This document shows positions 1 to 64,000 of a DNA stretch of 64,000 bases, one piece after another. Made by a program: the position numbers and the translations under genes. Position 1 is the stretch's first letter; the number at the start of each line of letters is the position of its first letter. This stretch comes from Deferrisoma camini S3R1. Its GTDB lineage: Bacteria > Desulfobacterota > Deferrisomatia > Deferrisomatales > Deferrisomataceae. Under the pieces are notes generated by a model. It searched no databases. It was not told where the DNA came from and worked only from the letters and a program-made list of their open reading frames with translations. The DNA lies in assembly GCF_000526155.1 (NCBI RefSeq), contig NZ_JAFN01000001.1, positions 810,501-874,500 on the forward strand, given 5' to 3'.

Positions 1-479
1 AGGGGCTCGAGGCCACCCCGCCCGCGGGGGGCGGCGGGGGCGGGGGCTCGGGCGGGCCCGCGGTGGCCACCGGGGTGGACGAGGCCGCGAGCCGGGTGGC
101 GGCGGCCCCGGAACCGGTGGAGCTGGAGGGCCCGGCCGAGGAGGCCGTGGAGGCGCCCCAGGAGGAGGGGTGGGACGAGGTCACGATGCGCGAGGTGCTG
201 GCCGAGCTCCACCGGGCCGTGGGCGCCTACCTGGGTGGGCTGCGGTACCTGTACAACCGGGCCCTGCGCCGCAACCCCGACCTGGAGGGCAAGTTCACGG
301 TGCGCATGACCGTGGGGCCGGACGGCAGGATCCAGGCCCTGGAGGTGGTGGAATCCACCCTGGGGGATCCCGAGCTGGAGAAGGCCCTGCTCGCCCGGAT
401 CCGCCGTTGGACCCTTCCGGCCGTGGCGGACCGTCCGGTCACGGTCACCTATCCGTTCGTGTTCTTCCCGAGCATGTGA
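1..479 (+). CDS. TonB/AgmX-type C-terminal-domain protein, 5' end missing
   Basis: The frame is open from the left edge, so only the C-terminal part is present. A Gly-rich, low-complexity linker is followed by an acidic Ala/Glu/Pro stretch and then, over the last 95 residues or so, a fold typical of AgmX/PglI and TonB C-terminal domains: a basic helix with LRYLYNRALRRNP, then GKFTVRMTVGPDGRI, VVEST and a closing VTYPFVFF strand. Such proteins are usually anchored by an N-terminal membrane helix and span the periplasm; here that part lies outside the window. The downstream HEAT gene starts 3 nt after the stop, so the two are probably co-transcribed. The exact partner is unknown. Confidence 0.75.
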   Translation, partial: GLEATPPAGGGGGGGSGGPAVATGVDEAASRVAAAPEPVELEGPAEEAVEAPQEEGWDEVTMREVLAELHRAVGAYLGGLRYLYNRALRRNPDLEGKFTVRMTVGPDGRIQALEVVESTLGDPELEKALLARIRRWTLPAVADRPVTVTYPFVFFPSM

Positions 480-481
480 CC

Positions 482-1435
482 ATGGGGAGCCGAGCCTGCG
501 CCGTGGCCGTCGCGGCCGTCCTGACGCTCGCCGGGCCGGGGACCCGAGCCCAGGTCCAGGGGGCTGCTGCCGCGGCCGCCCGGGTCGAGGCCGTGGCCCA
601 AGACCCGGCGGCGCTGGCCGACCTGATGGGGGACGGCACCCTCGCGCCCGCGGCGCGGGCCCGGGCGCTGCTGGCCCTGGGCCGGCTGTGGTCGGGGCCG
701 CTGGAGTCCGAGGCCCGGCTCCTGCTGGCCCGGAGCCTGGAGGATCCGTCGCCCCGGGTGCGCCGGGCGGCCGTGCGGGTGGTGGGGGAGCTGGGGGAAC
801 GGCCCCTGGAGCGGACCGTTCTGAAACGCGCGGCCGAGGACCCCGACCCCGGGGTCCGGCGCGAGGCCCTGGCCGCGGTGGAACGCTGGACCCGCCCCAC
901 CCACCTGTACTACCTGGAGGCCGCGCTCGGCTTCGGGGACCCGGGCGTACGCGCCCAGGCCCTGCGGAACCTGGGCCGTTTGGGGGTCAGGGACCTGCGG
1001 CCCGAGCTGGTGGCCGCGGTGCGGACCGCCCTGCGCCGGGGCTCCCCGGCGGAGCGGGCGGCCGCCCTGGGGGCGCTGAGGGCCTGGGACCGGCTGGGGG
1101 ACGAGGATCTGGCCGACCTGCTGCAGGACCCCGGCGCCCCGGAGTTCCTGGTGCTGCAGGCCCTGGAGGCGGCGCGGGGCCGGGAGGGGGTGGCGGATGC
1201 CGTGGCCGACCTGCTGGCCCGGTCCAAGGGGCTTCGCACGGCCTGGGCCGCGTTCACCTGGCTGCGGCAGGAGGCGCCGGGCCACGACCGGGTGGCCCCG
1301 GCCGTGGCCCGGATCGTGGACGGCGAGACCCGCCGGAACCGGGCCCTGCTCGAGATGGCCGCCTACCTCAAGGGCGAGGGGTACCGCGTGGAACAGACCC
1401 CCTCGGGCTGGCGGGTGCTGGGGAAGGGGCCGTGA
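482..1435 (+). CDS. secreted HEAT-repeat protein
   Basis: This 317-residue protein begins with a hydrophobic signal-like segment ending near residue 24 (AGPGTRAQ), followed by tandem HEAT-like helical pairs recognisable as DPSPRVRRAAVRVVGELG, DPDPGVRREALAAVERW and FGDPGVRAQALRNLGRLG. HEAT arrays form scaffolds for protein contacts, and no catalytic motif is visible. The ATG at 482 was chosen because it gives the signal peptide and lies 3 nt behind the upstream stop. It ends 6 nt from the convergent second HEAT gene. Its role, perhaps as a periplasmic scaffold for the upstream TonB-like protein, is inference. Confidence 0.7.
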   Translation: MGSRACAVAVAAVLTLAGPGTRAQVQGAAAAAARVEAVAQDPAALADLMGDGTLAPAARARALLALGRLWSGPLESEARLLLARSLEDPSPRVRRAAVRVVGELGERPLERTVLKRAAEDPDPGVRREALAAVERWTRPTHLYYLEAALGFGDPGVRAQALRNLGRLGVRDLRPELVAAVRTALRRGSPAERAAALGALRAWDRLGDEDLADLLQDPGAPEFLVLQALEAARGREGVADAVADLLARSKGLRTAWAAFTWLRQEAPGHDRVAPAVARIVDGETRRNRALLEMAAYLKGEGYRVEQTPSGWRVLGKGP

Positions 1436-1441
1436 GGGCCC

Positions 1442-2215
1442 CTAGCCCACGAACTGCTTGGCCTTGGCGGCCTCGGCCCGGACCACGTAGGCCACGTCCC
1501 AGTTCTCGGCGTCGTCCTCGCCGAGGATCCGGGCCAGCATGGAGGCGAGCTGCTCCTTCTGCTCGGGCTCCAGGTAGCCGAACCGGGCCATCTTCCCCAG
1601 GCTCCGCACCGCCTTGCTGCGCACCCCGGCGTACCGGTCCGACAGCCGGGCCATGAGCCGGTCGAACATCTCCTTGCGCAGCGTCTGGTCCACCCGGTCG
1701 GGCTTCACGTACTCGCAGATCTTGCCCACCGCCCGAGACGCGGTGTCGCGAACCTCGGGGTTGGGGTCCTCCATGGCCTCGAACAGCACGGGCAGGGCCC
1801 GCACCACCTCGGGGTCCCGGATCTTGCCGAAGGCGTACAGCAGGAACACCCGGTCGTCGTCCCGCTCGGCCGTGCGGTAGGCCTGGAGCAGCGGGTCCAC
1901 GGCCGCGTACCCCATGCGGCCCAGCACGGCCGCCAGGTGGAAGTGGGTCTTCAGGTCGGACTCGGCCAGCATCTCCAGGAGCACCGGGATGATCCGGGTG
2001 CGTTGCTCGGCCAGCACCTCCTCGGCCTGCTCCAGCACGGGGATCAGTTCGGGATGATCCATGGGGTCGATGTAGAACAGGGCCGACACCGCCTGGACCG
2101 CCTCCTCGAACGAGGGGCCCTCCAGCTGGGGAAAGAGCTCCGACAGACCCTCCAGCCCCTTCTGGATCTGCAGTTTGTCCTCGCTGCGCAGTTCGTCGAG
2201 CAGTCGGTCGAGCAT
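1442..2215 (-). CDS. cytoplasmic HEAT-repeat protein
   Basis: A 257-residue acidic protein without signal peptide. Repeats of the form DPNPEVRDTASRAVGKI and RYAGVRSKAVRSLGKMA mark HEAT/PBS-type helical repeats, similar to lyase-associated and scaffold proteins. The start (ATG at 2215) is supported by an AAGGA ribosome site a few bases upstream; a longer frame exists but reads into non-coding-like sequence. The gene is convergent with the secreted HEAT protein, so it has its own promoter in the 2216-2373 gap shared with the divergent membrane protein. No substrate can be named. Confidence 0.7.
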   Translation of the reverse strand: MLDRLLDELRSEDKLQIQKGLEGLSELFPQLEGPSFEEAVQAVSALFYIDPMDHPELIPVLEQAEEVLAEQRTRIIPVLLEMLAESDLKTHFHLAAVLGRMGYAAVDPLLQAYRTAERDDDRVFLLYAFGKIRDPEVVRALPVLFEAMEDPNPEVRDTASRAVGKICEYVKPDRVDQTLRKEMFDRLMARLSDRYAGVRSKAVRSLGKMARFGYLEPEQKEQLASMLARILGEDDAENWDVAYVVRAEAAKAKQFVG

Positions 2216-2373
2216 GGTGCCTTCCTTTCTGTGGTGGGGACCCGAGGCCTGAGTTCGTCCGCTTGTGAAAAGCCAGTGTACCCGTTTGCCGGGGCGATGC
2301 AAGCCGTTCAAGTGCGGGGGGCCGGCTGCCGAAACAGACCCCCAGGTCCCACACGCCCCGGGGAGGGGGTGCG

Positions 2374-2946
2374 ATGAGCCAACGAGTTCCGTTCCGCCGC
2401 CGTACGTTCCTGGTCAGGCAGGGGTTCCAGCTCCGGTGGAGCCTGGCACCCGTGGCCGCGCTGCTGCTGTTCCTGGCCGTGGCCGGCGTCCACGTGTACC
2501 GCGAGGCGGCCGAGGCCCTTCGGTTCGAGTCCTACCGTCCCCACAGCCGGGTGGTGAGCACCTGGGAGCTGGTGGGGCCGGCCACCCTGGACGCGGCGGC
2601 CGTGGGCGGGGCCGGGGCCCTGGTGTTCCTGGGGCTCTGGGGCGTGCTGTGGTTCCGCCGCCTGCGCCGGGACCTGTCGGCCGTGGCGGCGTGGCTGGAG
2701 GAGCGGGCCGGGCGGCCGGGGACGCCGCCGCCCCGTCTGGGGGACCGGGAGATCCGACTGCTGGCCGAGGGGTTCGAGCGGGGCGCCCAGACCCTGGAGG
2801 CGTGGGAGCGGGAGATGGGGGCCGCGTGGGGGGCGCTGGCGGCCGAGCTGGACGCGGCCGAGCCCGACCCCGAGGCGGTGCGCTCCGCCCTGGGCCGGCT
2901 CCACCGGCGCCTGGGCCGGGTGCGGGTGGACGAGGGGGTGCGATGA
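2374..2946 (+). CDS. two-TM membrane protein with HAMP-like cytoplasmic tail
   Basis: The protein has 190 residues: a basic N-terminus (RRTFLVRQGFQLRW), a membrane helix at about 22-42, a short periplasmic loop, a second helix at about 72-94, then a helical cytoplasmic tail that looks like a HAMP/coiled-coil stub. The layout matches the membrane half of chemoreceptor-like sensors but lacks any output domain. Its stop overlaps the start of the tetraheme cytochrome (ATGA), and a second protein of the same design follows the cytochrome. The three genes very likely form one unit linking a periplasmic heme protein to the membrane; signalling and electron transfer are both possible. Confidence 0.6.
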   Translation: MSQRVPFRRRTFLVRQGFQLRWSLAPVAALLLFLAVAGVHVYREAAEALRFESYRPHSRVVSTWELVGPATLDAAAVGGAGALVFLGLWGVLWFRRLRRDLSAVAAWLEERAGRPGTPPPRLGDREIRLLAEGFERGAQTLEAWEREMGAAWGALAAELDAAEPDPEAVRSALGRLHRRLGRVRVDEGVR

Positions 2947-3467
2947 GGCGGCGCCGGGGGGGCTGGATCCTGGCGCTCCTTGCGGTGGCGGCCTGGGGGC
3001 TGGGCGCACCGGCCCGGACCCCGCCGCCCGGGAACCCCCACGCCTACATGGACACGGAGTCGGCCTGCGGGGGGTGCCACCGCATGGAGCGGGACGGGGA
3101 GGACTGGCTGCTCGATCCCCACATCTTCGTGCGGCCGGTGGACCAGATCTGCAAGGGGTGCCACCCCGACGGGGAGATCGGCCGGTCCCACCCCGTGGGC
3201 GTGGACCCGTACCGGGAGCTGGGGCTGCGGGACCTGCCCGAGGAGCTCCCGCTCCAGCTCACCGAGGGGGAGCGCGACGAGCTCATGACCTGCGGCACCT
3301 GCCACAACCCCCACGCCCCCCGGCTGTCGCCCCGGAAGCTGTACGCCCGACAGCGGCCCGTGGAGGGGACGGCGAACCGGTACCTCACCTACTTCCTGCG
3401 GATCCGGCCGGAGGACCCCCGGGACGGGTTCGCCCCGTTGTGCAAGTCGTGCCACCCCAAGATGTGA
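2943..3467 (+). CDS. periplasmic tetraheme c-type cytochrome
   Basis: A 174-residue exported protein with a short signal sequence (residues about 7-24) and four CXXCH heme sites: CGGCH at 42, CKGCH at 70, CGTCH at 117 and CKSCH at 167. Extra His residues (60, 83, 124 region) could serve as distal ligands. Spacing of the motifs resembles small doubled-CXXCH cytochromes of metal- and sulfur-reducing deltaproteobacteria. Translation is coupled to the upstream membrane protein, and another membrane protein starts 23 nt downstream. It probably carries electrons or senses redox state in the periplasm; the acceptor is unknown. Confidence 0.8.
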   Translation: MRRRRGGWILALLAVAAWGLGAPARTPPPGNPHAYMDTESACGGCHRMERDGEDWLLDPHIFVRPVDQICKGCHPDGEIGRSHPVGVDPYRELGLRDLPEELPLQLTEGERDELMTCGTCHNPHAPRLSPRKLYARQRPVEGTANRYLTYFLRIRPEDPRDGFAPLCKSCHPKM

Positions 3468-3490
3468 CGTCCAACACCGGAGAGAGCGCC

Positions 3491-4048
3491 ATGGCGTCCC
3501 ACCCCCCAACGGTCGAGCGGTCCCACTCGGTCGGGTTCGTGATCCAGGCGGCCCTGGTGTCCCTGGCGGCCTCGGCCCTGGGGCTGTGGGTGCTGCGGTG
3601 GGTGCTGGACCGGCCCCTGGGCCCGGAGTACGGAGAGGCCCACCACACCCTGCGATCCCTGCTGCCCATGATCGGGCCGGCCGTGGTGTTCTGCGCCGTG
3701 TCGGTGCTGCTGGTCGGGGCGGTGGGCCTGCTGATCCTGGGCGTCCTGGCCTCGCACAAGGTGGCCGGCCCCCTGTTCCGGCTGCAGCGGGTCGCCGGGT
3801 TCGTCGAGCGGGGCATCCTGCCCGGCCGGATCCACCTGCGGGCCACCGACCAGGGGGTGGCCCTGGCCACGGCCCTGAACGGGTTCGTGGACCGGTGGAA
3901 GGGGGTGCTGGCCGGCCACGAGGAGCGGGTCGCCTCGGCCGACCAGGCCTTCCGGGAGTGGGTGGCGGCCCGGGGCACCCGGGCCGAGCCCGAGGCGCTG
4001 GCCCGGTTCCGGGCCCTGGTCCGCCGGGATCCGGCCGGCCCGCCTTGA
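3491..4048 (+). CDS. two-TM HAMP-like membrane protein
   Basis: 185 residues with membrane helices at about 15-37 and 60-86, followed by the motif ASHKVAGPLFRLQRV at the membrane exit. That motif (SH-x-AGPL-x-R) is typical of the linker after the last membrane helix in HAMP-containing sensors of deltaproteobacteria. The remaining 90 residues form an amphipathic tail (RIHLRATDQGVALATALNGF) without methylation, kinase or GGDEF domain. It shares overall layout with the product of 2374-2946 and flanks the same cytochrome. I read the pair as stand-alone sensor stubs or cytochrome anchors. Confidence 0.6.
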   Translation: MASHPPTVERSHSVGFVIQAALVSLAASALGLWVLRWVLDRPLGPEYGEAHHTLRSLLPMIGPAVVFCAVSVLLVGAVGLLILGVLASHKVAGPLFRLQRVAGFVERGILPGRIHLRATDQGVALATALNGFVDRWKGVLAGHEERVASADQAFREWVAARGTRAEPEALARFRALVRRDPAGPP

Positions 4049-4119
4049 CGCGCCGGTGCGGATTGCACTATGTGGGGGGCGGCGACGGCCGTTAGGGTTA
4101 AACAGGAGCTGCCGCCCGC

Positions 4120-4320
4120 TGTTCGGAGGGGCGAGGGACCTGCCGGAGGGCCGGGTGCGGCCCCTTGGATCGCCGCGCAGCGCTCCTGGCGCTCGGACCG
4201 CGAAATGGTCCGGGTTGCACCAAGCTGGCATGAAACCAGCTCGCTTCTCCTGTGCCTGCGCGGCGAATCTCACACCCGGCTTCGCGCCCGGCCGGAGGCA
4301 GGTCCCTCGCCCCTCCCTCC
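4120..4320 (+). repeat. dispersed ~200-bp repeat R1, copy 1
   Basis: This copy lies in the 4049-4390 gap and shares long blocks with 32145-32315 and 62405-62615, for example CGTGCCTGCGCGGCGAATCT in the other copies (TGTGCCTGCGCGGCGAATCT here) followed by CCCGGCTTCGCG. It is the most diverged of the three. It contains short inverted segments (GGACCGCGAAATGGTCC). No convincing gene is encoded. The rest of the gap, up to the PerR-like start, is a T-rich leader with no clear promoter match. Confidence 0.8.
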
Positions 4321-4390
4321 GTGGTGACGCGCCTGTTTTGTCGCCGTGTTGATTCGTTGTGTTTGTTTTTGTTTCCAGAAAGGGGGCCGC

Positions 4391-4831
4391 ATGGCCGGTG
4401 GAAGGTATCTGGAGGACGTCGTCCGGAGGCTGAAGGAAACGGGATTGAAGGTCACGCCGCAGCGGCTGGCGGTGATCCGGTGCCTGGAGGGAAACTCATC
4501 CCACCCTTCGGCGGAGCAGATCCATCGGGCGGTGACCCGTTCGTTCCCCGCCATCTCCCTGGCCACCGTCTACAACACCCTCGAGACCCTGGAAAAGATC
4601 GAAGCGGTCCGGTCCGTGTACCTGACCGGCGGCCGACGGCACTACGACCCGGAGATGCGGCCCCACCACCACGCGGTGTGCCGGCGGTGCCAGCGCATCG
4701 AAGACGTGTTCCCAGAAACCGGAGACCCGGTGCCGGTGCCCGCCACCGTCCGCGGCCGGTTCGCCGAGGTCACTCCCATGGTGCTGTACCGCGGCACGTG
4801 CGCCGACTGCGCTTCGTCCTCGTCGCCCTAG
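4391..4831 (+). CDS. PerR-type Fur-family metalloregulator
   Basis: A 146-residue Fur-family repressor: N-terminal winged helix with the DNA-recognition stretch FPAISLATVYNTLETLEK, and a C-terminal metal/dimer domain. Two structural-zinc CXXC pairs are present (C97/C100 and C137/C140). Regulatory-site residues align with PerR rather than Fur: H38, D86, H92, H94, and Asp at 105 where Fur has Glu. That Asp permits iron-dependent peroxide sensing in known PerR proteins, so peroxide-stress control in an anaerobe is the likely job. The ATG at 4391 has a GAAAGGGGG ribosome site; an in-frame start further upstream is less likely. It overlaps the next gene by 34 nt. Confidence 0.85.
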   Translation: MAGGRYLEDVVRRLKETGLKVTPQRLAVIRCLEGNSSHPSAEQIHRAVTRSFPAISLATVYNTLETLEKIEAVRSVYLTGGRRHYDPEMRPHHHAVCRRCQRIEDVFPETGDPVPVPATVRGRFAEVTPMVLYRGTCADCASSSSP

Positions 4832-6447
4832 CCGGCCTGGCCGCCTCGGCGGCCCGGGCCGGGGTGGAGGGGGTGGTGGCGGGCCGGACCGAGTGGTCGG
4901 GCACGGTCGAGGTGACGGCCGACGTGTGGGTGCCCCCTGGGTCCGAGTTGGTGATCCGGTCGGGCACGCGCGTGCGGTTCGCCGAGGCCCTGAGCACCAA
5001 GACCGACCCGGTGTTCTGGCACCCGGGCACCGAGCTGGCCGTGGAGGGGCGGCTCGTGGTCGAGGGCACGCCCGACGCGCCGGTGGTGTTCGACGGGGAG
5101 GGGTGGGGCGGCCTGGTCGCGGCGCCGGGCGGCCGGGTGCGCCTGCGCGGCGTCCGGATCCGCAACGCCCAGGAGGGGTTGCTGGCCGTAGGGGCCCGGG
5201 CCGTGCTGGAGGCCGTGGAGATCGAGGGCGGGGAGTTCGGCCTGGTGGCCGGCCCGGGGTCCCGGATCGAGGCGGCCGGCACCCGGATCCGGGTCGAGGG
5301 GGTGGGCGTGCTGGAGGCGGGGGGGCAGGTGGTCGGCGGGCCGGTCGAGGTCGCGGCGGACGACGCGGACCGGCTGCGGGTGCCGCCGGCGGAGCCGGAG
5401 GCGGCGCTGGTGCCGGTGCCCCCGGCCCGGGGCCCTCGGGTGGAGTACGTGGGGGAGTACACCGTGGCCCGCGACGAGACCTGGCGGGGCGAGGTGGTGG
5501 TGGCCGGGCGGGTCACGGTGGTGCCCGAGGCCGTGCTGACCCTGGCCCCGGGCACCCACGTGCGGTTCCGGCGCATCGACACCAACGGCGACGGTCTGGG
5601 GGAGGGGGAGCTCCTGGTGCTCGGGGGCATCCGCAGCCTGGGCACCCTGGCCGCGCCGGTGGTGTTCGAGTCGGCCGAGGCCGAGCCCCGGCCGGGGGAC
5701 TGGGACAAGGTGAGCCTGGTGGCGTCCGAGGACCCGGACAACCGGTTCCGGTTCACGGTGTTCCGCCACGGGGTGCAGGCCCTGCACGCCCACTTCTCGG
5801 CCATGACCGTGGACTCGTGCCTGTTCACCGACAACCTGCGTGCCGTCCAGTTCCAGGAGAGCCCGGAGGCCGAGATCCGGTCCAGCGCGTTCTGGCGCAA
5901 CAAGCAGGCGCTGCGGTTCCGGGACTCGCGGGTGCGGGTGATCGGGAGCTGGTTCGGGGAGAACTGGTTCGGGGTCCACGCGTTTCGGGCCGAGCTGGAG
6001 TTCCGGGGCAACCGGATGGTCGGGCAGGCGTTGGGGAACTTCCTGGCCAAGGAAGGCCGGGTGGTGGTCGAGGACTGCCGGTTCGAGGCCGCCCGGGACG
6101 GGGCCCGGTTCAAGGACCCGGATGGGGTGGTGCGGGTGCGGGGCTGCGAGATCCGGAACGTGGCCCAGGACGCGCTCTCGTTCTCCCGGGTGGAGGCCCG
6201 GGTCGAGGGGGCGGTGCTGGAGGGGGCCGGCCTGGACCTGGTGGGGGTGGACCGGGCCCGGGTCGTGCTGCGGGGGAACCGGTTCGGTCGGGCCGGCCGG
6301 GACGCGATCCACCTGAGCGGGCCGGCCGAGGTGGACGCGCGCCGCAACCGGTGGGAGGGGCGGCCGCCGGAGCGCATCCACGACGGGGAGGACGAGCCGG
6401 GCCTGGGCCGGGTGCTGTGGAGGCCCGCGGAGGAGGAGCCCGAATGA
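4798..6447 (+). CDS. secreted right-handed beta-helix protein
   Basis: About 549 residues, read from a GTG at 4798 because that start gives a clean signal peptide (RRLRFVLVALAGLAASAARA). The mature protein consists of beta-strand repeats typical of parallel beta-helix (PbH1/NosD-like) proteins: VEVTADVWVPPGSELVI, VRLRGVRIRNAQEGLLAVG, AEIRSSAFWRNKQALRFRDS, VRVRGCEIRNVAQDALSF. Two similar halves begin with a 'wrap' motif (WSGTVEV and WRGEVVV), suggesting an internal duplication. No catalytic residues are obvious. It overlaps the PerR-like gene by 34 nt and the amidase by ATGA, so the three are co-expressed. A cell-surface or periplasmic role is inferred. Confidence 0.75.
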   Translation: MRRLRFVLVALAGLAASAARAGVEGVVAGRTEWSGTVEVTADVWVPPGSELVIRSGTRVRFAEALSTKTDPVFWHPGTELAVEGRLVVEGTPDAPVVFDGEGWGGLVAAPGGRVRLRGVRIRNAQEGLLAVGARAVLEAVEIEGGEFGLVAGPGSRIEAAGTRIRVEGVGVLEAGGQVVGGPVEVAADDADRLRVPPAEPEAALVPVPPARGPRVEYVGEYTVARDETWRGEVVVAGRVTVVPEAVLTLAPGTHVRFRRIDTNGDGLGEGELLVLGGIRSLGTLAAPVVFESAEAEPRPGDWDKVSLVASEDPDNRFRFTVFRHGVQALHAHFSAMTVDSCLFTDNLRAVQFQESPEAEIRSSAFWRNKQALRFRDSRVRVIGSWFGENWFGVHAFRAELEFRGNRMVGQALGNFLAKEGRVVVEDCRFEAARDGARFKDPDGVVRVRGCEIRNVAQDALSFSRVEARVEGAVLEGAGLDLVGVDRARVVLRGNRFGRAGRDAIHLSGPAEVDARRNRWEGRPPERIHDGEDEPGLGRVLWRPAEEEPE

Positions 6448-7661
6448 GGAGGTGGGTTGCGGCGGCGGTGGTGGCGTGCCTCGCGGGCGCGGCCGTGGCC
6501 AGGGCGGAGAGCCTGGAGGCGATCCGGCAGCGGCTGCGGGCCGAGGCCGGGGTGTGCGAGACCCCGTCCTCCCCGGCCGACCTGCCCATGGTGGGCCTGA
6601 CCGTGCTGCCCGGCGACACCCACGCGCGGCTGGCCCTGGACCTGACCGGCCAGGCCGAGACCGCGGGCGTTCTCAAGAAGGTGGCGCCCCGCCTGGTCCC
6701 GGGCACCCGGGTGTTCGTGCCCCGGGCGCTGCTGTCGCCGCTGCTGGCCGACCCCCGGCTCGAGCCGCTGCGGCTCGGGCCCGACACCCCCACCCTGTGG
6801 CGGCTGGTCCGCCGCCGGGTGGACACCACCGAGGGCGGGCCGGCCGTGGCGGTGCGCAACCTGCAGCGGCTCAACGGCATCACCGACCCCCGGCGCCTGC
6901 CCCGGGGAGCCCGGATCCTGGTGCCCCGGAGTCTGCTGAAGGGGCGCCCCGGGGAGCCGGCCCCGCCCCTGCGGCTCTCCAAGAAGTACCGCGTGACGAG
7001 GGTCTCGGGCCTCCAGCGGACCCCCAAGCCGGACGATTTTCCCACGGCGCTCCGCCGCCGACTCCGCGGTCGGGCGTGGCGGCGCCAGCTCAAACCCCGC
7101 AAGCCCGACCTGGTGGTGATCCACACCACCGAGCACCGGGGCGCGCCTTTCCCCAACGTGGCTTCCTACATCCGGCGCAAGCGACTGACCAACTACCTGG
7201 TGGGCCCCGACGGCACGGTCTACGAGATCGTGCCCGACCGCTACCGGGCGTTCGGGTGCGGCCAGAGCCTGTGGGAGGGGCGGTACGAGGTGGACTTCAA
7301 CGCGATCAACGTGGAGGTGTACGCCGACACCAGCCCCGGCCGGCCAGAGGGCGGCGGCATCCGGCCCGCCCAGTACGAGGCGCTGCGGGCCCTGCTGGGG
7401 TTCCTGCGGGGAAGGTACCCGGGTCTGCACGAGGGGCGGGTGGTCACCCACCGCATGGTCGCGGTGAGCTACGCCACCGGCCTGCGCTCCCGCAAGGGCG
7501 ACCCCTACGTGTTCGACTGGGCCCGTGCCGGCCTGCCGGACAACAGCCAGGTGATCGACCAGGACGTGCTGGTGGGGCGGGCCAAGCCCTGCACCGACCC
7601 CCGGTACGCCGATCGGATGACCGAGGGCCAGGCGGCCGCGGCCCGCATGGGGGAGCTCTGA
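6444..7661 (+). CDS. N-acetylmuramoyl-L-alanine amidase (Amidase_2 type)
   Basis: A 405-residue exported protein: signal peptide (MRRWVAAAVVACLAGAAVARA), an N-terminal region with LysM-like features (TPTLWRLVRRRVDTTEGGPAVAVRNLQRLNG is split by family members in this way), then an Amidase_2 catalytic domain from about residue 220. Zinc-ligand candidates are visible in VVIHTTEHRG, INVEVYAD and VVTHRMVA, together with the family's NYLVGPDGTVYEIV. The enzyme would cleave the peptide stem from peptidoglycan in the periplasm. It is coupled to the beta-helix gene (ATGA). Start choice is fixed by the signal peptide and coupling. Confidence 0.8.
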   Translation: MRRWVAAAVVACLAGAAVARAESLEAIRQRLRAEAGVCETPSSPADLPMVGLTVLPGDTHARLALDLTGQAETAGVLKKVAPRLVPGTRVFVPRALLSPLLADPRLEPLRLGPDTPTLWRLVRRRVDTTEGGPAVAVRNLQRLNGITDPRRLPRGARILVPRSLLKGRPGEPAPPLRLSKKYRVTRVSGLQRTPKPDDFPTALRRRLRGRAWRRQLKPRKPDLVVIHTTEHRGAPFPNVASYIRRKRLTNYLVGPDGTVYEIVPDRYRAFGCGQSLWEGRYEVDFNAINVEVYADTSPGRPEGGGIRPAQYEALRALLGFLRGRYPGLHEGRVVTHRMVAVSYATGLRSRKGDPYVFDWARAGLPDNSQVIDQDVLVGRAKPCTDPRYADRMTEGQAAAARMGEL

Positions 7662-7880
7662 TCCAAAAAAGACGCCCCGGGCCAGGAGGAGAGCCCGAGG
7701 TCGCCAACCCGCGGCCCGGAAAGGAGGGAGAAAACGGACCGCGGGGGAACGTCCCCACTTTCTCAATATAGCCACGCCCCCGCCCGGGCGGAACCCCCGG
7801 GCCGCCTCCCCGGTGACCTCGGGCCTCGGCCCGCCAGAAGGCTGGGAGGCGAAACGGCCGTTCGTCGTGGGAACTGCCGT

Positions 7881-7964
7881 GAATCGTAAATCGTAAATCG
7901 TAAATCGTGAATCGTGAATCGTGAATCGTGAATCGTGAATCGTGAATCGTGAATCGTGAATCGT
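7881..7964. repeat. 12 x 7-bp tandem array (RAATCGT)
   Basis: Twelve uninterrupted heptamers: GAATCGT once, AAATCGT three times, then GAATCGT eight times. The only difference between units is one A/G transition. It lies in the 7662-8233 gap between the amidase and the CAP gene. Left of it (7662-7880) is GC-rich sequence with an A-run at 7664-7670 and no gene; right of it comes an octamer block and then 200 bp of GC-rich hairpins up to the CAP ribosome site. Confidence 0.95.
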
Positions 7965-7973
7965 TGGGGCGAC

Positions 7974-8009
7974 CGTCCCAACGTCCCCACGTCCCAGCGT
8001 CCCAACGTC
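7974..8009. repeat. 8-bp tandem array (CGTCCCAR-type)
   Basis: Four and a half octamers: CGTCCCAA, CGTCCCCA, CGTCCCAG, CGTCCCAA, CGTC. It begins 9 nt after the heptamer array. A closely similar block lies at 9962-9993, so the CAP gene is bracketed by the same octamer family. Confidence 0.9.
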
Positions 8010-8233
8010 TTTCCCGATTGAGGGCTCACACCCCTCTCGCCCGGTACCGGCGCGGTCCGGCGGCCGCCGGTTTCGTCCCGGGTTCCCCAAGGGGGGACCG
8101 GGTATCGGTTTCGTGCCGGGCAGGGGGCCGGACCCCCGGCGCGGGCCCCTGCGGGCACGGGTTCCGGCGCGGCCCCGGGCTTGCATCCGATGGGCGGATC
8201 GAACCCGGTCCGAGAGCTGAGGAGGAGTCTGCG

Positions 8234-9907
8234 ATGGCGCGGTGGGTGCGGTGGTTGGGGGCATGGTGCCTGGTGGCGGTGTGGGCCGCGGCGGCGTCCG
8301 GGGCCTGCCCCACGGCGGACGAGGCCGAGGTGGTACGGTTGATCAACGAGGCCCGGCAGGCCGCGGGGCTGGGTCCGCTCCAGGCAGAGGTCCGGCTGAC
8401 CGGTGCGGCCCGCGGCCACAGCCGGGACATGGCCGCAAACGGGTTTTTCAGCCACACCGGATCGGACGGTTCCGTGTTCTGGCAGAGGATCCGCACCGGG
8501 GGCTACGGGTTGAGGGCGGGCGCCGAGAACATCGCGGCCGGCTACCGTTCGCCGTCCGCGGTGGTGAACGCCTGGATGGCCTCCCCGGGGCACCGGGCGA
8601 ACATCCTCGGGCCCTACCGCGACGTGGGGGTGGGGGTGGCGCGGGGCGGGCCGTACGGGGTGTACTGGACCGTGGACTTTGCCACGCCGCTGGGGGCCAG
8701 TGAGCCGTTCGACCCGGTGTGCTCCGGGGGGGACGAGCCGGCTTCCGACCCGGTCCCGACGCCCGTGCCGGGCCCGCCGGCCGGGGGCGAGGTCGTGGTG
8801 GACGACGGCGGCGCGGGCACCTCGTTCGTGGGGCTCTGGCGGCCCTCGGCGATGCCCGGCGGATACGGGAGCGGAAGCCTGTACTGCGTGGGGTACCGGG
8901 GGGAGCGGTACCGGTGGACGCCCCGGCTTCCGGCCGCCGGCCGCTACCGGGTGTTCCTGTGGTGGGCCGAGGGCAGGGGGCGGAGCATGCGGGTGCCGGT
9001 GCGGGTGCGCCACGCCGGCGGCGAGTCCGAGACGCTCGTGAACCAGCGCCGGGACGGGGGGCGGTGGAACCTGCTGGGCACGTTCGAGTTCCGGGCCGAC
9101 GGCAGCGAGTGGGTGGAGCTCTCGGGCGAGAACGGCCAGGCCTCGGCCGACGCCGTGCGGTTCGTGCCGGCGACCGGGGAGCCCGCCGATCCCCCTGCCG
9201 CGGCGAACCGGTCGCCCCAGCCGCGGGACGACGAGGCGGTGGCCCGAAGCGGCGAGACCGTGGGGATCCGGGTCCTGGCGAACGACACCGACCCGGACGG
9301 GGACCCGTTGACCGTGGTGGCGGTCGGCCCGGCCGCCCACGGCCGGGCCGAGGTGGGGGCCGACGGTGTGGTGGAGTACACCCCCGACCCGGGTTTTGCG
9401 GGGAACGACGCGTTCTCGTACACGGCGGGCGACGGTCGGGGGGGCACGGCGGAGGCCCGGGTCACGGTGCGGGTGGATCCGCCGCCCCCGGCGGACGCGC
9501 CCTCACCGGCCGTCGAGCTGGTTCTCGACGAGGACGCCGCGGCCGCTCAGACCGTGGGGTTGTGGCGGCCGTCCAGGATCGCCGGGGGGTACCAGGGAGA
9601 CAGCCTGTACTGCCTCGGGCTGTCCCGGGACCGGTTTCGGTGGACCCCGGACCTGCCGGCGCCGGGCCCCTACCGGGTATACCTGTGGTGGACCGCCAGC
9701 CAGGGCCGGAGCCCACGGGTGCCGGTGCGGGTGCGCCACGCCGGCGGCGAGTTCGAGACGCTCGTGAACCAGCGCCGGGACGGGGGGCGGTGGAACCTGC
9801 TGGGCACGTTCGAGTTCCGGGCCGACGGCAGCGAGTGGGTGGAGCTCTCGGGCGAGAACGGCCAGGCCTCGGCCGACGCCGTGCGGTTCGTGCCGGCAGG
9901 GCCTTGA
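8234..9907 (+). CDS. secreted CAP/SCP protein with two golvesin-like domains
   Basis: 557 residues. A signal peptide (ends near ASGAC) leads into a CAP/SCP domain (about 25-155) with VVRLINEARQAAGL, HSRDMAANGFFSHTG, GAENIAAGY and SPGHRANIL. Two golvesin-C-like beta domains follow (about 180-310 and 430-557; LWRPS, YRWTPRLPAAGRYRVFLWW), separated by a cadherin/Ig-like segment with VLANDTDPDGDPLTVVAVG. Proteins of this type are exported and often bind surface polymers; bacterial CAP domains have been linked to lipid binding or proteolysis but activity is rarely shown. The ATG at 8234 follows a GAGGAGG ribosome site. The last 60 codons of the two golvesin domains are almost identical in DNA. Confidence 0.85.
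   Translation: MARWVRWLGAWCLVAVWAAAASGACPTADEAEVVRLINEARQAAGLGPLQAEVRLTGAARGHSRDMAANGFFSHTGSDGSVFWQRIRTGGYGLRAGAENIAAGYRSPSAVVNAWMASPGHRANILGPYRDVGVGVARGGPYGVYWTVDFATPLGASEPFDPVCSGGDEPASDPVPTPVPGPPAGGEVVVDDGGAGTSFVGLWRPSAMPGGYGSGSLYCVGYRGERYRWTPRLPAAGRYRVFLWWAEGRGRSMRVPVRVRHAGGESETLVNQRRDGGRWNLLGTFEFRADGSEWVELSGENGQASADAVRFVPATGEPADPPAAANRSPQPRDDEAVARSGETVGIRVLANDTDPDGDPLTVVAVGPAAHGRAEVGADGVVEYTPDPGFAGNDAFSYTAGDGRGGTAEARVTVRVDPPPPADAPSPAVELVLDEDAAAAQTVGLWRPSRIAGGYQGDSLYCLGLSRDRFRWTPDLPAPGPYRVYLWWTASQGRSPRVPVRVRHAGGEFETLVNQRRDGGRWNLLGTFEFRADGSEWVELSGENGQASADAVRFVPAGP
8991..9171 (+). repeat. intragenic 181-bp direct repeat, copy A
   Basis: Second half of the first golvesin-like domain. It matches 9717-9897 over 181 bp with one difference seen (TCC versus TTC, Ser to Phe), whereas the first halves of the two domains are clearly diverged. 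This points to recent gene conversion. Confidence 0.95.
9717..9897 (+). repeat. intragenic 181-bp direct repeat, copy B
   Basis: Partner of 8991-9171, at the extreme C-terminus of the CAP protein. The identity starts abruptly at GGGTGCCGGT and stops 10 nt before the end of the gene. Confidence 0.95.
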
Positions 9908-9961
9908 CCCGGCGACAGGACGGGTGACGGGGAGGCGGCGCACGGCGTTGCTACCCCCCCT

Positions 9962-9993
9962 CGTCCCAACGTCCCAACGTCCTACCGTCCTAA
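9962..9993. repeat. 8-bp tandem array overlapping the acyltransferase 3' end
   Basis: Four octamers: CGTCCCAA, CGTCCCAA, CGTCCTAC, CGTCCTAA. On the minus strand the stop codon of the acyltransferase (9982-9984) lies inside the third unit, so the last codons of that gene come from the array. Confidence 0.9.
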
Positions 9994-11421
9994 CGATTCT
10001 GGCAGGTGCGCGATCCGGTTGGCGTACTGAACGAGCAGGGGCTCGTTTCGCACGACGTACCGGGAGCGGGCCGGGGCGGGGTCCACGAACCCCCTGCGCT
10101 GGAACAGGTCCAGGGCGTCCCCGAACTCGTCCCACCGCTCCGCTTCCGAGCCGGCCCGAAATGCGGCCTCGGCCTCCTCCGGCCGAAACCAGGAGGTTCC
10201 GCCCTCCCGGCGGGCCACCCTCAGCACGGCGCGGGCCAGGAGCGAGGTGGACGCCGGCACGATCCCCGCCGCGATGCGTTCGAGGATCCGGGCCGCCACC
10301 CGGTCGGCGGGCTCGCCCGGAACGAGCTCCAGGGGCTCGGAGAACCGCAGGTGGATCGGGGGGTCGCCGAGCTGTCGGTACCGGCGGTCCAGCCGGGTCA
10401 GCTGGCTCACCAGGTCCTGCCGGGAGATCTCGGCCCCCCTGCGGGCCGCCTCGATCTCCTCGTCCTCGGGCACCAGGGTGTAGGACAGCGAGATCGGCAC
10501 GGCCCAGGCCCGGCGGCCGGTGTGCTCCAGGTACCCCAGGATGTCGGCCACGATGCCCCGCTTGGGCTTGCCGAGCCGGCCGTCCCGGGAGCGGGTGCCC
10601 TCCAGGTAGAACAGGAACGGCTCGTTGCGGTCCCACCCGAACCGCAGGTAGGCGGTGTGGACCCTTCGGTACACCGGGTTCTGGAACCAGCGCACGGTGT
10701 GGGGCCACCGTTTCTCTGCCCCGATCTGCTCCCGCCGGATCTTGTAAGCGTTCATGGCCGGGAGCACCACCGTGGACACCCCCCGGAACAGGTTGGCCCC
10801 GGCTGCGATCCGGGGCTGGGGGATGCCGGCCGCGTTCAGGGCGAAGCACAAGGGCACGTGGTCGGCGTTGGACACGTGGTTGGGCAGGAGGAACACGGGG
10901 CCGTGCTCCACGGCCCGTCGCACCCGGTCGAGCACCCCATCGCGCTCCTCGAGCACCCGGATGCTCCTCACGAAGTGGGGGAAGATCCGTCGGGCCACGG
11001 CCCGAAACAGCAGGAAGAAGGCTGGGTTGAGCTCGGCCACCATGTCCTCGGCGTAGTACCGGGCGAGGTGGCGGATGATCGCCATCGAGTCGCCCAGGCC
11101 GCCGAGCTCGGCCACCCGGCGCCGGTACTTGGCGGCGCGAGGATCGGAGGGGCCCAGGCGGCGCAGCCGGTGCCGGAAGTACACCTTCTGGTACACCCGG
11201 GCCTGCCGGGCCGCCAGGGCCGCTTCGAACCGGTGCTCGGCGTAGTGGGCCGTCACGGCCTCCACCACGGCCTCGACCGCCTCCTGCCTGCGGTAGCGGG
11301 TCCGGTTCAGGCCGTACCGCTCGGCCAGGGCCCGGATCCACGGGATCTCGCATCCCCGCAGGGAGGCGGACAGGAGCCGGGAGGACAGGGACCGGGACAA
11401 GCGGGCGATGGGGCGGGACAC
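9982..11421 (-). CDS. PlsB-like glycerol-3-phosphate/lysophospholipid acyltransferase
   Basis: 479 residues. The acyltransferase motifs are visible: block I as FLLPNHVSNADHVP (H-x4-D), block II near GANLFRGV, block III as FLFYLEGTRSRDGRLGKPKRG and block IV as WAVPISLSYT. The N-terminal 150 residues and long C-terminus fit the PlsB-type family rather than the short PlsC enzymes. It would acylate glycerol-3-phosphate or a lysophospholipid at the inner membrane. Read from GTG at 11421; no strong ribosome site is seen, so the start is uncertain. The C-terminus ends inside an octamer array. The DUF3047 gene lies 78 nt upstream on the same strand. Confidence 0.8.
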   Translation of the reverse strand: MSRPIARLSRSLSSRLLSASLRGCEIPWIRALAERYGLNRTRYRRQEAVEAVVEAVTAHYAEHRFEAALAARQARVYQKVYFRHRLRRLGPSDPRAAKYRRRVAELGGLGDSMAIIRHLARYYAEDMVAELNPAFFLLFRAVARRIFPHFVRSIRVLEERDGVLDRVRRAVEHGPVFLLPNHVSNADHVPLCFALNAAGIPQPRIAAGANLFRGVSTVVLPAMNAYKIRREQIGAEKRWPHTVRWFQNPVYRRVHTAYLRFGWDRNEPFLFYLEGTRSRDGRLGKPKRGIVADILGYLEHTGRRAWAVPISLSYTLVPEDEEIEAARRGAEISRQDLVSQLTRLDRRYRQLGDPPIHLRFSEPLELVPGEPADRVAARILERIAAGIVPASTSLLARAVLRVARREGGTSWFRPEEAEAAFRAGSEAERWDEFGDALDLFQRRGFVDPAPARSRYVVRNEPLLVQYANRIAHLPESLGR

Positions 11422-11499
11422 GGCTGGGCGGCTCGATGGGATGGGGGTGTCGGTCGTCGGAAACGGCCCGAGACGGTACCCGATGCCGGGGTCCCGTGT

Positions 11500-12171
11500 C
11501 TACTGCGAGCAGGCCGGGGCCTCCAGGGACTCGATGCGGAGGTCGTCGTACCAGGCCGTGACGGACTCTCCGGTCTGGTCGGTGTCGGTCATGACCGCCA
11601 CGGCCCCGGCCTTTGGGGGGTCGCGGCCGAAGGCGCGACGGTAGTCCTCCACCAGGTTCCGCCGCTCCTCCACCCACCGGCCCACCCGGTCGGGACCGGA
11701 CTCGGCCGCGATCATGACCGCGTTGGAGAAGAACGGGTTGGGCACCGCGGTCTCCGGGGGCAGACGGGTGCCCCAGATGTAGTTGAGGCTCTTCGTCTTG
11801 GGGGGAAACCAGTGGGGGAACACCACGTACACCCGGGCGGCGTAGTCGTCGCCCTGCTTGCGGCTCGGGTCGCTCGCCTCCACCACCCGGTCCACCTTCC
11901 AGCGCCAGGAGAGGATCGGGTAGCGGCAGGGGTCGAACCGGATCTCGAACACCAGGCCGGAGGCCGCCCCCCGGCTCTCGGCCCGCAGGGCCCGGTTGCC
12001 GTCCGGCTCGGTGACCACCTCGTACAAGGTCTGCCCGGAGAACCGCTTTTCCTCCCAGCCCCTGCCCAGGCCCCCCTCGAAGTCCTCGACCCACAGCACC
12101 TCGGCCGCCGCGGTCAGGGGAATCAGCATGAGCGCCGCCAGGGCCGTGAGCCGGATCATTCCCACTTGCAT
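11500..12171 (-). CDS. DUF3047 exported protein
   Basis: 223 residues with a signal peptide (IRLTALAALMLIPLTAAAEV). The mature part matches DUF3047: VLWVEDFEGGLGRGWEEKRFSG, YPILSWRWKVD, DYAARVYVVFP, LNYIWG and MTDTDQTGESVTAWYDDL. DUF3047 proteins have a jelly-roll look and are common in deltaproteobacteria, but no function is established. Two ATG starts (12171 and 12159) give the same signal peptide, and neither has a good ribosome site. The upstream region is occupied by a long palindrome. It may be co-transcribed with the acyltransferase. Confidence 0.8.
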   Translation of the reverse strand: MQVGMIRLTALAALMLIPLTAAAEVLWVEDFEGGLGRGWEEKRFSGQTLYEVVTEPDGNRALRAESRGAASGLVFEIRFDPCRYPILSWRWKVDRVVEASDPSRKQGDDYAARVYVVFPHWFPPKTKSLNYIWGTRLPPETAVPNPFFSNAVMIAAESGPDRVGRWVEERRNLVEDYRRAFGRDPPKAGAVAVMTDTDQTGESVTAWYDDLRIESLEAPACSQ

Positions 12172-12180
12172 TCGAGAAGA

Positions 12181-12345
12181 GCGCTTTCGGGGCGACCGTT
12201 CCTCCGCTGGTGAGACGGCCTCGCCGAAGCCGCTGCGGCTCGGTCCGCTACGGCGCGTGAGGGCACGCGCCACGGCCGCTCCCCTTCGCCGAGCGGCTTC
12301 GAGCGGCTCGGCCGTAACGCTCCGGACCGGTCGCCCCGAAAACGC
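12181..12345. repeat. long palindromic element R6, copy 1
   Basis: Imperfect inverted repeat whose outer arms are TTTCGGGGCGACCG (12185 on) and CGGTCGCCCCGAAA (to about 12341). The arms pair on through CGCCGAAGCCG/CGGCTTCG-type blocks to a core GGCGCGTGAGGGCACGCGCC. The core and flanks recur at 25677-25910. No open frame or transposase is present. The whole element sits directly upstream of the DUF3047 gene and could fold as RNA or act as a MITE. Confidence 0.8.
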
Positions 12346-12380
12346 CGGCCGATACGTCTCAGGTTGACGGCAACTTGGTA

Positions 12381-13364
12381 TCAGACCCCGCATCGCAGCA
12401 CCCGGGCGTAGTTGGCCCGCACCAGGCCGGCCGGGTCGGACGAGCCGTCCGAGGCCAGCAGGCCCCGGACCTGGTCCAGGTTCTCGTACCCCTTGCGCTC
12501 CATCCACTCGGTGAGGCCCCGGACCACGGCTCCGAGGTGGTCGGGTCCGTGCTCGAGGAGCGCCGAGACCATCTGAACCGTTCGGGCCCCGGCCAGGATC
12601 GCCTTGGCCGCGTCCTCGGGCCCGTGGACCCCGCCGGTCACGGCGAGCTCGGCGGGCACCCTGTGGGCCAGCAGGGCGGTCCACCGGAGCCGGAGCCCCA
12701 GCTCGGCAGGGGTGGACCGGCGCAGGCGCGGGACCACCTCGAGGGCCTCGGGGTCGATGTCGGGCTGGTAGAACCGGTTGAACAGCACCACGGCCCGGGC
12801 CCCGGTCTGGCCCAGGCGCCGAACCAGGTGGGGCAGCGACGAGAAGAACGGGGAGAGCTTCACCGCCACGGGCAGGGACACGACCCGCACCACCGAGCCC
12901 ACCACCTCGACCACCCGGTCGTCCACCTCGGCCGGCCCCACGCCGGGGTCGGCCGCCAGGAAGTACACGTTGAGCTCCAGGGCGTCGGCCCCGGCCTCCT
13001 GGATCTGCCGCGCGTACTCCACCCAGGTGCCGGGGGATGCGCCGTTCAGCGAGGCGATCACCGGGATCGCGACGGCCTCCTTGATCTTTCGGAGGCGCTC
13101 CAGGTACGCGTCCGGGCCCTCGGATCCGGCCCGGGGGAAGTAGCTCAGGGCCTCGGCGAACGACTCCGACGGCCGTTCCACGTCCCGGATCCGGCGGAGC
13201 CGCTCGTGCTCGATCTCCTCCTCGAACAGGCTCGGCAGGACCACGGCGGGCGCACCCGCGTCCTCGAGCCTCCGGACCCGGTCCGGACCCTCGGTCAAGG
13301 ACGACGCGCCAGGGATCACCGGGTGGGAGAGGGAGAGCCCCAGGTAGGTCGTGCTCAGGTCCAT
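12381..13364 (-). CDS. dihydroorotate dehydrogenase-like flavoprotein
   Basis: 327 residues with the PyrD-type TIM barrel: DLSTTYLGLSLSHPVIPGA at the N-terminus, IPVIASLNG, GADALELNVYF, LPVAVKLSPFFS and the C-terminal LAVTGGVHG phosphate-binding loop. It lacks several residues of genuine class 1 PyrD substrate loops and belongs to the 'dihydroorotate dehydrogenase-like' group often found beside nifJ. Start ATG at 13364 has GGAGG 6 nt upstream. It lies just beyond the nifJ terminator, so it is probably expressed separately. The substrate is unknown; a pyrimidine role is possible. Confidence 0.8.
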   Translation of the reverse strand: MDLSTTYLGLSLSHPVIPGASSLTEGPDRVRRLEDAGAPAVVLPSLFEEEIEHERLRRIRDVERPSESFAEALSYFPRAGSEGPDAYLERLRKIKEAVAIPVIASLNGASPGTWVEYARQIQEAGADALELNVYFLAADPGVGPAEVDDRVVEVVGSVVRVVSLPVAVKLSPFFSSLPHLVRRLGQTGARAVVLFNRFYQPDIDPEALEVVPRLRRSTPAELGLRLRWTALLAHRVPAELAVTGGVHGPEDAAKAILAGARTVQMVSALLEHGPDHLGAVVRGLTEWMERKGYENLDQVRGLLASDGSSDPAGLVRANYARVLRCGV

Positions 13365-13429
13365 GGCAGCCTCCATCGTTCGGACAAAGGGGGACCGGTT
13401 CGGCCATCGGCACGGCACCACCGTAACCG

Positions 13430-13460
13430 AAAAAAAAGGCCCGTCAACCGACGGGCCTTT
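13430..13460 (-). terminator. intrinsic terminator of nifJ
   Basis: Perfect 11-bp stem AAAGGCCCGTC / GACGGGCCTTT with a 4-nt loop. On the minus strand it is followed by eight consecutive T residues. It lies 28 nt past the nifJ stop. Confidence 0.93.
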
Positions 13461-13487
13461 CGGTGCCGCGAACCCGGAACCTCGACG

Positions 13488-16400
13488 CTAGGCGTCCTTG
13501 TGGGCCGGGCCCATTTTGAGGTGGGCCAGCTGCTCGTACAGGGCGTAGTGGCGCCGCACCTCCTCCTCGGCCGACCGCAGAAGGGCCTTGGCCCGGTCGG
13601 GATCCATCTGCTGGAGCATCCGGTACCGGGTCTCCTGGTACACGTACTCCTCCAGCCGGATCTTGGGCGGGTTCGAGTCGAGCTGGAACGGGTTGAGCCC
13701 CTCGTTCCGCCGCCGAGGATCGAACCGGTACAGGGGCCAGTGGCCCGACTCCACCGCCCGCTTCTGCTGCTCGCACCCGTAGCGCAGGTCGTAGCCGTGG
13801 GCGATGCAGTGGCTGTAGGCGATGATCAGGGAGGTGCCGGGGTAGGACTCCGCCTCGGCGAACGCCTTCACGGTGTGCTGGTCCTTGGCGCCGAACGCCA
13901 CCCGGGCCACGTACACGTCGCCGTAGGCCATGGCCATGAGCCCCAGGTCCTTCTTGGGCTTGGACTTTCCGGCCGCGGCGAACTTGGCGGCCGCCCCCAT
14001 GGGGGTGGCCTTGGACATCTGGCCGCCGGTGTTCGAGTACACCTCGGTGTCCATCACGAGGATGTTGACGTCCCGGCCCATGGACAGCACGTGGTCCAGG
14101 CCGCCGTAGCCGATGTCGTAGGCCCAGCCGTCGCCGCCCAGGATCCACACGCTCTTGCGCACCAGGTAGTCGGCCAGCGACGCCAGCCAGCGGGCCTGCG
14201 GATCGTCGCCCAGGCCCGCGAGCTTCTCCTTGAGGGCGGCCACCCGCTCGCGCTGCTCCCGGATGCCCGCCTCCGACGACTGGTCGGCCGTGAGCAGGGC
14301 GCTCACCAGGTCGTCGCCGATCCGGGGCGCCAGGGCCCGCAAGAGCTCCTCGGCCATCTCCCTCTGCTTGTCGATGGCCAGCCGCATGCCCAGGCCGAAC
14401 TCCGCGTTGTCCTCGAACAGGGAGTTGGACCAGGTGGGCCCCAGCCCCTGGTCGTTGGTGGTGTAAGGGGTGGTGGGCAGGTTGCCCCCGTAGATCGAGG
14501 AGCAGCCGGTGGCGTTGGCGATCAGCATCCGGTCCCCGAACAGCTGGGTCATCAGCTTCACGTAGGGGGTCTCGCCGCACCCGGCGCAGCACCCCGAGAA
14601 CTCGAACAGGGGCCGCCGCAGTTGGCTGCCCTTCACGTCGGTCTTGAGGGTCGTCGGGTCCAGGTCCGGGATCGACAGGAAGAACGCCCAGTTCTCCCGC
14701 TCCTGGTCCCGCAGGGGCAGCTGGGGCTCCAGGTTGATGGCCTTTCGCTTGGGGTCGGCCTTGTTCTTGGCCGGGCAGGTCTGGACGCACAGGCCGCAGC
14801 CGGTGCAGTCCTCCGGGGCCACCTGGATGGTGAACTTCTTGCCGGCCCAGTCCTTGCCCTTGGCGTCGGCCGACTTGAACGCGGCCGGCGCGCCCTCGAG
14901 GACCGCGGGATCGTAGATCTTGGGCCGGATCGTGGCGTGGGGGCACACGAACGAGCACTTGGTGCACTGGATGCAGGTGTCCGGGTCCCACACCGGGATC
15001 TCCAGGGCGATGTTGCGCTTCTCCCACTGGGTGGTGCCCGTGGGGAAGGTGCCGTCCACCGGCAGCAGGCTCACCGGAATCTGGTCGCCCTTCAGGGCCA
15101 TCATGGGCGCCTCCACCCGCTTCACGAACTCGGGGGCCTCGTCGGGCACGATGGGCGGGCGGGTGCGGGTGGCCGTGACCGCGTCGGGCACCTCGACCTC
15201 GTGGAGGTTGGCCAGGGTCTCGTCCACGGCCCGGAAGTTCTTCTGGACGATCTCCTCGCCCTTCTTGCCGTAGGTCTTCTGGATGGCGCCCTTGATCTTG
15301 GCGATGGCCTCTTCCCGGGGCAGCACGCCCGAGATGGCGAAGAAGCAGGTCTGCATGATGGTGTTGATCCGCACGCCCATGCCGGTGTGCTTGGCCACCT
15401 CGTAGGCGTCGATCACGTAGAACCGGAGCTTCTTCTCCAGGATCTGCTCCTGCATCTCCCGGGGCAGGTGCTCCCACACCTCGTCCGGGCCGTAGGGCGA
15501 GTTCAGCAGGAACACGGCCCCGGGCGCCGCGAACTCGAGCACGTCGTACTTGTCCACGAAGGTGAACTGGTGGCAGGCCACGAAGCTGGCCCGGCGGATC
15601 TGGTAGGCCGACCGGATGTGCCGGGGGCCGAACCGCAGGTGGGACACCGTGACGCCCCCGGACTTCTTCGAGTCGTACACGAAGTAGCCCTGGGCGTAGT
15701 TGTCCGTCTCCTCACCGATGATCTTGATGGAGTTCTTGTTGGCGCCCACGGTTCCGTCGGCCCCCAGGCCCCAGAACACGGCCCGCACCACGTCCTCGGG
15801 CTCGATGTCGAACCCGGGGTCGAACTCCAGGGAGGTGTGGGTCACGTCGTCGTGGATGCCCACGGTGAAGTGGTTCTTGGGCCGGTCGGCCGCCAGGTTG
15901 TCGAACACCGCCTTGACCATGGCGGGCGTGAAGTCCTTGGAGGACAGGCCGTACCGGCCTCCCACCACCCGGGGCCGGTCGGCGTAGGGCGCGGCGCCGG
16001 TGGCCTCGGCCTCGTCCAGGGCCGCCACCACGTCGGTGTACAGGGGCTCGCCCACCGCCCCGGCCTCCTTGGTCCGGTCGAGCACCGCGATGCCCCGCAC
16101 CGTGGCGGGCAGGGCGGCCGCGAAGTGCTCCAGGCTGAACGGCCGGTACAGCCGCACCTTGACCAGGCCCACCTTCTCGCCCCGGGCCACCAGGTGCTCC
16201 ACGGTCTCGTGGGCCACGTCGGCGCCCGAGCCCATCATCACGATGACCCGCTCGGCCTCGGGATGGCCCACGTAGTCGAACAGCCGGTACCGCCGGCCGG
16301 TGAGCCGGGCGAACTGCTCCATCACCTCGGCCACGATGCCGGGGCAGGCCAGGTAGTAGGGGTTGCACGCCTCCCGGGCCTGGAAGAACACGTCGGGGTT

Positions 16401-17063
16401 CTGGGCCGTGCCCCGGATCTTGGGCCGGTCGGGCGACAGGGCCCGCTCCCGGTGGGCCCGCACGGCGTCCTCGTCCACCAGGGAGCGCAGGTCGTCGTCG
16501 GTGAGCTCCTCGATCTTGGCCACCTCGTGGGAGGTGCGGAACCCGTCGAAGAAGTGGAGGAACGGGACCCGGGCCTTGAGCCCGGCCGCGTGGGCGATGG
16601 CGGCCAGGTCGTGGGCCTCCTGGACCCCGTTGGACGCGAGCAGGGCAAACCCGGTCTGGCGGCAGGCCATCACGTCCGAGTGGTCGCCGAAGATGGACAG
16701 GGCCTGGGCCGCCACCGTGCGGGCGGAGACGTGCATGGTGTAGCTGGTGAGCTCCCCCGCGATCTTGTACATGTTGGGGATCATCAGCAGCAGCCCCTGG
16801 CTCGCCGTGAACGTGGTGGTCAGGGCGCCGGCCTGCAGGGCGCCGTGGACCGCGCCGGCCGCGCCGCCCTCGCTCTGCATCTCCACCACGTGGGGCACGG
16901 TGCCCCAGATGTTCTTCTTGCCCACGGCAGACCACTCGTCCGCGAACTCGCCCATGGGCGAGGAGGGGGTGATCGGGTAGATCGCGATCACCTCGCTCAG
17001 CCGGTGGGCCACCGAGGCGGCGGCCTCGTTCCCGTCGATGGTCATCCGTCTCCGCTGGGACAT
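13488..17063 (-). CDS. nifJ: pyruvate:ferredoxin (flavodoxin) oxidoreductase
   Basis: A 1191-residue single-chain enzyme of full family length. It oxidises pyruvate with CoA to acetyl-CoA and CO2, reducing ferredoxin, in the cytoplasm. N-terminal pyrimidine domain: IYPITPSSPMGEFADEW. Two ferredoxin motifs lie near residues 693 (CIQCTKCSFVCP) and 757 (CTGCGLCVQTCP). The C-terminal thiamine-diphosphate domain has SGCCAGCGETPYV near 825 and GDGWAYDIGYGGLDH, and the terminal extension typical of oxygen-tolerant homologues (LDSNPPKIRLEEYVYQE region) is present. Start ATG at 17063 follows AAAGGAGA. It forms a transcript ending at the 13430 terminator and marks an anaerobic central metabolism. Confidence 0.97.
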   Translation of the reverse strand: MSQRRRMTIDGNEAAASVAHRLSEVIAIYPITPSSPMGEFADEWSAVGKKNIWGTVPHVVEMQSEGGAAGAVHGALQAGALTTTFTASQGLLLMIPNMYKIAGELTSYTMHVSARTVAAQALSIFGDHSDVMACRQTGFALLASNGVQEAHDLAAIAHAAGLKARVPFLHFFDGFRTSHEVAKIEELTDDDLRSLVDEDAVRAHRERALSPDRPKIRGTAQNPDVFFQAREACNPYYLACPGIVAEVMEQFARLTGRRYRLFDYVGHPEAERVIVMMGSGADVAHETVEHLVARGEKVGLVKVRLYRPFSLEHFAAALPATVRGIAVLDRTKEAGAVGEPLYTDVVAALDEAEATGAAPYADRPRVVGGRYGLSSKDFTPAMVKAVFDNLAADRPKNHFTVGIHDDVTHTSLEFDPGFDIEPEDVVRAVFWGLGADGTVGANKNSIKIIGEETDNYAQGYFVYDSKKSGGVTVSHLRFGPRHIRSAYQIRRASFVACHQFTFVDKYDVLEFAAPGAVFLLNSPYGPDEVWEHLPREMQEQILEKKLRFYVIDAYEVAKHTGMGVRINTIMQTCFFAISGVLPREEAIAKIKGAIQKTYGKKGEEIVQKNFRAVDETLANLHEVEVPDAVTATRTRPPIVPDEAPEFVKRVEAPMMALKGDQIPVSLLPVDGTFPTGTTQWEKRNIALEIPVWDPDTCIQCTKCSFVCPHATIRPKIYDPAVLEGAPAAFKSADAKGKDWAGKKFTIQVAPEDCTGCGLCVQTCPAKNKADPKRKAINLEPQLPLRDQERENWAFFLSIPDLDPTTLKTDVKGSQLRRPLFEFSGCCAGCGETPYVKLMTQLFGDRMLIANATGCSSIYGGNLPTTPYTTNDQGLGPTWSNSLFEDNAEFGLGMRLAIDKQREMAEELLRALAPRIGDDLVSALLTADQSSEAGIREQRERVAALKEKLAGLGDDPQARWLASLADYLVRKSVWILGGDGWAYDIGYGGLDHVLSMGRDVNILVMDTEVYSNTGGQMSKATPMGAAAKFAAAGKSKPKKDLGLMAMAYGDVYVARVAFGAKDQHTVKAFAEAESYPGTSLIIAYSHCIAHGYDLRYGCEQQKRAVESGHWPLYRFDPRRRNEGLNPFQLDSNPPKIRLEEYVYQETRYRMLQQMDPDRAKALLRSAEEEVRRHYALYEQLAHLKMGPAHKDA

Positions 17064-17096
17064 GGGTGTCTCCTTTCGTCCTTAGGGGATAGGCGG

Positions 17097-17140
17097 AAAA
17101 AACGAAAGGGGCCCGGTCCTCACGACCAAGGGTGGGCCCC
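17097..17140 (-). terminator. probable terminator of the BI-1 gene
   Basis: On the minus strand a stem with arms GGGGCCC/GGGCCCC encloses a small inner hairpin (GGTC/GACC) and is followed by CGTTTTTT. It lies 37 nt past the stop of the Bax-inhibitor-1 gene and before nifJ. Confidence 0.7.
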
Positions 17141-17176
17141 CGCAGTCCGGTGTTCGCTCCGGCTCGGTGGGTTGGG

Positions 17177-17896
17177 CTAGTCCCGGCCGCGGCCGAAGAT
17201 CCTCAGGAGGAACAAGAACAGGTTCACGAAGTCCAGGTAGAGGGCCAGGGCGCCCAGGATGGCCTGGCGCGACAGGGCCGCCTCGCCGCCCGCCGCGGCC
17301 GCCACCCCGATCCGCTGGACCTTCTGGGCGTCGTAGGCGGCGAGCACGGTGAACACCAGCACCCCCATGTAGCTCAGGGCCCAGTCCAAGGCCGGGCTCC
17401 GGAGGAACCAGTTGGCGATGCTGGCCACCAGCACCCCCACCAGCCCCATGAACGCGAACGATCCCGCGCTGGTGAGATCCCGGCGGGTCACGGTGCCGTA
17501 GAGGGCCGCGGCCCCGAACGTGGCCGCGGCCACCCCCAGGGTCAACACGATGCTCGTGCCGGTGTACACAAGAAAGATCACCGACAGGGTGACCCCGTTC
17601 AGGACCGAGTAACCCAGAAACGCCCAGCTCGCCGCGGTGACGCTCATGCGGCCGATCCAACCGGACAGGGCCACCACCAGCCCCAGCTCCGCCAGGATCA
17701 GGAACAGGAACGCCCCCCGGTTCAGCACCAGGGCCCCCATGAGGGCCGGGCTCCGGACCACCAGCAGGGCGCTCGCCGCGGTGAGCACGAGGCCCCCGGC
17801 CATCCACTGATACACCGCCCGCACGAACCGGGTGCGCACCAGCGCCAGGGTTCGGGGGTCGGCCACGGGAACGGTCTGGGACAACGAAAGGGGCAT
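17177..17896 (-). CDS. Bax inhibitor-1/YccA family membrane protein
   Basis: 239 residues with about seven membrane helices and a short cytoplasmic N-terminus. Family signatures include VRAVYQWMAGGLVLTAASA, FLGYSVLNGVTLS and the C-terminal DAQKVQRIG and ALALYLDFVNLFLFLLRIFG. Members such as YccA modulate FtsH proteolysis or conduct calcium in other bacteria; an ftsH gene exists at 30267 but no direct link is visible. The start has AGGAGCAG upstream, and a CGACYRA-type heptamer array lies 20 nt ahead of the start. Confidence 0.88.
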   Translation of the reverse strand: MPLSLSQTVPVADPRTLALVRTRFVRAVYQWMAGGLVLTAASALLVVRSPALMGALVLNRGAFLFLILAELGLVVALSGWIGRMSVTAASWAFLGYSVLNGVTLSVIFLVYTGTSIVLTLGVAAATFGAAALYGTVTRRDLTSAGSFAFMGLVGVLVASIANWFLRSPALDWALSYMGVLVFTVLAAYDAQKVQRIGVAAAAGGEAALSRQAILGALALYLDFVNLFLFLLRIFGRGRD

Positions 17897-17917
17897 CGCA
17901 TCTGCTCCTGGGGATCA

Positions 17918-17966
17918 GTAACTTCGGTCTACCGGTCTACGGTCGTCGGTCTGGGGTCTTCGGCCC
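17918..17966 (-). repeat. heptamer array (CGACYRA family) upstream of BI-1
   Basis: Read on the minus strand: GGGCCGAAGACCCC, then heptamer-like units (GACCGA, CGACCGT, AGACCGG, TAGACCGA), then AGTTAC, ending about 20 nt before the BI-1 start. This is the most eroded member of the family. The rest of the gap to 18149 holds GC-rich sequence with no gene recognised. Confidence 0.7.
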
Positions 17967-18149
17967 AGGTCGCGAGGTGGAGGCCCTCCCGCCCCCTGAG
18001 TCGCGAGGGCGTCGCCTCCGCGCTCACCTTCTGTGGGAGCGGCCTCCTGGCCGCGACAAATCCCCCGCGCCCGTTTTGTCGCCGGGGTCATCCCCGGGAT
18101 CACTCGTAATCTCTCGTCGCGAAGCAGAACGCTTCCTGACCCGTCCGGG

Positions 18150-18377
18150 TCAGAGGGGCGGGTGGTAGGCGGACTGCCGGTACCAGGCCAGGGCCTCGGC
18201 CGCCGAGGGAAACGCACGGCGGTGGCTGACCATCTCCCGCAGGATCGCGAGGCTCTCCTCCCAGTAGGCGCCGGCCCGGAGGAGTTCGGCCTGGAGGGCC
18301 ACCCACATCTGTCGGACCCGTTGGGGCAGGGTGTCGTCGCCGGGGAGCCGGGCGAACGCGGTCGTCTCCTGTGCCAT
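18150..18377 (-). CDS. small hypothetical protein (75 aa)
   Basis: I do not recognise this family. The 75-residue product is soluble and helical (VRQMWVALQAELLRAG, ESLAILREMVSHRRAFP, EALAWYRQSAYHPPL), rich in Arg, Trp and Tyr. Reality is supported by a near-consensus promoter (18456-18484), a GGAGG ribosome site 11 nt ahead of the ATG at 18377, and high third-position GC. It stands alone between the SAM hydrolase and the BI-1 gene. A short GACCCG/CGGGTC stem overlaps the stop codon. A small regulator or toxin/antitoxin-like role cannot be told from sequence. Confidence 0.65.
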   Translation of the reverse strand: MAQETTAFARLPGDDTLPQRVRQMWVALQAELLRAGAYWEESLAILREMVSHRRAFPSAAEALAWYRQSAYHPPL

Positions 18378-18455
18378 GGCGGTTTTGACCTCCCTCGTTT
18401 CGGTGTGGCGGAACACGGGTGCAACGGCGCGAAATGGCGCAGAAAAGGAGCTTTA

Positions 18456-18484
18456 CTTATACCCGGACCCGCCGGGTCGATCAA
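18456..18484 (-). promoter_or_regulatory. sigma70-type promoter of the 75-aa gene
   Basis: On the minus strand: TTGATC, 17-nt spacer, TATAAG. It overlaps the 3' end of the SAM hydrolase gene and would leave a leader of about 70 nt before the small gene. Confidence 0.7.
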
Positions 18485-19281
18485 GGGACGAGGAGGACCG
18501 GCGTGCCCCGGGTGAGCCCCAGCACCTCTCGGGCGCTGCCCTCGCGAACGCCGATCTCCAGGCGATCGCTGGAGCCCCAGAGGGCCAGGGCCTCTCCCGG
18601 GTCCACCTCGGCGTAGGTCCGGACCACCGGGATCTCCCGGCCGGCCACCCGGACCCTACGGCCCGGGCCGTGGCCCTGTCGGAGGTTCGTGACGGCGTTG
18701 CCGAACCGGTCGAAGGCGAGGACCTGGCCCTCCACACCCTCGGGGGTGGGGCGGGGTTGGGGGAAGGGCAGCCGGTGAATCGAGTCGGCCCGGGGCCCGA
18801 CGAGGCCGGGGTCGGCCCCTGCGGCCAGGTGGGCCGCCACCGGCGCGAACACGTCCCGGCCGTGGAAGGTGGAGCTGACCGGATGGAGCCACAGGGCGGG
18901 GTTCTCGATCCGGCGCACCTCCCGGATCTCCGCGGGGTCCAGGAACGACAGCAGGCCGTTGTCCGGGGCCACGAACCAGGCGGCCTTCGTGGCCACGGCC
19001 ACGGCCGGCCGGTCCGTGCCCACCCCCGGGTCCACCACGGCCAGGTGCACCGTGCCCGGTGGGAAGTAGGGCGCGGCCGCCTCCAGCGCGAGGCATCCGG
19101 CCAGCACGTCCTGGGGCGGCAGCTCGTGTACCAGGTCGACCAGCCGGGCCCGGGGGCAGATCCCGAGAATCACCCCCTTCATGATGCCCACGAACGGGTC
19201 CCGGCCGCCGAAGTCCGTGGTCAGGGTGACCACCGGGGGTTCCTTGACAGCCCGGGGTGCCGGCTCTACTCTGGCTTGCAT
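18481..19281 (-). CDS. SAM hydroxide adenosyltransferase family protein (DUF62)
   Basis: 266 residues with all hallmarks of the SAM hydrolase/fluorinase-like family: VTLTTDFGGRDPFVGIMKG near the N-terminus, HLAVVDPGVGT, APDNGLLSFLD, HGRDVFAPVAAHLA and the C-terminal DRFGNAVTNL. Characterised archaeal and bacterial members hydrolyse S-adenosylmethionine to adenosine and methionine. ATG at 19281 was chosen because the Asp-rich active-site strand follows after a normal 15-residue lead; upstream in-frame sequence overlaps an opposite-strand promoter and small gene. Its 5' region thus shares DNA with the plus-strand promoter at 19244. Confidence 0.9.
   Translation of the reverse strand: MQARVEPAPRAVKEPPVVTLTTDFGGRDPFVGIMKGVILGICPRARLVDLVHELPPQDVLAGCLALEAAAPYFPPGTVHLAVVDPGVGTDRPAVAVATKAAWFVAPDNGLLSFLDPAEIREVRRIENPALWLHPVSSTFHGRDVFAPVAAHLAAGADPGLVGPRADSIHRLPFPQPRPTPEGVEGQVLAFDRFGNAVTNLRQGHGPGRRVRVAGREIPVVRTYAEVDPGEALALWGSSDRLEIGVREGSAREVLGLTRGTPVLLVP
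19244..19272 (+). promoter_or_regulatory. sigma70-type promoter of the 24-codon gene
   Basis: Consensus TTGACA (19244-19249), 17-nt spacer, TACTCT (19267-19272). It points away from the SAM hydrolase gene, whose first codons it overlaps, and toward the tiny reading frame at 19315. Expected transcript start is near 19279. Confidence 0.75.
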
Positions 19282-19314
19282 CCCATCATCCTCACACGAA
19301 GGGAGGTGAGCGCA

Positions 19315-19389
19315 ATGACGATGAAGCGGTTCATGGTGCCCCGCGTGGCCCACTGCAGCGAGGGCTGCCCTAGTCGGTCCTGGGCATGA
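19315..19389 (+). CDS. 24-residue peptide gene with own promoter and terminator
   Basis: A 24-codon frame beginning MTMKRFMVPRVAH and ending EGCPSRSWA, with two Cys (14 and 18) in CSEGC. A textbook ribosome site GGGAGGTGAG precedes the ATG by 4 nt. A TTGACA-N17-TACTCT promoter lies about 43 nt upstream and a strong intrinsic terminator begins 24 nt after the stop, giving a transcript of about 180 nt with nothing else on it. I know no matching family. It could be a functional peptide (metal-binding or modified), a leader peptide without a structural gene, or the coding part of a dual-function small RNA. Confidence 0.6.
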   Translation: MTMKRFMVPRVAHCSEGCPSRSWA

Positions 19390-19412
19390 CGCAAAACTGC
19401 CCACCGGATCCG

Positions 19413-19460
19413 ACCCGGGAGTCGCGCGGCCCGCCGGCCGCAGGCTCCCGGGTTTGTTTG
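19413..19460 (+). terminator. intrinsic terminator after the 24-codon gene
   Basis: Stem arms ACCCGGGAG (19413-19421) and CTCCCGGGT (19445-19453), with a GC-rich inner part, followed by TTTGTTTG on the plus strand. Confidence 0.88.
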
Positions 19461-19550
19461 TAACTTCGGTCGTTGGTCGTTAGTCGTTGGTCGTCGGTCG
19501 AGGGCCTTCGGCCCGCTGGGCGGCTAGGCTGCTAGGCGGCCGGGCCGCTT
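19461..19550 (-). repeat. octamer + hairpin + heptamer composite array
   Basis: On the minus strand: octamer words (CCGCCTAG, CAGCCTAG, CCGCCCAG), then CGGGCCGAAGGCCC, then heptamers CGACCGA, CGACCAA, CGACTAA, CGACCAA, CGACCGA, then AGTTAC. It abuts the terminator of the 24-codon gene. This is the start of the 19461-19913 gap, which holds only repeats and hairpins. Confidence 0.9.
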
Positions 19551-19576
19551 CCCCGAACCGTCGCCAAACGCTCGGT

Positions 19577-19716
19577 GGGGCATGGGTTTCAGGGGCCAGA
19601 ATTCAGAAGTGGGTGGACAGGGAGAAGGCTTTTCGGTGCCCCGAGAGGATCCCCCCGGGAACCCAGGATTTCCTGTCTCCTGTCCGCTGAATTCCGGTTC
19701 CTGAAAGCCATGCCCC
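19577..19716. repeat. 30-bp inverted repeat element
   Basis: Arms 19577-19606 (GGGGCATGGGTTTCAGGGGC...) and 19687-19716 (the reverse complement, about 25 of 30 matching) enclose 80 bp. A solitary arm with the same sequence lies at 62653-62682, and a looser version at 23059-23189, so this is a mobile or dispersed unit. Confidence 0.8.
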
Positions 19717-19743
19717 GCCGCCGGCTCTGCTCCCCGCATCAGG

Positions 19744-19800
19744 GAACGTTACCCTTCCCGTTGTAGGGCCCCGCAGGGGCCTGATGGGGCCTTCTACCAG
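19744..19800 (-). repeat. GGCCCC hairpin family (R5), copy 1
   Basis: On the minus strand CAGGCCCCTGCGGGGCC is followed by CTACAACGGGAAGGGTAACG. The same unit recurs at 29987-30021, 36201-36260 and 62366-62406. The hairpin plus AACGGGAAGGGTAAC tail is constant while flanks vary. Confidence 0.85.
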
Positions 19801-19873
19801 GTTGCGTTCAAAGCCGTTGGCCCCCCTTGCCCCGCTCCCCGAGGGCTCTCGGTTGGAACGCAGTTCGGTATGG

Positions 19874-19899
19874 GACCCGGGGCAAGGCTGCCCCGGGTC
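19874..19899 (-). terminator. strong hairpin past the redox operon
   Basis: Perfect 11-bp stem GACCCGGGGCA / TGCCCCGGGTC with a 4-nt loop, 15 nt beyond the last gene of the aldehyde oxidoreductase operon (minus strand). There is no T-tract, so it may stabilise the mRNA end rather than terminate. Confidence 0.5.
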
Positions 19900-19913
19900 G
19901 ATCCCCATCGGGG

Positions 19914-20087
19914 CTACATCGGGAAGGATCCGGACTCCCCCGGGGCCGGCGGGGCAGGGGCCAGGCGTTCGGCAGGGGGGAGCCGTCGGGTGCGGGGCCT
20001 CCACACCCCCAGGGCCCGGAACCCCCACACCCCCAGCACGAACCCGGCCACCACCAGCCAGGCGAACCACCGGCGGTCGACCCTCAC
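19914..20087 (-). CDS. 57-aa single-TM protein, redox operon
   Basis: A small protein starting at GTG (20087) that overlaps the NapH-like stop as GTGA. It has a single membrane helix (FAWLVVAGFVLGVWGFRALGVW) followed by a basic, Pro-rich tail (PRTRRLPPAERLAPAPPAP). No metal ligand is visible. Coupled translation and the presence of another tiny membrane protein earlier in the same operon support it as a real accessory subunit of the membrane ferredoxin complex. I know no named family. Confidence 0.55.
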   Translation of the reverse strand: MRVDRRWFAWLVVAGFVLGVWGFRALGVWRPRTRRLPPAERLAPAPPAPGESGSFPM

Positions 20088-20962
20088 GTCCGGACCTCCA
20101 GCCGCAGCTCCAGGGCGCCCCGGTCGCATGCGTCGAGGCAGCGCAGGCAGTTGGTGCACAGGGCGTCGGTGACCCGCTGCCGGCGGGCAACGGGAATGCG
20201 CTGGGGGCAGGCCCGGGAGCACCGGTTGCACCGGGTGCAGGCCGGGTCGGCCCGGGTGATGCGGATGCGCCCGAGCCGGGAGATCGGGTCCAGGGCCGCG
20301 CCCAGGGGGCAGAGGTAGTGGCACCAGGCCCCGGGCACCACCAGCGCCCCGGCCGCCAGCACGGCCAGCACGGCGTATCCCCCGACCGGGGCCGCGGCGC
20401 TCCCCACCGTGTACAGGGCGAAGAAGGGGTCCACCTCCTTGAACACCAGGTACCCCGCCCACCCGGTGAGCCCCACGAGCACCGCCAGCACGGCGTAACG
20501 CAGCCGCCGGAGACGCCGATCCCACCGGCCGGGCAGCCGGACCTGGCGGACCCCGAGCCGCCGGCCGACCCAACCCAGGGCCTCGAACACGGCGCCGAAG
20601 GGGCACAGCCAGGAGCAGAAGGTCTTCTTCGTCAGCAGCACCAGCGCCGCCACGGCGAACAGCACCCCCAGGTTGCGCAGGGTCACCGGCCCCACGAACG
20701 AGACCCCCCGGCCCGCGGCCAGGCCCTGGGCGGCCCGCACCACCCCCTCCAAGGGGCCGAACGGGCAGTAGTCCTCGATGCTCAGGCTGCCGGCCTCGGG
20801 GCCGAACGGGAACAGACCGGCCAGGGCCGACAGCGTGGGAGGGGGGGTGCGGGTCTGGTCCGCCAACGCCACGAGGTAGGCCGCGTTGAGGGCGATCCAG
20901 GCGGCCCAGAGCACCGAGGCGGCCTGGACGGCCACCCGCAGGGGCCAGGCGCGGTTACGCAA
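20084..20962 (-). CDS. NapH/MauN-type membrane polyferredoxin
   Basis: 292 residues with about five membrane helices. Cys motifs face the cytoplasmic side: CSWLCPFGA and CHYLCPLGA near the helices (the paired CX3CP motifs of NapH/RdxA/NosR-type proteins) and a C-terminal ferredoxin domain with CTRCNRCSRACP and CTNCLRCLDAC. It would pass electrons between quinone and the soluble ferredoxin/aldehyde oxidoreductase partners. Start is TTG (20962), overlapping the TAA of the preceding small gene. It is followed by a 57-aa membrane protein. E. coli ydh and napH operons offer the closest functional analogies. Confidence 0.85.
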   Translation of the reverse strand: MRNRAWPLRVAVQAASVLWAAWIALNAAYLVALADQTRTPPPTLSALAGLFPFGPEAGSLSIEDYCPFGPLEGVVRAAQGLAAGRGVSFVGPVTLRNLGVLFAVAALVLLTKKTFCSWLCPFGAVFEALGWVGRRLGVRQVRLPGRWDRRLRRLRYAVLAVLVGLTGWAGYLVFKEVDPFFALYTVGSAAAPVGGYAVLAVLAAGALVVPGAWCHYLCPLGAALDPISRLGRIRITRADPACTRCNRCSRACPQRIPVARRQRVTDALCTNCLRCLDACDRGALELRLEVRT

Positions 20963-21122
20963 CCCGGTCCCCCTGTTGGGGTTGCTCGATGCGGGGCGAG
21001 GGGAAGCAGGCCCCGCAGGCGGCGCACACCCCCAGGGGGCAGGTGCCCGTCCCGGTCCGCCCGAGGGCGGCCAGCACCAGCCCCCACAGGCCCACGGCCA
21101 CGGCCAACCAGCGAGCCCTCAC
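20955..21122 (-). CDS. 55-aa Cys-rich single-TM protein, redox operon
   Basis: Read from GTG at 21122 (another GTG lies at 21128). One membrane helix (LAVAVGLWGLVLAALG) is followed by CPLGVCAACGACF, four Cys in 13 residues, and a short polar tail. The Cys spacing could bind a cluster or zinc on the outer side. It sits between the aldehyde oxidoreductase stop and the NapH-like gene with 7-10 nt spacing and overlaps the latter by 8 nt, so it belongs to the complex. No family is known to me. Confidence 0.6.
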   Translation of the reverse strand: MRARWLAVAVGLWGLVLAALGRTGTGTCPLGVCAACGACFPSPRIEQPQQGDRVA

Positions 21123-21131
21123 GCGCACGGC

Positions 21132-22946
21132 TCACCCCGCCAGGGCCCGGGCCACGTCCCCCAGGCCCAGCCCGCCCAGGGTCTCGGCGGTGGGAACCCC
21201 TCCGGACCGGGTCCAGCCCCGCCGTTCGTAGTACTCGGCCAGCATCCGGGCCTCCTGCTGCGCGTCGAGCACGGCGCCGGCCCGCGGGCCGGTCCGGAAC
21301 GGCTCGGACCGACACCGCTCCGGAAGCCGGTCGTCCTCCGGGCCGAACCCCTCGCGCACGGCGAAGGCCCGCTCGAGGTTCCAGATCCGCGCCCCGATGC
21401 GGCGCAGGTCGTCCGGGGACCGGTCCACCCCGGTGACCGCGGCCAGGGCCTGGGCCTGCACGGACAGGGGGTTGGCGTAGAGGTGGAACCGGCACAGCCC
21501 CAGCGAGTCGGACACGGCCCGCTCGTCCTGGACCCGAGGGGTGTGGCCGAACTCGTGGGCGGCCCCCACCGGCGAGGTGCCGAACGAGACCGCCAGCAGG
21601 GGCAGGCCCGGCGGGTTGTAGGTGTCCATCTCGAGCCCCTTCACCTCCATAGCCCACGGGGCCGTGTCGGGCCCCAGCTCCCGGCTGGCCGCCCGCACGC
21701 CCCGGGCGGCCCAGACCACGCCCTCGTCTGCCCCGGCCAGCAGGTCCACCAGGGCCAGGAACCCCTCGGGGTCCCCCCACCGGGGCTCGACCCCGGCCAG
21801 CTGCGAGGGGGTGACCACGCCCTTGTCGGCGGCCTCGGCCAGGAATCCAAGGAGGTTGCCGGTGCTGGAGGGGTCGAGCCCCAGGCGGTCGCACCGGTCC
21901 TTCAGGCGGAGCACGGCCTCCAGGTCGTCGAGCCCCAGGTTGGTCCCCAGCATGGCCGCGGTCTCCAGCTCCGGGCCGGCCACGGCCAGCCCCCGCCCGT
22001 CCCGATCCCGGATCCGGGCCACCTTGCGGCAGTGGAGCGGGCAGTAGAAGCAGGCCTCGCTGCGGGTCCAGAAGACCGCCTCGGCCCGGACCGCCCCCAC
22101 CCGGGGGGCCGCCGGGGTCCACCCCTCCCGGAAGTTCCGCACCGCCAGGAACCCGGCGTCGTTTCCGGCCTCCAGCAGGCAGGCGGTTCCGTACCGCCGC
22201 CAGGTCTCGAACCGGTTCCACCCCCGGAGGTTCTTGGTGAGCCCCGGCGTCAGCTCGTCCAGGGCCTGGGGCCGCGCCGCGTCGAACGGGGTCAGGGTGC
22301 CCCGCACCGCGATGGCCTTGAGGTTCTTGCTCCCCCACACGGCCCCGATGCCGCCCCGGCCGCCGTGGGCCCCGTAGGGGTGGCTGTGCACGACCGAGGC
22401 CAGGGGAACGAGCCTCTCCCCGGCCGGGCCGATGGCCGCCACCTGGTACGGCTCGCGGGGCAGCTCGTGGCGCAGCATCGCCTCGGCCTCGGGGATCTCC
22501 TTGCCCCAGAGGTCCAGCGACGGCCGCAGGTGGGCCTCGCCGTCCCGGATCACCAGGCTGACCGGCTCGGGGGCCCGACCCCTCAGGATCACGGCGTCGA
22601 ACCCGGCGTAGCGAAGCTCCGTGGCCAGATGGCCCGGCATCTGGCCGATGGCCAGGGTGGCCGCGCCGGCCACGCCGTTGCGCGGAGCGGTGGCCGGGCT
22701 CTTGGTCACCACGCTGGTGCGCGACGCCCCCGGCACGGGGAACCCCGTGAGAGGGCCGGCCGCCAGCACCACCACGTTCTCGGGCCCCAGCGGGTCCGCT
22801 CGGGCCGGCACCGCGTCCCAGACGAGCCGGACCGCCAGGCCCCTGCCGCCGAGGTAGCGGGCGACGAGGTCCGGGTCCAGCCGCCGGGTGCGCACCTCGC
22901 GCCGGGTCAGATCCACGTCGAGAACGGTTCCTGCGTAAGCTTCCAT
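21132..22946 (-). CDS. tungsten-type aldehyde:ferredoxin oxidoreductase family protein
   Basis: 604 residues, normal length for the AOR family. The N-terminus has the pterin-binding YLGGRGLAVRLVWD and later NGVAGAATLAIGQMPGHLATELRYAG. The 4Fe-4S ligands are CFYCPLHC (about residue 302) and a distant Cys in SLGLCRFH. Such enzymes oxidise aldehydes, or other low-potential substrates, using W- or Mo-bispyranopterin, and transfer electrons to ferredoxin. There is no export signal. The operon pairs it with a Tat-type ferredoxin and a NapH-like membrane protein, reminiscent of E. coli YdhV/YdhY. The start lies directly against a heptamer array and lacks a ribosome site. Confidence 0.88.
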   Translation of the reverse strand: MEAYAGTVLDVDLTRREVRTRRLDPDLVARYLGGRGLAVRLVWDAVPARADPLGPENVVVLAAGPLTGFPVPGASRTSVVTKSPATAPRNGVAGAATLAIGQMPGHLATELRYAGFDAVILRGRAPEPVSLVIRDGEAHLRPSLDLWGKEIPEAEAMLRHELPREPYQVAAIGPAGERLVPLASVVHSHPYGAHGGRGGIGAVWGSKNLKAIAVRGTLTPFDAARPQALDELTPGLTKNLRGWNRFETWRRYGTACLLEAGNDAGFLAVRNFREGWTPAAPRVGAVRAEAVFWTRSEACFYCPLHCRKVARIRDRDGRGLAVAGPELETAAMLGTNLGLDDLEAVLRLKDRCDRLGLDPSSTGNLLGFLAEAADKGVVTPSQLAGVEPRWGDPEGFLALVDLLAGADEGVVWAARGVRAASRELGPDTAPWAMEVKGLEMDTYNPPGLPLLAVSFGTSPVGAAHEFGHTPRVQDERAVSDSLGLCRFHLYANPLSVQAQALAAVTGVDRSPDDLRRIGARIWNLERAFAVREGFGPEDDRLPERCRSEPFRTGPRAGAVLDAQQEARMLAEYYERRGWTRSGGVPTAETLGGLGLGDVARALAG

Positions 22947-22947
22947 G

Positions 22948-23036
22948 TGACTTCGGTCGTTGGTCGTCAGTCGTTGGTCGTCGGTTGGGGGCCTTCGGCC
23001 CGCTGGGCGGCTAGGCAGCTAGGCGGCCGGGCGGCT
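22948..23036 (-). repeat. octamer + hairpin + heptamer composite array upstream of AOR
   Basis: On the minus strand: CCGCCTAG, CTGCCTAG, CCGCCCAG, then CGGGCCGAAGGCCC, then heptamers (CAACCGA, CGACCAA, CGACTGA, CGACCAA, CGACCGA), then AGTCAC immediately before the AOR ATG. It is nearly identical to 19461-19550. Here the array occupies the place where a ribosome site would be expected. Confidence 0.92.
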
Positions 23037-23058
23037 CTCGAATCGCGCCAAAGCTCGG

Positions 23059-23189
23059 GGGTATGGGGATCAGGGGTCAGAGGACAGACGTCAGTGGACG
23101 GGTCGTGGTCCCACGACGTCGCTTTGGCCACAGTGTCTTTACCCTTTTTCTGGCTCCTGTCCCCGAAATTTTGGCTCCTGAAGATGGCT
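23059..23189. repeat. degenerate inverted-repeat element
   Basis: GGGTATGGGGATCAGGGGTC near 23059 and GGCTCCTGAAGATGGCT near 23173 resemble the arms of the 19577-19716 element in the same relative order to the neighbouring heptamer array. It lies between the Tat-ferredoxin stop and AOR, so it would be transcribed within the operon. Confidence 0.5.
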
Positions 23190-23216
23190 CCGGCGCCTCC
23201 CAGCCTCCTCGCCCCC

Positions 23217-23921
23217 TCACCGGTACCACAGCCGCGCCAGCTCCTCGCCGAGGAGGTACGGGTTGCGGGCCAGGTACCGGCCGTCGAAGGTGATCGGCAC
23301 CCGCGCCATCGCCCCGTTGGGGCAGAACTTGACGCAGGAGGGGTCGCCGTCGCACAGGGTGCAGAACCCCTCGGGGCGTTTCGATGCCTCGTTGCGCCGC
23401 AGGATGCCGCTGCGTTCCCGCTGGCACACGTCCACGCACTTCCAGCACCCCGTGCACGCCACGTTGTCGAGCTTGAGCCCCTTGACCTTGGGGTCGTGGT
23501 ACAGCGCCCGGGTGCCGGCGGCCGCGTCCACCACCACGGGGCACTCCGCGATGCACGGGGCGTCCTTGCACAGGTAGCAGTGGTTGGGCACGCTCACCGG
23601 CGGCACCAGGTGGATCACCTGGAGGTTGGCGTGGCGGGGATTGTAGGTCTTGTAGTTCTTGCGGGCGCACTCCACCTCGCAGATGCGGCAGCCGACGCAC
23701 CGCTTCAGGTCCACGACGACCAGGGAAGGAGGCTGCTCCTGGGGCTGGGCCGCCGGCGCGGGCCGTGGCAGCAGGAGGCACAGGGCCAGGTAAGAGGCGC
23801 CGGCGCAGGCCTGCACCAGAAACTGCCGGCGGCTGGGCCGGGATGCGGCCGTCGGGGCGGGCTCCCGGCGGCGGGGCAGTCGGGAGAGGCAGTAGTCCTC
23901 GGGTCCGGGCGGGTGTAGCAT
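23217..23921 (-). CDS. Tat-exported four-cluster ferredoxin subunit (HybA/NrfC/YdhY-like)
   Basis: 234 residues. A twin-arginine signal (SRRQFLVQACAGASYLALCL) starts near residue 35, after an unusually long N-terminal lead. Sixteen Cys form four 4Fe-4S motifs: CVGCRICEVEC, CYLCKDAPCIAEC, CTGCWKCVDVC and CTLCDGDPSCVKFC. Family members act as electron-transfer subunits of periplasm-facing oxidoreductases. The gene heads the AOR operon and has a TTGACA-N17-TACCCT promoter 50 nt upstream. An exported ferredoxin next to a signal-less AOR is a topological puzzle: either the Tat motif is retained uncleaved or the partner lies elsewhere. Confidence 0.85.
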   Translation of the reverse strand: MLHPPGPEDYCLSRLPRRREPAPTAASRPSRRQFLVQACAGASYLALCLLLPRPAPAAQPQEQPPSLVVVDLKRCVGCRICEVECARKNYKTYNPRHANLQVIHLVPPVSVPNHCYLCKDAPCIAECPVVVDAAAGTRALYHDPKVKGLKLDNVACTGCWKCVDVCQRERSGILRRNEASKRPEGFCTLCDGDPSCVKFCPNGAMARVPITFDGRYLARNPYLLGEELARLWYR

Positions 23922-23979
23922 GGGGCCCCCCGTGCTGGTCCGACCTCGGCAGGTTGCCTGGGATGGGATGAGTGCGGCG

Positions 23980-24008
23980 AGGGTAGGGTAGGGCCGGGAC
24001 CGTGTCAA
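23980..24008 (-). promoter_or_regulatory. sigma70-type promoter of the redox operon
   Basis: On the minus strand: TTGACA (24008-24003), 17-nt spacer, TACCCT (23985-23980). It is divergent from the DUF445 gene, which starts at 24040. Confidence 0.75.
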
Positions 24009-24039
24009 GACGTGCCGGCCCCCGGAAGGGAGGTCTCCC

Positions 24040-25596
24040 GTGACCGCGCAGCTTTGGACGGCGCTGGCCGCGCCGGTGTTCGGGTTCGCCATCGGATACG
24101 CCACCAACGCCCTGGCGATCCGGATGCTGTTCAGGCCGTACGACGAGAAGCGGGTGCTGGGCCTGCGGTTCCAGGGCATGATCCCCCGCCGCAAGCAGGA
24201 CATCGCCCGGACCGTGGCCGAGGTGGTGACCACCGAGCTCCTGCGGGAGGACCGGGTGGCCGAGCGGTTGGCAGGGCCCGAGGTGCGTCAGGCCCTCGAG
24301 GCCCTGGCCACGGACCTGGCGGTCCGGTACCTGGCGCCGGGGGAGGGGGCGTGGATCACGCGCCCCGAGCCGCGCCGGGCCCTGGCGCGGGCGGTGGAGG
24401 GGGCGGTGCGGGAAGGGGCGGCCGGCCTGGCCGCGTGGCTCTCGGGGCCGGAGGGGCGCCGGGCGGTGGGCGCGGTGCTGGGGAGCCTGCTCGAACGCTC
24501 GCCGGCGGACCTGCTGCCCGGGGAGCAGGGGCTCCTGCGGCGGTTCGCGGCCGGCAAGGCTGCGGAGCTGCTGGCCTCGCCCGGCCTGGAGGCCCGGGTG
24601 CGGCAGGCCGTGAGCCGATTCGCCGTGCGGCTGGCCGGCGTGGAGCGGCCGGTGGGCGAGCTGCTGCCGCCCGAGGTGCGGGGGGCGATGCGGGCGGCCG
24701 TGGAGCCCCTGGTGGACCCCCTGCTCCACCGCTTCGAGGAGGCGGTGCTGTCGCCGGCCAACGTGGACCGGATCAAGGCCGCGGTCCGGGCGGGCATCGT
24801 GGGGTACCTGGCCGAGCTGAGGGGGGGGCTGGTCAAGAACGCGATCCGCCACGCCGCGCTCCTGGCCCGGGACCGGATCTTCCGGGAGGCGGACGAGCTG
24901 GTCGACGCGAACCTGTTCCGGCTCCGGGAGCTGGTGCGCCAGGAGGAGCACCGGGAGAGGATCCGGGAGGGGATCCTGGAGGCCGTGGACGGGTTCCTGG
25001 GGCGCACCCCGGGCGAGATCCTGGCCGAGGTGCCGGCCGAGGCCCTGGACCGCCTGTTCGACCAGGTGTCCGCCTGGGCGGCCGGCCGGCTGCGACGGCC
25101 CGACACGGCCGAGGCCCTGGTGGGGTGGGTGGAGCGCGAGCTCGACCGGTGGTACGCGGAGCCGCTGGGGCGGGCCGTGGCCGTGGCGGATCCGACCGCG
25201 CCGCAACGTTGGGTCGAGTCGTTCGTGGGCTGGGCCCGGGACGGCGGGCTGGAGCGGCTGGCCGAGCGGGAGGCCCCCCGGATCCGCCGGGCCGTGGAGC
25301 AGGCCTTGGCCAGCGGCCGGATCCCGCCTCCGCCCCGGGAGGTGGTGCGGGACCTGGTGGGGGTGGCGTTCCAGCGGGTCATGCCGGTGATCGCCGAGCA
25401 GGTGCCCGCGGTGCTGTCGATCGTGGACGTGAGGGGGCTGGTGGAACGCCAGATCCAGGCGTTCTCTCCGGCCGAGGTCGAGCGGGTCATCCTGCAGGTG
25501 GCCCGGCGGGAGCTGCGGGCCATCACCTGGTGGGGCGGGGTGCTGGGGGCTGCGGTGGGAGGGGTGCAGGCGGGCCTGCTGCTGCTGGCCGGTTGA
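24040..25596 (+). CDS. DUF445 family membrane protein
   Basis: 518 residues. The N-terminal membrane helix contains the family signature FGFAIGYATNALAIRMLFRPY, and the C-terminus has a second helix (GGVLGAAVGGVQAGLLLL). Between them lies a long helical domain with GMIPRRKQDIARTVAEVV and repeated amphipathic segments. DUF445/YheB-like proteins are widespread and membrane-bound but have no agreed function. GTG start at 24040 is supported by AAGGGAGGT 7 nt upstream. It is divergent from the redox operon and has no partner downstream: 737 bp of repeat sequence follow. Confidence 0.8.
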   Translation: MTAQLWTALAAPVFGFAIGYATNALAIRMLFRPYDEKRVLGLRFQGMIPRRKQDIARTVAEVVTTELLREDRVAERLAGPEVRQALEALATDLAVRYLAPGEGAWITRPEPRRALARAVEGAVREGAAGLAAWLSGPEGRRAVGAVLGSLLERSPADLLPGEQGLLRRFAAGKAAELLASPGLEARVRQAVSRFAVRLAGVERPVGELLPPEVRGAMRAAVEPLVDPLLHRFEEAVLSPANVDRIKAAVRAGIVGYLAELRGGLVKNAIRHAALLARDRIFREADELVDANLFRLRELVRQEEHRERIREGILEAVDGFLGRTPGEILAEVPAEALDRLFDQVSAWAAGRLRRPDTAEALVGWVERELDRWYAEPLGRAVAVADPTAPQRWVESFVGWARDGGLERLAEREAPRIRRAVEQALASGRIPPPPREVVRDLVGVAFQRVMPVIAEQVPAVLSIVDVRGLVERQIQAFSPAEVERVILQVARRELRAITWWGGVLGAAVGGVQAGLLLLAG

Positions 25597-25676
25597 TCTT
25601 GCCCGGGGGGGCGGGGGTCTGCTAGGGTCCGTACGTTCAGCCTCCGGGGGGCGGGCAGAGGCTGGAAACCAGAGGC

Positions 25677-25910
25677 TAGTGTCATGCTCCGCAAGTTCGT
25701 GCATTCCCCGGGGCGGTGGGGCTGGGGACCCCTCCTTCGCTGAACGGCCTCGCAGGGGCCGCCTCGGCTCGGCCCGCTGCGGCGCGTGAGGGCACGCGCC
25801 GCGGCCGCTCCCCTGCGCCGGGCGGCCCGGCCTGCTCGGCCATCGCGCTTCGTCGGAGCCCCCAGCCCCACCGCCGCAACCGATATGCTTTCTTGCGCAA
25901 CGGGACACTA
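25677..25910. repeat. long palindromic element R6, copy 2 (MITE-like)
   Basis: 234-bp imperfect palindrome with terminal repeats TAGTGTC/GACACTA. Internal arms share GGCGGTGGGGCTGGGG and its complement, and the core GGCGCGTGAGGGCACGCGCC is shared with 12181-12345. It is inserted within GARACTR-type heptamer words (GAGGCTG GAAACCA GAGGCTA on the left, GAGACTG GAAACCG GAGGCTA on the right). It carries no transposase. Confidence 0.85.
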
Positions 25911-25971
25911 GAGACTGGAAACCGGAGGCTAGAGGCAACCAGCGGAGAGGAAAGAGGTTGTTAGCCTTTTG

Positions 25972-26018
25972 GCCTCCCAGCCTCCTGGCTTCCGAGCCTT
26001 CCAGCGGGCCGAAGGCCC
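25972..26018 (+). repeat. octamer array with hairpin
   Basis: Octamers CCTCCCAG, CCTCCTGG, CTTCCGAG, CCTTCCAG followed by CGGGCCGAAGGCCC. An AGAGGTTGTTAGC leader precedes it, like the AGAGGTTTT seen before other octamer blocks. It is part of the 25597-26333 gap, which contains no recognisable gene. Confidence 0.9.
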
Positions 26019-26048
26019 AAACGTTCGTTGGTCCGGGACGTTGCCGCC

Positions 26049-26256
26049 GAGGGGCAAGGGGCCTGGTTCCGGCCGTGCGTGAGTGCAGCATCCGACTTAC
26101 GCTGCATCCGGCGCCCAGCCCGGGTTGCAAAGGTTCGGTGGCGGATCGATCTACGAGAACGTTTTCAGGGGGCCTGGGGAAGCAAGCATCGGCTGAGCAC
26201 CGGATGCCGCGGCTGTAGGAGCCACGCCCGGCGCTCCACCAGGCCCCTTGCCCCTC
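26049..26256. repeat. element with perfect 19-bp inverted repeats
   Basis: Arms GAGGGGCAAGGGGCCTGGT (26049-26067) and ACCAGGCCCCTTGCCCCTC (26238-26256) are exact complements, 170 bp apart. The interior has a second weak stem (GTGCAGCAT/ACGCTGCAT) but no gene. The right arm resembles the CTACCAGGCCCC part of the R5 hairpin family. Confidence 0.85.
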
Positions 26257-26280
26257 GACTCCGATGTCGAGGCGAGTTTT

Positions 26281-26312
26281 CGACCGACGACTAACGACTG
26301 ACGACCGAAGTC
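26281..26312 (+). repeat. heptamer array upstream of cysS
   Basis: CGACCGA, CGACTAA, CGACTGA, CGACCGA, then AGTC, 3-6 nt before the GGGAGG ribosome site of cysS. Confidence 0.92.
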
Positions 26313-26333
26313 ATTGGGAGGAACGCTCCGAGC

Positions 26334-27812
26334 ATGGGTATGAAGGTGTTCAACACGCTCTCCGGCCGCAAGGAGCCGTTCGAGCCGCTGGTGCCGGGCC
26401 GGGTCGGCATGTACGTGTGCGGGGTGACCGTGTACGACCGGTGCCACATCGGTCACGCCCGCTGCGCCGTGGTGTTCGACGTGATCTACCGGTACCTCCG
26501 GTACAGCTCGTTCGACGTCACCTACGTGCGCAACTTCACGGACGTGGACGACAAGATCATCCGCCGGGCCAACGAGGAGGGGGTGCCGGCCTCGGAGATC
26601 GCCGAGCGCTACATCCAGGCGTTCTACGAGGACATGGACGCGCTGGGCGTGGAGCGGCCCACCCACGAGCCCCGGGCCACCGAGCACGTGGAGGACATGA
26701 TCGCCCACATTGAGGGGCTGATCGCCAAGGGCCACGCGTACGAGGTGGAAGGGGACGTGTACTTCTCGGTGGACAGCTACCCGGCCTACGGCCGGCTGTC
26801 GAAGCGCTCCCTCGAGGACCTGGTGGCCGGGGCCCGGGTGGAGGTGGATCCCCGCAAACGGAACCCCCTGGACTTCGCCTTGTGGAAGGCGGCCAAGCCC
26901 GGCGAGCCGTCGTGGCCCAGCCCCTGGGGCCCGGGTCGGCCCGGCTGGCACATCGAGTGCTCGGTGATGAGCCAGAAGTACCTGGGCGAGACGGTGGACG
27001 TGCACGGCGGCGGCAAGGACCTGGTGTTCCCCCACCACGAGAACGAGGTGGCCCAGGCCGAGGCGCTCACGGGCCGGCCGTTCGTGCGGTACTGGCTCCA
27101 CAACGGGTTCGTGAACGTGAACCAGGAGAAGATGTCCAAGAGCCTGGGCAACTTCTTCACGATTCACGAGGTCCTGAAGCAGGTCCACCCCGAGGTGCTG
27201 CGGGTGTTCCTGCTGGGCCATCACTACCGGAGCCCGGTGGACTATACCGACCAGGCGCTCCACGATGCGGCCGCCGGGCTGGACCGGCTCTACGGGTTGC
27301 TGGAGCGGGCGGACGGGGTGCTGCGGGGCCGGGACGTGCCGGCCCAGGTGCCGGTGTCGGAGCTGGGCAACGGCAGCCGGGCCGTGCACGAGGCCGTGCT
27401 GGGGCTGTTCTACCAGTTCGAGCACGCCATGAACGACGACTTCAACACGGCCGAGGCCCTGGGGCACATCCACCGGTGCGCCCGGGAGGTGGGGGCGTTC
27501 CTCCACGAGGGGTTCGATCCCCAGTCCCACCACCTGGCGGTGGTGCGGTACGCGGCCGAGAGCCTGCGCAAGTTGGGGGCCGTGCTGGGCATCCTCCAGG
27601 ACGACCCCGTGGCCTACCGGGAGGCCCGGCGGAAGGGGGGGGCGGCGACCCTCGGCATCGACCCGGAGTGGGTCGAACGCAAGATCGCCGAGCGGGCCGC
27701 CGCCCGCAAGGCCCGGGACTGGGCCACGGCCGACCGCATCCGGGACGAGCTGGCCGAGCGCGGCGTGGTGCTCGAGGACGGCCCCGGCGGGACCCGTTGG
27801 AAGGTGAGGTAG
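26334..27812 (+). CDS. cysS: cysteinyl-tRNA synthetase
   Basis: 492 residues, full length for the class I enzyme that charges tRNA-Cys. Visible signatures: CGVTVYDRCHIGHAR with HIGH at 38-41, HIECSVM (zinc ligand), HHENEVAQ and KMSKS at 266-270. The C-terminal anticodon-binding region ends KARDWATADRIRDELAERGV. ATG at 26334 was taken, although the next in-frame ATG (26340) is nearer the usual MKVFNTL start. GGGAGG lies upstream. uvrB follows after 21 nt, so the two are probably one transcript. A heptamer array sits just ahead of the ribosome site. Confidence 0.97.
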   Translation: MGMKVFNTLSGRKEPFEPLVPGRVGMYVCGVTVYDRCHIGHARCAVVFDVIYRYLRYSSFDVTYVRNFTDVDDKIIRRANEEGVPASEIAERYIQAFYEDMDALGVERPTHEPRATEHVEDMIAHIEGLIAKGHAYEVEGDVYFSVDSYPAYGRLSKRSLEDLVAGARVEVDPRKRNPLDFALWKAAKPGEPSWPSPWGPGRPGWHIECSVMSQKYLGETVDVHGGGKDLVFPHHENEVAQAEALTGRPFVRYWLHNGFVNVNQEKMSKSLGNFFTIHEVLKQVHPEVLRVFLLGHHYRSPVDYTDQALHDAAAGLDRLYGLLERADGVLRGRDVPAQVPVSELGNGSRAVHEAVLGLFYQFEHAMNDDFNTAEALGHIHRCAREVGAFLHEGFDPQSHHLAVVRYAAESLRKLGAVLGILQDDPVAYREARRKGGAATLGIDPEWVERKIAERAAARKARDWATADRIRDELAERGVVLEDGPGGTRWKVR

Positions 27813-27833
27813 GGGGGGCCGCCCCGAGAACCC

Positions 27834-29846
<2,013 letters not shown>

Positions 29847-29910
29847 GCTCGGAGCCGCCCTCGTTTGACCCCTTCCTGCCTTTCCGATAGCTTACTTTTC
29901 GGGCTGGGCC

Positions 29911-30192
29911 CTTCACGGGGCCGTCTAGAGACTGGAAACTAGAGACTAGAAACTAGGGGTCAGACCGTTGGATGGGGGCTCTACCAGGCCCCTTCGGGGC
30001 CCTGCAACAGGGAAGGGTAACTTCTCCCCAAACCGGGAGGTGAAGGCCCGGGGCATGGTGATTCCTAAGGACGTGGGGGAATCCGGGAGGTTTTTCAGCC
30101 TTCAAGCTTCCTAGCCTCCTGGCTTTCCAGCCTTCAAGCGGGCCGAAGTCCCCCGACCGGCGACCAACGACTGACGACCAAAAACCGAAGTT
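29911..30192 (+). repeat. composite repeat array upstream of ftsH
   Basis: Occupies most of the 29847-30266 gap. In order: a GGGCCCTTCACGGGGCC hairpin; heptamers GAGACTG, GAAACTA, GAGACTA, GAAACTA (29928-29955); an R5 hairpin with tail (29987-30021); a GAGGTTTTTCAGC leader; octamers CTTCCTAG, CCTCCTGG, CTTTCCAG, CCTTCAAG (30107-30138); CGGGCCGAAG; heptamers CGACCGG, CGACCAA, CGACTGA, CGACCAA; then CCGAAGTTGC. A weak TTGACC-N17-TAGCTT promoter candidate lies at 29865-29893. Confidence 0.92.
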
Positions 30193-30266
30193 GCTTGGTT
30201 CCCTGCGTCCCCGGCGGCGTCCGAGCCGGGGAACTCCCCTTCGTCGAGAAAGGATCAGCACCCGAG

Positions 30267-32126
30267 ATGGAACGATTCCCCTGGCAGCGGGCCCTGGGGC
30301 TCCTGCTTCTTCTCCTGTTGATGAGCGTGATGGTGGAGAACCTCTCCCGCACGCCCACCGGTCCCTCCCCCAGTGTGTCGTATTCCACGTTCAAGAAGGA
30401 GCTGCGCGACGGCAACGTGCAGCGTGTGGTGCTCACCGATCAGGACGTCACCGCCACCCTGTACCGGGCGGTGGCGGTGGGCAAGGCGGGACAGCAGGTG
30501 CAGACCATTCGGACCAGTCTGCCCCCCCTGGACGACCGGGAGCTCCTGCCGTTGCTGGAGGAGAAAGGGGTCGAGCTGCAGGTGAGGCGCCGGGGCCAGG
30601 AGAACATGTGGTGGATGTTCCTGGTGAACAGCCTCCCCTGGCTGCTGCTGCTGGGGTTCTGGGTGTGGACCATGCGCAGGGCCCAGAACGCCCGGTTCGG
30701 CCCGTTCGGCAGCTTCGGCCAGGTCAAGGCCAAGGTGTACGAGGCCAATGTGCCGAAGGTCACGTTCAAGGACGTAGCCGGCATGGAGAACCCCAAGAGG
30801 GAGCTGGCGGAGATCGTGGACTACCTGGGCGACCCCGAGCGGTTCCAGCGGGTGGGCGGCCGGGTGCCCAAGGGGATCCTGCTCATGGGGCCGCCGGGCA
30901 CGGGCAAGACCCTGATGGCCCGGGCGGTGGCTGGGGAGGCCGGGGTGCCGTTCTTCTCGACCAGCGCCTCGGAGTTCATCGAGATGTTCGTGGGGGTGGG
31001 GGCCGCGCGGGTGCGGGACCTGTTCGAGAAGGCCCGGGCCAAGGCCCCCAGCATCATCTTCATCGACGAGATCGACGCGGTGGGCCGGTCGCGGGGCACG
31101 GGCCTGGGTGGCGGGCACGACGAGCGCGAGCAGACCCTGAACCAGCTCCTGGGGGAGATGGACGGGTTCGAGGGCCACGAGCGGGTGATCGTGATCGCGG
31201 CCACGAACCGGCCGGACGTGTTGGACCCCGCCCTGCTGCGGCCGGGCCGTTTCGATCGGCACGTGGTGATCGATCTGCCCACCCTGGAGGAGCGGGCCGC
31301 GATCCTTCGGATCCACACCCGCTCGATGCCCCTGGCCCCGGACGTGGACCTGGACATGATGGCCCGGTCCACCCCGGGGATGAGCGGGGCCGACCTGGAA
31401 AACCTGTGCAACGAGGCGGCGCTGTTCGCGGCGCGGGAGCGAAGCGACCTGGTGACCAAGGCCCACTTCGAGCAGGCCAAGGACAAGGTCCTGATGGGCC
31501 TGGAGCGGCCGGGTCTCACCGATGAGAACGAGCGCCGGATCACGGCGTACCACGAGGCCGGCCACGCGGTGGTGGCCCGGCTTCTCCCCGGCATGGACCC
31601 GGTGCACAAGGTGACCATCGTGCCCCGGGGGGCGGCCCTGGGGGTGACCCAGATCGTGCCCGAGGCGGATCGGCACTACTACCCCAAGTCGTATCTGCTG
31701 GGAAAGATCACGGTGAACATGGGCGGGCGGGCGGCGGAGCTGCTGGTGTTCGACGACCTGTCCACCGGGGCACAGAACGACCTGAAACAGTCCACCGATC
31801 TGGCCGAGAAGATGGTGTGCCAGTGGGGGATGAGCGACCGGGTGGGGCCGGTGACGTTCAGCCGGGGCGAGGAACACGTGTTCCTCGGCAAGAAGCTGGC
31901 CCAGGAGAAGTCCTATTCGGAGCAGATGGGCTGGATCATCGACCAGGAGATCGAGACCCTCGTGCGGGACTGCGAGGCCCAGGCGGCGGAGCTGCTGAAG
32001 GCCCACCGCGAGGCCCTGGACCGGGTGGCGGCGGCCCTGCTGGAGCGGGAGGAGTTGACCGGCGCCGAGGTGGACCGGTTGATCGCCGGATCCGGAGACG
32101 AGGAGGGCCGGGCGACCGAGGAGTGA
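30267..32126 (+). CDS. ftsH: ATP-dependent zinc metalloprotease FtsH
   Basis: 619 residues. Two membrane helices (about 8-23 and 115-136) flank a periplasmic domain; the AAA module has GPPGTGKT at 208-215, [12 protein letters not shown] and RPGRFDRHV; the M41 protease site HEAGH is at 429-433, with the third zinc ligand in [10 protein letters not shown]. It degrades unneeded or damaged membrane and soluble proteins as a hexamer in the inner membrane. ATG at 30267 is preceded by AGAAAGGAT; a longer in-frame reading begins before the membrane helix and is less natural. It stands alone, with composite repeats upstream and an R1 repeat downstream. Confidence 0.97.
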
Positions 32127-32144
32127 GGGCCCCCCGAAGGAGTG

Positions 32145-32315
32145 GCAGCGCCTCCAACGCTCGCACCGTGAAACCGTTCGGTCCCCGGCCGGACCGCCAT
32201 GAAACCACCGTTGGTGCCCCGTGCCTGCGCGGCGAATCTCATGCCCGGCTTCGCGCGCGGCCGGAAGCGGACCCCATGCCCCACCGCCGAAACCGTGCGG
32301 GGATCGGTTCGAGTC
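32145..32315 (+). repeat. dispersed repeat R1, copy 2 (5'-truncated)
   Basis: Nearly identical to 62446-62613, e.g. AGCGCCTCCAACGCTCGCAC, CCGTGCCTGCGCGGCGAATC and GGAAGCGGACCCCATGCCCC. It lies in the 32127-32543 gap directly after ftsH and lacks the first 40 bp present in the other copies. Confidence 0.92.
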
Positions 32316-32406
32316 ACGTGGTCGGCCGGGGGGCTGAGGGAATGGAGGGGCAAGTGGGAAAAAGGTTTCCACAATTGGGCTGTTTTTGCCACGCCGTGCT
32401 CGGCGC

Positions 32407-32444
32407 CGGCCGGCTCCGTTTTTCGCGGAACCGGCCGTTTTATT
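32407..32444 (+). terminator. intrinsic terminator between ftsH and the GAF protein
   Basis: Arms CGGCCGGCTCCG and CGGAACCGGCCG (one mismatch) with a 7-nt loop, followed by TTTTATT. It lies 280 nt after ftsH, beyond the R1 repeat, so it would stop any ftsH read-through. The remaining 100 nt up to the next gene hold only its ribosome site. Confidence 0.8.
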
Positions 32445-32543
32445 GGAATCCGGGTTGGGAAGAGGCGTGGGGCAAGACTCTTGCATGGAATCCGGCAAAC
32501 CCGCGCTGCGCCTCGCTGCTGGATGCGAAAGGAACGCCTCGAC

Positions 32544-34673
32544 ATGCCCGTGGAGATCCCCGCCCCGTGTTTCGTCTCGGTGCCGCTGGAGGTATCGGGC
32601 CCGTGGGTCACCGAGGCCCCCGAGAAGGTCAACCTCCTATTCCAGGCCCAGTGGGCCGCCCGAAGCGCGGTGTCGCTGGAGGACGCGTTCGGGCTGCTGG
32701 TGGACCTGGCCGACCCGCTGGTACCGGCGGACGGGGCAGCGGTGGTGTGGGACGGAGGGCCGGAAGGAGGGGGCACGGTGCATCAGGCGCGGGGGCTGGC
32801 GGTCCAGCGGGAGGAGAGCTTCCGGCGGCTGGTCGAAGCCCTGGCGGGCCGGAGGACGCAGCCGGTGCTGCTGGACGAGGGGCGGGCGGCCCGGGCCGCC
32901 TGGGAGCTCCTGGAGCCGTTCGGGGCCACGGGCCTCGTGGCGGTGCCCATCGGCGGATCCGGGAGGAGCTGGGGGCTTCTGGTGCTCCTGCGCGGGCAGG
33001 GGAACGAGTTCTGCGAGGACGAGGCGCGGATCCTGCGGCTCCTGGCCCTGAGCTTCGAGCCGGTGCTCGAGGATCTGGCCACCGGGGACCGGGCCAAGGA
33101 GCTGGCTTTCGTGGACCGGCTCACGGGGGCGTTCACCCGGCGGTACTTCGACCAGCACTTCCGGGGCGAGGTGGCCCGGGCGAACCGGTCCCAGACCCCG
33201 ATGGCCCTGCTGCTGATGGAGATCGACCAGATCCCCGAGGTTCGGATCCGGCAGGGGCCGGCCGTGGCCGACGCCCTGCTTCAGGCGGTGGTGCGCCGGG
33301 TGGATGAGACCCGGCGCCAGAGCGACACCCTGGCCCGCATCGAGCGGGAGCGGCTCGCCGTCATCCTGCCCGGCGCCGGCCCGGACCACGTGGCCGTGTT
33401 GGCGCGCCGCCTGTTCGACGCCCTGGCGGCCCCGCTGATCCCCGACCTCGTGCCGGGCGGTGGCATCCGGGTCAACCCCCACATGGGGGCGGCCGTGCTG
33501 CCCGACCACGGGGACACCGCCGAGGTCCTGTGGAACCGGGCCCTGGAGTCCCTGGAGGCGGCCCGGGGCATGTCCGGCCGACGGTACTACGCACCGCCCC
33601 GTCCGGAGGAGGACGCCGGCGACCGCCTGCTGGACCGCCTGGCGGCCCAGAGCCTGGTGGGCCGGCCCGGGGAGCCGGGGGTGCTCTTGGCGTGGATCGC
33701 CCGGCTGTGCCGGGAGGTGGTGCCGGCGGACCGGGTCTCCCTGATGGAGCGGGACGACGGGCACCTGGTGGTCCAGGAGGCGTTCGGGTTCGAGGGGAGG
33801 GATCAGGTGATCCGGACCACCCGGGTCCCCATGGACTCGGAGAGCGTGTCGGGATGGGTGGCCCGGCACCGGCGTCCCCTGCTGGTTCCCGACGACACGG
33901 CCATCGAGGAACTGCCGGTGAACCGGGTGGGGGGCTACCGGAGCGACTCGTTCCTCAGCGTGCCCCTGGTCGCCGAGGGAGATCTGGAGGGGGTGGTCCA
34001 CTTCAGCAACCGGTCGGACGGTGGGGTGTTCACCCGCGACGACCTGGAGCGGTTCCTTCCGGTGGCCGACCGGATCGCCCAGGTGCTCCGGTCCTGCCGG
34101 CGGTTCTCGTCGGATCGGCAGGGGTTCCTGAGGGAGTCGCTGGCTTACCTGGTGGACATGGTGGAGGACATGATCCCCGGAATGGGGGGCCATTCCCTGA
34201 CCGTGGCCCAGTGGGCCGGGCGGCTGGCGCGCGCCCTGGGATGGGACGAAGAGGCCGTGGAGCGCGTCGTGACGAGCGCCCGGTTCCACGACCTGGGGGA
34301 GGCGAGCTTTCGGGTGCACCGCCTGGCCGAGGCCCGGGCGTTCGGCCCCCGCGAGCGAAGGGACCTGGCCGAGCATCCGCTGCTGGGTTGGCGGTTCCTC
34401 GAGGGCCTGGGGATGAAGGGCCTGGACCGGGACGCCATCGTGTACCATCACGAGCGGGAGGACGGCTCGGGCTACATGGGGCGCAAAGGAGATCAGATCC
34501 CCCCGGCCGCCAAGATCGTGGCCGTGGCCGAGGCGTTCGTGGGGCTGACCTCCCCCCGGCCCTACCGGGAGGCCGTGCCCATCGGCGAGGCGGTGTCGCG
34601 GCTGGAGGCCGAAGCGTTCGACCCGGAGGTGGTGGCCTGCCTGCGAAAGATGGTGACCGACTCAGCCCCGTAG
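32544..34673 (+). CDS. GAF / degenerate GGDEF / GAF / HD-GYP-like protein
   Basis: 709 residues, no membrane helix. A GAF-like domain (about 30-165) leads to a GGDEF-like domain starting VDRLTGAFTRRYFDQHF; its active-site loop reads RIERE in place of GGDEF, so cyclase activity is unlikely. A second GAF domain (about 370-500; VSGWVARHRRPLLVPDD) precedes an HD-GYP-like domain with FHDLGE, YHHEREDGSGYMGRKG and LTSPRPYREA; GYM replaces GYP. It probably binds rather than makes cyclic di-GMP, though residual phosphodiesterase activity is possible. ATG at 32544 follows AAAGGA. Its 3' end overlaps the convergent pyrophosphorylase by 12 nt. Confidence 0.8.
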   Translation: MPVEIPAPCFVSVPLEVSGPWVTEAPEKVNLLFQAQWAARSAVSLEDAFGLLVDLADPLVPADGAAVVWDGGPEGGGTVHQARGLAVQREESFRRLVEALAGRRTQPVLLDEGRAARAAWELLEPFGATGLVAVPIGGSGRSWGLLVLLRGQGNEFCEDEARILRLLALSFEPVLEDLATGDRAKELAFVDRLTGAFTRRYFDQHFRGEVARANRSQTPMALLLMEIDQIPEVRIRQGPAVADALLQAVVRRVDETRRQSDTLARIERERLAVILPGAGPDHVAVLARRLFDALAAPLIPDLVPGGGIRVNPHMGAAVLPDHGDTAEVLWNRALESLEAARGMSGRRYYAPPRPEEDAGDRLLDRLAAQSLVGRPGEPGVLLAWIARLCREVVPADRVSLMERDDGHLVVQEAFGFEGRDQVIRTTRVPMDSESVSGWVARHRRPLLVPDDTAIEELPVNRVGGYRSDSFLSVPLVAEGDLEGVVHFSNRSDGGVFTRDDLERFLPVADRIAQVLRSCRRFSSDRQGFLRESLAYLVDMVEDMIPGMGGHSLTVAQWAGRLARALGWDEEAVERVVTSARFHDLGEASFRVHRLAEARAFGPRERRDLAEHPLLGWRFLEGLGMKGLDRDAIVYHHEREDGSGYMGRKGDQIPPAAKIVAVAEAFVGLTSPRPYREAVPIGEAVSRLEAEAFDPEVVACLRKMVTDSAP

Positions 34674-36047
34674 CACCGTTCCGTCCGGAACCGTGAGGGG
34701 GTCTGGCCCGTCGTGGGCCACCACCACCCGCCCCTCCACCACCACCCCCCTGCCGAACCGCACGTCGCCCCGCACCTCGAACCACCGGGCCCGGACCAAA
34801 CTGGGGGGGGCGGGGATGCGCAGGTCCAGGTCGGCCACCGATCGGTAGTAGCGGGGGTCCAGCCGAACCACGGGGGGGCCGAGGCCCGGGTCCCGGGCCG
34901 GATTGGGCACCAGGGGGCTCTCCTCTCCCAGGACGTAGGCGTCGCTGCGCCGGACCAGCAGGTCGTCCGTGGTCTTGACCGGGGCGAACCGCCGGCGGCC
35001 CACCACCACCCCCACCGACCGGTCGAACGCTCCGATGGCCGCGCCCATGGCGGTCTCCAGTTGGACCACGCCCACGCCCCCCACCTCCTTCCGGTTGACG
35101 ATCAGGGGAAGGTCCAAGCCGCCCTCCCTCAGCCGGTCGCGCACGGCGTGCAGGTCGAGCCAGAGGTTGTTCGTGTTGAACACCGGGAACCGGTCGGTGT
35201 CCTGGAACTCGTCCACGTGCTCCGCGGGCACCTGGGCGATCTCCAGCAGTTCCAGGCGGCCCCGCCGCACGACCAGGGTGCCGCCCTTGACGTCGGCCGG
35301 GGTCTTGGGGGTCACCTCCAGGGCGAACGCGAGCCCGTCCCGGGCCATGAGCCCCAGGAGGGCGGGGTGGGGGCTGGCCCCGAGGTTGTCCGCATTGGAT
35401 ACGAAGGCCCAGCGGATCCCAGCCGCGAGCAACCTCTCCAGCAGGCCCGATCCGGCCAGGGCGGCATACAGGTTGCCGTGGCCCGGCGGCGCCCAGGCCT
35501 CCTTGTGGTCCGCTCCGGCCAGCGGTCCGCCGTCGTCCACCCGGATCCGGGGAAACCGGTGCTGCACGAAGTCCACCGGCAGCCCCCGCACCCGCAGGTC
35601 GTCCAGGGGCAGGGCCCGCAGGGTGTCGTCGCGGGTGGCGAAGGAGTTCATGAACACCACGGGAAGGTCGGCGCCGGTGCGCTTGCGCATCCGGAGAACG
35701 TGGTCCACCAGGAGGTCCAGGAAGGTCCGCCCCTGCTTGACCGGCACCAGGCTCTTGGCCCGGTCCATGCGCATGGAGGTGCCGAGCCCGCCGTTCAGCA
35801 CGATCCAGGCGAGCTGGGACCACCGGTCCTCCCCCTGCCGGCGGAGTTCGGGGGTGTCCAGCTGCTCCTGGGGAACCATCCTTTCGGCTCCCGCCGGCGC
35901 GATCTCGGGCCAGCGCACGGTGCCGGTCTCGCCGGACCGGTACCGCCGGTACAGGCGGGCGAAGGTGTCGAACGCCTCCGGCGGCTCGCCGGCGTCCTGG
36001 AACATGCCGCGAAACGTCTCCAACGCCTCTTCCACCGGCAGCATCAT
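34662..36047 (-). CDS. UDPGP-family nucleotide-sugar pyrophosphorylase
   Basis: 461 residues. The nucleotide-binding signature WIVLNGGLGTSMRMDRAKSL (82-100) and the following VPVK Lys identify the eukaryote-like UDPGP family (UTP-glucose-1-phosphate or UDP-N-acetylhexosamine pyrophosphorylase), distinct from bacterial GalU. VVFMNSFATRDDT, FVSNADNLGAS and GGTLVVRRGRLELLEIAQVP also match. The C-terminus carries strands of a short beta-helix cap (VVVEGRVVVAHDG). The exact sugar cannot be told. Start ATG at 36047 has AAAGGAG. It would supply activated sugar for envelope glycans such as those handled by the 38349-41551 operon. Confidence 0.85.
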   Translation of the reverse strand: MMLPVEEALETFRGMFQDAGEPPEAFDTFARLYRRYRSGETGTVRWPEIAPAGAERMVPQEQLDTPELRRQGEDRWSQLAWIVLNGGLGTSMRMDRAKSLVPVKQGRTFLDLLVDHVLRMRKRTGADLPVVFMNSFATRDDTLRALPLDDLRVRGLPVDFVQHRFPRIRVDDGGPLAGADHKEAWAPPGHGNLYAALAGSGLLERLLAAGIRWAFVSNADNLGASPHPALLGLMARDGLAFALEVTPKTPADVKGGTLVVRRGRLELLEIAQVPAEHVDEFQDTDRFPVFNTNNLWLDLHAVRDRLREGGLDLPLIVNRKEVGGVGVVQLETAMGAAIGAFDRSVGVVVGRRRFAPVKTTDDLLVRRSDAYVLGEESPLVPNPARDPGLGPPVVRLDPRYYRSVADLDLRIPAPPSLVRARWFEVRGDVRFGRGVVVEGRVVVAHDGPDPLTVPDGTVLRG

Positions 36048-36091
36048 GGGTCGCTCCTTTCCGGATTTAGGCTGAAGAGACTGGGAAGCCC

Positions 36092-36358
36092 CCTCAGGCC
36101 CCTACGGGGCCGTCTAGAGACTAGAGACTAGAAACTAGAAAAATCTTTGGAACCTCGGCCTGTGAGATTCGACCGACGACCGTAGACCGAAGTTACATGG
36201 AAGCCCCTTCGGCCCTGGGGGGCCCTACAACGGAGAAGGGTAACGTTCGTTGGTCCGGGGCCATCGCCGGCGGCGGTTCGGGGAAGCGGCCCGGCCGCCT
36301 AGCGGGCCGAAGGCCCCCGACCGACGACCAACGACTGACGACCGACGACCGAAGTTAC
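36092..36358 (+). repeat. composite repeat array upstream of MarC gene
   Basis: Fills the 36048-36490 gap. In order: CAGGCCCCTACGGGGCC hairpin; heptamers of GARACTA type (36113-36139); heptamers CGACCGA, CGACCGT, AGACCGA plus AGTTAC (36170-36196); R5 hairpin and tail (36201-36260); CGGGCCGAAGGCCC; five clean heptamers CGACCGA, CGACCAA, CGACTGA, CGACCGA, CGACCGA (36318-36352) and AGTTAC. Two heptamer blocks in one gap suggest a duplication. No gene is seen. Confidence 0.93.
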
Positions 36359-36490
36359 TGGGAAGCATACGGCGTGGGCCGGCCCCCGGGCAACCTGCCC
36401 CCTCGCGGCGGGCCAGGGGGGGCAGGGGTTGCGAAACGCCCCCGGTTGGGGTAGGAAAGGCGGTCCCCGACTGCCTTGCCGGAGGGTTCG

Positions 36491-37111
36491 GTGTCATCCA
36501 CGTTTCTCCAGGCGTTCGTCACCCTGTTCGCCATCCTGGACCCGGTGGGCAACACCCCGGTGTTCCTGGCCCTGACGGCCGACCTGCCGGCCCCGGCCCG
36601 ACGGGGGGTGGCCCTGCGGGCCACGGTGTACATGGTGGCCGTGCTCCTGTTCTTCTCCCTGGCAGGCCGGTTCATCTTCGGCCTGTTCGGGGTGACCCTG
36701 GCCGCGTTCCGGGTCACGGGGGGCCTGATCCTGCTGAAGGTGGGGTTCGACATGCTCGAGGCCCGGGACAACCGCATGAAGCGCACCGACGAGGAGGAGG
36801 CCGCGGCCCGGGAGAAGGAGGACGTCTCCCTGATCCCCCTGGCCATCCCCATGCTGGCCGGACCGGGGGCGATCTCGGCCGTGCTGATGCTAACCGACGC
36901 CGGCCACGGGCCCATGGAGACGGCCATGGTGTGGGCGGCGGTGGCGGCCAACGCCGTCCTGGTGTACGCGGCGTTCCGCCTGGCGGAGCCGCTGTCGCGG
37001 TGGATGGGGGCCACCGGCGAGCGGTTGGTGACCCGGTTGATGGGGCTGCTGCTCGTCTCGCTGGCGATCCAGTTCGTGATCAAAGGGGTGCAGGAGATAT
37101 GGACCGGATGA
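36491..37111 (+). CDS. MarC family integral membrane protein
   Basis: 206 residues with about six membrane helices. The family signature FVTLFAILDPVGNTPVFLALT opens the protein; IPLAIPMLAGPGAISAVLML and LTRLMGLLLVSLAIQFVIKGVQEI are also typical. MarC proteins have no proven transport substrate despite the historic antibiotic-resistance name. GTG at 36491 is favoured because GGAGGG lies 4 nt upstream; a TTG at 36476 is the alternative. The next gene starts inside its last codons, indicating coupling. Confidence 0.87.
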   Translation: MSSTFLQAFVTLFAILDPVGNTPVFLALTADLPAPARRGVALRATVYMVAVLLFFSLAGRFIFGLFGVTLAAFRVTGGLILLKVGFDMLEARDNRMKRTDEEEAAAREKEDVSLIPLAIPMLAGPGAISAVLMLTDAGHGPMETAMVWAAVAANAVLVYAAFRLAEPLSRWMGATGERLVTRLMGLLLVSLAIQFVIKGVQEIWTG

Positions 37112-37581
37112 CGGACAGACCCGAGGAGCCGGAGGCCGAGGGGGCGCTTGCGCAGGCGGCGGATCGCGGTAGCCTGGAGGCCATGGACCGAACCAGCTCC
37201 TTCCACCGCCTTCGAAAGGCGCGGCAGCGCGCAGCGCACCGCCGCAGAGGCCTGCCGGTGTCCCGCATGGGTCGGGACGCCGGACCGGTGCTCCTGGGCC
37301 GCACGGGGGACCTGGCCCCCGACCTGCGCCGCGTGATCGCGGAGTTCGTGGACCGGGCGTTGGCCTACCCCTGGGTCTGGGGGTGTTTCCTCGAGGCCAC
37401 CCGCGAGGGGGAGAGGCTGATCCTGCACGTGCCGCGCCCCATGACCCGGGCCCTGGAATGCTTGGCCCGCACCTGGCTGGCGGAGATCGAGGCCCGCAGG
37501 CCGTCCCCGCCGCTTACGGTGACGGTGTGCCCCTCGCCCCCGGCCGCGGGGTCCGGGGTGAGGACCCTGTTCCGCCGCTGA
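37099..37581 (+). CDS. hypothetical protein (160 aa)
   Basis: I do not recognise this family. The N-terminal 60 residues are polar and Arg-rich (SSFHRLRKARQRAAHRRRG), followed by a compact domain with VIAEFVDRALAYPWVWGCFLE, GERLILHVPRPMTRALECLA and PPLTVTVCPSP. It is cytoplasmic by appearance. The ATG at 37099 overlaps the MarC stop by 13 nt and has CAGGAGAT upstream; the isochorismatase-like gene starts 19 nt after. Codon usage matches the neighbours, so it is likely a real gene. Confidence 0.55.
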   Translation: MDRMTDRPEEPEAEGALAQAADRGSLEAMDRTSSFHRLRKARQRAAHRRRGLPVSRMGRDAGPVLLGRTGDLAPDLRRVIAEFVDRALAYPWVWGCFLEATREGERLILHVPRPMTRALECLARTWLAEIEARRPSPPLTVTVCPSPPAAGSGVRTLFRR

Positions 37582-37600
37582 CCCCTCCGGAGGATTCCCG

Positions 37601-38152
37601 ATGACGCCCCCCCTGCTGGAGCGCGCCGACACGGTGCTGGTGGTGGTGGACCTGCAGAGCCGTCTCCTGTCGCACATCCCCGGTGCCGAGGCCGTGGTGG
37701 ACCGGGCGGTGCGGCTCGTGCGGGCCGCCCGGGTGCTGGACCTGCCGATCCTGTGGACCGAGCAGGAGAAGCTCGGGCCCACGGACCCGCGGGTGGTCGA
37801 GGCCCTGCCCGGGATCGAGCCGATCCGGAAACTCGATTTCGGGTGTTTCGGATGCGACGCGTTTTCCCCGGCCCTTCGCGCCACGGGCCGCGGGACCCTG
37901 CTCCTGGTGGGGATCGAGGCCCACATCTGCGTGGCCCAGACCGCGCTCCAGGCCCTGCAGGCCGACTACGGGGTGCACGTGGCGGCCGACGCCGTGGCCT
38001 CACGCGACCCCCTGCACCGGGATCTGGCCCTGCGGCGGATCGAGGCGGCCGGGGGCGTGGTCACCTGCTGGGAGTCGGCCCTGTACGAGCTGCTGGAACG
38101 GGCCGGCACGGAGGAGTTCCGGGCGTGCCTGCCCCTCGTGAAGGGGGCGTAG
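37601..38152 (+). CDS. isochorismatase-like cysteine hydrolase
   Basis: 183 residues with the full catalytic triad of the family: D17 (VVVDLQSRLL), K77 (EPIRKLDF) and C110 (VGIEAHICVAQTAL), the last preceded by the conserved cis-peptide region. It most resembles the YcaC-like branch of unknown substrate rather than isochorismatases of siderophore synthesis. The protein is soluble. It is the third gene of the MarC transcript (19 nt spacing, GGAGGA ribosome site) and converges with the small Cys-rich gene 7 nt beyond. Confidence 0.88.
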   Translation: MTPPLLERADTVLVVVDLQSRLLSHIPGAEAVVDRAVRLVRAARVLDLPILWTEQEKLGPTDPRVVEALPGIEPIRKLDFGCFGCDAFSPALRATGRGTLLLVGIEAHICVAQTALQALQADYGVHVAADAVASRDPLHRDLALRRIEAAGGVVTCWESALYELLERAGTEEFRACLPLVKGA

Positions 38153-38159
38153 CACCGGC

Positions 38160-38339
38160 TCATCCCCTTCGCCGGGGGTGCTTCTCCTCGAAGAACAGGC
38201 AGTCCCGGCCCGAGATCCGGCGCACCTCGTCGCCGGGCACGGACCGGGTTTTGAACCCCAGGGCCCGACATCCCCGGGGCGCGCGGGGGTCCCAGGTCAC
38301 GTAGAAGTGGCGGCAGCGCAGGCAGGGCGGGCGGCTCAC
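38160..38339 (-). CDS. small Cys-containing conserved protein (59 aa)
   Basis: Starts at GTG 38339, 9 nt after the DedA stop. Four Cys (6, 9, 24, 47) are arranged as CLRC near the start, then HFYVTWDPRAPRGCRALGFK and RRISGRDCLFFEEK. I recall similar small proteins (CxxC, FYVTWDxxxPxGC, GFKS, SGxxC) in many deltaproteobacteria and clostridia; no function is known, but the four Cys suit a zinc or iron-sulfur site. It closes the envelope-glycan operon. Confidence 0.7.
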   Translation of the reverse strand: MSRPPCLRCRHFYVTWDPRAPRGCRALGFKTRSVPGDEVRRISGRDCLFFEEKHPRRRG

Positions 38340-38348
38340 GGCAGGCCC

Positions 38349-38969
38349 TCATTCGGGAGGGGCCCCGGCCCGGCGGCGGTGGCGCCACGCGTACACCCCG
38401 CACAACAGGGCCAGGGCCGGGGCCAGGTACCAGAACGCCCGGCGGGAGTAGGCCGCCACCAGGTCCTGGTTGTTCCCCACGAAGTAGCCGATCGCGGCCA
38501 GCACCACCACCCACGCGCCGGCGCCCAGGCAGGTGTACAGGCAGAACGGCACCAGCCGCATCCGGGCGAGCCCCGCCGGAAACGAGATGTACTGGCGCAC
38601 CCCGGGCACCAGCCGCCCCACAAAGGTGCTGATCTCGCCGTGACGCCGGAAGAACCCCTCGACCCTCTCCAGGGCCCGGGGGGTCAGCCCCACGTACCGG
38701 CCGTACCGGTGCAGGAACGGCCGGCCCAACCACACCGCCAGGCCGTAGTTGAACAGGGCCCCGAGCAGGCTTCCCAGGATCCCCGCCACGATCACCCAGA
38801 CGAGGCTCATCTCGCCGCGGCTGGCCAGGTATCCGGCCGGGGGGATCACCACCTCGCTGGGGAAGGGGAAGAACGAGCTCTCCAGGAACATCAGGGCCAC
38901 GATGCCCGGGTACCCGAGCCTCCCCACCGTGGCCACGATCCACAGCACCGCCGCGTGCAGCAGCCGCAT
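38349..38969 (-). CDS. DedA family membrane protein
   Basis: 206 residues, about five hydrophobic segments. DedA/VTT-domain signatures: [69 protein letters not shown]. Recent work assigns DedA proteins to recycling (flipping) of undecaprenyl phosphate or phosphatidylethanolamine. The ATG at 38969 overlaps the stop of the GT39 gene as TGATG. In this operon it could return the lipid carrier used by the GT2/GT39 pair. Confidence 0.9.
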
Positions 38970-40576
38970 CACCGGTTCTCCACCAGGACGTATCCGCCCC
39001 CTCTTGCGAGCTCCTTGGCCCCGGGGAGCTCCGGCAGGTGTTTGGGCCGGGTCAGGGCCAGCACCCGCCGGGGGCCGCTCCAGAGCTCAAGGAACGCCTT
39101 CCGGTCCAGCACCCGCCTCTTTGCGGCGGGGCCCTCGAAGGCCAGCTCCCGGCCGATCCCCCCGAGCACGGGCAGCCGTCCCGTGTAGAAGGCGAACCCG
39201 GCGGACAGGTCCCGGTACTCGGCCAGCACCGTGCCGGGCTCCCAAAGGGACTGGGCGGCCCGGCCCGCGGGGCGGGCCGTGCGCAGGGGCAGGGCGTCAC
39301 CCCGGGAGAACGCCCAGGCGGTGGTGGCGGCCAGGGCCGCGGCCAGGCAGGCCGCGGCCGCCCCCGGCCGCGCTCCGGTCCGAGCGGTCCAGGCCAGGGC
39401 CCCGGCCCCGGCCAGGCCGAGGACGGCGGCCAGGGGAAGGAACAGCTCGCCGACGCGGCCGGGGGGAACGCCGGCCAGGTCGCCCCCCCGCAGGGGCACC
39501 ACGCCCAGGCCAACCACGAGCGCCGCGCCCGCCAGCGCCAGGGTGACCCCCCCGCACCAGCGCAGCGGCGTCCGGGTCTCGCCGGGGGCGCCGGCCAGGG
39601 CCGCGGCCCCCAGGAGACACACGGCCGGGTAGGCGGCCAGCACGTACAGGGGGAGCTTCGTCGCCGGCAGGCTGAAGAACGCCGGGGGCACCAGGGCCCA
39701 CAGGACCAGGAGCGCCGCAAGGGGCGGGGAGCGGCGGGCCGCGGCCCGGCGGCCGGCCGGCGCGAGCAGGATCCAAGGGAGGCCCAGGGCGGGGAACACG
39801 AGGAGGTAGTAGTGCCAGGGATGGGGGTGCCCCATGCCGCCGCTCCGGAGCCGGCTCGCGATCTGGCCGCCCAGGAAGTAGTCGAGCAGCCCCGGAGTGG
39901 CGGCCACCACGTAGGCGAACCAGGGCAAGGCTACGGCCAGGGCCAAGGGGACGCCCCAGGAGACGCCCCAGGGCCGGCTGCGGCCCCCTCGCCCCCGGTG
40001 GAACGCCAGGAACGGGCCGAGCACGAGCAGGGGGACGATCCAACCCACCGGTCCCTTGGTGAGGAACGCCAGGCCCAGGGAGAGGTACAGGACGATCCGG
40101 GCCGGCGTGCGTCCCTTTCCGCTCCAGACGTCGTAGGCGCTGGTGATCACCAGGGTCTGGCACAGGCACAGCAGCAGGTCGGTGGTGAGCATGCGCTCGG
40201 CCCCCACCACCGCCGGGGTGGTGGCCGCCAGCGCCACGGCCCAGGGCGCGGCGCCCTCGCCCAGGTGCCGGCGGGCGAACCGCCACAGCACCAGGACCAG
40301 GGCCGCCGCGAGCACGCCCTGGCCGGCCCGGGCGCCCCACTCGGTGGGCCCCAGGGCGGCGTAGCCCAGGGAGGTGATCCAGTAGACGAGGGGGGGCTTG
40401 TGGAAGTGGTGGATCCCGAGGAGCCGGGGGAACAGCCAGTCCCCCGACGCCCACATCTCCCGGGCGATCTCGGCGTACCGGGCGTCGGACGGCTCGACCA
40501 GTCCGTAGGAACCCAGGCCCACCCACAGGGCGACCGCGGCCAGGACGAACGCTCCGAGGTCACGCGCTCTGGGCAT
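38969..40576 (-). CDS. ArnT/PMT-type glycosyltransferase (GT39/GT83-like)
   Basis: 535 residues with about ten to twelve membrane helices. The N-terminal loop [38 protein letters not shown] carries the conserved Glu-Asp and HKPP features of lipid-carrier-dependent transferases such as ArnT. It would move a sugar from undecaprenyl phosphate to lipid A, a protein or another glycan on the periplasmic side. The donor would be made by the GT2 enzyme two genes upstream. The start overlaps the LpxB-N-like gene by 17 nt. Confidence 0.85.
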
Positions 40577-40835
40577 CCGGGGGGTCGTCCTTCCACAGCA
40601 TGAGGTTTCGCACGTACACCACCGACCCGAACGCCTGGCCCAGGATGAACACGGGGTCGCGGCGGTGGATCGCGTAGGCGAGCAGGAGCACGCTGCCCCC
40701 CAGCGACAGGTACCAGAACGCCTTGGGCACGGTGGAGCGCCGCTTGCGCTCGGTGACGATCCACTGCACCAGCATCCGGCCCGAGAACAGGGCCTGGGCC
40801 CCGAAGCCGACCACGAGCCACGGGTCCCAGGTCAC
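40560..40835 (-). CDS. lipid-A-disaccharide synthase N-terminal-like small membrane protein
   Basis: 91 residues, three membrane helices, matching the LAB_N ('lipid-A-disaccharide synthase N-terminal domain') family: VGFGAQALFSGRMLVQWIVTERKRRSTVPKAFWYLS and GQAFGSVVYVRNLML. Despite the name it lacks any transferase domain; stand-alone copies commonly sit between a GT2 and a GT39 gene, as here. GTG at 40835 overlaps the GT2 stop (GTGA) and has GGAGGAG upstream. A role as carrier-lipid flippase subunit or scaffold is plausible. Confidence 0.85.
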   Translation of the reverse strand: MTWDPWLVVGFGAQALFSGRMLVQWIVTERKRRSTVPKAFWYLSLGGSVLLLAYAIHRRDPVFILGQAFGSVVYVRNLMLWKDDPPDAQSA

Positions 40836-41551
40836 CGGATCTCCTCCCAACGGTAACCCAGGTGGCGCTTCTGCATCCAACGTACCGCGAACAGGTCCAT
40901 CAGCGGGCCCACGAGCCGGTTCCAAAGGTGGTACTTGGCTTCGCCGTAGCGCCGGGGCCGGTGGTTCACGGGCACCTGCACGACCCGGGCCCCCTCCATC
41001 TTGAGGAGGGTGGGCAGGAACCGGTGAAGCCCGTTGAACAGTTTCAGCCGGGCCAGGTACTCGCTGCGGTACACCTTGAGGGAGCAGCCCGTGTCCACGA
41101 TGTCGTCGTGGGTCACCCGGTTGCGGACGGCGTTGGCGATGCGCGAGCTCACCCTCTTCACGAACGGGTCCCTGCGCCGGGCGCGCACCCCCACCACCAC
41201 GTCGGCCCGGTCCAGGTGCTCCAACAGGCGCGGGATGTCGCGGGGGTCGTTCTGGAGGTCGGTGTCGAGGGTGACCACCACCTCGCCCCGGGCCGCCCGG
41301 AACCCGGCGTCCATGGCGGCCGTGAGGCCCCAGTTCCGGTCCAGGGCCACCACGCGCACCCCCAGGGACGGGTAGCGGTCCCGGATCTCGAGCATCCGCT
41401 CGCGGCTGCGGTCGGTGGATCCGTCGTCCACGAACACGCACTCCACCTGCCACGGGGGGACCAGGCCGGCGACCACCTCCTGGAGCTCCGCGGCCAGCAG
41501 GGGGAGGTTCTCCTCCTCGTTGTAGACGGGCAGCACGATCGAGAGCCGCAT
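40832..41551 (-). CDS. family 2 glycosyltransferase (dolichol-phosphate-mannose synthase/ArnC-like)
   Basis: 239 residues. GT-A fold signatures: LSIVLPVYNEEENLPLLAAEL, CVFVDDGSTDRS, DLQNDP (metal-binding region), and HHDDIVDTGCSLKVYR-like acceptor segment (THDDIVDTGCSLKVY). No C-terminal membrane helices, so it acts at the cytoplasmic face to load a sugar onto undecaprenyl phosphate. ATG at 41551 follows GGAGG. It is the first gene of a five-gene operon (GT2, LAB_N, GT39, DedA, small Cys protein), all overlapping or within 10 nt. Confidence 0.88.
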   Translation of the reverse strand: MRLSIVLPVYNEEENLPLLAAELQEVVAGLVPPWQVECVFVDDGSTDRSRERMLEIRDRYPSLGVRVVALDRNWGLTAAMDAGFRAARGEVVVTLDTDLQNDPRDIPRLLEHLDRADVVVGVRARRRDPFVKRVSSRIANAVRNRVTHDDIVDTGCSLKVYRSEYLARLKLFNGLHRFLPTLLKMEGARVVQVPVNHRPRRYGEAKYHLWNRLVGPLMDLFAVRWMQKRHLGYRWEEIR

Positions 41552-41757
41552 GGCCGCCTCCGGGGCTGATTCGGGCCGGCCCGGCGAGTATACGTGCCGG
41601 CCTGGGGAGCGGGAAACCCCTCGGCCGACCCGTTCCGTGGGGTCACTCCGGGCCGAGGCCGAAGGGCCGGGTGCCGTGGGGCCGGGCGGTGTCGAAGGCC
41701 GGAGAATGTACCGGAACCGGCCCTTGGGCACAATCCGGGGGCGGGGGCGCGGGGACC

Positions 41758-41784
41758 TAAAGTTTCGATCCAGGGCGCCGATGA
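41758..41784 (+). promoter_or_regulatory. sigma28 (FliA) promoter of cheY-cheX
   Basis: TAAAGTTT (41758-41765), exactly 11 nt, GCCGATGA (41777-41784): one base from the enterobacterial sigma28 consensus. It lies 49 nt before the cheY start. The rest of the 41552-41832 gap, shared with the divergent glycan operon, shows nothing else clear. Confidence 0.9.
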
Positions 41785-41832
41785 GTAGGATCAACCCGCG
41801 CACACCCCGTTTCCGGATAGGAGGTTTGGACG

Positions 41833-42192
41833 GTGAAGATCCTCACGGTTGACGACTCCTCGACCATGCGGCGCATCATCAAGAACACCCTGAACCGCCT
41901 CGGTTACACGGACGTGGTCGAGGCAGAGCACGGTGTGGACGCTTTGGCGAAGATGGCGGGTGTGGGGCTGGTGCTGACCGACTGGAACATGCCGGAGATG
42001 GATGGGTTGACCTTCGTCAAGGCCCTGCGGTCCAATCCCCAGTACAAGGAGATCCCCATCATCATGGTGACCACCGAGGCCGCCAAGAAGGAGATCCTGG
42101 AGGCGATCAAGGCGGGGGTCACGGACTACATCGTGAAGCCGTTCACCCCGGACACGTTGAAAGAGAAGATCGAACGGGTGCTGGCGGCCTGA
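41833..42192 (+). CDS. cheY: chemotaxis response regulator CheY
   Basis: 119 residues, a stand-alone receiver domain: acidic pair D7/D8, phosphorylation site D50 (LVLTDWNMPEMDG), T80 (IIMVTTEA) and K102 (YIVKPF). The sequence is close to flagellar-switch CheY proteins. GTG start at 41833 has TAGGAGG upstream. It is driven by the sigma28 promoter and followed 15 nt later by the CheX phosphatase, giving a matched signal/off-switch pair. Confidence 0.93.
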   Translation: MKILTVDDSSTMRRIIKNTLNRLGYTDVVEAEHGVDALAKMAGVGLVLTDWNMPEMDGLTFVKALRSNPQYKEIPIIMVTTEAAKKEILEAIKAGVTDYIVKPFTPDTLKEKIERVLAA

Positions 42193-42207
42193 TCTCGAGG
42201 ATCTCCC

Positions 42208-42681
42208 ATGTACAACGTGGAGTACATCAATCCGTTCATCGCGGCCACGGTGCAGGCCCTGGAGGTCATGGCCGGGATGAAGCCCGAACGGGGAAAACCG
42301 TTCGTGAAAACCGACCACGTGGCGGCCGGCGACATCAGCGGCGTGATCGGGTTGGCCGGCGAGGCCGTGGGGTCGGTGGCCGTGACCTTCCCGGAGAGCC
42401 TGGCCCTCAAGGTGTACGAGGCGATGGTCGGCGAGGAGGCCCGGGGCCTGGACGACGAGGTGCGGGACGCCGTGGGCGAGATCGCCAACATGATCGCCGG
42501 CGGGGCCAAGGCCGAGCTGACGAAGGAGGGTTACCAGTTCCGCATCGCCATCCCCACGATCGTGGTGGGAAAGAACCACACCATCGAGCACAAGGGGCAG
42601 GGGCCGTGCCTGGTGGTGCCGTTCGAGGTGGACGGGGAGACGTTCTGGGTGGAGGTGAGCTTCCTTCCCGGCCGGGAGTAG
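42208..42681 (+). CDS. cheX: CheY-phosphate phosphatase CheX
   Basis: 157 residues of the CheC/CheX/FliY phosphatase family, with the single active-site signature VGEIANMIAGGAKAELT (Glu and Asn catalytic pair) typical of CheX. YINPFIAATVQALEVMAG at the N-terminus is also characteristic. It would remove phosphate from CheY and reset the motor. It is co-transcribed with cheY; flhA begins 107 nt later. Confidence 0.92.
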   Translation: MYNVEYINPFIAATVQALEVMAGMKPERGKPFVKTDHVAAGDISGVIGLAGEAVGSVAVTFPESLALKVYEAMVGEEARGLDDEVRDAVGEIANMIAGGAKAELTKEGYQFRIAIPTIVVGKNHTIEHKGQGPCLVVPFEVDGETFWVEVSFLPGRE

Positions 42682-42788
42682 ACCGGCCGGGAGCCGCCGG
42701 GGTCTGCCATCCGCCCGGTGTGTGTGGTACATTCGAGCCGCCGTGAGCGGATCCCTCCCCCCGCCTTCGGAGGCGCACCCCGCGACCC

Positions 42789-44885
42789 ATGGACCGAGGA
42801 GCCACCCTGTCGGTACCCGGCTTGCTGAACCGCCACAGCGGCGTGCTGGTGGCGGGCGGGGTCATGAGCATCGTCTTCCTCATGATCCTCCCCCTGCCGA
42901 GGGCCGTCCTGGACCTCCTGCTGGCCCTCAACATCAGCTTCTCGGTCCTGATCTTCCTCCTCGCCATGTACACGGAACGGCCGCTGGACTTCTCGCTGTT
43001 CCCCAGCGTGCTGCTGATCACCACGCTGTTCCGGCTCGCCCTGAACATCTCGTCGACCCGTCTGATCCTGACCCAGGGGGACAAGGGGATCGAGGGCGCC
43101 GGCAGGATCATCGCGGCGTTCGGGTCGTTCGTGGTGGGCGGGAACTTCGTGGTGGGGATCGTCATCTTCCTGATCCTGGTGGTGATCAACTTCGTGGTGA
43201 TCACGAAGGGGGCGACCCGGATCGCGGAGGTGAGCGCCCGGTTCACCCTGGACTCGATGCCGGGCAAGCAGATGGCGATCGACGCCGACCTGAACGCGGG
43301 CCTGATCGACGAGACCGAGGCCCGGAACCGTCGGGAGGAGATCGCCCGGGAGGCGGACTTCTACGGCGCCATGGACGGCGCGAGCAAGTTCGTGCGGGGC
43401 GACGCCATCGCGGGCCTGGTGATCACGGGCATCAACATCCTGGGCGGGTTGGTGATCGGGGTGCTCCAGCTGGGCATCCCCCTGGACCGGGCGGTGCGCA
43501 CCTACACCACCATGACCGTGGGCGACGGGCTGGTGAGCCAGATGCCGGCCCTGATCATCTCCACGGCCGCGGGCATCCTGGTGACCCGGGCCGGGAGCCA
43601 GTCGAACCTGGGCGAGGTCCTTCCCCGGCAGTTGGGGCAGGTGCCCGAGGCCCTGGGCGTGGCGGGCGGGGTGCTGCTGGTGCTGGGGGTGGTGCCCGGG
43701 CTGCCGTTCTTCCCGTTCGCGGTGTTGGCCGCGGTGCTGGGGGGCACGGCCTACAGCCTGAAGAGGGTGCGCGGGGCCGAGGCCCGTCGGAAGGAGGAGG
43801 CGGCGCGCCAGGAGGCGGAGAAGGTGCCGGCGGCCCCGCCCGGCCCGGAGGACGTGACCCCCCTGCTCCAGGTGGACGTGCTGGAGCTGGAGGTGGGGTA
43901 CGGCCTGCTGCACCTGGTGGACGCGGCCCAGGGGGGGGACCTGCTGGAGCGGATCCGGTCGATCCGTCGGCAGATCGCCCTGGAAGCGGGCATCGTGGTG
44001 CCCCCGATCCGCATCCGCGACAACCTCCAGCTGCGGCCGGGGGAGTACATGATCCTGATCAAGGGGATCGAGGTCGCCCGGGCGGAGCTGAAGGAGGGGT
44101 ACCTCCTGGCCATGAATCCGGGGCTGGGGGAAGAGGGGCTCGACGGCATCCCCACCAAGGAGCCGGCCTTCGGGCTCGACGCCCTGTGGATCCGGGATGA
44201 GCTGCGGGAGGAGGCCCAGATCAAGGGATACACGGTGGTGGACCACTCCACCGTCATCGCCACCCACCTGACCGAGATCATCAAGCAGAACGCCCACGAG
44301 CTGCTGGGGCGCCAGGAGACCCAGAACCTGTTGAACGTGGTCAAGGAGCAGGCCCCGGCCCTGGTGGAGGAGCTGGTGCCCGGGCTGCTGCCGCTGGGCG
44401 TGGTGCAGAAGGTGCTCCAGAACCTGCTGCGGGAGCGGGTGAGTATCCGCGACCTGCGCACCATCCTCGAGACCCTGGCCGACTACGCGCCGGTCACGAA
44501 GAACCCAGAGCCCCTCACCGAGTACGTCCGTGCTGCCCTGCGGCGGGCCATCACCAAGCAGTACCAGGACGCCGACGGAAAGCTCCCGGTCATCGCCCTG
44601 GACCACCGCCTCGAGGAGACCCTGCTCGCGGCGGTGCAGAGGACCGAGCACGGGTCGTTCCTGTCCCTGGAGCCGTCGGTGGCCCAGCAGGTGCTCACGG
44701 CGCTGGGCCGGGCGGCCGAGGCCGCCACCCTGGAGAACCTGGTGCCGGTGGTGCTGACCTCGCCGGCCCTGAGGCTGCCGCTGCGGAAGCTCACCGAGCG
44801 GGTGCTGCCGAGCCTGGTGGTGCTGAGCCACAACGAGGTGGAGGGCCCGATCCGAACGATCCGGATGGTGAGCCTTGAAAGTTAG
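42789..44885 (+). CDS. flhA: flagellar type III export gate protein FlhA
   Basis: 698 residues: eight N-terminal membrane helices, the FHIPEP-like conserved loop (SARFTLDSMPGKQMAIDADLNAGLID, then EADFYGAMDGASKFVRGDAIAG), and a large cytoplasmic domain that docks chaperones and late substrates. It forms the nonameric export gate. ATG at 42789. flhB and fliPQR do not accompany it here. The end overlaps the TTG start of flhF. Confidence 0.97.
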   Translation: MDRGATLSVPGLLNRHSGVLVAGGVMSIVFLMILPLPRAVLDLLLALNISFSVLIFLLAMYTERPLDFSLFPSVLLITTLFRLALNISSTRLILTQGDKGIEGAGRIIAAFGSFVVGGNFVVGIVIFLILVVINFVVITKGATRIAEVSARFTLDSMPGKQMAIDADLNAGLIDETEARNRREEIAREADFYGAMDGASKFVRGDAIAGLVITGINILGGLVIGVLQLGIPLDRAVRTYTTMTVGDGLVSQMPALIISTAAGILVTRAGSQSNLGEVLPRQLGQVPEALGVAGGVLLVLGVVPGLPFFPFAVLAAVLGGTAYSLKRVRGAEARRKEEAARQEAEKVPAAPPGPEDVTPLLQVDVLELEVGYGLLHLVDAAQGGDLLERIRSIRRQIALEAGIVVPPIRIRDNLQLRPGEYMILIKGIEVARAELKEGYLLAMNPGLGEEGLDGIPTKEPAFGLDALWIRDELREEAQIKGYTVVDHSTVIATHLTEIIKQNAHELLGRQETQNLLNVVKEQAPALVEELVPGLLPLGVVQKVLQNLLRERVSIRDLRTILETLADYAPVTKNPEPLTEYVRAALRRAITKQYQDADGKLPVIALDHRLEETLLAAVQRTEHGSFLSLEPSVAQQVLTALGRAAEAATLENLVPVVLTSPALRLPLRKLTERVLPSLVVLSHNEVEGPIRTIRMVSLES

Positions 44886-46107
44886 GAAGTTCCAGGCCGT
44901 GGACATGGCCGAGGCCCTCCGCAAGATCAAGGAGGAGCTCGGGCCGGACGCCGTGATCCTGTCGACCCGGCAGGTCAAGCCGGGCAAGGGGGTGTTCGGC
45001 CTGCTGGGCCGCCCGATCCTCGAGGTGACGGCCGCGGCAGACCTGGACGGCCTGGCGCGCAAGGCCGCGCCGCCCGGCGCGCTGGGCCGCGCCGCCTCCC
45101 CCCGACCGGAGCCCGCCCGCCCGGGCGGTGCCGACTCGGGGGCGATCCTGGCCCTCCAGGCCGACATCGACAGCCTCAGGGAGGAGCTCGACCTCCTGGC
45201 CCGTCGGCCCCGCCGCACGCCCGTGGACGGGGTGGCCTCCGAGGTGCGGGGCCTGGTGGCCAAGGTGGAGCGGTTGCTGGAGGAGACGGCCCGGTTCGAG
45301 CGGCTGCGCCTGGCCCCGGGGCTGCGCCGGCTCCACGACCACCTGGAGGCGATCGACGTGGACCCGGCCCTGGCGGCACGGGTGCTGGGGTTCCTCCAGC
45401 AAAAGGTGGACCAGGGCGCGGTGGCGGCCGGCCGCGAGGTGGCCGCGTTCCGGGAGCTGGTGTCCCGCACGGTGCGGGTGTCGGGCCCGTTGCGTCCCGG
45501 CGACGGCCGGCCCCGGGTGGCGGTGTTCGTGGGCCCCACCGGGGTGGGCAAGACCACCACCGTGGCCAAGCTGGCGGCCCGGTTCGCCCTGCAGGACGGC
45601 CGCCGGGTGGGCCTGCTGACCGTGGACACCTTTCGGATCGCGGCGGTGGAGCAGCTCAAGACCTACGCCAACATCATGGGCGTGCCGCTGCGGGTGGCCC
45701 TGGACCGGGGGTCGTTCTTGGACGCGGTCGAGGGATTTTCGGACCGGGATCTGGTGCTCGTGGACACCGCGGGCCAGAGCCCCCGGGACGAGGAGAGCCT
45801 TGTCGAGCTGCTGGAGCTCCTTCCGCCCGGCGTGGAGACCGAGGTGTACCTGGTGTTGGCGGTGACGACCCGGGGCCGGGACCTGGAGCGGATCCTGCGC
45901 CACTACGCGCTGCTCGAGCCGGCCCGGCTCCTGCTCACCAAGCTGGACGAGACCGACTGCCACGGGCCGCTCCTGGGGCTGCCGCTGGTCTCCCGGCTGC
46001 CCCTGAGTTACCTGACCACGGGCCAGAACGTGCCCGATGACATCGAGGAGGCCACGCCCGCGGGCGTGGCGGCGTACCTGGTGCGGGGGCTGGAGGGGGC
46101 GTCGTGA
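44875..46107 (+). CDS. flhF: flagellar SRP-like GTPase FlhF
   Basis: 410 residues. FlhF-specific N-terminus (KVRKFQAVDMAEALRKIKEELGPDAVILSTR), a helical NB region, and the G domain with P-loop GPTGVGKTTT at 220-229, DTFRIAAVEQLK and LVDTAGQSPRD. It sets the pole or site of flagellar assembly, with FlhG as its GTPase activator. TTG start at 44875, within the last codons of flhA. The final G5-type segment is somewhat divergent (TKLDETDCHG retained). Confidence 0.95.
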   Translation: MKVRKFQAVDMAEALRKIKEELGPDAVILSTRQVKPGKGVFGLLGRPILEVTAAADLDGLARKAAPPGALGRAASPRPEPARPGGADSGAILALQADIDSLREELDLLARRPRRTPVDGVASEVRGLVAKVERLLEETARFERLRLAPGLRRLHDHLEAIDVDPALAARVLGFLQQKVDQGAVAAGREVAAFRELVSRTVRVSGPLRPGDGRPRVAVFVGPTGVGKTTTVAKLAARFALQDGRRVGLLTVDTFRIAAVEQLKTYANIMGVPLRVALDRGSFLDAVEGFSDRDLVLVDTAGQSPRDEESLVELLELLPPGVETEVYLVLAVTTRGRDLERILRHYALLEPARLLLTKLDETDCHGPLLGLPLVSRLPLSYLTTGQNVPDDIEEATPAGVAAYLVRGLEGAS

Positions 46108-46970
46108 GGGACCAGGCGCAACGGCTCCGGCAGATGGCCACCGAGCGGGCCGGCCCCGCCCCCACGGACGGCGCCCGGGTCCTGGCCGTGACCAGCGGAA
46201 AGGGGGGGGTCGGGAAGACGAGCCTGGTGGCCAACCTGGCCGTGTCGCTGTCGGGCCGAGGCCGTTCGGTCACCGTGCTGGACGCGGACTTCGGGCTGGC
46301 CAACCTGGACATCCTGCTGAACCTGAACCCCTCCCGGAACCTGGGGCACCTGCTGCGGGGCGAGGCCCCGGCCGAGGAGATCCCGGTGGAGGTGGTGCCG
46401 GGGTTTCGGGTCATTCCCGGGGCCTCGGGGGTGGGGGAGATGGCCGACCTGGACCCGGCCCAACGGGCGAGGCTGGTGCACGAGGCGGGCCGCCTGGCCG
46501 CGGGCGCGGAGTTCTTTCTGATCGACACGGCGGCCGGCATCGGCCGAAACGTGGTGGACCTGTGCGCGGCGGCAGGGGAGGTGTGGGTGGTGACCAACGC
46601 CGAGCCCACGGCGCTCACCGACGCCTACGGGTTGATCAAGGTGCTGTGGAGCCGGGATCCAGACGCCCGGGTGGCCGTGGTGGTGAACGGCGTGGCCGAC
46701 GAGGCGTCGGCCCGGGCGATCCACGACCGGCTCGACCGGGTGGTCCAGCGGTTCCTGGGCCGGAGGGTGGGCTGGGCCGGGTTCGTGGTCCACGACGACC
46801 ACGTGCGACGGGCCGCCCTGCGCCAGGTGGCGTTCGTGACGGCGTACCCGCGGTGCCCCGCGTCCCGGTGCGTGGCGGCCCTGGCCGACAGGCTGCTGGG
46901 ACGAGACGGGGGCGCGGCGGGCGGGGTGACCCGGTTCTGGCAGCGGCTCGCGGCCGGGGGGGCGCGATGA
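46104..46970 (+). CDS. flhG: MinD-like ATPase FlhG (FleN)
   Basis: 288 residues. The N-terminal helix DQAQRLRQM is the segment that in characterised FlhG proteins activates FlhF. Deviant Walker A SGKGGVGKTS at 31-40, DADFGLANLD, and DTAAGIGRNVVD follow. FlhG limits flagellar number and can bind the master sigma54 regulator. GTG start overlaps the flhF stop. The sigma factor gene fliA, often next, is not here; a TPR protein follows instead. Confidence 0.95.
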   Translation: MRDQAQRLRQMATERAGPAPTDGARVLAVTSGKGGVGKTSLVANLAVSLSGRGRSVTVLDADFGLANLDILLNLNPSRNLGHLLRGEAPAEEIPVEVVPGFRVIPGASGVGEMADLDPAQRARLVHEAGRLAAGAEFFLIDTAAGIGRNVVDLCAAAGEVWVVTNAEPTALTDAYGLIKVLWSRDPDARVAVVVNGVADEASARAIHDRLDRVVQRFLGRRVGWAGFVVHDDHVRRAALRQVAFVTAYPRCPASRCVAALADRLLGRDGGAAGGVTRFWQRLAAGGAR

Positions 46971-48988
46971 TCGCCGGGCGGCTCTGGCCGGGCCGCGGTG
47001 GGTTCGCCCTGGTCTTGGCCGTCTCGGCCGTGCTGGGGGCGGCCGTGCCGAGCCGGGCGGTGGTGCTCGCCCGGGTGGAACCGGGCTGGAGCCCGTTCCT
47101 GCGAGCCGGCCCGCCCCCGGGCCGGGAGGCCCTGTGGGCCGAGGCGGGCCGCACCCTGGCGGAGGATCCGGCGCGGGTGGCCCGGGTGGTGGGGAAGGCG
47201 GCCGCGGCAGCCGGGGCTCCGGCGCAGTTGCGGGGGCTGTGGGCCGACGCCCTGTACCTGGCCGGACGCGACACCCTGTGGCAGGCGGAGCGGGTGTACC
47301 GGACTCTCGTGAAGGAGGAGCTGGACGCCGAGCAGACCGCGTGGTGCTGGTTTCAGTTGGGGAACGTGCAACGAATCCAGGGGTTTCCGGAGGCGGCGGC
47401 CGTGTCCTACGAGCAGGCGGTCCCCGGCAGTCGCGAGCCGTGGCAGCGGGCCCTGCGGTTCGACCGGGCCGCCCTGGCGCTGGAGGCGGGCCGGATCCCC
47501 GAGGCGGTCGCGGCCTGGAGGGCCTGGGTCCGTGCGTACCCCCGGGCGCCCGGCCGGGTGGTGGGGCTGTACCTGTGGGGGGAGAGCCTGTGGCGGGCGG
47601 GAGCCGAGGCCGAGGCCGTGGAGCGGTTCCGGCAGGCCCGCAGGCTCGACCCGGACGGGTGGCGGGTCCGGACCGAGACGGCCCGGGCGATGGCCGAGGC
47701 GTTCGAGGCGGCGGGTGACGTGGATGCCGCGGCGGACGTCCTGGAGGCGGTGGCCCGCCTACACCCCGGCACGGCCGATGGGGCGGAGGCGCTCCTGGCC
47801 GTGGGGGCCCTGTGGACCAAGGAAGGGCGGGTGGAGCGGGCGGCGGCCGCCTACGCCCGCCTGCTGGACGGCCCGGCCCCGGCCGAGGCGGCCCGGGAGG
47901 CCCGGCTTCGGCTGGCCCTGCTGGGGGTTCGGTTCGCCGAGCGGGTGGAGCTGACCGAACCGTACCCCGCGTACCGGTGGTTCTACCGGCCGCGGCCGGT
48001 GTTGGAGGATCTGGCCGGGGGACGGGACCCCCTGGCGGCCCAGCGGGCTCTGGAGGGGTTGGCCGAGCTGGCCCGGTCCGATGGGGATGCCCAAGCAGCC
48101 CTGGGGTTCCTGGAGCGGGTGTTCCGGGACTACCCCGAGAGCCCCGAGTCCGGCCGGGCCTACGAGGCGTTCGTGTCGTTGCTGGAGGCCCGGGTGGCGG
48201 AGCTGGTCCGGGACGGGGATCCGGCGGCCGGACTGCTGCTGTTCGAGCGGTTTCGCGGGTCCGCCGGGTGGGTGGCCACCCGGGACCTCGGCGCCCTGGT
48301 CTGGGAGGCGGCCCGGGCGGCCGAGGCGTTGGGGGCGTGGGATCGGGCGCTGGAGCTCTACGGCGAGGTCAAGGCCATGGGAAGCCGGGCCGTGCCCGCC
48401 CGGCGGGCCGAGGCGGCGGCCCTGCGCCTCCGGGCCCGCGAGGGGGACCCGGACGCGGTGGCCCGTTGGGCCGCGGAGCGGCCGCGGGACTGGCGGGCCC
48501 AGCTGGCCCTGGCCCGGGTGCGGGCGGACGAGGGGGATCGGTCCGGAGCCCTGGAAGCGTTCCGGCGGGCCTTGGCCCGGGCCCCGGACGACGCCGCCCG
48601 CTACGCGGTGCGGATCGAAATGGACCGGGTGGGGCGGGGCGAGGCCCGAACCCAGGATCTGTTCCGGGCCTGGAAGGCCCGCCGGGAGCTGTGGCAGAAG
48701 TTGGCGGCCGAGGGGGGGCGCGACCTGCCCGCCCCGAGCCCGGTGGCGGGGGGGCGGTTGGCCTTCGCCCTGGGCCGGTACGGCGAGGCCCTGAGCCTGC
48801 TGCCGGCGAAGGGGGGCGAGCCGGTGGACCGGCTGTTCCGGTCGGTGTCGGCCCTGCGGACCGGGGACGGCTCCGGGGCCCGGGCCGCGTGGGTCGACCT
48901 GGCCGAGACCGAGGACCCGGTGGCGTCCGGGGCGGCCCGGGCGCTGGCCGGGGCCGAAGCGCTTCTGACCCGGGAGGGGAAGCCGTGA
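46967..48988 (+). CDS. exported TPR-repeat protein in the flagellar cluster
   Basis: 673 residues with a signal peptide (GGFALVLAVSAVLGAAVPSRA) and many TPR-like helical pairs (WCWFQLGNVQRIQGFPEAAAVSYEQAV, ALLAVGALWTKEGRVERAAAAYARLL, AGAEAEAVERFRQARRLDPDGW). It is coupled to flhG (ATGA) and to the downstream histidine kinase (GTGA), so its product is made with them, yet it would act in the periplasm. It may scaffold a motor or outer structure, or report on assembly. I know no named flagellar counterpart. Confidence 0.75.
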   Translation: MIAGRLWPGRGGFALVLAVSAVLGAAVPSRAVVLARVEPGWSPFLRAGPPPGREALWAEAGRTLAEDPARVARVVGKAAAAAGAPAQLRGLWADALYLAGRDTLWQAERVYRTLVKEELDAEQTAWCWFQLGNVQRIQGFPEAAAVSYEQAVPGSREPWQRALRFDRAALALEAGRIPEAVAAWRAWVRAYPRAPGRVVGLYLWGESLWRAGAEAEAVERFRQARRLDPDGWRVRTETARAMAEAFEAAGDVDAAADVLEAVARLHPGTADGAEALLAVGALWTKEGRVERAAAAYARLLDGPAPAEAAREARLRLALLGVRFAERVELTEPYPAYRWFYRPRPVLEDLAGGRDPLAAQRALEGLAELARSDGDAQAALGFLERVFRDYPESPESGRAYEAFVSLLEARVAELVRDGDPAAGLLLFERFRGSAGWVATRDLGALVWEAARAAEALGAWDRALELYGEVKAMGSRAVPARRAEAAALRLRAREGDPDAVARWAAERPRDWRAQLALARVRADEGDRSGALEAFRRALARAPDDAARYAVRIEMDRVGRGEARTQDLFRAWKARRELWQKLAAEGGRDLPAPSPVAGGRLAFALGRYGEALSLLPAKGGEPVDRLFRSVSALRTGDGSGARAAWVDLAETEDPVASGAARALAGAEALLTREGKP

Positions 48989-50202
48989 CCGCGGTGCCGG
49001 AGGAGCTCCGGGAAGCGATGCTGCGGTTCCAGGAGGCCACCGAGCGGCTCCAGGGGTCGTACGCCAGGCTCCAGGACGAGGTGCGGGAGCTCCGCAGGCG
49101 GCTGGAGGCGAAGGACCGGGAGCTGGACCGCTCCCTGGCGGAGAGGGCCCGTCTCACCAACTACCTGGAGCACCTGCTGGAGAGCGTGCCCAGCGGGGTG
49201 GTGGCCGTGGACCCCGAGGGCCGGATCTCGACCCTGAACCGGGCCGCCCAGGAGATCACGGGGTTCGGGCCGGAGGCCGTGGGGAAGCCGTTCTCCCACG
49301 TGTTCCGGTTCGAGGAGCCGGCCGAGGCCGATCTCGACGCCCTGGAGGCGGTGTCCCGGCCGGTCGTCACCCTGCACCGGAGCGACGGTCGCCGGGTGCT
49401 GCTGGGGCTTCGGGTGTCGCCGTTCCGCGGGGAGGCCGGGGAGGTGCTGGGGCGGGTGGTGGTGTTCCAAGACGTGACCCGCCTGCGTCGGCTCGAGGAG
49501 CAGGAGGAGCGGAACCGACGGCTGGTGGCCATGGGCCAGATGGCCGCCGGCATCGCCCACGAGATCCGGAACCCCCTGGGCAGCCTGGAGCTGTTCGCCC
49601 ACCACCTGGTGGAGGAGCTGCGGGGCACGGCCCACGAGGACCTGGCCGGCCAGGTGCTCAAGGGACTCCAGAACCTCTCCCGGATCACGGGGAACCTGCT
49701 TCTCTTCGCGCGGCAGGTGGAGCCGCGGTGCCAGACGGTGGACCTGAGGGAGGTGGTCGCCGAGGCGGCCCTCTACGCCCGGTCGGCGATCCGGGCCAAG
49801 GGCGCGCGCCTGGAGGAGGACCTCCGGCCGGCGCCGGTCCTGGCGGACCCGGATCTGGTCCGCCAGGCCCTGCTGAACGTGCTCCTGAACGCGGCCCAGG
49901 CCGTGGACTCGGGGGGGCGGGTACGGGTGGAGTGCGCTCCGGTGGACTCCGAGGAGCCCCCGGCGGTCCGGGTGGCCGTGTGGGACGACGGGCCGGGCGT
50001 GCCGGAGGCGGAGCGGGAGCGGATCTTCGACCCGTTCTACACCACCCGGGCCCGGGGGGTGGGGCTGGGGCTCGCCATCGTGCAGCGGATCGTGGCGGCC
50101 CACGGCGGCTGGGTGGCGGTGGACGGCTCCCCCTGGGGAGGGGCCCGGTTCACCCTGTCGTTCCCGGCGGAACGGCCGGGAGCCACGCCCCCCGAACCAT
50201 GA
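48985..50202 (+). CDS. PAS-domain sensor histidine kinase (FlrB/FleS-like)
   Basis: 405 residues, soluble. A coiled coil (about 15-65) leads to a PAS domain (about 66-165; LLESVPSGVVAVDPEGRIS), the phosphorylation helix MAAGIAHEIRNPLGSLE with H192, and a C-terminal ATPase domain (NVLLNAAQAVDSGG, DDGPGVPEAERERIFDPFYTTRARGVGLGLAIV). With no membrane helix it fits the cytoplasmic FlrB/FleS/FlgS kinases that sense export-apparatus assembly. It is translationally coupled to the TPR gene; its partner regulator lies 104 nt downstream behind an octamer repeat. Confidence 0.87.
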   Translation: MTAVPEELREAMLRFQEATERLQGSYARLQDEVRELRRRLEAKDRELDRSLAERARLTNYLEHLLESVPSGVVAVDPEGRISTLNRAAQEITGFGPEAVGKPFSHVFRFEEPAEADLDALEAVSRPVVTLHRSDGRRVLLGLRVSPFRGEAGEVLGRVVVFQDVTRLRRLEEQEERNRRLVAMGQMAAGIAHEIRNPLGSLELFAHHLVEELRGTAHEDLAGQVLKGLQNLSRITGNLLLFARQVEPRCQTVDLREVVAEAALYARSAIRAKGARLEEDLRPAPVLADPDLVRQALLNVLLNAAQAVDSGGRVRVECAPVDSEEPPAVRVAVWDDGPGVPEAERERIFDPFYTTRARGVGLGLAIVQRIVAAHGGWVAVDGSPWGGARFTLSFPAERPGATPPEP

Positions 50203-50261
50203 GACGGGGGCCCAGGGGCGGGCTTGTGCCTGGAGTATTCGGGGAGCGAAGAGGTTTTTTG

Positions 50262-50293
50262 CCTCCCAGCTTTCCAGCTTCCTAGCCTCCGAA
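50262..50293 (+). repeat. octamer array upstream of the NtrC-type regulator
   Basis: CCTCCCAG, CTTTCCAG, CTTCCTAG, CCTCCGAA, preceded by GAAGAGGTTTTTTG. It ends 13 nt before the GTG start of the regulator, separating it from its kinase gene. Confidence 0.92.
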
Positions 50294-50306
50294 CGGAGAC
50301 TCCTCG

Positions 50307-51647
50307 GTGAGCGACGCGAGACATCTACTGGTGGTGGATGACGATCCGGACATGCGCCTGGCCCTGGAGCTCACCCTGCGCAAGGCCGGGTACCGGTGCA
50401 CCCTGGCCGCGGACGGGCAGGAGGCGCTGGATCTGCTGCGGCGCCAGGGGTTCGATCTGGTGGTGACGGATTTGCGCATGCCCCGGGTGGGGGGGATCGA
50501 GCTGCTGGAGCGGATGAGCGCGGCCGCGCCCCACACCCCGGCGCTGGTGATCACGGCCCACGGCTCCGTGGACGCGGCCGTGGAGAGCATGAAGCGGGGT
50601 GCGGTGGACTTCCTGCAGAAGCCGTTCGGCCCAGACGTGCTGCTGGCCAAGGTGTCGGCGGTGCTGGGGCGGCCGGCGGCCCCCAGGCGGGGCAGGCCCC
50701 GGACGCCGTTCGTGGCCGAGGATCCGGCCATGGAGCGGGTGCTGAGCCTGGTGGAGGCGGCCGCAGCCACCCGGGCCACCGTGCTGATCACCGGCGAGAG
50801 CGGCACGGGGAAGGAGGTGGTGGCCCGCAGGATCCACGAGCTCTCCCCGTGGGCCGAGGGGCCGTTCGTGGGGGTGAACTGCGCCGCGATCCCGGCCAAC
50901 CTCATGGAGAGCGAGCTGTTCGGCCACGAGAAGGGCGCGTTCACCGGGGCCACCGAGGCCCGGCCCGGCCGGTTCGAGCAGGCCCAGGGCGGGACCCTGC
51001 TGCTGGACGAGGTGAGCGAGATGGAGCCGGCGCTCCAGGCCAAGCTCCTGCGGGTGCTCCAGGAGCGGGAGGTGGAGCGGGTGGGGGGGCGCAAGACGAT
51101 CCCTTTGGAGCTGCGGGTGGTGGCCACCACCAACCGGGACCTGCCCGAGGAGGTGCGCCGGGGCCGGTTCCGGGAGGACCTGTACTACCGGCTCCAGGTG
51201 ATCCCGATCCAGGTGCCGCCCCTGCGGAGCCGTCGTCGGGACATCCTGCCCCTGGCCAGACATTTCCTGGCCGCCGCCTGCCGGGCGTACGGGTTGGAGG
51301 AGGCCACCCTCACGGCGGCCGCGGAGAAGGCCCTGCTGGCCCACGACTGGCCGGGCAACGTACGGGAGCTGCAGAACGCGGTGGAGCGGGCGGCCGTGAT
51401 CTGCCGGGGTGGGCCGGTGGGGCCGGAGCACCTGTTCCTGGAGGAGGCCGCGGTCCGACCGGACGGCGGGATCCGGGTCGACGGCACCCTGGACGAGATG
51501 GAGCGGAAGATCATCCTCGCCGCGTACGCCCAGCACGGCCACAACAAGAAGGCCACGGCCCGGGCCCTGGGCATCAATGTGAAGACCCTGCGGGCCAAGC
51601 TCCGGGCCTACGGGGTGGAGGGGGCGGAGCCGGGGGGAGAGGGCTGA
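50307..51647 (+). CDS. sigma54-dependent NtrC-family flagellar regulator (FlrC/FlgR-like)
   Basis: 446 residues: receiver domain with D55 as acceptor (LVVTDLRMPR), AAA+ domain with GESGTGKE, the sigma54-contacting GAFTGA loop (HEKGAFTGATEARPG) and DEVSEM, and a C-terminal Fis-type helix-turn-helix (KKATARALGINVKTLRAKL). Phosphorylated by the kinase upstream, it would activate sigma54 promoters, and a fitting -24/-12 site sits 100 nt beyond its stop, ahead of flgB. GTG start at 50307. Confidence 0.92.
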   Translation: MSDARHLLVVDDDPDMRLALELTLRKAGYRCTLAADGQEALDLLRRQGFDLVVTDLRMPRVGGIELLERMSAAAPHTPALVITAHGSVDAAVESMKRGAVDFLQKPFGPDVLLAKVSAVLGRPAAPRRGRPRTPFVAEDPAMERVLSLVEAAAATRATVLITGESGTGKEVVARRIHELSPWAEGPFVGVNCAAIPANLMESELFGHEKGAFTGATEARPGRFEQAQGGTLLLDEVSEMEPALQAKLLRVLQEREVERVGGRKTIPLELRVVATTNRDLPEEVRRGRFREDLYYRLQVIPIQVPPLRSRRRDILPLARHFLAAACRAYGLEEATLTAAAEKALLAHDWPGNVRELQNAVERAAVICRGGPVGPEHLFLEEAAVRPDGGIRVDGTLDEMERKIILAAYAQHGHNKKATARALGINVKTLRAKLRAYGVEGAEPGGEG

Positions 51648-51749
51648 ACCCTCCGGGGGGAGAAACCGGACCCGTGGGCGTGGCGGGCGCGGTGCGCAGG
51701 GGGCGCGTTTCGGGGGCTCGGAACCGGCTTCCGGCCGGAAGGGGGTCGG

Positions 51750-51765
51750 TGGCCCCGTCCTTGCA
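51750..51765 (+). promoter_or_regulatory. sigma54 promoter of the flgB operon
   Basis: TGGCCCCGTCCTTGCA has GG and GC separated by exactly 10 nt, matching the sigma54 pattern TGGCACG-N4-TTGCA at all key positions. It lies in the 51648-51817 gap, 53 nt before flgB and just after the NtrC-type activator gene. Confidence 0.8.
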
Positions 51766-51817
51766 GGGCTTCGAGCCCGCGGGCATCGGAGGAATCGAGC
51801 GACGCGGAGGAGACGAG

Positions 51818-52213
51818 GTGGGTTTTCTTCGGGCGATGGACGGGGTGGTGGGGCCGCTGGTGGAGGAGCTGCGCTACCGTCAGCGCAGGCAGGCGATGCT
51901 GGCCGCCAACGTGGCCAACGCGGACACGCCGGGATACCGGGCCCTGGACGTGCGGTTCGACCGGGCCATGGCCCGCCACGGGCTGCGGCTGGCCACCACC
52001 CATCCGCGCCATCTCGGCGGCGCCCGGGCTTCCGGCCGGCAGACGGTGGTGGCGGCGAGGGGGACGCCCCGGCGGGACGGAAACGACGTGGACATCGACC
52101 GGGAGATGGCGAAGATCGCGCAGAACCAGATCGAGTACCAGTTCCTGACGCGGATGCTCGGCAGCCGGTTCCGCAAGCTCAAGGAAGCGATCACAGGGAG
52201 GCCGACGCCATGA
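51818..52213 (+). CDS. flgB: flagellar proximal rod protein FlgB
   Basis: 131 residues, normal FlgB length. The N-terminal rod motif AMLAANVANADTPGYRALDVRF and the C-terminal helix DIDREMAKIAQNQIEYQFLTRML are diagnostic. It is the first gene of a long operon running through flgE. GTG at 51818 was chosen for its GGAGG ribosome site 7 nt upstream. It forms the proximal rod with FlgC, FliE and FlgF. Confidence 0.95.
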   Translation: MGFLRAMDGVVGPLVEELRYRQRRQAMLAANVANADTPGYRALDVRFDRAMARHGLRLATTHPRHLGGARASGRQTVVAARGTPRRDGNDVDIDREMAKIAQNQIEYQFLTRMLGSRFRKLKEAITGRPTP

Positions 52214-52632
52214 ACGGATGGTTCCGGGTGATGGACGTGTCCGCCTCGGCCCTGGCGGCCCAGAGGGCCCGCATGGAGGCCGTGGCGTCGAACCTGGCCA
52301 ACGCCGAGACCACCCGCACCCCCGAGGGGGGGCCGTACCGGCGGCGGGACGTGGTGTTCGAGGCCACCCCGGTGGCCGGAACCTTCGACGACGTGTTGGC
52401 CGGGGCCGTGCGGGGGGTTCGGGTGGTGGACGTGGCGGTGGACCAGAGCCCGCCGCGGCTGCGTTACGAGCCGGGCCACCCCGACGCCGACGCCCAGGGG
52501 TTCGTGGCCTACCCCAACGTGGAGGTGCCGGTGGAGATGGTGAACCTGCTGAGCGCGGCCCGGTCGTACGAGGCGAACGTCACCGCGATCGAGGCCACCA
52601 AGAACATGCTGTTGCGGGCCCTGGAGATCTGA
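52210..52632 (+). CDS. flgC: flagellar proximal rod protein FlgC
   Basis: 140 residues. RMEAVASNLANAETTRTPEGGPYRRRDVVFEA is the FlgC signature, and the C-terminal helix VEMVNLLSAARSYEANVTAIEATKNMLLRAL is typical of rod/hook proteins. The start overlaps the flgB stop (ATGA), so the pair is made in step. Confidence 0.96.
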   Translation: MNGWFRVMDVSASALAAQRARMEAVASNLANAETTRTPEGGPYRRRDVVFEATPVAGTFDDVLAGAVRGVRVVDVAVDQSPPRLRYEPGHPDADAQGFVAYPNVEVPVEMVNLLSAARSYEANVTAIEATKNMLLRALEI

Positions 52633-52657
52633 CGAACGGCCCGGAAGGGAGATGGCC

Positions 52658-52948
52658 ATGGTGAAGGAGATCGCAGGGGTCGGCATGCCCCAGGCCGCCG
52701 AGTCCAAGGCCGCGACCGGAGCCAAGCCGGCCAAGGACTTCGGCGAGTTCCTGGCCGAGAGCCTGGAGAAGGTCGACACCCTCCAGCAGGAGGCGGACGC
52801 GGCCGTGACCCGGGCCGCCCAGGGCGAGGGCGACATCCAGGAGGCCATGGTGGCCGTGGAAAAGGCCGACGTGGCGTTCAAGCTCATGATGGAGGTGCGC
52901 CAGAAAATCCTGGACGCGTACCAGGAGATCATGCGGATGCAGGTGTGA
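52658..52948 (+). CDS. fliE: flagellar hook-basal body protein FliE
   Basis: 96 residues if read from the second ATG (52658), which lies at proper distance from AAGGGAG; an ATG at 52652 touches the ribosome site. The FliE C-terminal half is clear (DIQEAMVAVEKADVAFKLMMEVRQKILDAYQEIMRMQV). FliE joins the MS ring to the rod and is among the first exported proteins. Confidence 0.95.
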   Translation: MVKEIAGVGMPQAAESKAATGAKPAKDFGEFLAESLEKVDTLQQEADAAVTRAAQGEGDIQEAMVAVEKADVAFKLMMEVRQKILDAYQEIMRMQV

Positions 52949-53053
52949 CCGGCCACGGGCGCGCAATTGCCACTGGAAATTCGGCCGCAGAACCCGGAAA
53001 CTAAGGGAGAGAAAGCCGAACCGAACCCAGGAATCCGGATGAGAGCCTAGTCC

Positions 53054-54649
53054 ATGGCCTTTTGGGACGCCGGCCTGGCCCAAGCGCGGGAGCTGTGGGG
53101 CAGGCTCACCGCAACCCAGCGGCTCACCCTGGTGGGGGTGACCGCTGCCCTCCTGGCCGGCCTCGCAGCCTTGATGCTGTGGGCCGGTACGCCCGAGTAC
53201 ACCCTCCTGTTCAGCCGCCTCACCCCCGAAGACGCCTACCAGGTCGTGGAGAAGCTGAAGGCCGAGGGAGTCCCCTACCGTCTCGAGTCGGGGGGCACGG
53301 CCGTGTTCGTGCCCGCGGACCGGGTGTACGAGATCCGGCTCCAGTTGGCCGGCGAGGGGATCCCCCAGGGGGGGCTGGTGGGGTACGAGATCTTCGATCG
53401 GTCGAGCTTCGGCATGACCGACTTCGCCCAGCGGGTCAACTACGCCCGGGCGCTGGAGGGAGAGCTGACGCGCACCATCCGGCACATGGAGGGGGTGCAG
53501 GGGGCCCGGGTCCACCTGGTGCTGCCCGAGAAGAAGCTGTTCGAGACCGAGAAGGAGCCGGCTTCGGCGTCGGTGGTGCTCCAGCTGGCTCCCGGCCGGG
53601 CCCTCACCGCCAAGCAGGTGCGCGGCGTGGTGTACCTGGTGTCGTCGAGCGTGGAGGGGCTGTCGCCCGAGCGGGTCACCGTGGTGGACACCCGGGGCAA
53701 CGTGCTGTACCGGCAGGAGGGCGACGAGCCCGGGTTCCTGGCCGCCAGCCAGCTGGAGTACAAGCGGGCGTTCGAAAAGGACATGGAGCGCCGGGTCCGG
53801 GACCTGCTGGAGCGGGTGATGGGCGCGGGCAGCGCGGTGGTCCAGGTGGCGGCCGAGTTTGACTTCTCCCGGGTGGAGGAGACGGCCGAGACCTACGATC
53901 CCGAGGGCGTGGCGGTCCGGAGCGAGGAGCGGGTGAGCGAGACCACCACGGGCCCGACCGGCCCGGCCGGGGTGCCGGGGGTGGCGTCCAACGTGGGGCA
54001 GGGGCCCACGGCGCAGGCGGGGGGCAAGGGGGGCGGGTCGAGCCGGGAGACCGAGACGGTCAACTACGAGGTCTCCAAGCGGGTCACCCGGATGGAGAAG
54101 GGGCCCGGCACCCTGAAGCGTCTGTCGGTGGCGGTGGCCGTGGACGGCACGTACCGGGAGGGGGAGAACGGGCGGGAGTTCGTGCCCCGGTCGGACGAGG
54201 AGCTGGCCCGGCTCAAGGCGCTGGTGGAGAAGGCGGTCGGGGCTGACCCCCAGCGGGGGGACGCGGTCGAGGTGACCAGCATCCCGTTCCAGCCGGGGGA
54301 GGTGGAGGTGGCCCGGGCCGGCCCGTGGTGGACCTCGCCCGAGCTCCTTCCGTACGTGCGCTACGGACTGATCCTCGTGCTGGCCGTGCTGGTGGTGTTC
54401 GGGGTGCTCAAGCCGTTGGTGCGGTGGCTCACCCGCGCGCCCGAGGCCCCCGAGATCACCGAGCCGCTCACCGTGGCCGAGATGGAGAAGCGGCTCGAAG
54501 AGGAGGCCGAGGAGGAGGTTCGTATCGAGGAGGAGGCCCCGACGGAAACGGTGCGCCGCGAGCTGCTGAAACAGCGCCTGTTGGAGATGATCCGACGGGA
54601 GCCCGATGTGGCGGCCCAGCTGATCCGAAGCTGGCTGACGGAGGACTGA
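53054..54649 (+). CDS. fliF: flagellar MS-ring protein FliF
   Basis: 531 residues: membrane helix near 20-42, ring-building motifs (EYTLLFSRLTPEDAYQVVEKLKAEGVPYRLE; GYEIFDRSSFGMTDFAQRVNYARALEGELTRTI), a flexible Gly-rich insert (PTAQAGGKGGGSSRE), a second helix near 435-455 and the C-terminal FliG-binding tail ending LIRSWLTED. It is slightly shorter than the E. coli protein. No strong ribosome site precedes the ATG at 53054. The 105-nt gap upstream has no clear promoter. Confidence 0.96.
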   Translation: MAFWDAGLAQARELWGRLTATQRLTLVGVTAALLAGLAALMLWAGTPEYTLLFSRLTPEDAYQVVEKLKAEGVPYRLESGGTAVFVPADRVYEIRLQLAGEGIPQGGLVGYEIFDRSSFGMTDFAQRVNYARALEGELTRTIRHMEGVQGARVHLVLPEKKLFETEKEPASASVVLQLAPGRALTAKQVRGVVYLVSSSVEGLSPERVTVVDTRGNVLYRQEGDEPGFLAASQLEYKRAFEKDMERRVRDLLERVMGAGSAVVQVAAEFDFSRVEETAETYDPEGVAVRSEERVSETTTGPTGPAGVPGVASNVGQGPTAQAGGKGGGSSRETETVNYEVSKRVTRMEKGPGTLKRLSVAVAVDGTYREGENGREFVPRSDEELARLKALVEKAVGADPQRGDAVEVTSIPFQPGEVEVARAGPWWTSPELLPYVRYGLILVLAVLVVFGVLKPLVRWLTRAPEAPEITEPLTVAEMEKRLEEEAEEEVRIEEEAPTETVRRELLKQRLLEMIRREPDVAAQLIRSWLTED

Positions 54650-54652
54650 GCG

Positions 54653-55663
54653 TTGGCACAGGACGTCCAAGAGATCCCGGGGCTCCGCAAGGCGGCGATC
54701 CTCCTGGTGGCCCTGGGGGAGGAGGCCTCGGAGGCCCTGTTCCCGCACCTGCGGGACGAAGAGATCCAGGAGATCACCCGGGAGGTGGCCGTGCTCGAGA
54801 AGGCCAGCCCGGAAGAGGCCGAGGCGGTGATCGAGGAGTTCCACACCCTGGCCCTGGCCCGATCCTACGTGCTCCAGGGGGGGGTGGAGTTCGCCAAGAA
54901 GATCCTGCGCAAGAGCCTGCCCCCCGAGAGGTGCCGAGAGATCCTGGACCGGCTGGTGAAGTATCTGGACCAGGGCCCCGGGTTCCAGAACCTGCGCAAG
55001 GCGGACCCCCGGCTGCTCAGTAAGATCATCCAGAAGGAACACCCCCAGACCATCGCGTTCATCCTGTCGCACCTGGACGCGGCCAAGGCCGCCCACGCCA
55101 TCTCGAGCCTGCCGAGCGAGCTGCAGGTGGAGGTGGCCCGGAGGATGGCGAGCCTGGAGGAGATCAGCCCCGAGGTGGTGAAGAAGGTCTCGGAGATCCT
55201 GGACAAGAAGATCGCCTCCATGGCCGGCTCGTCCATCGAGGTCCAGGGGGTGAAGACCGTGGCCGAGATCCTGAATCGGATGGGCCGCACCGAGTCCAAG
55301 AACATCCTGGACCGCATGGAGCAGGAGAACCCCGAGCTCGCCGCCCACATCCGGCAGCTCATGTTCGTGTTCGACGACATCCAGTACCTGCCCGACAAGG
55401 CGATCCAGGAGATCCTGAAGCGGGTCGACAAGAACGCCCTGGTGGTGGCCCTGAAGGGCGCGAGCCCCGAGCTCCGGGAGAAGTTCTTCCGGAACATGAG
55501 CTCCCGGGCCGTGGAGACCCTCAAGGAGGAGATGTCCTTCCTGGGGCCGGTCCGGGTGAGCGAGGTCACCGAGGCCCAGTCCACGATCACCGAGATCGTG
55601 CGCCAACTCGAAGAGGAAGGGGTGGTCGTGCTCGCCGGGGGCGATGAGGACGAGTACATCTGA
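54653..55663 (+). CDS. fliG: flagellar motor switch protein FliG
   Basis: 336 residues, usual length, with N-, middle and C-domains: LRKAAILLVALGEEASEALF, the EHPQTIAFILSHL middle-domain motif, and the C-terminal torque helix with charged residues (DKNALVVALKGASPELREKFFRNMSSRAVETLKEE). TTG start at 54653, 4 nt from the fliF stop, with GGAGG upstream. It couples MS ring, switch and stator. Confidence 0.97.
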   Translation: MAQDVQEIPGLRKAAILLVALGEEASEALFPHLRDEEIQEITREVAVLEKASPEEAEAVIEEFHTLALARSYVLQGGVEFAKKILRKSLPPERCREILDRLVKYLDQGPGFQNLRKADPRLLSKIIQKEHPQTIAFILSHLDAAKAAHAISSLPSELQVEVARRMASLEEISPEVVKKVSEILDKKIASMAGSSIEVQGVKTVAEILNRMGRTESKNILDRMEQENPELAAHIRQLMFVFDDIQYLPDKAIQEILKRVDKNALVVALKGASPELREKFFRNMSSRAVETLKEEMSFLGPVRVSEVTEAQSTITEIVRQLEEEGVVVLAGGDEDEYI

Positions 55664-55742
55664 GCCGCACCCCCTGCGGCAACCCGCCGCTCCGGCCCGA
55701 TCGGGTCGGCCCCCCCCACACGAAGACAAGGGACCGGTCCCC

Positions 55743-56498
55743 ATGGGCGAAAAGTCCTCCCCCCCGATTCGACCGTTTCGATGGGCCGACCTGGAGGCCG
55801 ATTCCGTCGGCGCCGAGGGGCCGCAGGCCGCCCGGGGGGACGGGGTGCGTCGGTTCGAGCCCCAGGCCTTCGAAGATCGCGCCGACGAACCGCGGGGCAG
55901 CGAGGGATCGGCCGACCCCCGGGCGCCCGCCGACGGGGCGGCCCCCCCGGATCCCCTGGCGCGGGCCCGGGAGGAGGCCGAGCAGATCCTGCTGCGGGCC
56001 CGGGAGGAGGCCGGCAGGATCCGGGCCGCCGCCCGGGAGGAGGGGATCCGGCAGGGCCGGGAGGAGGCCCGGGCCGAGGCGGCCGAGCGGGCCGAGGCCC
56101 TGGAGGCCCTGCTGAGGGAGCTGGCCGGGTGGAAACCCCGGCTGTACGAGGAGGCTCGGGCCCAGGTGCTGGAGCTGGTTCTGGAGCTGGTGCGAAAGAT
56201 GCTGGGGCCGCTCTCCGAACAGTGTGAAGGGACCGTGGTGCACGTGGTGGGGCGGGCCCTCCAGGCCCTGGCCGACCGGGAGCAGGTCACGGTGCGCGTG
56301 CACCCCACCGACCTGGAGGCGGTGGTGGAGGCCAAACCGACCCTGCTGGAGGCCGTGGACGGGATCCGCCAGCTCACCGTGGTGGAGGACCCGTCGGTGG
56401 GCCGGGGAGGGTGCCGGGTCCAGACGCCCACGGCGGAGATCGACGCCCGGCTGGACACCCAGCTCGAAGAGCTGGTCCGCGTGCTGCGGGGCGCCTGA
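55743..56498 (+). CDS. fliH: flagellar export regulator FliH
   Basis: About 251 residues. An acidic, variable N-terminal part is followed by a coiled coil with repeated AREEA units and small-residue spacing ([21 protein letters not shown]), then the FliH C-terminal domain ([48 protein letters not shown]). FliH holds the FliI ATPase inactive and guides it to the gate. ATG at 55743; an upstream in-frame ATG overlaps fliG. Its end overlaps fliI as TGATG. Confidence 0.9.
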
Positions 56499-57835
56499 TG
56501 GGGTTGGACTTCGCGGCCGAGATCGAGGCGGTCCGCGAGGCGGACCTGCTGCGGCCCTACGGCAAGGTGCTGCAGGTGGTGGGCATGGTGGTGGAGGCCT
56601 CCGGCCCGGCGGCCCCGGTGGGGGACATCTGCCTCGTGTACCCGGAACAGGGGGGGCTCGAGCGGGACCGGGCGATCCCGTGCGAGGTGGTGGGGTTCCG
56701 GGAGGGACGGATCCTGCTGATGCCCTACGGCGAGATGCGGGGCATCCAGCCGGGAAGCCGGGTGGTGGCCACCCGCACCCAGAGCCTGTGCCAGGTCGGG
56801 GAGGAGCTCCTCGGCCGGGTCATCGACGGCACCGGAAACCCCATCGACGGAAAGGGACCGGCCCGCTGCCGCCGGAAGTACCCCTTGTACGGCCGCGACA
56901 TCAACCCCATCGCCCGGGCCCGGATCCAAGATCCCCTGTCCACCGGGATCAAGGCGATCGACGGGCTCCTCACCCTGGGCAAGGGCCAGCGCATGGGCAT
57001 CTTCGCCGGGAGCGGGGTGGGAAAGAGCGTCACGCTCGGCATCATCGCCCGCAACACCTCGGCCGACGTGAACGTGATCGCCCTGATCGGCGAGCGGGGC
57101 CGGGAGGTGCGGGAGTTCATCGAGCGGGACCTGGGGGAGGAGGGACTCCGCCGGTCGGTGGTGGTGGTGAGCACCTCGGAGAAGTCCCCCCTGGTCAAGG
57201 CCCGGGGGGCCCTGGTGGCCACCACGGTGGCCGAGTACTTCCGGGATCAGGGGATGGACGTGCTGCTGCTGATGGACTCGGTGACCCGGTTCGCCATGGC
57301 TCTGCGGGAGGTGGGGCTGGCCATCGGAGAGCCCCCCACCACCAAAGGATACACGCCCAGCGTGTTCGCGGCCCTGCCCCGGCTGATGGAGCGGGCCGGG
57401 ATGGGGGAGGGGGGAAAGGGCTCGATCACCGGGCTGTACACGGTTCTGGTGGAGGGGGACGACATGAACGACCCGGTGGCGGACACGGTGCGCTCGATCC
57501 TGGACGGCCACGTGGTGCTGTCGCGGGACCTGGCGGCCCGCAACCACTACCCGCCCATCGACGTGCTGACCTCGGCCAGCCGGTTGATGATGGAGGTGGC
57601 GTCCCCCCGGCACCGCCGGGCCGCGGCCCGCATGAAGAGCCTGCTGGCGGCGTACCGGGAGGCCGAGGACCTGATCAACATCGGGGCCTACCGGGAGGGC
57701 TCGAACCCGCTCGTGGACGAGGCCCTGGAGAAGCGCGAGGCCATGCGGGAGTTCCTGACCCAGGGCATCGAGGAGTCGTGGACCCTGGAGCAGGCGGTGG
57801 ACCGCCTGGCCGAGATGTTCCCCGAGGTGACGTAG
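56498..57835 (+). CDS. fliI: flagellar export ATPase FliI
   Basis: 445 residues, F1-beta-like. P-loop AGSGVGKS at 170-177, [36 protein letters not shown] and the ring interface [28 protein letters not shown]. It energises substrate unloading at the export gate. The start at 56498 overlaps the fliH stop; fliJ begins 1 nt after its stop. Confidence 0.97.
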
Positions 57836-57836
57836 C

Positions 57837-58298
57837 ATGGCGTTTCGGTTCCGCCTGGAGAAGGTGCTGTCGGTGCGGCGCAGCGAGGAGGAGGAGGCCG
57901 AGCGCCGCCACGCCGAGGCGCGGCGTGCGAGGGCCCGGGCCGTGGCGGCCCTGGAGCGGGCGCGGGCGGAGCTGGGCCGGGCCCACGAGCGGCTCGACGA
58001 CCTGAAGCGGGGCGGGGAGCTCACCGCGGAGGACCTGTACCTCCACGCGAGCCACGTGGCCGGACTCCGGCGCCGGGTGGAGGCGGCCGCCACGGAGGTG
58101 CGGGCCGCCGAGGCCCGGGTTCGGGAGACCCACCAGGCGCTGCTCGAGGCCCATCAGGCCCGGGAGGCGTTGGAGAAGCTCCGGGAGCGGGAGGAGACCC
58201 GGTGGCGCGAGGCCGAGCGTCGCAGGGAGACCCGGATCCTGGACGAGATCGCCCTCAGCCGCCGCTCGACCGGCGAGGAGGAACGCCATGGCCCGTGA
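57837..58298 (+). CDS. fliJ: flagellar export chaperone FliJ
   Basis: 153 residues, almost entirely an antiparallel coiled coil (FRLEKVLSVRRSEEEEAERRHAEARRARARAV). FliJ binds the FliI ring and FlhA. It overlaps the following MotE-like gene by 11 nt. Position directly after fliI confirms the call despite low sequence conservation of the family. Confidence 0.9.
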   Translation: MAFRFRLEKVLSVRRSEEEEAERRHAEARRARARAVAALERARAELGRAHERLDDLKRGGELTAEDLYLHASHVAGLRRRVEAAATEVRAAEARVRETHQALLEAHQAREALEKLREREETRWREAERRRETRILDEIALSRRSTGEEERHGP

Positions 58299-58836
58299 GG
58301 TCCGGTTTTTGGCCCCCCTGGTCCTGGGTTTGACCCTGGCACCGGCCGCCCCCGCCCCCGCCCAGCCGCAGAATCCCGCGAAGGAACAGGAATCCCCCCA
58401 GACCCTCCAAGCGAAGGCCCGCCTCTTGCAGGAGCTGGATCGGCGAATCGAGGAGCGTCGCCGGGAGCTCGCGCAGCAGGAGGAGTCCCTGGAGGCGCTC
58501 CGCAGGGCGATCGAGGCCGCCCGTCAGGCCCTGGCCGACGAGGCGGAACGGCTCGAGGCCCTGAAACGGGAGGTCGAGCAGGCCATCGTCCGCCGGCAGA
58601 AGGCGGAGGACGCCCGGCTCGACCAGATCGCCAAGGTGTACGGGGCCATGAAACCCCGGGAGGCTGCCCAGGCCCTGGAGGGCCTGGGGGACGACATGGC
58701 GGTGGCGATCCTGGAGCGCCTGCCCGGCCGGGCCGTGGGGAAGATCTTCGACCTCATGAACAAGGACCGGGTCCGGGAGTTGACCCGCCGCCTCGAGGAG
58801 GGACGCGCTCCCTCCCCCTCCGCCCCCTCGCGCTAG
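58288..58836 (+). CDS. MotE-like periplasmic protein (MgtE-N domain)
   Basis: 182 residues: an N-terminal signal or anchor (APLVLGLTLAPAAPAPAQ), a long coiled coil (about 40-110), and a C-terminal MgtE-N-like domain (QIAKVYGAMKPREAAQALEGLGDDMAVAILERLPGRAVGKIFDLMN). This layout matches MotE/FlaA-locus proteins, which in other bacteria stabilise periplasmic motor proteins such as MotC. A GGGGCGG-type stem without T-run lies after the stop (58859-58870). Confidence 0.8.
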   Translation: MAREVRFLAPLVLGLTLAPAAPAPAQPQNPAKEQESPQTLQAKARLLQELDRRIEERRRELAQQEESLEALRRAIEAARQALADEAERLEALKREVEQAIVRRQKAEDARLDQIAKVYGAMKPREAAQALEGLGDDMAVAILERLPGRAVGKIFDLMNKDRVRELTRRLEEGRAPSPSAPSR

Positions 58837-58987
58837 CCCTCCCCCCCTTTTCCGCCCCTCCGGGGCGGATCCTTCCCCGTCTCCCTCGGCGACCCGAGCC
58901 CGGACGCCCGCACCCCTGCGGCCGGATGAGGGGAAACGACGCCCCCCTTCCGGACGAGCACCCACCCGAGACGGCAAAGGAGTGCCC

Positions 58988-60301
58988 ATGGAAGTCGCAC
59001 AGGTGGCCGTGAGTTCGTTGCCGGTGGCCGACGGGAAGCCGGGGGCCGGGGATCCCCCCCAGGGGGTCGACGCGTTCTGGGCCGCCCTGGCGCAGAGCCT
59101 GGCCGGTGCCGTGTCGCCCGGCCCGGTCCGCGTGGACCCGGGTCAGGGGGTACCCGGCGCCGAGCCCCCGGCCGACGGCCCCGCCGCGGACGCGACGGGC
59201 GTGCCCCCGGAAGAGGGCGAAACGGAAGGGCCCGGGCAGACGGCGGCCTGGGTCGTGGTCACGGTTCCGGCCGAGGCCGTGGGCATCGAACCGGAGGAGC
59301 CGGGGGAGGAGGACTCCCCGCCTCCCGCCCCCCGGGAGCCGGCCTCGGAAAAGGGGACGGGGCTCGGGGAGCCGGTCGCACCGGCGGCGACCGTCCTCCT
59401 GGTCCCGGACCCTGCGCAGACCGCGGGAACGGGCCGGCCGCCGACCGGGGAGAAGGGACGGCCGGCCCCCGAGGGGGCCGGCGCCACGTCCGAGCAGGGC
59501 CCGGAGGGCCCGCCCGAGGCGAGGCGGATCGGCGACCGCACCCGGGCCGAACGGCTGTGGGGGTTCTGGGCACGAAGGGGCGGCGGGCGCCAGGGGGATC
59601 GGGGGCTTCGCCCGGGTGAGGGCGGTCCCATCGGGCCGGAGCAGGGCGCGCGGGCACCGGAACCGGCCTCACCGGGGGATCGGCCGGCCGAGGCCCGAGG
59701 CCCGTCGCCCAGGTTCGGCGGAGCCCTGGCGGCGTCGTCCCCTGCCGACCGCCCCACGGCCAGGGAGGGGGGGGAGCGCCCCGGGGCCGGCGAGGACGCC
59801 AAAGGGGCCGGGGCGGGGTCTCCCGCGCCCCACTCGGCGGCGAGCCCCCCGAACCGGGGCCCGGCCTCGGCCTCCGGCTCGCCCGAGGCGTCGCGTCCCC
59901 ACGCCGGCCGGCCGGTGGAGCAGGCGGCCCAGGCCGTGCGGCTGGCGGTGCACCGGGGCGGTGAACGGGTCACGGTCCAGCTGGAGCCCGAGCATCTGGG
60001 GCGGATTCACGTGGAGGTGGTGCGAGAGGGTGCCGGGTTGTCGGCGCAGATCCGGGTGGAGACCCCCCAGGCGCACCAGCTCCTCGCGGCCGAGCTTCCG
60101 GCCCTGCGTGCGGCGGCCGAGGCCCGCCAGGTGCCGCTGGTCCACGTGACCGTGGAGTTGGATCACGGGCAGGGGCGGGGCGAGGGGGGGGACCCCGGAC
60201 CCCGCCGCCGGCACCGGCGGCCGGCCGCGCTCGAGCCAGCCGAGGATGAGGTTGCCGCAGGAACGGCCTGGATGCCTTGGGGGTTCGAGGCGAGAATCTA
60301 A
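58988..60301 (+). CDS. fliK: flagellar hook-length control protein FliK
   Basis: 437 residues. The first 300 are Pro/Gly/Ala-rich and disordered, as in FliK rulers; the last 110 form the Flg_hook domain (AVRLAVHRGGERVTVQLEPEHLGRIHVEVVREGAGLSAQIRVETPQAHQLL). It measures hook length and switches export specificity. ATG at 58988 follows AAAGGAG at 5 nt spacing; a GTG at 58982 touches that site. The position between MotE-like and flgD genes fits. Confidence 0.9.
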   Translation: MEVAQVAVSSLPVADGKPGAGDPPQGVDAFWAALAQSLAGAVSPGPVRVDPGQGVPGAEPPADGPAADATGVPPEEGETEGPGQTAAWVVVTVPAEAVGIEPEEPGEEDSPPPAPREPASEKGTGLGEPVAPAATVLLVPDPAQTAGTGRPPTGEKGRPAPEGAGATSEQGPEGPPEARRIGDRTRAERLWGFWARRGGGRQGDRGLRPGEGGPIGPEQGARAPEPASPGDRPAEARGPSPRFGGALAASSPADRPTAREGGERPGAGEDAKGAGAGSPAPHSAASPPNRGPASASGSPEASRPHAGRPVEQAAQAVRLAVHRGGERVTVQLEPEHLGRIHVEVVREGAGLSAQIRVETPQAHQLLAAELPALRAAAEARQVPLVHVTVELDHGQGRGEGGDPGPRRRHRRPAALEPAEDEVAAGTAWMPWGFEARI

Positions 60302-60322
60302 AGTGCTTTCGGAGGTTGTGTC

Positions 60323-60763
60323 ATGGACATTTCCGTCGTATCGGGCCCGGCCGGCGTCGCGCCGGCCGACATCGAAACCGGCCGAAACGCCCAACCCATC
60401 GCGGACTTCCAGGACTTCCTGAAGCTGTTCGTGTCCCAGCTGAAGTACCAGGACCCCTTGAGTCCCACGGGCAGCGAGGAGTTCCTGGCCGAGACCGCCC
60501 AGTTCTCCACCGTGGAGCAGCTGGTCAACCTGAACCGAAGGGCCGAGGCGGCGGTCCAGGGGGGCGAGGTGCTGCGGCGGGCCACCGCGGCGGCGTATCT
60601 GGGCCGCACGGTGACCGCCTCGATCTCCGGGGAGGGGGGCGACACCGTGGTCACGGGGCGGGTGACCGCGATCGAGTTCGCGGACGACGGGGCCGTGTTA
60701 CTGGGCCTGGACGACGGGCAGGAGGTGCCGCTGGCCGACGTGGTGCACGTGGCCGGCGGATGA
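60323..60763 (+). CDS. flgD: flagellar hook-capping protein FlgD
   Basis: 146 residues, a short FlgD. The conserved N-terminal export region is clear (DFLKLFVSQLKYQDPLSPTGSEEFLAETAQFSTVEQLVNLN), followed by a reduced Tudor/Fn3-like part (YLGRTVTASISGEGG). It lacks the extended C-terminal domain of the E. coli protein. A CGGAGG ribosome site precedes the ATG. Confidence 0.93.
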   Translation: MDISVVSGPAGVAPADIETGRNAQPIADFQDFLKLFVSQLKYQDPLSPTGSEEFLAETAQFSTVEQLVNLNRRAEAAVQGGEVLRRATAAAYLGRTVTASISGEGGDTVVTGRVTAIEFADDGAVLLGLDDGQEVPLADVVHVAGG

Positions 60764-60796
60764 CCGTTTGGATCCTCACACACAGGAGGTGGACCC

Positions 60797-62269
60797 ATGC
60801 TTCGCTCCTTCTACTCCGGCATTGCGGGCCTCCGGAACCACCAGGAGGCCATGGACGTCATCGGGAACAACATCGCCAACGTGAACACCCCGGGGTTCAA
60901 GGGGAGCCGGACCACGTTCATGGAGGCGTTGAGCCAGACCCTCCAGGGGGCCCGAGAGGCTTCGAACGCGCTGGGCGGGCGCAACCCCGTCCAGATCGGG
61001 CTGGGCATGACCGTGGCGGCCATCGACAAGAATATGAGCCAGGGGGCGCTCCAGTCCACCGGGAACAACCTGGACCTGGCCATCGAGGGCCAAGGGTTCT
61101 TCATCGTGGGGCAGGGGGACAACTACTTCTACAGCCGGGCCGGCGCGTTCCAGGTGGACGACGAGTTCAACCTGGTGACGAACACCGGCGACCGGGTGTT
61201 CGGGTGGATCGACAGCGACCAGAACGGGGTGGTGGACCCGGAGCGGGACGTACTCGGGTTCATCAACCTCGACCGCCGCGGGGACGGCCAGATCACCAAC
61301 GTGCTCGCCAGCGCCACCCCCGCGGTGAACGGCCCCAACCTGGGGGATGCTTCCCTCGGGCCGGTCACCACCTTCCCCACCACCGTGACGGACGAGTGGC
61401 GGATCGAGTGCACGGACGCCACCACCGGTGAGTTCACGGTCACGGGGGCCCGCAGCGGGGTGCAGGGAACGGTGCGGGTGGGGGAGACCTTCACGGATCC
61501 GGACCTGGGCACCTTCGTGGTGAACGGGGGAACGCCGGCGAAGGCCAGCCTGTCGCTCGACAGCAACGGCGACGGCACCGCCATCGTGCTGACGGCCGTG
61601 GAGTACGGCGCCGGAGGGAACGACATCCACGTGGAGTTCGTGAACGAGGGCCCCAACCGCAGCCTGGGGGTGAGCGTCAGCGGAACCAAGATCACGGTGA
61701 GCCTGGGCACGGACAACCTCGGCCGCGTGACGAGCACCGAGCAGGACGTGGTGGACGCCATCAACAACCATCCCCAGGCCCGGGACATGGTGGAGGCCAG
61801 CGGAGGGGGCACCTCGCCGGCCCAGGCCACCATCGACCGGTACCTCCAAGGGGGCAGCGGGCCGAACGAGGGGGACTACTTCACCCTGACCACCACCGCC
61901 CCGGGGGGGGCCGCCCTGGAGAACCTGACCGTGAGCCGGGACGGCGCGATCATCGGGATCTTCGAGAACGGCACCACCGAGGAGATCGCCCGGGTGGCCC
62001 TGGGGCTCGTGCCCAACCCCCAGGGGTTGCTCGCGATGGGGGGCGGGAAGTTCGCCGAGTCGCCGACCTCGGGCTCCGGGTTTCCGCCGGTGATGCCGGG
62101 CAGCGGGGGGGCCGGCACGGTGGCCTCCGGGTTCCTCGAGATGTCCAACGTGGACCTGACCCGGGAGTTCACCGACATGATCGTGACCCAGAGGGGTTTC
62201 CAGGCCAACTCCCGGATCATCACCACCAGCGACGAGATGCTCCAGGACCTCCTTGCATTGAAGCGGTAA
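60797..62269 (+). CDS. flgE: flagellar hook protein FlgE
   Basis: 490 residues. N-terminal hook motif SFYSGIAGLRNHQEAMDVIGNNIANVNTPGFKGSRTTF, the beta core around LDLAIEGQGFFIV, a large variable D2/D3 insert (about 190-370) and the C-terminal helix VDLTREFTDMIVTQRGFQANSRIITTSDEMLQDLLALKR. A very strong ribosome site (AGGAGGTGG) suits a high-copy structural protein. It ends the first flagellar operon at the 62300 terminator. Confidence 0.96.
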   Translation: MLRSFYSGIAGLRNHQEAMDVIGNNIANVNTPGFKGSRTTFMEALSQTLQGAREASNALGGRNPVQIGLGMTVAAIDKNMSQGALQSTGNNLDLAIEGQGFFIVGQGDNYFYSRAGAFQVDDEFNLVTNTGDRVFGWIDSDQNGVVDPERDVLGFINLDRRGDGQITNVLASATPAVNGPNLGDASLGPVTTFPTTVTDEWRIECTDATTGEFTVTGARSGVQGTVRVGETFTDPDLGTFVVNGGTPAKASLSLDSNGDGTAIVLTAVEYGAGGNDIHVEFVNEGPNRSLGVSVSGTKITVSLGTDNLGRVTSTEQDVVDAINNHPQARDMVEASGGGTSPAQATIDRYLQGGSGPNEGDYFTLTTTAPGGAALENLTVSRDGAIIGIFENGTTEEIARVALGLVPNPQGLLAMGGGKFAESPTSGSGFPPVMPGSGGAGTVASGFLEMSNVDLTREFTDMIVTQRGFQANSRIITTSDEMLQDLLALKR

Positions 62270-62272
62270 CGG

Positions 62273-62299
62273 TAAAGTTTCCGCAACATCGGGCGATCA
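62273..62299 (+). promoter_or_regulatory. sigma28-like promoter overlapping the flgE terminator
   Basis: TAAAGTTT (62273-62280), 11 nt, GGCGATCA (62292-62299): consensus -35 and six of eight -10 positions. It starts 4 nt after the flgE stop. The predicted start site (about 62306) falls inside the left arm of the terminator stem. Confidence 0.6.
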
Positions 62300-62337
62300 G
62301 AGAGGGGGCGGGGACCACCCGCCCCCTCTCTTCTTGT
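62300..62337 (+). terminator. intrinsic terminator of flgE operon
   Basis: Perfect 13-bp stem GAGAGGGGGCGGG / CCCGCCCCCTCTC with a 5-nt loop and T-rich tail TTCTTGTTT, 31 nt after the flgE stop. Confidence 0.92.
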
Positions 62338-62365
62338 TTGGTTCCGGACGCCGTGGTAAAGGAAA

Positions 62366-62615
62366 GGGCCTTCAGGCCCCTGAGGGGCAGGGCAACAGGG
62401 GAAAGGCTGCTGGAGAGCCGCGTGCGGCTCCTTAGCTCGCCGCCCAGCGCCTCCAACGCTCGCACCGTGAAACCGTTCGGTCCCCGGCCGGACTGCCATG
62501 CAACCACTGTTGGTGCCCCGTGCCTGCGCGGCGAATCTCATGCCCGGCTTCGCGCGCGGCCGGAAGCGGACCCCATGCCCCACCGCCGAAACCGTGCGGG
62601 GATCGGTTCGAGTTG
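62366..62615 (+). repeat. R5 hairpin followed by dispersed repeat R1, copy 3
   Basis: 62366-62406 carries the R5 hairpin with GGGCAACAGGGGAAAGG tail. 62405-62615 is R1, almost identical to 32145-32315 and with the extra 5' part (GAGAGCCGCGTGCGGCTCC hairpin) that copy 1 also has. Both lie in the 62270-62814 gap between flgE and fliL, which has no gene. Confidence 0.92.
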
Positions 62616-62652
62616 TTTCTTCGCAAACAGGCCGCCTCGCGGTCTACTGGAG

Positions 62653-62682
62653 CTGAAGTCTGGCCCTTGAAACCTATGCCCC
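62653..62682 (-). repeat. solitary arm of the 19577-19716 element
   Basis: On the minus strand GGGGCATAGGTTTCAAGGGC continues with CAGACTTCAG, matching 27 of 30 positions of the arm at 19577-19606. The second arm is absent. Confidence 0.8.
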
Positions 62683-62751
62683 CGGAGCGTGAGGTGGTGG
62701 CGCTGAGGCCGGTTGTGTCGAGAACGCTTGGATATCAAAGAGGTTTTCGAG

Positions 62752-62799
62752 CTTTCTAGTCTCCTGGCCTCCGAGCCTCCTAACCCCCTAGCCGAAGTC
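62752..62799 (+). repeat. octamer array upstream of fliL
   Basis: CTTTCTAG, TCTCCTGG, CCTCCGAG, CCTCCTAA, CCCCCTAG, then CCGAAGTC, preceded by AGAGGTTTTCGAG. It ends 15 nt before the fliL ATG. Confidence 0.92.
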
Positions 62800-62814
62800 G
62801 CTGGAAAGGGCGCC

Positions 62815-63270
62815 ATGAACAAGAAGAAGCTGATCTTCATCGTGGGCGGCCTGGTGCTGCTGCTGGGTCTTGCGGGGGGCGGCTTTTTCGCCTACAAGAC
62901 CTTTTTCGCGGCGCCGCCCCCGGAAGAGGCGGAGAAGGCTCCCGAGCCGCCCCAGCCGAAGGTGACGCTGGGGCCGATCTACCCCCTGGATCCGTTCCTC
63001 GTGAACCTGGCGGATCCGGGCCGGCCCCGGTTCCTGAAGGTGGTCATGGAGCTGGAGCTGGACGGCGAGGCCGTGAGCGCGGAGCTGGACACCCTGCGTC
63101 CTAAGGTTCGGGATGCGCTGTTGACCCTGCTGTCGAGCAAGACCTCGGCCGACCTCGTGACCGTGGCCGACAAGGAGAAGCTCCGCAACGAGATCCTCCA
63201 CCGCTTGAACTCGTTCCTGGGGACGGGCAAAGTGGTGGAGGTGTACTTCAGTGAGTTCGTGGTGCAGTAG
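62815..63270 (+). CDS. fliL: flagellar basal-body protein FliL
   Basis: 151 residues: single N-terminal membrane helix (KKLIFIVGGLVLLLGLAGGGFFAYKTF), a Pro-rich linker and a periplasmic stomatin-like domain (YPLDPFLVNLADPGRPRFLKVVMELELD; VRDALLTLLSSKTSADL; EILHRLNSFLGTGKVVEVYFSEFVVQ). FliL rings surround and stabilise stators. ATG at 62815 has GGAAAGGG 4 nt upstream. It starts a second flagellar operon behind repeats and is followed 8 nt later by fliN. Confidence 0.94.
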   Translation: MNKKKLIFIVGGLVLLLGLAGGGFFAYKTFFAAPPPEEAEKAPEPPQPKVTLGPIYPLDPFLVNLADPGRPRFLKVVMELELDGEAVSAELDTLRPKVRDALLTLLSSKTSADLVTVADKEKLRNEILHRLNSFLGTGKVVEVYFSEFVVQ

Positions 63271-63278
63271 GGAGGCCC

Positions 63279-63566
63279 ATGCCCCGCTCCAAGGTCAACA
63301 CCGACGAAGAGGCGGCCCGGTATCAACGGGACTGGGGACTGTTGCGAGACGTCCCGCTCCGGTTAAACGTGGAGGTGGGACGGGCCCGGATGCGGATCCG
63401 GGACGTGCTGGCCCTGGAGGAGGGTGCCCTGGTGGTGACCCAGAAGCTCTCGGGCGAGCCCATGGACCTGAGCCTGGACGGCGAGATCTTCGCGCGGGCG
63501 GAGGTGATCATCATCAAGGACCGGCTCTGGGCGCGGCTCACCAAGATCGTGGGGGGAGAGCGGTGA
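63279..63566 (+). CDS. fliN: flagellar motor switch protein FliN
   Basis: 95 residues, a short FliN comprising essentially one SpoA domain (LLRDVPLRLNVEVGRARMRIRDVLALEEGALVVTQKLSGEPMDLSLDGEIFARAEVIIIKDRLWARLTKIV). It forms the lower C-ring and docks FliH. fliM, which normally sits between fliL and fliN, is missing here. The next gene starts within its last codons (GTGAGG). Confidence 0.93.
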   Translation: MPRSKVNTDEEAARYQRDWGLLRDVPLRLNVEVGRARMRIRDVLALEEGALVVTQKLSGEPMDLSLDGEIFARAEVIIIKDRLWARLTKIVGGER

Positions 63567-64000
63567 GGCGGGTGCTCCTGTGGGTGGCGGCCCTGGCCCT
63601 CCTGGCGGGCCCGGCCGCTGCAGGCCAGGCCGTGGTGCAGTGGGAGTACGGGTACGTGAACGTGCGCTCCGCGCCCGACGGCCGCAAGGTGGACCGGCTG
63701 GAGCGGGGGGCGCGGGTGGAGACCCTGGAGACCCGGGGGGAATGGGTGCGCGTTCGCTACGAAGGGCGGGACGGGTGGGTGGTGGCCCGGAGCCTGCGGC
63801 CCGTGAAGGCGCCCCCGGCCCGGGAGCCCCAGGGGCCCGCCCCGGAGGCGCCGGCCGCGGCCGAGCCCCGGCCCGCGGCCCCGCCGGCGCAGGTGCGGGA
63901 GGAGCCGGCACCGCCTCCCCCGGCGGCCGAGCCCCCGGCCCGGGAGGCCGGCCGCGGTTACCTGGCCGAGTACCTGGACCGGCCGGAGCCCCAGCCGAGC
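63563..64000 (+). CDS. exported SH3-domain protein in the fliO position, 3' end missing
   Basis: Open to the window edge (146 residues seen). GTG start overlaps fliN. Signal peptide (VLLWVAALALLAGPAAAGQ), then a bacterial SH3 domain (YGYVNVRSAPDGRKVDRLERGARVE, GEWVRVRYEGRDGWVVARSL), then a Pro/Ala/Glu-rich linker. In related clusters fliO follows fliN, so this may be a FliO with an added periplasmic SH3 domain whose membrane helix lies beyond the edge, or a separate periplasmic motor protein. Confidence 0.7.
   Translation, partial: MRRVLLWVAALALLAGPAAAGQAVVQWEYGYVNVRSAPDGRKVDRLERGARVETLETRGEWVRVRYEGRDGWVVARSLRPVKAPPAREPQGPAPEAPAAAEPRPAAPPAQVREEPAPPPPAAEPPAREAGRGYLAEYLDRPEPQPS

Follow-up and report, generated by a model that had tools for sequence, protein, structure and literature searches.

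The locus raises the question whether a frame of 24 codons, located in the window (the whole 64-kb stretch of Deferrisoma camini S3R1 DNA that was analysed) next to a divergent SAM hydrolase gene, is a gene at all, and what a gene of that size might be for. The preliminary description of this DNA had answered the first part in the affirmative, proposing a complete gene with its own promoter, ribosome site and terminator, and this is borne out: homologues are found across phyla and their core is under coding selection.

The mini-gene in the window

A sequence check of the 64-kb window finds all the named elements of the mini-gene in place on the + strand. The promoter, TTGACA at 19244-19249 and TACTCT at 19267-19272 with 17 nt between them, is kept in congeners. 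The ribosome binding site, AGGGAGGTGA, occupies 19300-19309, and the mini-ORF of 24 codons and a TGA (MTMKRFMVPRVAHCSEGCPSRSWA) runs from 19315 to 19389 (ATG at 19315, stop at 19387-19389); site and frame, the latter with its CSEGC, had been correctly located. A terminator hairpin with a T-rich tail follows at 19413-19460 (stem ACCCGGGAG/CTCCCGGGT at 19413-19421/19445-19453, tail TTTGTTTGT). The positions originally assigned to promoter and terminator hold, but the adjectives "consensus" and "strong" were generous: the -10 element TACTCT matches consensus at three of six positions, and no promoter or terminator is called at the mini-gene by a standard consensus scan (expected, 0.0 and 0.2). 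The arrangement TTGACA-N16-18-TAnnnT occurs just twice in the 64 kb. As judged from the sequence, the reality of the mini-gene rests on comparative and not on local evidence, which would not convince by itself.

The longest ORF of the divergent SAM hydroxide adenosyltransferase (PF01887 and PF20257; - strand) extends from 18481 to 19404, and its true start probably lies near 19282. On the + strand there is, as originally remarked, no gene for 4.6 kb (the next, encoding a DUF445 protein, starts at 24040), and the window copy has no gene to lead. Because of this its product must be a free peptide or a short RNA.

A dispersed intergenic repeat of ~300 bp begins right after the terminator (19459-19760). 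It has 64 matches in the genome and is MITE-like, with GTCGTTGGTCG runs and a 49-nt imperfect inverted repeat (19573-19621/19672-19720). Downstream of the mini-gene, 20084-24233 on the - strand encodes, convergently, a NapH-like ferredoxin, AFOR (aldehyde:ferredoxin oxidoreductase) and a 4Fe-4S protein. A c-di-GMP riboswitch was considered on account of a GEMM-like GACGCAAA...CCGG and rejected, there being no such Rfam match at E<=5. An sRNA of the SorX/CcaF1 type was likewise discarded: the best window match, to SorX, scores 19.5 bits where the cut-off is 46.6, and is at the level of chance.

Distribution of the family

In a DNA search of relatives the mini-gene segment is 93-97% identical in two congeners, and it can be aligned throughout the window's order. 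Homologues are present in 11 other genomes, of which ten share the window's genus, family or order and the remaining one, G027, belongs elsewhere in the phylum, and the best-conserved part of these matches is the ORF together with 25 nt past its last Cys codon. A covariance model built from ten relatives' sequences (R1) matches 51 of 297 evenly sampled genomes of the window's phylum, and a broader model built later (R2) matches 30 of 149 genomes of the Moorella phylum and 31 of 117 Omnitrophota genomes; both models, trained on type A sequences, under-sample divergent forms, and counts of named genomes are lower bounds. Pseudomonadota, which serve as negative control, yield one R2 match in 200 genomes, the seed genome itself. 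When 84,980 species genomes are scanned for an exact pattern, at least 117 stretches match, and the taxa among the matches listed include Deltaproteobacteria, Omnitrophota, Zixibacteria, Actinomycetota and Firmicutes (Moorella, Pelotomaculum, Desulfotruncus, Desulfofundulus and Thermincola). Genomes carry one copy, at times two or three.

These sequence matches delineate a family that is common to several bacterial phyla and is unnamed. Six family peptides have no match in Pfam or NCBIfam; Rfam 15 at gathering threshold has none for the window, for 20 family loci or for a phage copy of the RNA structure described below; and tblastn finds no match to a family peptide on plasmids. Literature searches, in a corpus without bioRxiv preprints as such and with few subscription papers, found nothing for the peptide string, and among the matches listed for the RNA strings all titles are unrelated. 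Synteny with the SAM hydrolase gene, which had been suggested as something to look for, is discernible by eye in G000-G002, G005 and G007. It is a local feature of the window's order, and the SAM hydrolase was rejected as a partner on that ground.

Selection on the peptide

The 14-codon core of the peptide has the consensus [KR]-[FYW]-x-[LIVM]-x-x-[VTI]-A-H-C-x-x-G-[CH]. In a non-redundant set of 66 homologues it contains no in-frame stop (0/66), as against 49/66 and 38/66 for the other two frames; entropy at codon positions 1, 2 and 3 is 0.63, 0.57 and 1.55 bits, making third positions 2.5-fold more variable than the others; and a serine codon switches between AGC and TCC. The pattern is that of a peptide under coding selection. 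Frameshifts and stops in the homologous frames, alongside a conserved terminator, were a sign by which the preliminary description would have given up the gene; the outcome is the opposite, and the gene stands. Its prediction that Cys14 and Cys18 are conserved is also correct, with the second Cys replaced by His or Ser in some members and with TGC and TGT both in use. The motif H13-C14-S-E-G-C18 (19351-19368 in the window) is the most conserved part in family translations.

Family peptides are 16-25 residues long, with neither a signal peptide nor RAPP, and GGAGGTG-type ribosome sites lie 5' of nearly all homologues. In other genera the homologue starts at the second ATG (19321 in the window, MKRFM...). 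Families f11, f14 and f23 have a second peptide form, MRWMFPHATHCSxCGS, and family f28 has a third, WIERFRIRPVSHCKEGC. Reading of the TGA as selenocysteine was rejected: homologues have CGA or AGA at that place and stop elsewhere.

A pseudoknot at fixed distance

Past the second Cys codon lies a structure that is absent from the preliminary description. An 8-nt linker of fixed length and free sequence (19369-19376) leads to a predicted H-type pseudoknot of 26 nt (19377-19402), in which S1 pairs GUC (19377-19379) with GAC (19388-19390) and S2 pairs GGGCA (19382-19386) with UGCCC (19398-19402). The first and second loops are short, the third loop is 7 nt long and ends in AAAC, and the TGA stop is within the knot. 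Over 100 matches, 97.1% of cells are paired and seven of eight pairs are compensatory, a result reached by 0 of 500 shuffles; cells changed on both sides number 41, against 6.2 in shuffles; and when the partners are slid along one another pairing falls to 30-50%. S2 is inside the search model, and its counts lean accordingly; S1 is outside it, so that covariation in S1 is not imposed by the search. S1 is GUC:GAC, with CUC:GAG in L263, L266, L267 and L268 and GCC:GGC in L069 and L230. Conservation is strong in the unpaired AAAC but does not extend to the 3' tail beyond the knot. Covariation of this kind indicates that an H-type pseudoknot is under selection 8 nt past the second Cys codon.

The spacing is constant to a degree that the sequence of the linker is not. 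The His-Cys codons are exactly 20 nt from the knot, equivalent to the 8-nt linker, in 106 of 115 distinct loci among the matches listed (in a scan that allowed 18-26 nt and to which spacings beyond that are invisible), and linker letters vary almost freely, at 1.1-2.0 bits per position. The stop codon comes no later than the end of the knot in 63/66 homologues, compared with 34/66 for an equal-length stretch farther downstream; a column-shuffle control gives a weaker contrast (63 observed, mean 59.0), because stop-forming letters are common in those columns. In L132, L156 and L182 the linker is two bases shorter, and the third loop supplies a stop for the new frame. With its stop at or before the knot end in 63 of 66 homologues, the terminating ribosome must therefore cover or melt the knot; to judge by the alignments, the stop codon is so placed that ribosome and knot overlap. 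A peptide that acted simply as a free product would need no such fixed spacing.

Rare variants of altered spacing include L067, with an SCCSEGG stretch inserted in the peptide, and L232-L234; the first part of the knot is duplicated (15 nt) in L233 and L234.

The knot without the peptide

Peptide and knot are separable: family f28 has the peptide alone, and the knot occurs alone in phages and in a genus-level paralogue. In the f28 loci (L074, L078, L083, L084) the motif is kept and an ordinary GC-rich hairpin replaces the pseudoknot; two of these loci are upstream of a MacA-like efflux gene and one is near YedF and a SelD-like gene.

Exact knot matches in viral contigs number at least 130, in at least 120 stretches and more than 100 contigs, and lie mostly between co-directional genes; among the viral matches listed, none has a His-Cys motif at the expected place. 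In phage D6E the knot is between portal and scaffold genes, in Staphylococcus phage SA13 between head-morphogenesis and GP20 genes, and in other named phages ahead of tRNAs; one viral contig (L362) holds five copies. Hosts include Staphylococcus, Mycobacterium, Corynebacterium, Arthrobacter, cyanobacteria, Moorella and Paracoccus, and there is in addition one Vibrio phage family. Across viral contigs L270-L276 and L288-L367 and phage loci L408-L417, the knot without peptide is often upstream of scaffold/head genes or tRNAs.

In the 297 genomes of the window's phylum, on the other hand, 27 of 30 exact knot matches coincide with a peptide gene (a reversed-pattern control gives 0), and the remaining three are one locus of the window's genus. 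A second knot copy in that genus (L006, at G000:C1:1734800-1734827 on the - strand, with orthologues L022 and L023) has a ribosome site and ATG opening an unrelated, unconserved short ORF (MAHLCSS...), whose stop or frame varies between congeners.

Transcription signals and neighbouring genes

Promoters scoring at least 10/12 are found upstream of 62/190 homologues, as compared with 10/524 control stretches, and terminators downstream of 33/92, as compared with 3/89. According to simple longest-ORF gene calls, the neighbour is co-directional downstream at 134/168 loci and upstream at 131/164; because the two sides are equal, the element is not simply a leader, and a pure leader was rejected. 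The first co-directional downstream gene encodes an Rrf2 protein in 12/79 and 11/42 cases, and an HMA-bearing protein (copper ATPases included) in 6/79 and 3/42, in two samples that overlap in lineage; for 76 genes at a distance of over 2.5 kb on the same contigs, the 25 families listed include neither Rrf2 nor HMA. Further downstream neighbours include MsrA/MsrB, hemerythrin, YHS, MopE-type copper-binding and rubrerythrin proteins. Overall the neighbours are heterogeneous, Usp, GrdB-like and Lgt proteins occurring as well as Msr and hemerythrin. The original judgement that a leader role is unlikely is apt for the window copy; other members, which it missed, do lie directly upstream of Rrf2 regulators or copper ATPases. 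The eight neighbours in the window, among them SAM hydrolase, Bax1-I, Fer4, AFOR, DUF445 and PFOR, include no modification enzyme or transporter of the kind expected for a RiPP precursor. From the neighbours we infer that the Cys residues might sense either redox/Fe-S stress or a thiophilic metal, with copper the first candidate.

What the element may do

The reading preferred here, to which we assign a probability of about 0.45, is that the element is an independently transcribed and translated mini-gene whose ribosomes gate the RNA pseudoknot. Ribosomes running through to the stop would melt the knot; if ribosomes paused during synthesis of HCxxGC, perhaps in response to copper or another thiophilic stress, or did not load, the knot would fold. 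Once folded it could be a mechanical block, either to ribosomes or to nucleases arriving from the 5' side, as with coremin-like motifs, and the block would change how stable the RNA is or how it is read. At loci with a following gene, that gene would be tuned by the switch; for the window copy the output would be the peptide, a short 3' RNA, or both. The role of this orphan copy is the weakest link of the gating model, and is unproven. A larger claim can be offered only tentatively and is rather doubtful: that ribosome-gated pseudoknots constitute a new class of RNA switch, occurring both in DNA phages and in several bacterial phyla, where a coremin-like knot incorporates the stop codon of a sensor mini-peptide and translation decides whether ribosomes or nucleases are blocked.

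The most serious competitor, though unlikely, is that the active product is the released peptide, a micro-peptide (HCxxGC) that binds metal or thiols in the cytoplasm, and that the knot merely limits or stabilises its own mRNA. This would accord with the mini-gene's own promoter and terminator, with the many loci that have no conserved downstream gene, with retention of the peptide by f28 in the absence of a knot and with metal-handling neighbours on both sides; the constant length of a linker whose sequence is free, and the stop inside the knot, are left without explanation.

Alternatively, the knot might be a coremin-like xrRNA that protects against 5'-3' decay, with the ribosomes of the mini-ORF lifting the block. 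The succession GUC-loop-GAC-GUUAAAC-U does resemble coremin, GUCCGAAGACGUUAAACUAC (PMC10520033), the phage knots lie between co-directional genes with several copies in one contig, and bacterial RNase J1 has been halted in vitro by a flavivirus xrRNA (PMC5760640). Yet a strong RNase J match is found in about 28 of 51 element-bearing genomes, and several element-bearing families have none; because the rate is close to that of the phylum sample, no specific partnership with RNase J is supported, and an RNase-J-specific xrRNA was rejected for want of a phyletic link. Moreover, the loop reads C-YGRGC-AN and not YGAD/YGNNAD, S2 is a true helix, and orphan copies leave just ~50 nt downstream to be protected. 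The xrRNA reading is decidedly improbable.

A dual-function small RNA, in which knot and terminator would regulate mRNAs in trans besides the coding of a peptide, has a smaller chance still of being correct. The monocistronic layout with terminator and the strong conservation of the unpaired AAAC are what such an RNA might display, while the unconserved tail beyond the knot, the freely varying linker and the location of phage knots inside polycistronic messages are not. The preliminary description, which had named this possibility, came close to the extent that peptide and RNA are both selected; it missed the embedding of the stop in the knot and the cross-phylum family. An attenuator sensing charged tRNA-Cys is very improbable, for although the two conserved Cys codons come before an RNA structure, an arrangement seen in the cysS leader motif uORFC-8-2 (PMC8632094), non-Cys residues are equally conserved, either Cys codon serves, the second Cys can be His or Ser, and no genes of Cys metabolism stand out downstream.

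On any of these readings, a ~20-residue peptide, of a size normally skipped by gene callers, and a 26-nt knot are conserved from the former Deltaproteobacteria to relatives of Moorella and Omnitrophota, with no Pfam, NCBIfam or Rfam model. If ribosomal gating is the correct one, translation of a Cys-rich micro-peptide would be tied to an RNA block close to copper, Fe-S and redox genes of anaerobes.

Comparison with known systems

SgrS/SgrT is a dual-function sRNA, small and monocistronic, with a translated mini-ORF. The mini-gene differs in that ORF and structure overlap, and it has no known antisense target. Attenuators of the uORFC-8-2 type, in which a mini-ORF with Cys codons precedes an RNA structure (PMC8632094), differ from the present family, which keeps a whole peptide motif and not codons only and has no consistent downstream biosynthetic gene: neither a biosynthetic nor a tRNA-synthetase gene stands out downstream at the family loci or in the window.

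The coremin motif of plant viruses stalls Xrn1 and scanning ribosomes, at times with an embedded stop codon (PMC10520033), and is found in beny- and cucumoviruses, between genes or at ORF ends (PMC10520033, PMC5869530). The knot is like it in having a GUC:GAC stem followed by GUUAAAC-U. On the other hand, the coremin loop is YGAD or YGNNAD and is followed by hp2, while the loop of the knot, CYGRGCAN, has 8 nt and pairs with UGCCC in the covarying S2; and coremin is a motif of RNA viruses, the knot one of bacteria and DNA phages. Because loop consensus and S2 helix differ, the knot is taken to resemble coremin and is not filed as a member. By analogy, the knot alone, as found in phages of Staphylococcus, mycobacteria, corynebacteria and cyanobacteria, would be a small equivalent, in bacteria, of the RNAs with which viruses block nucleases.

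On the peptide side, CruR (DUF2946) and CutF are copper-sensing leader proteins that carry an arrest motif at the C-terminus (RAPP in CruR); both head operons, and CutF has a signal peptide and is exported (PMC9426467, PMC9973294). No homology to CruR/DUF2946 or CutF is detected when six family peptides are compared with Pfam and NCBIfam, family translations contain no C-terminal RAPP or proline-rich arrest motif, and the window copy heads no metal operon, although HMA/CopA or Rrf2 genes follow some members of the family. CruR and CutF are full proteins, and the family here consists of peptides of 16-25 residues with the stop embedded in a pseudoknot. What is shared is that a short ORF encoding a Cys motif, in many cases next to transition-metal genes, is translated and coupled to downstream RNA structure or termination, and in this sense CruR and CutF can be thought of as the nearest working analogues of the peptide.
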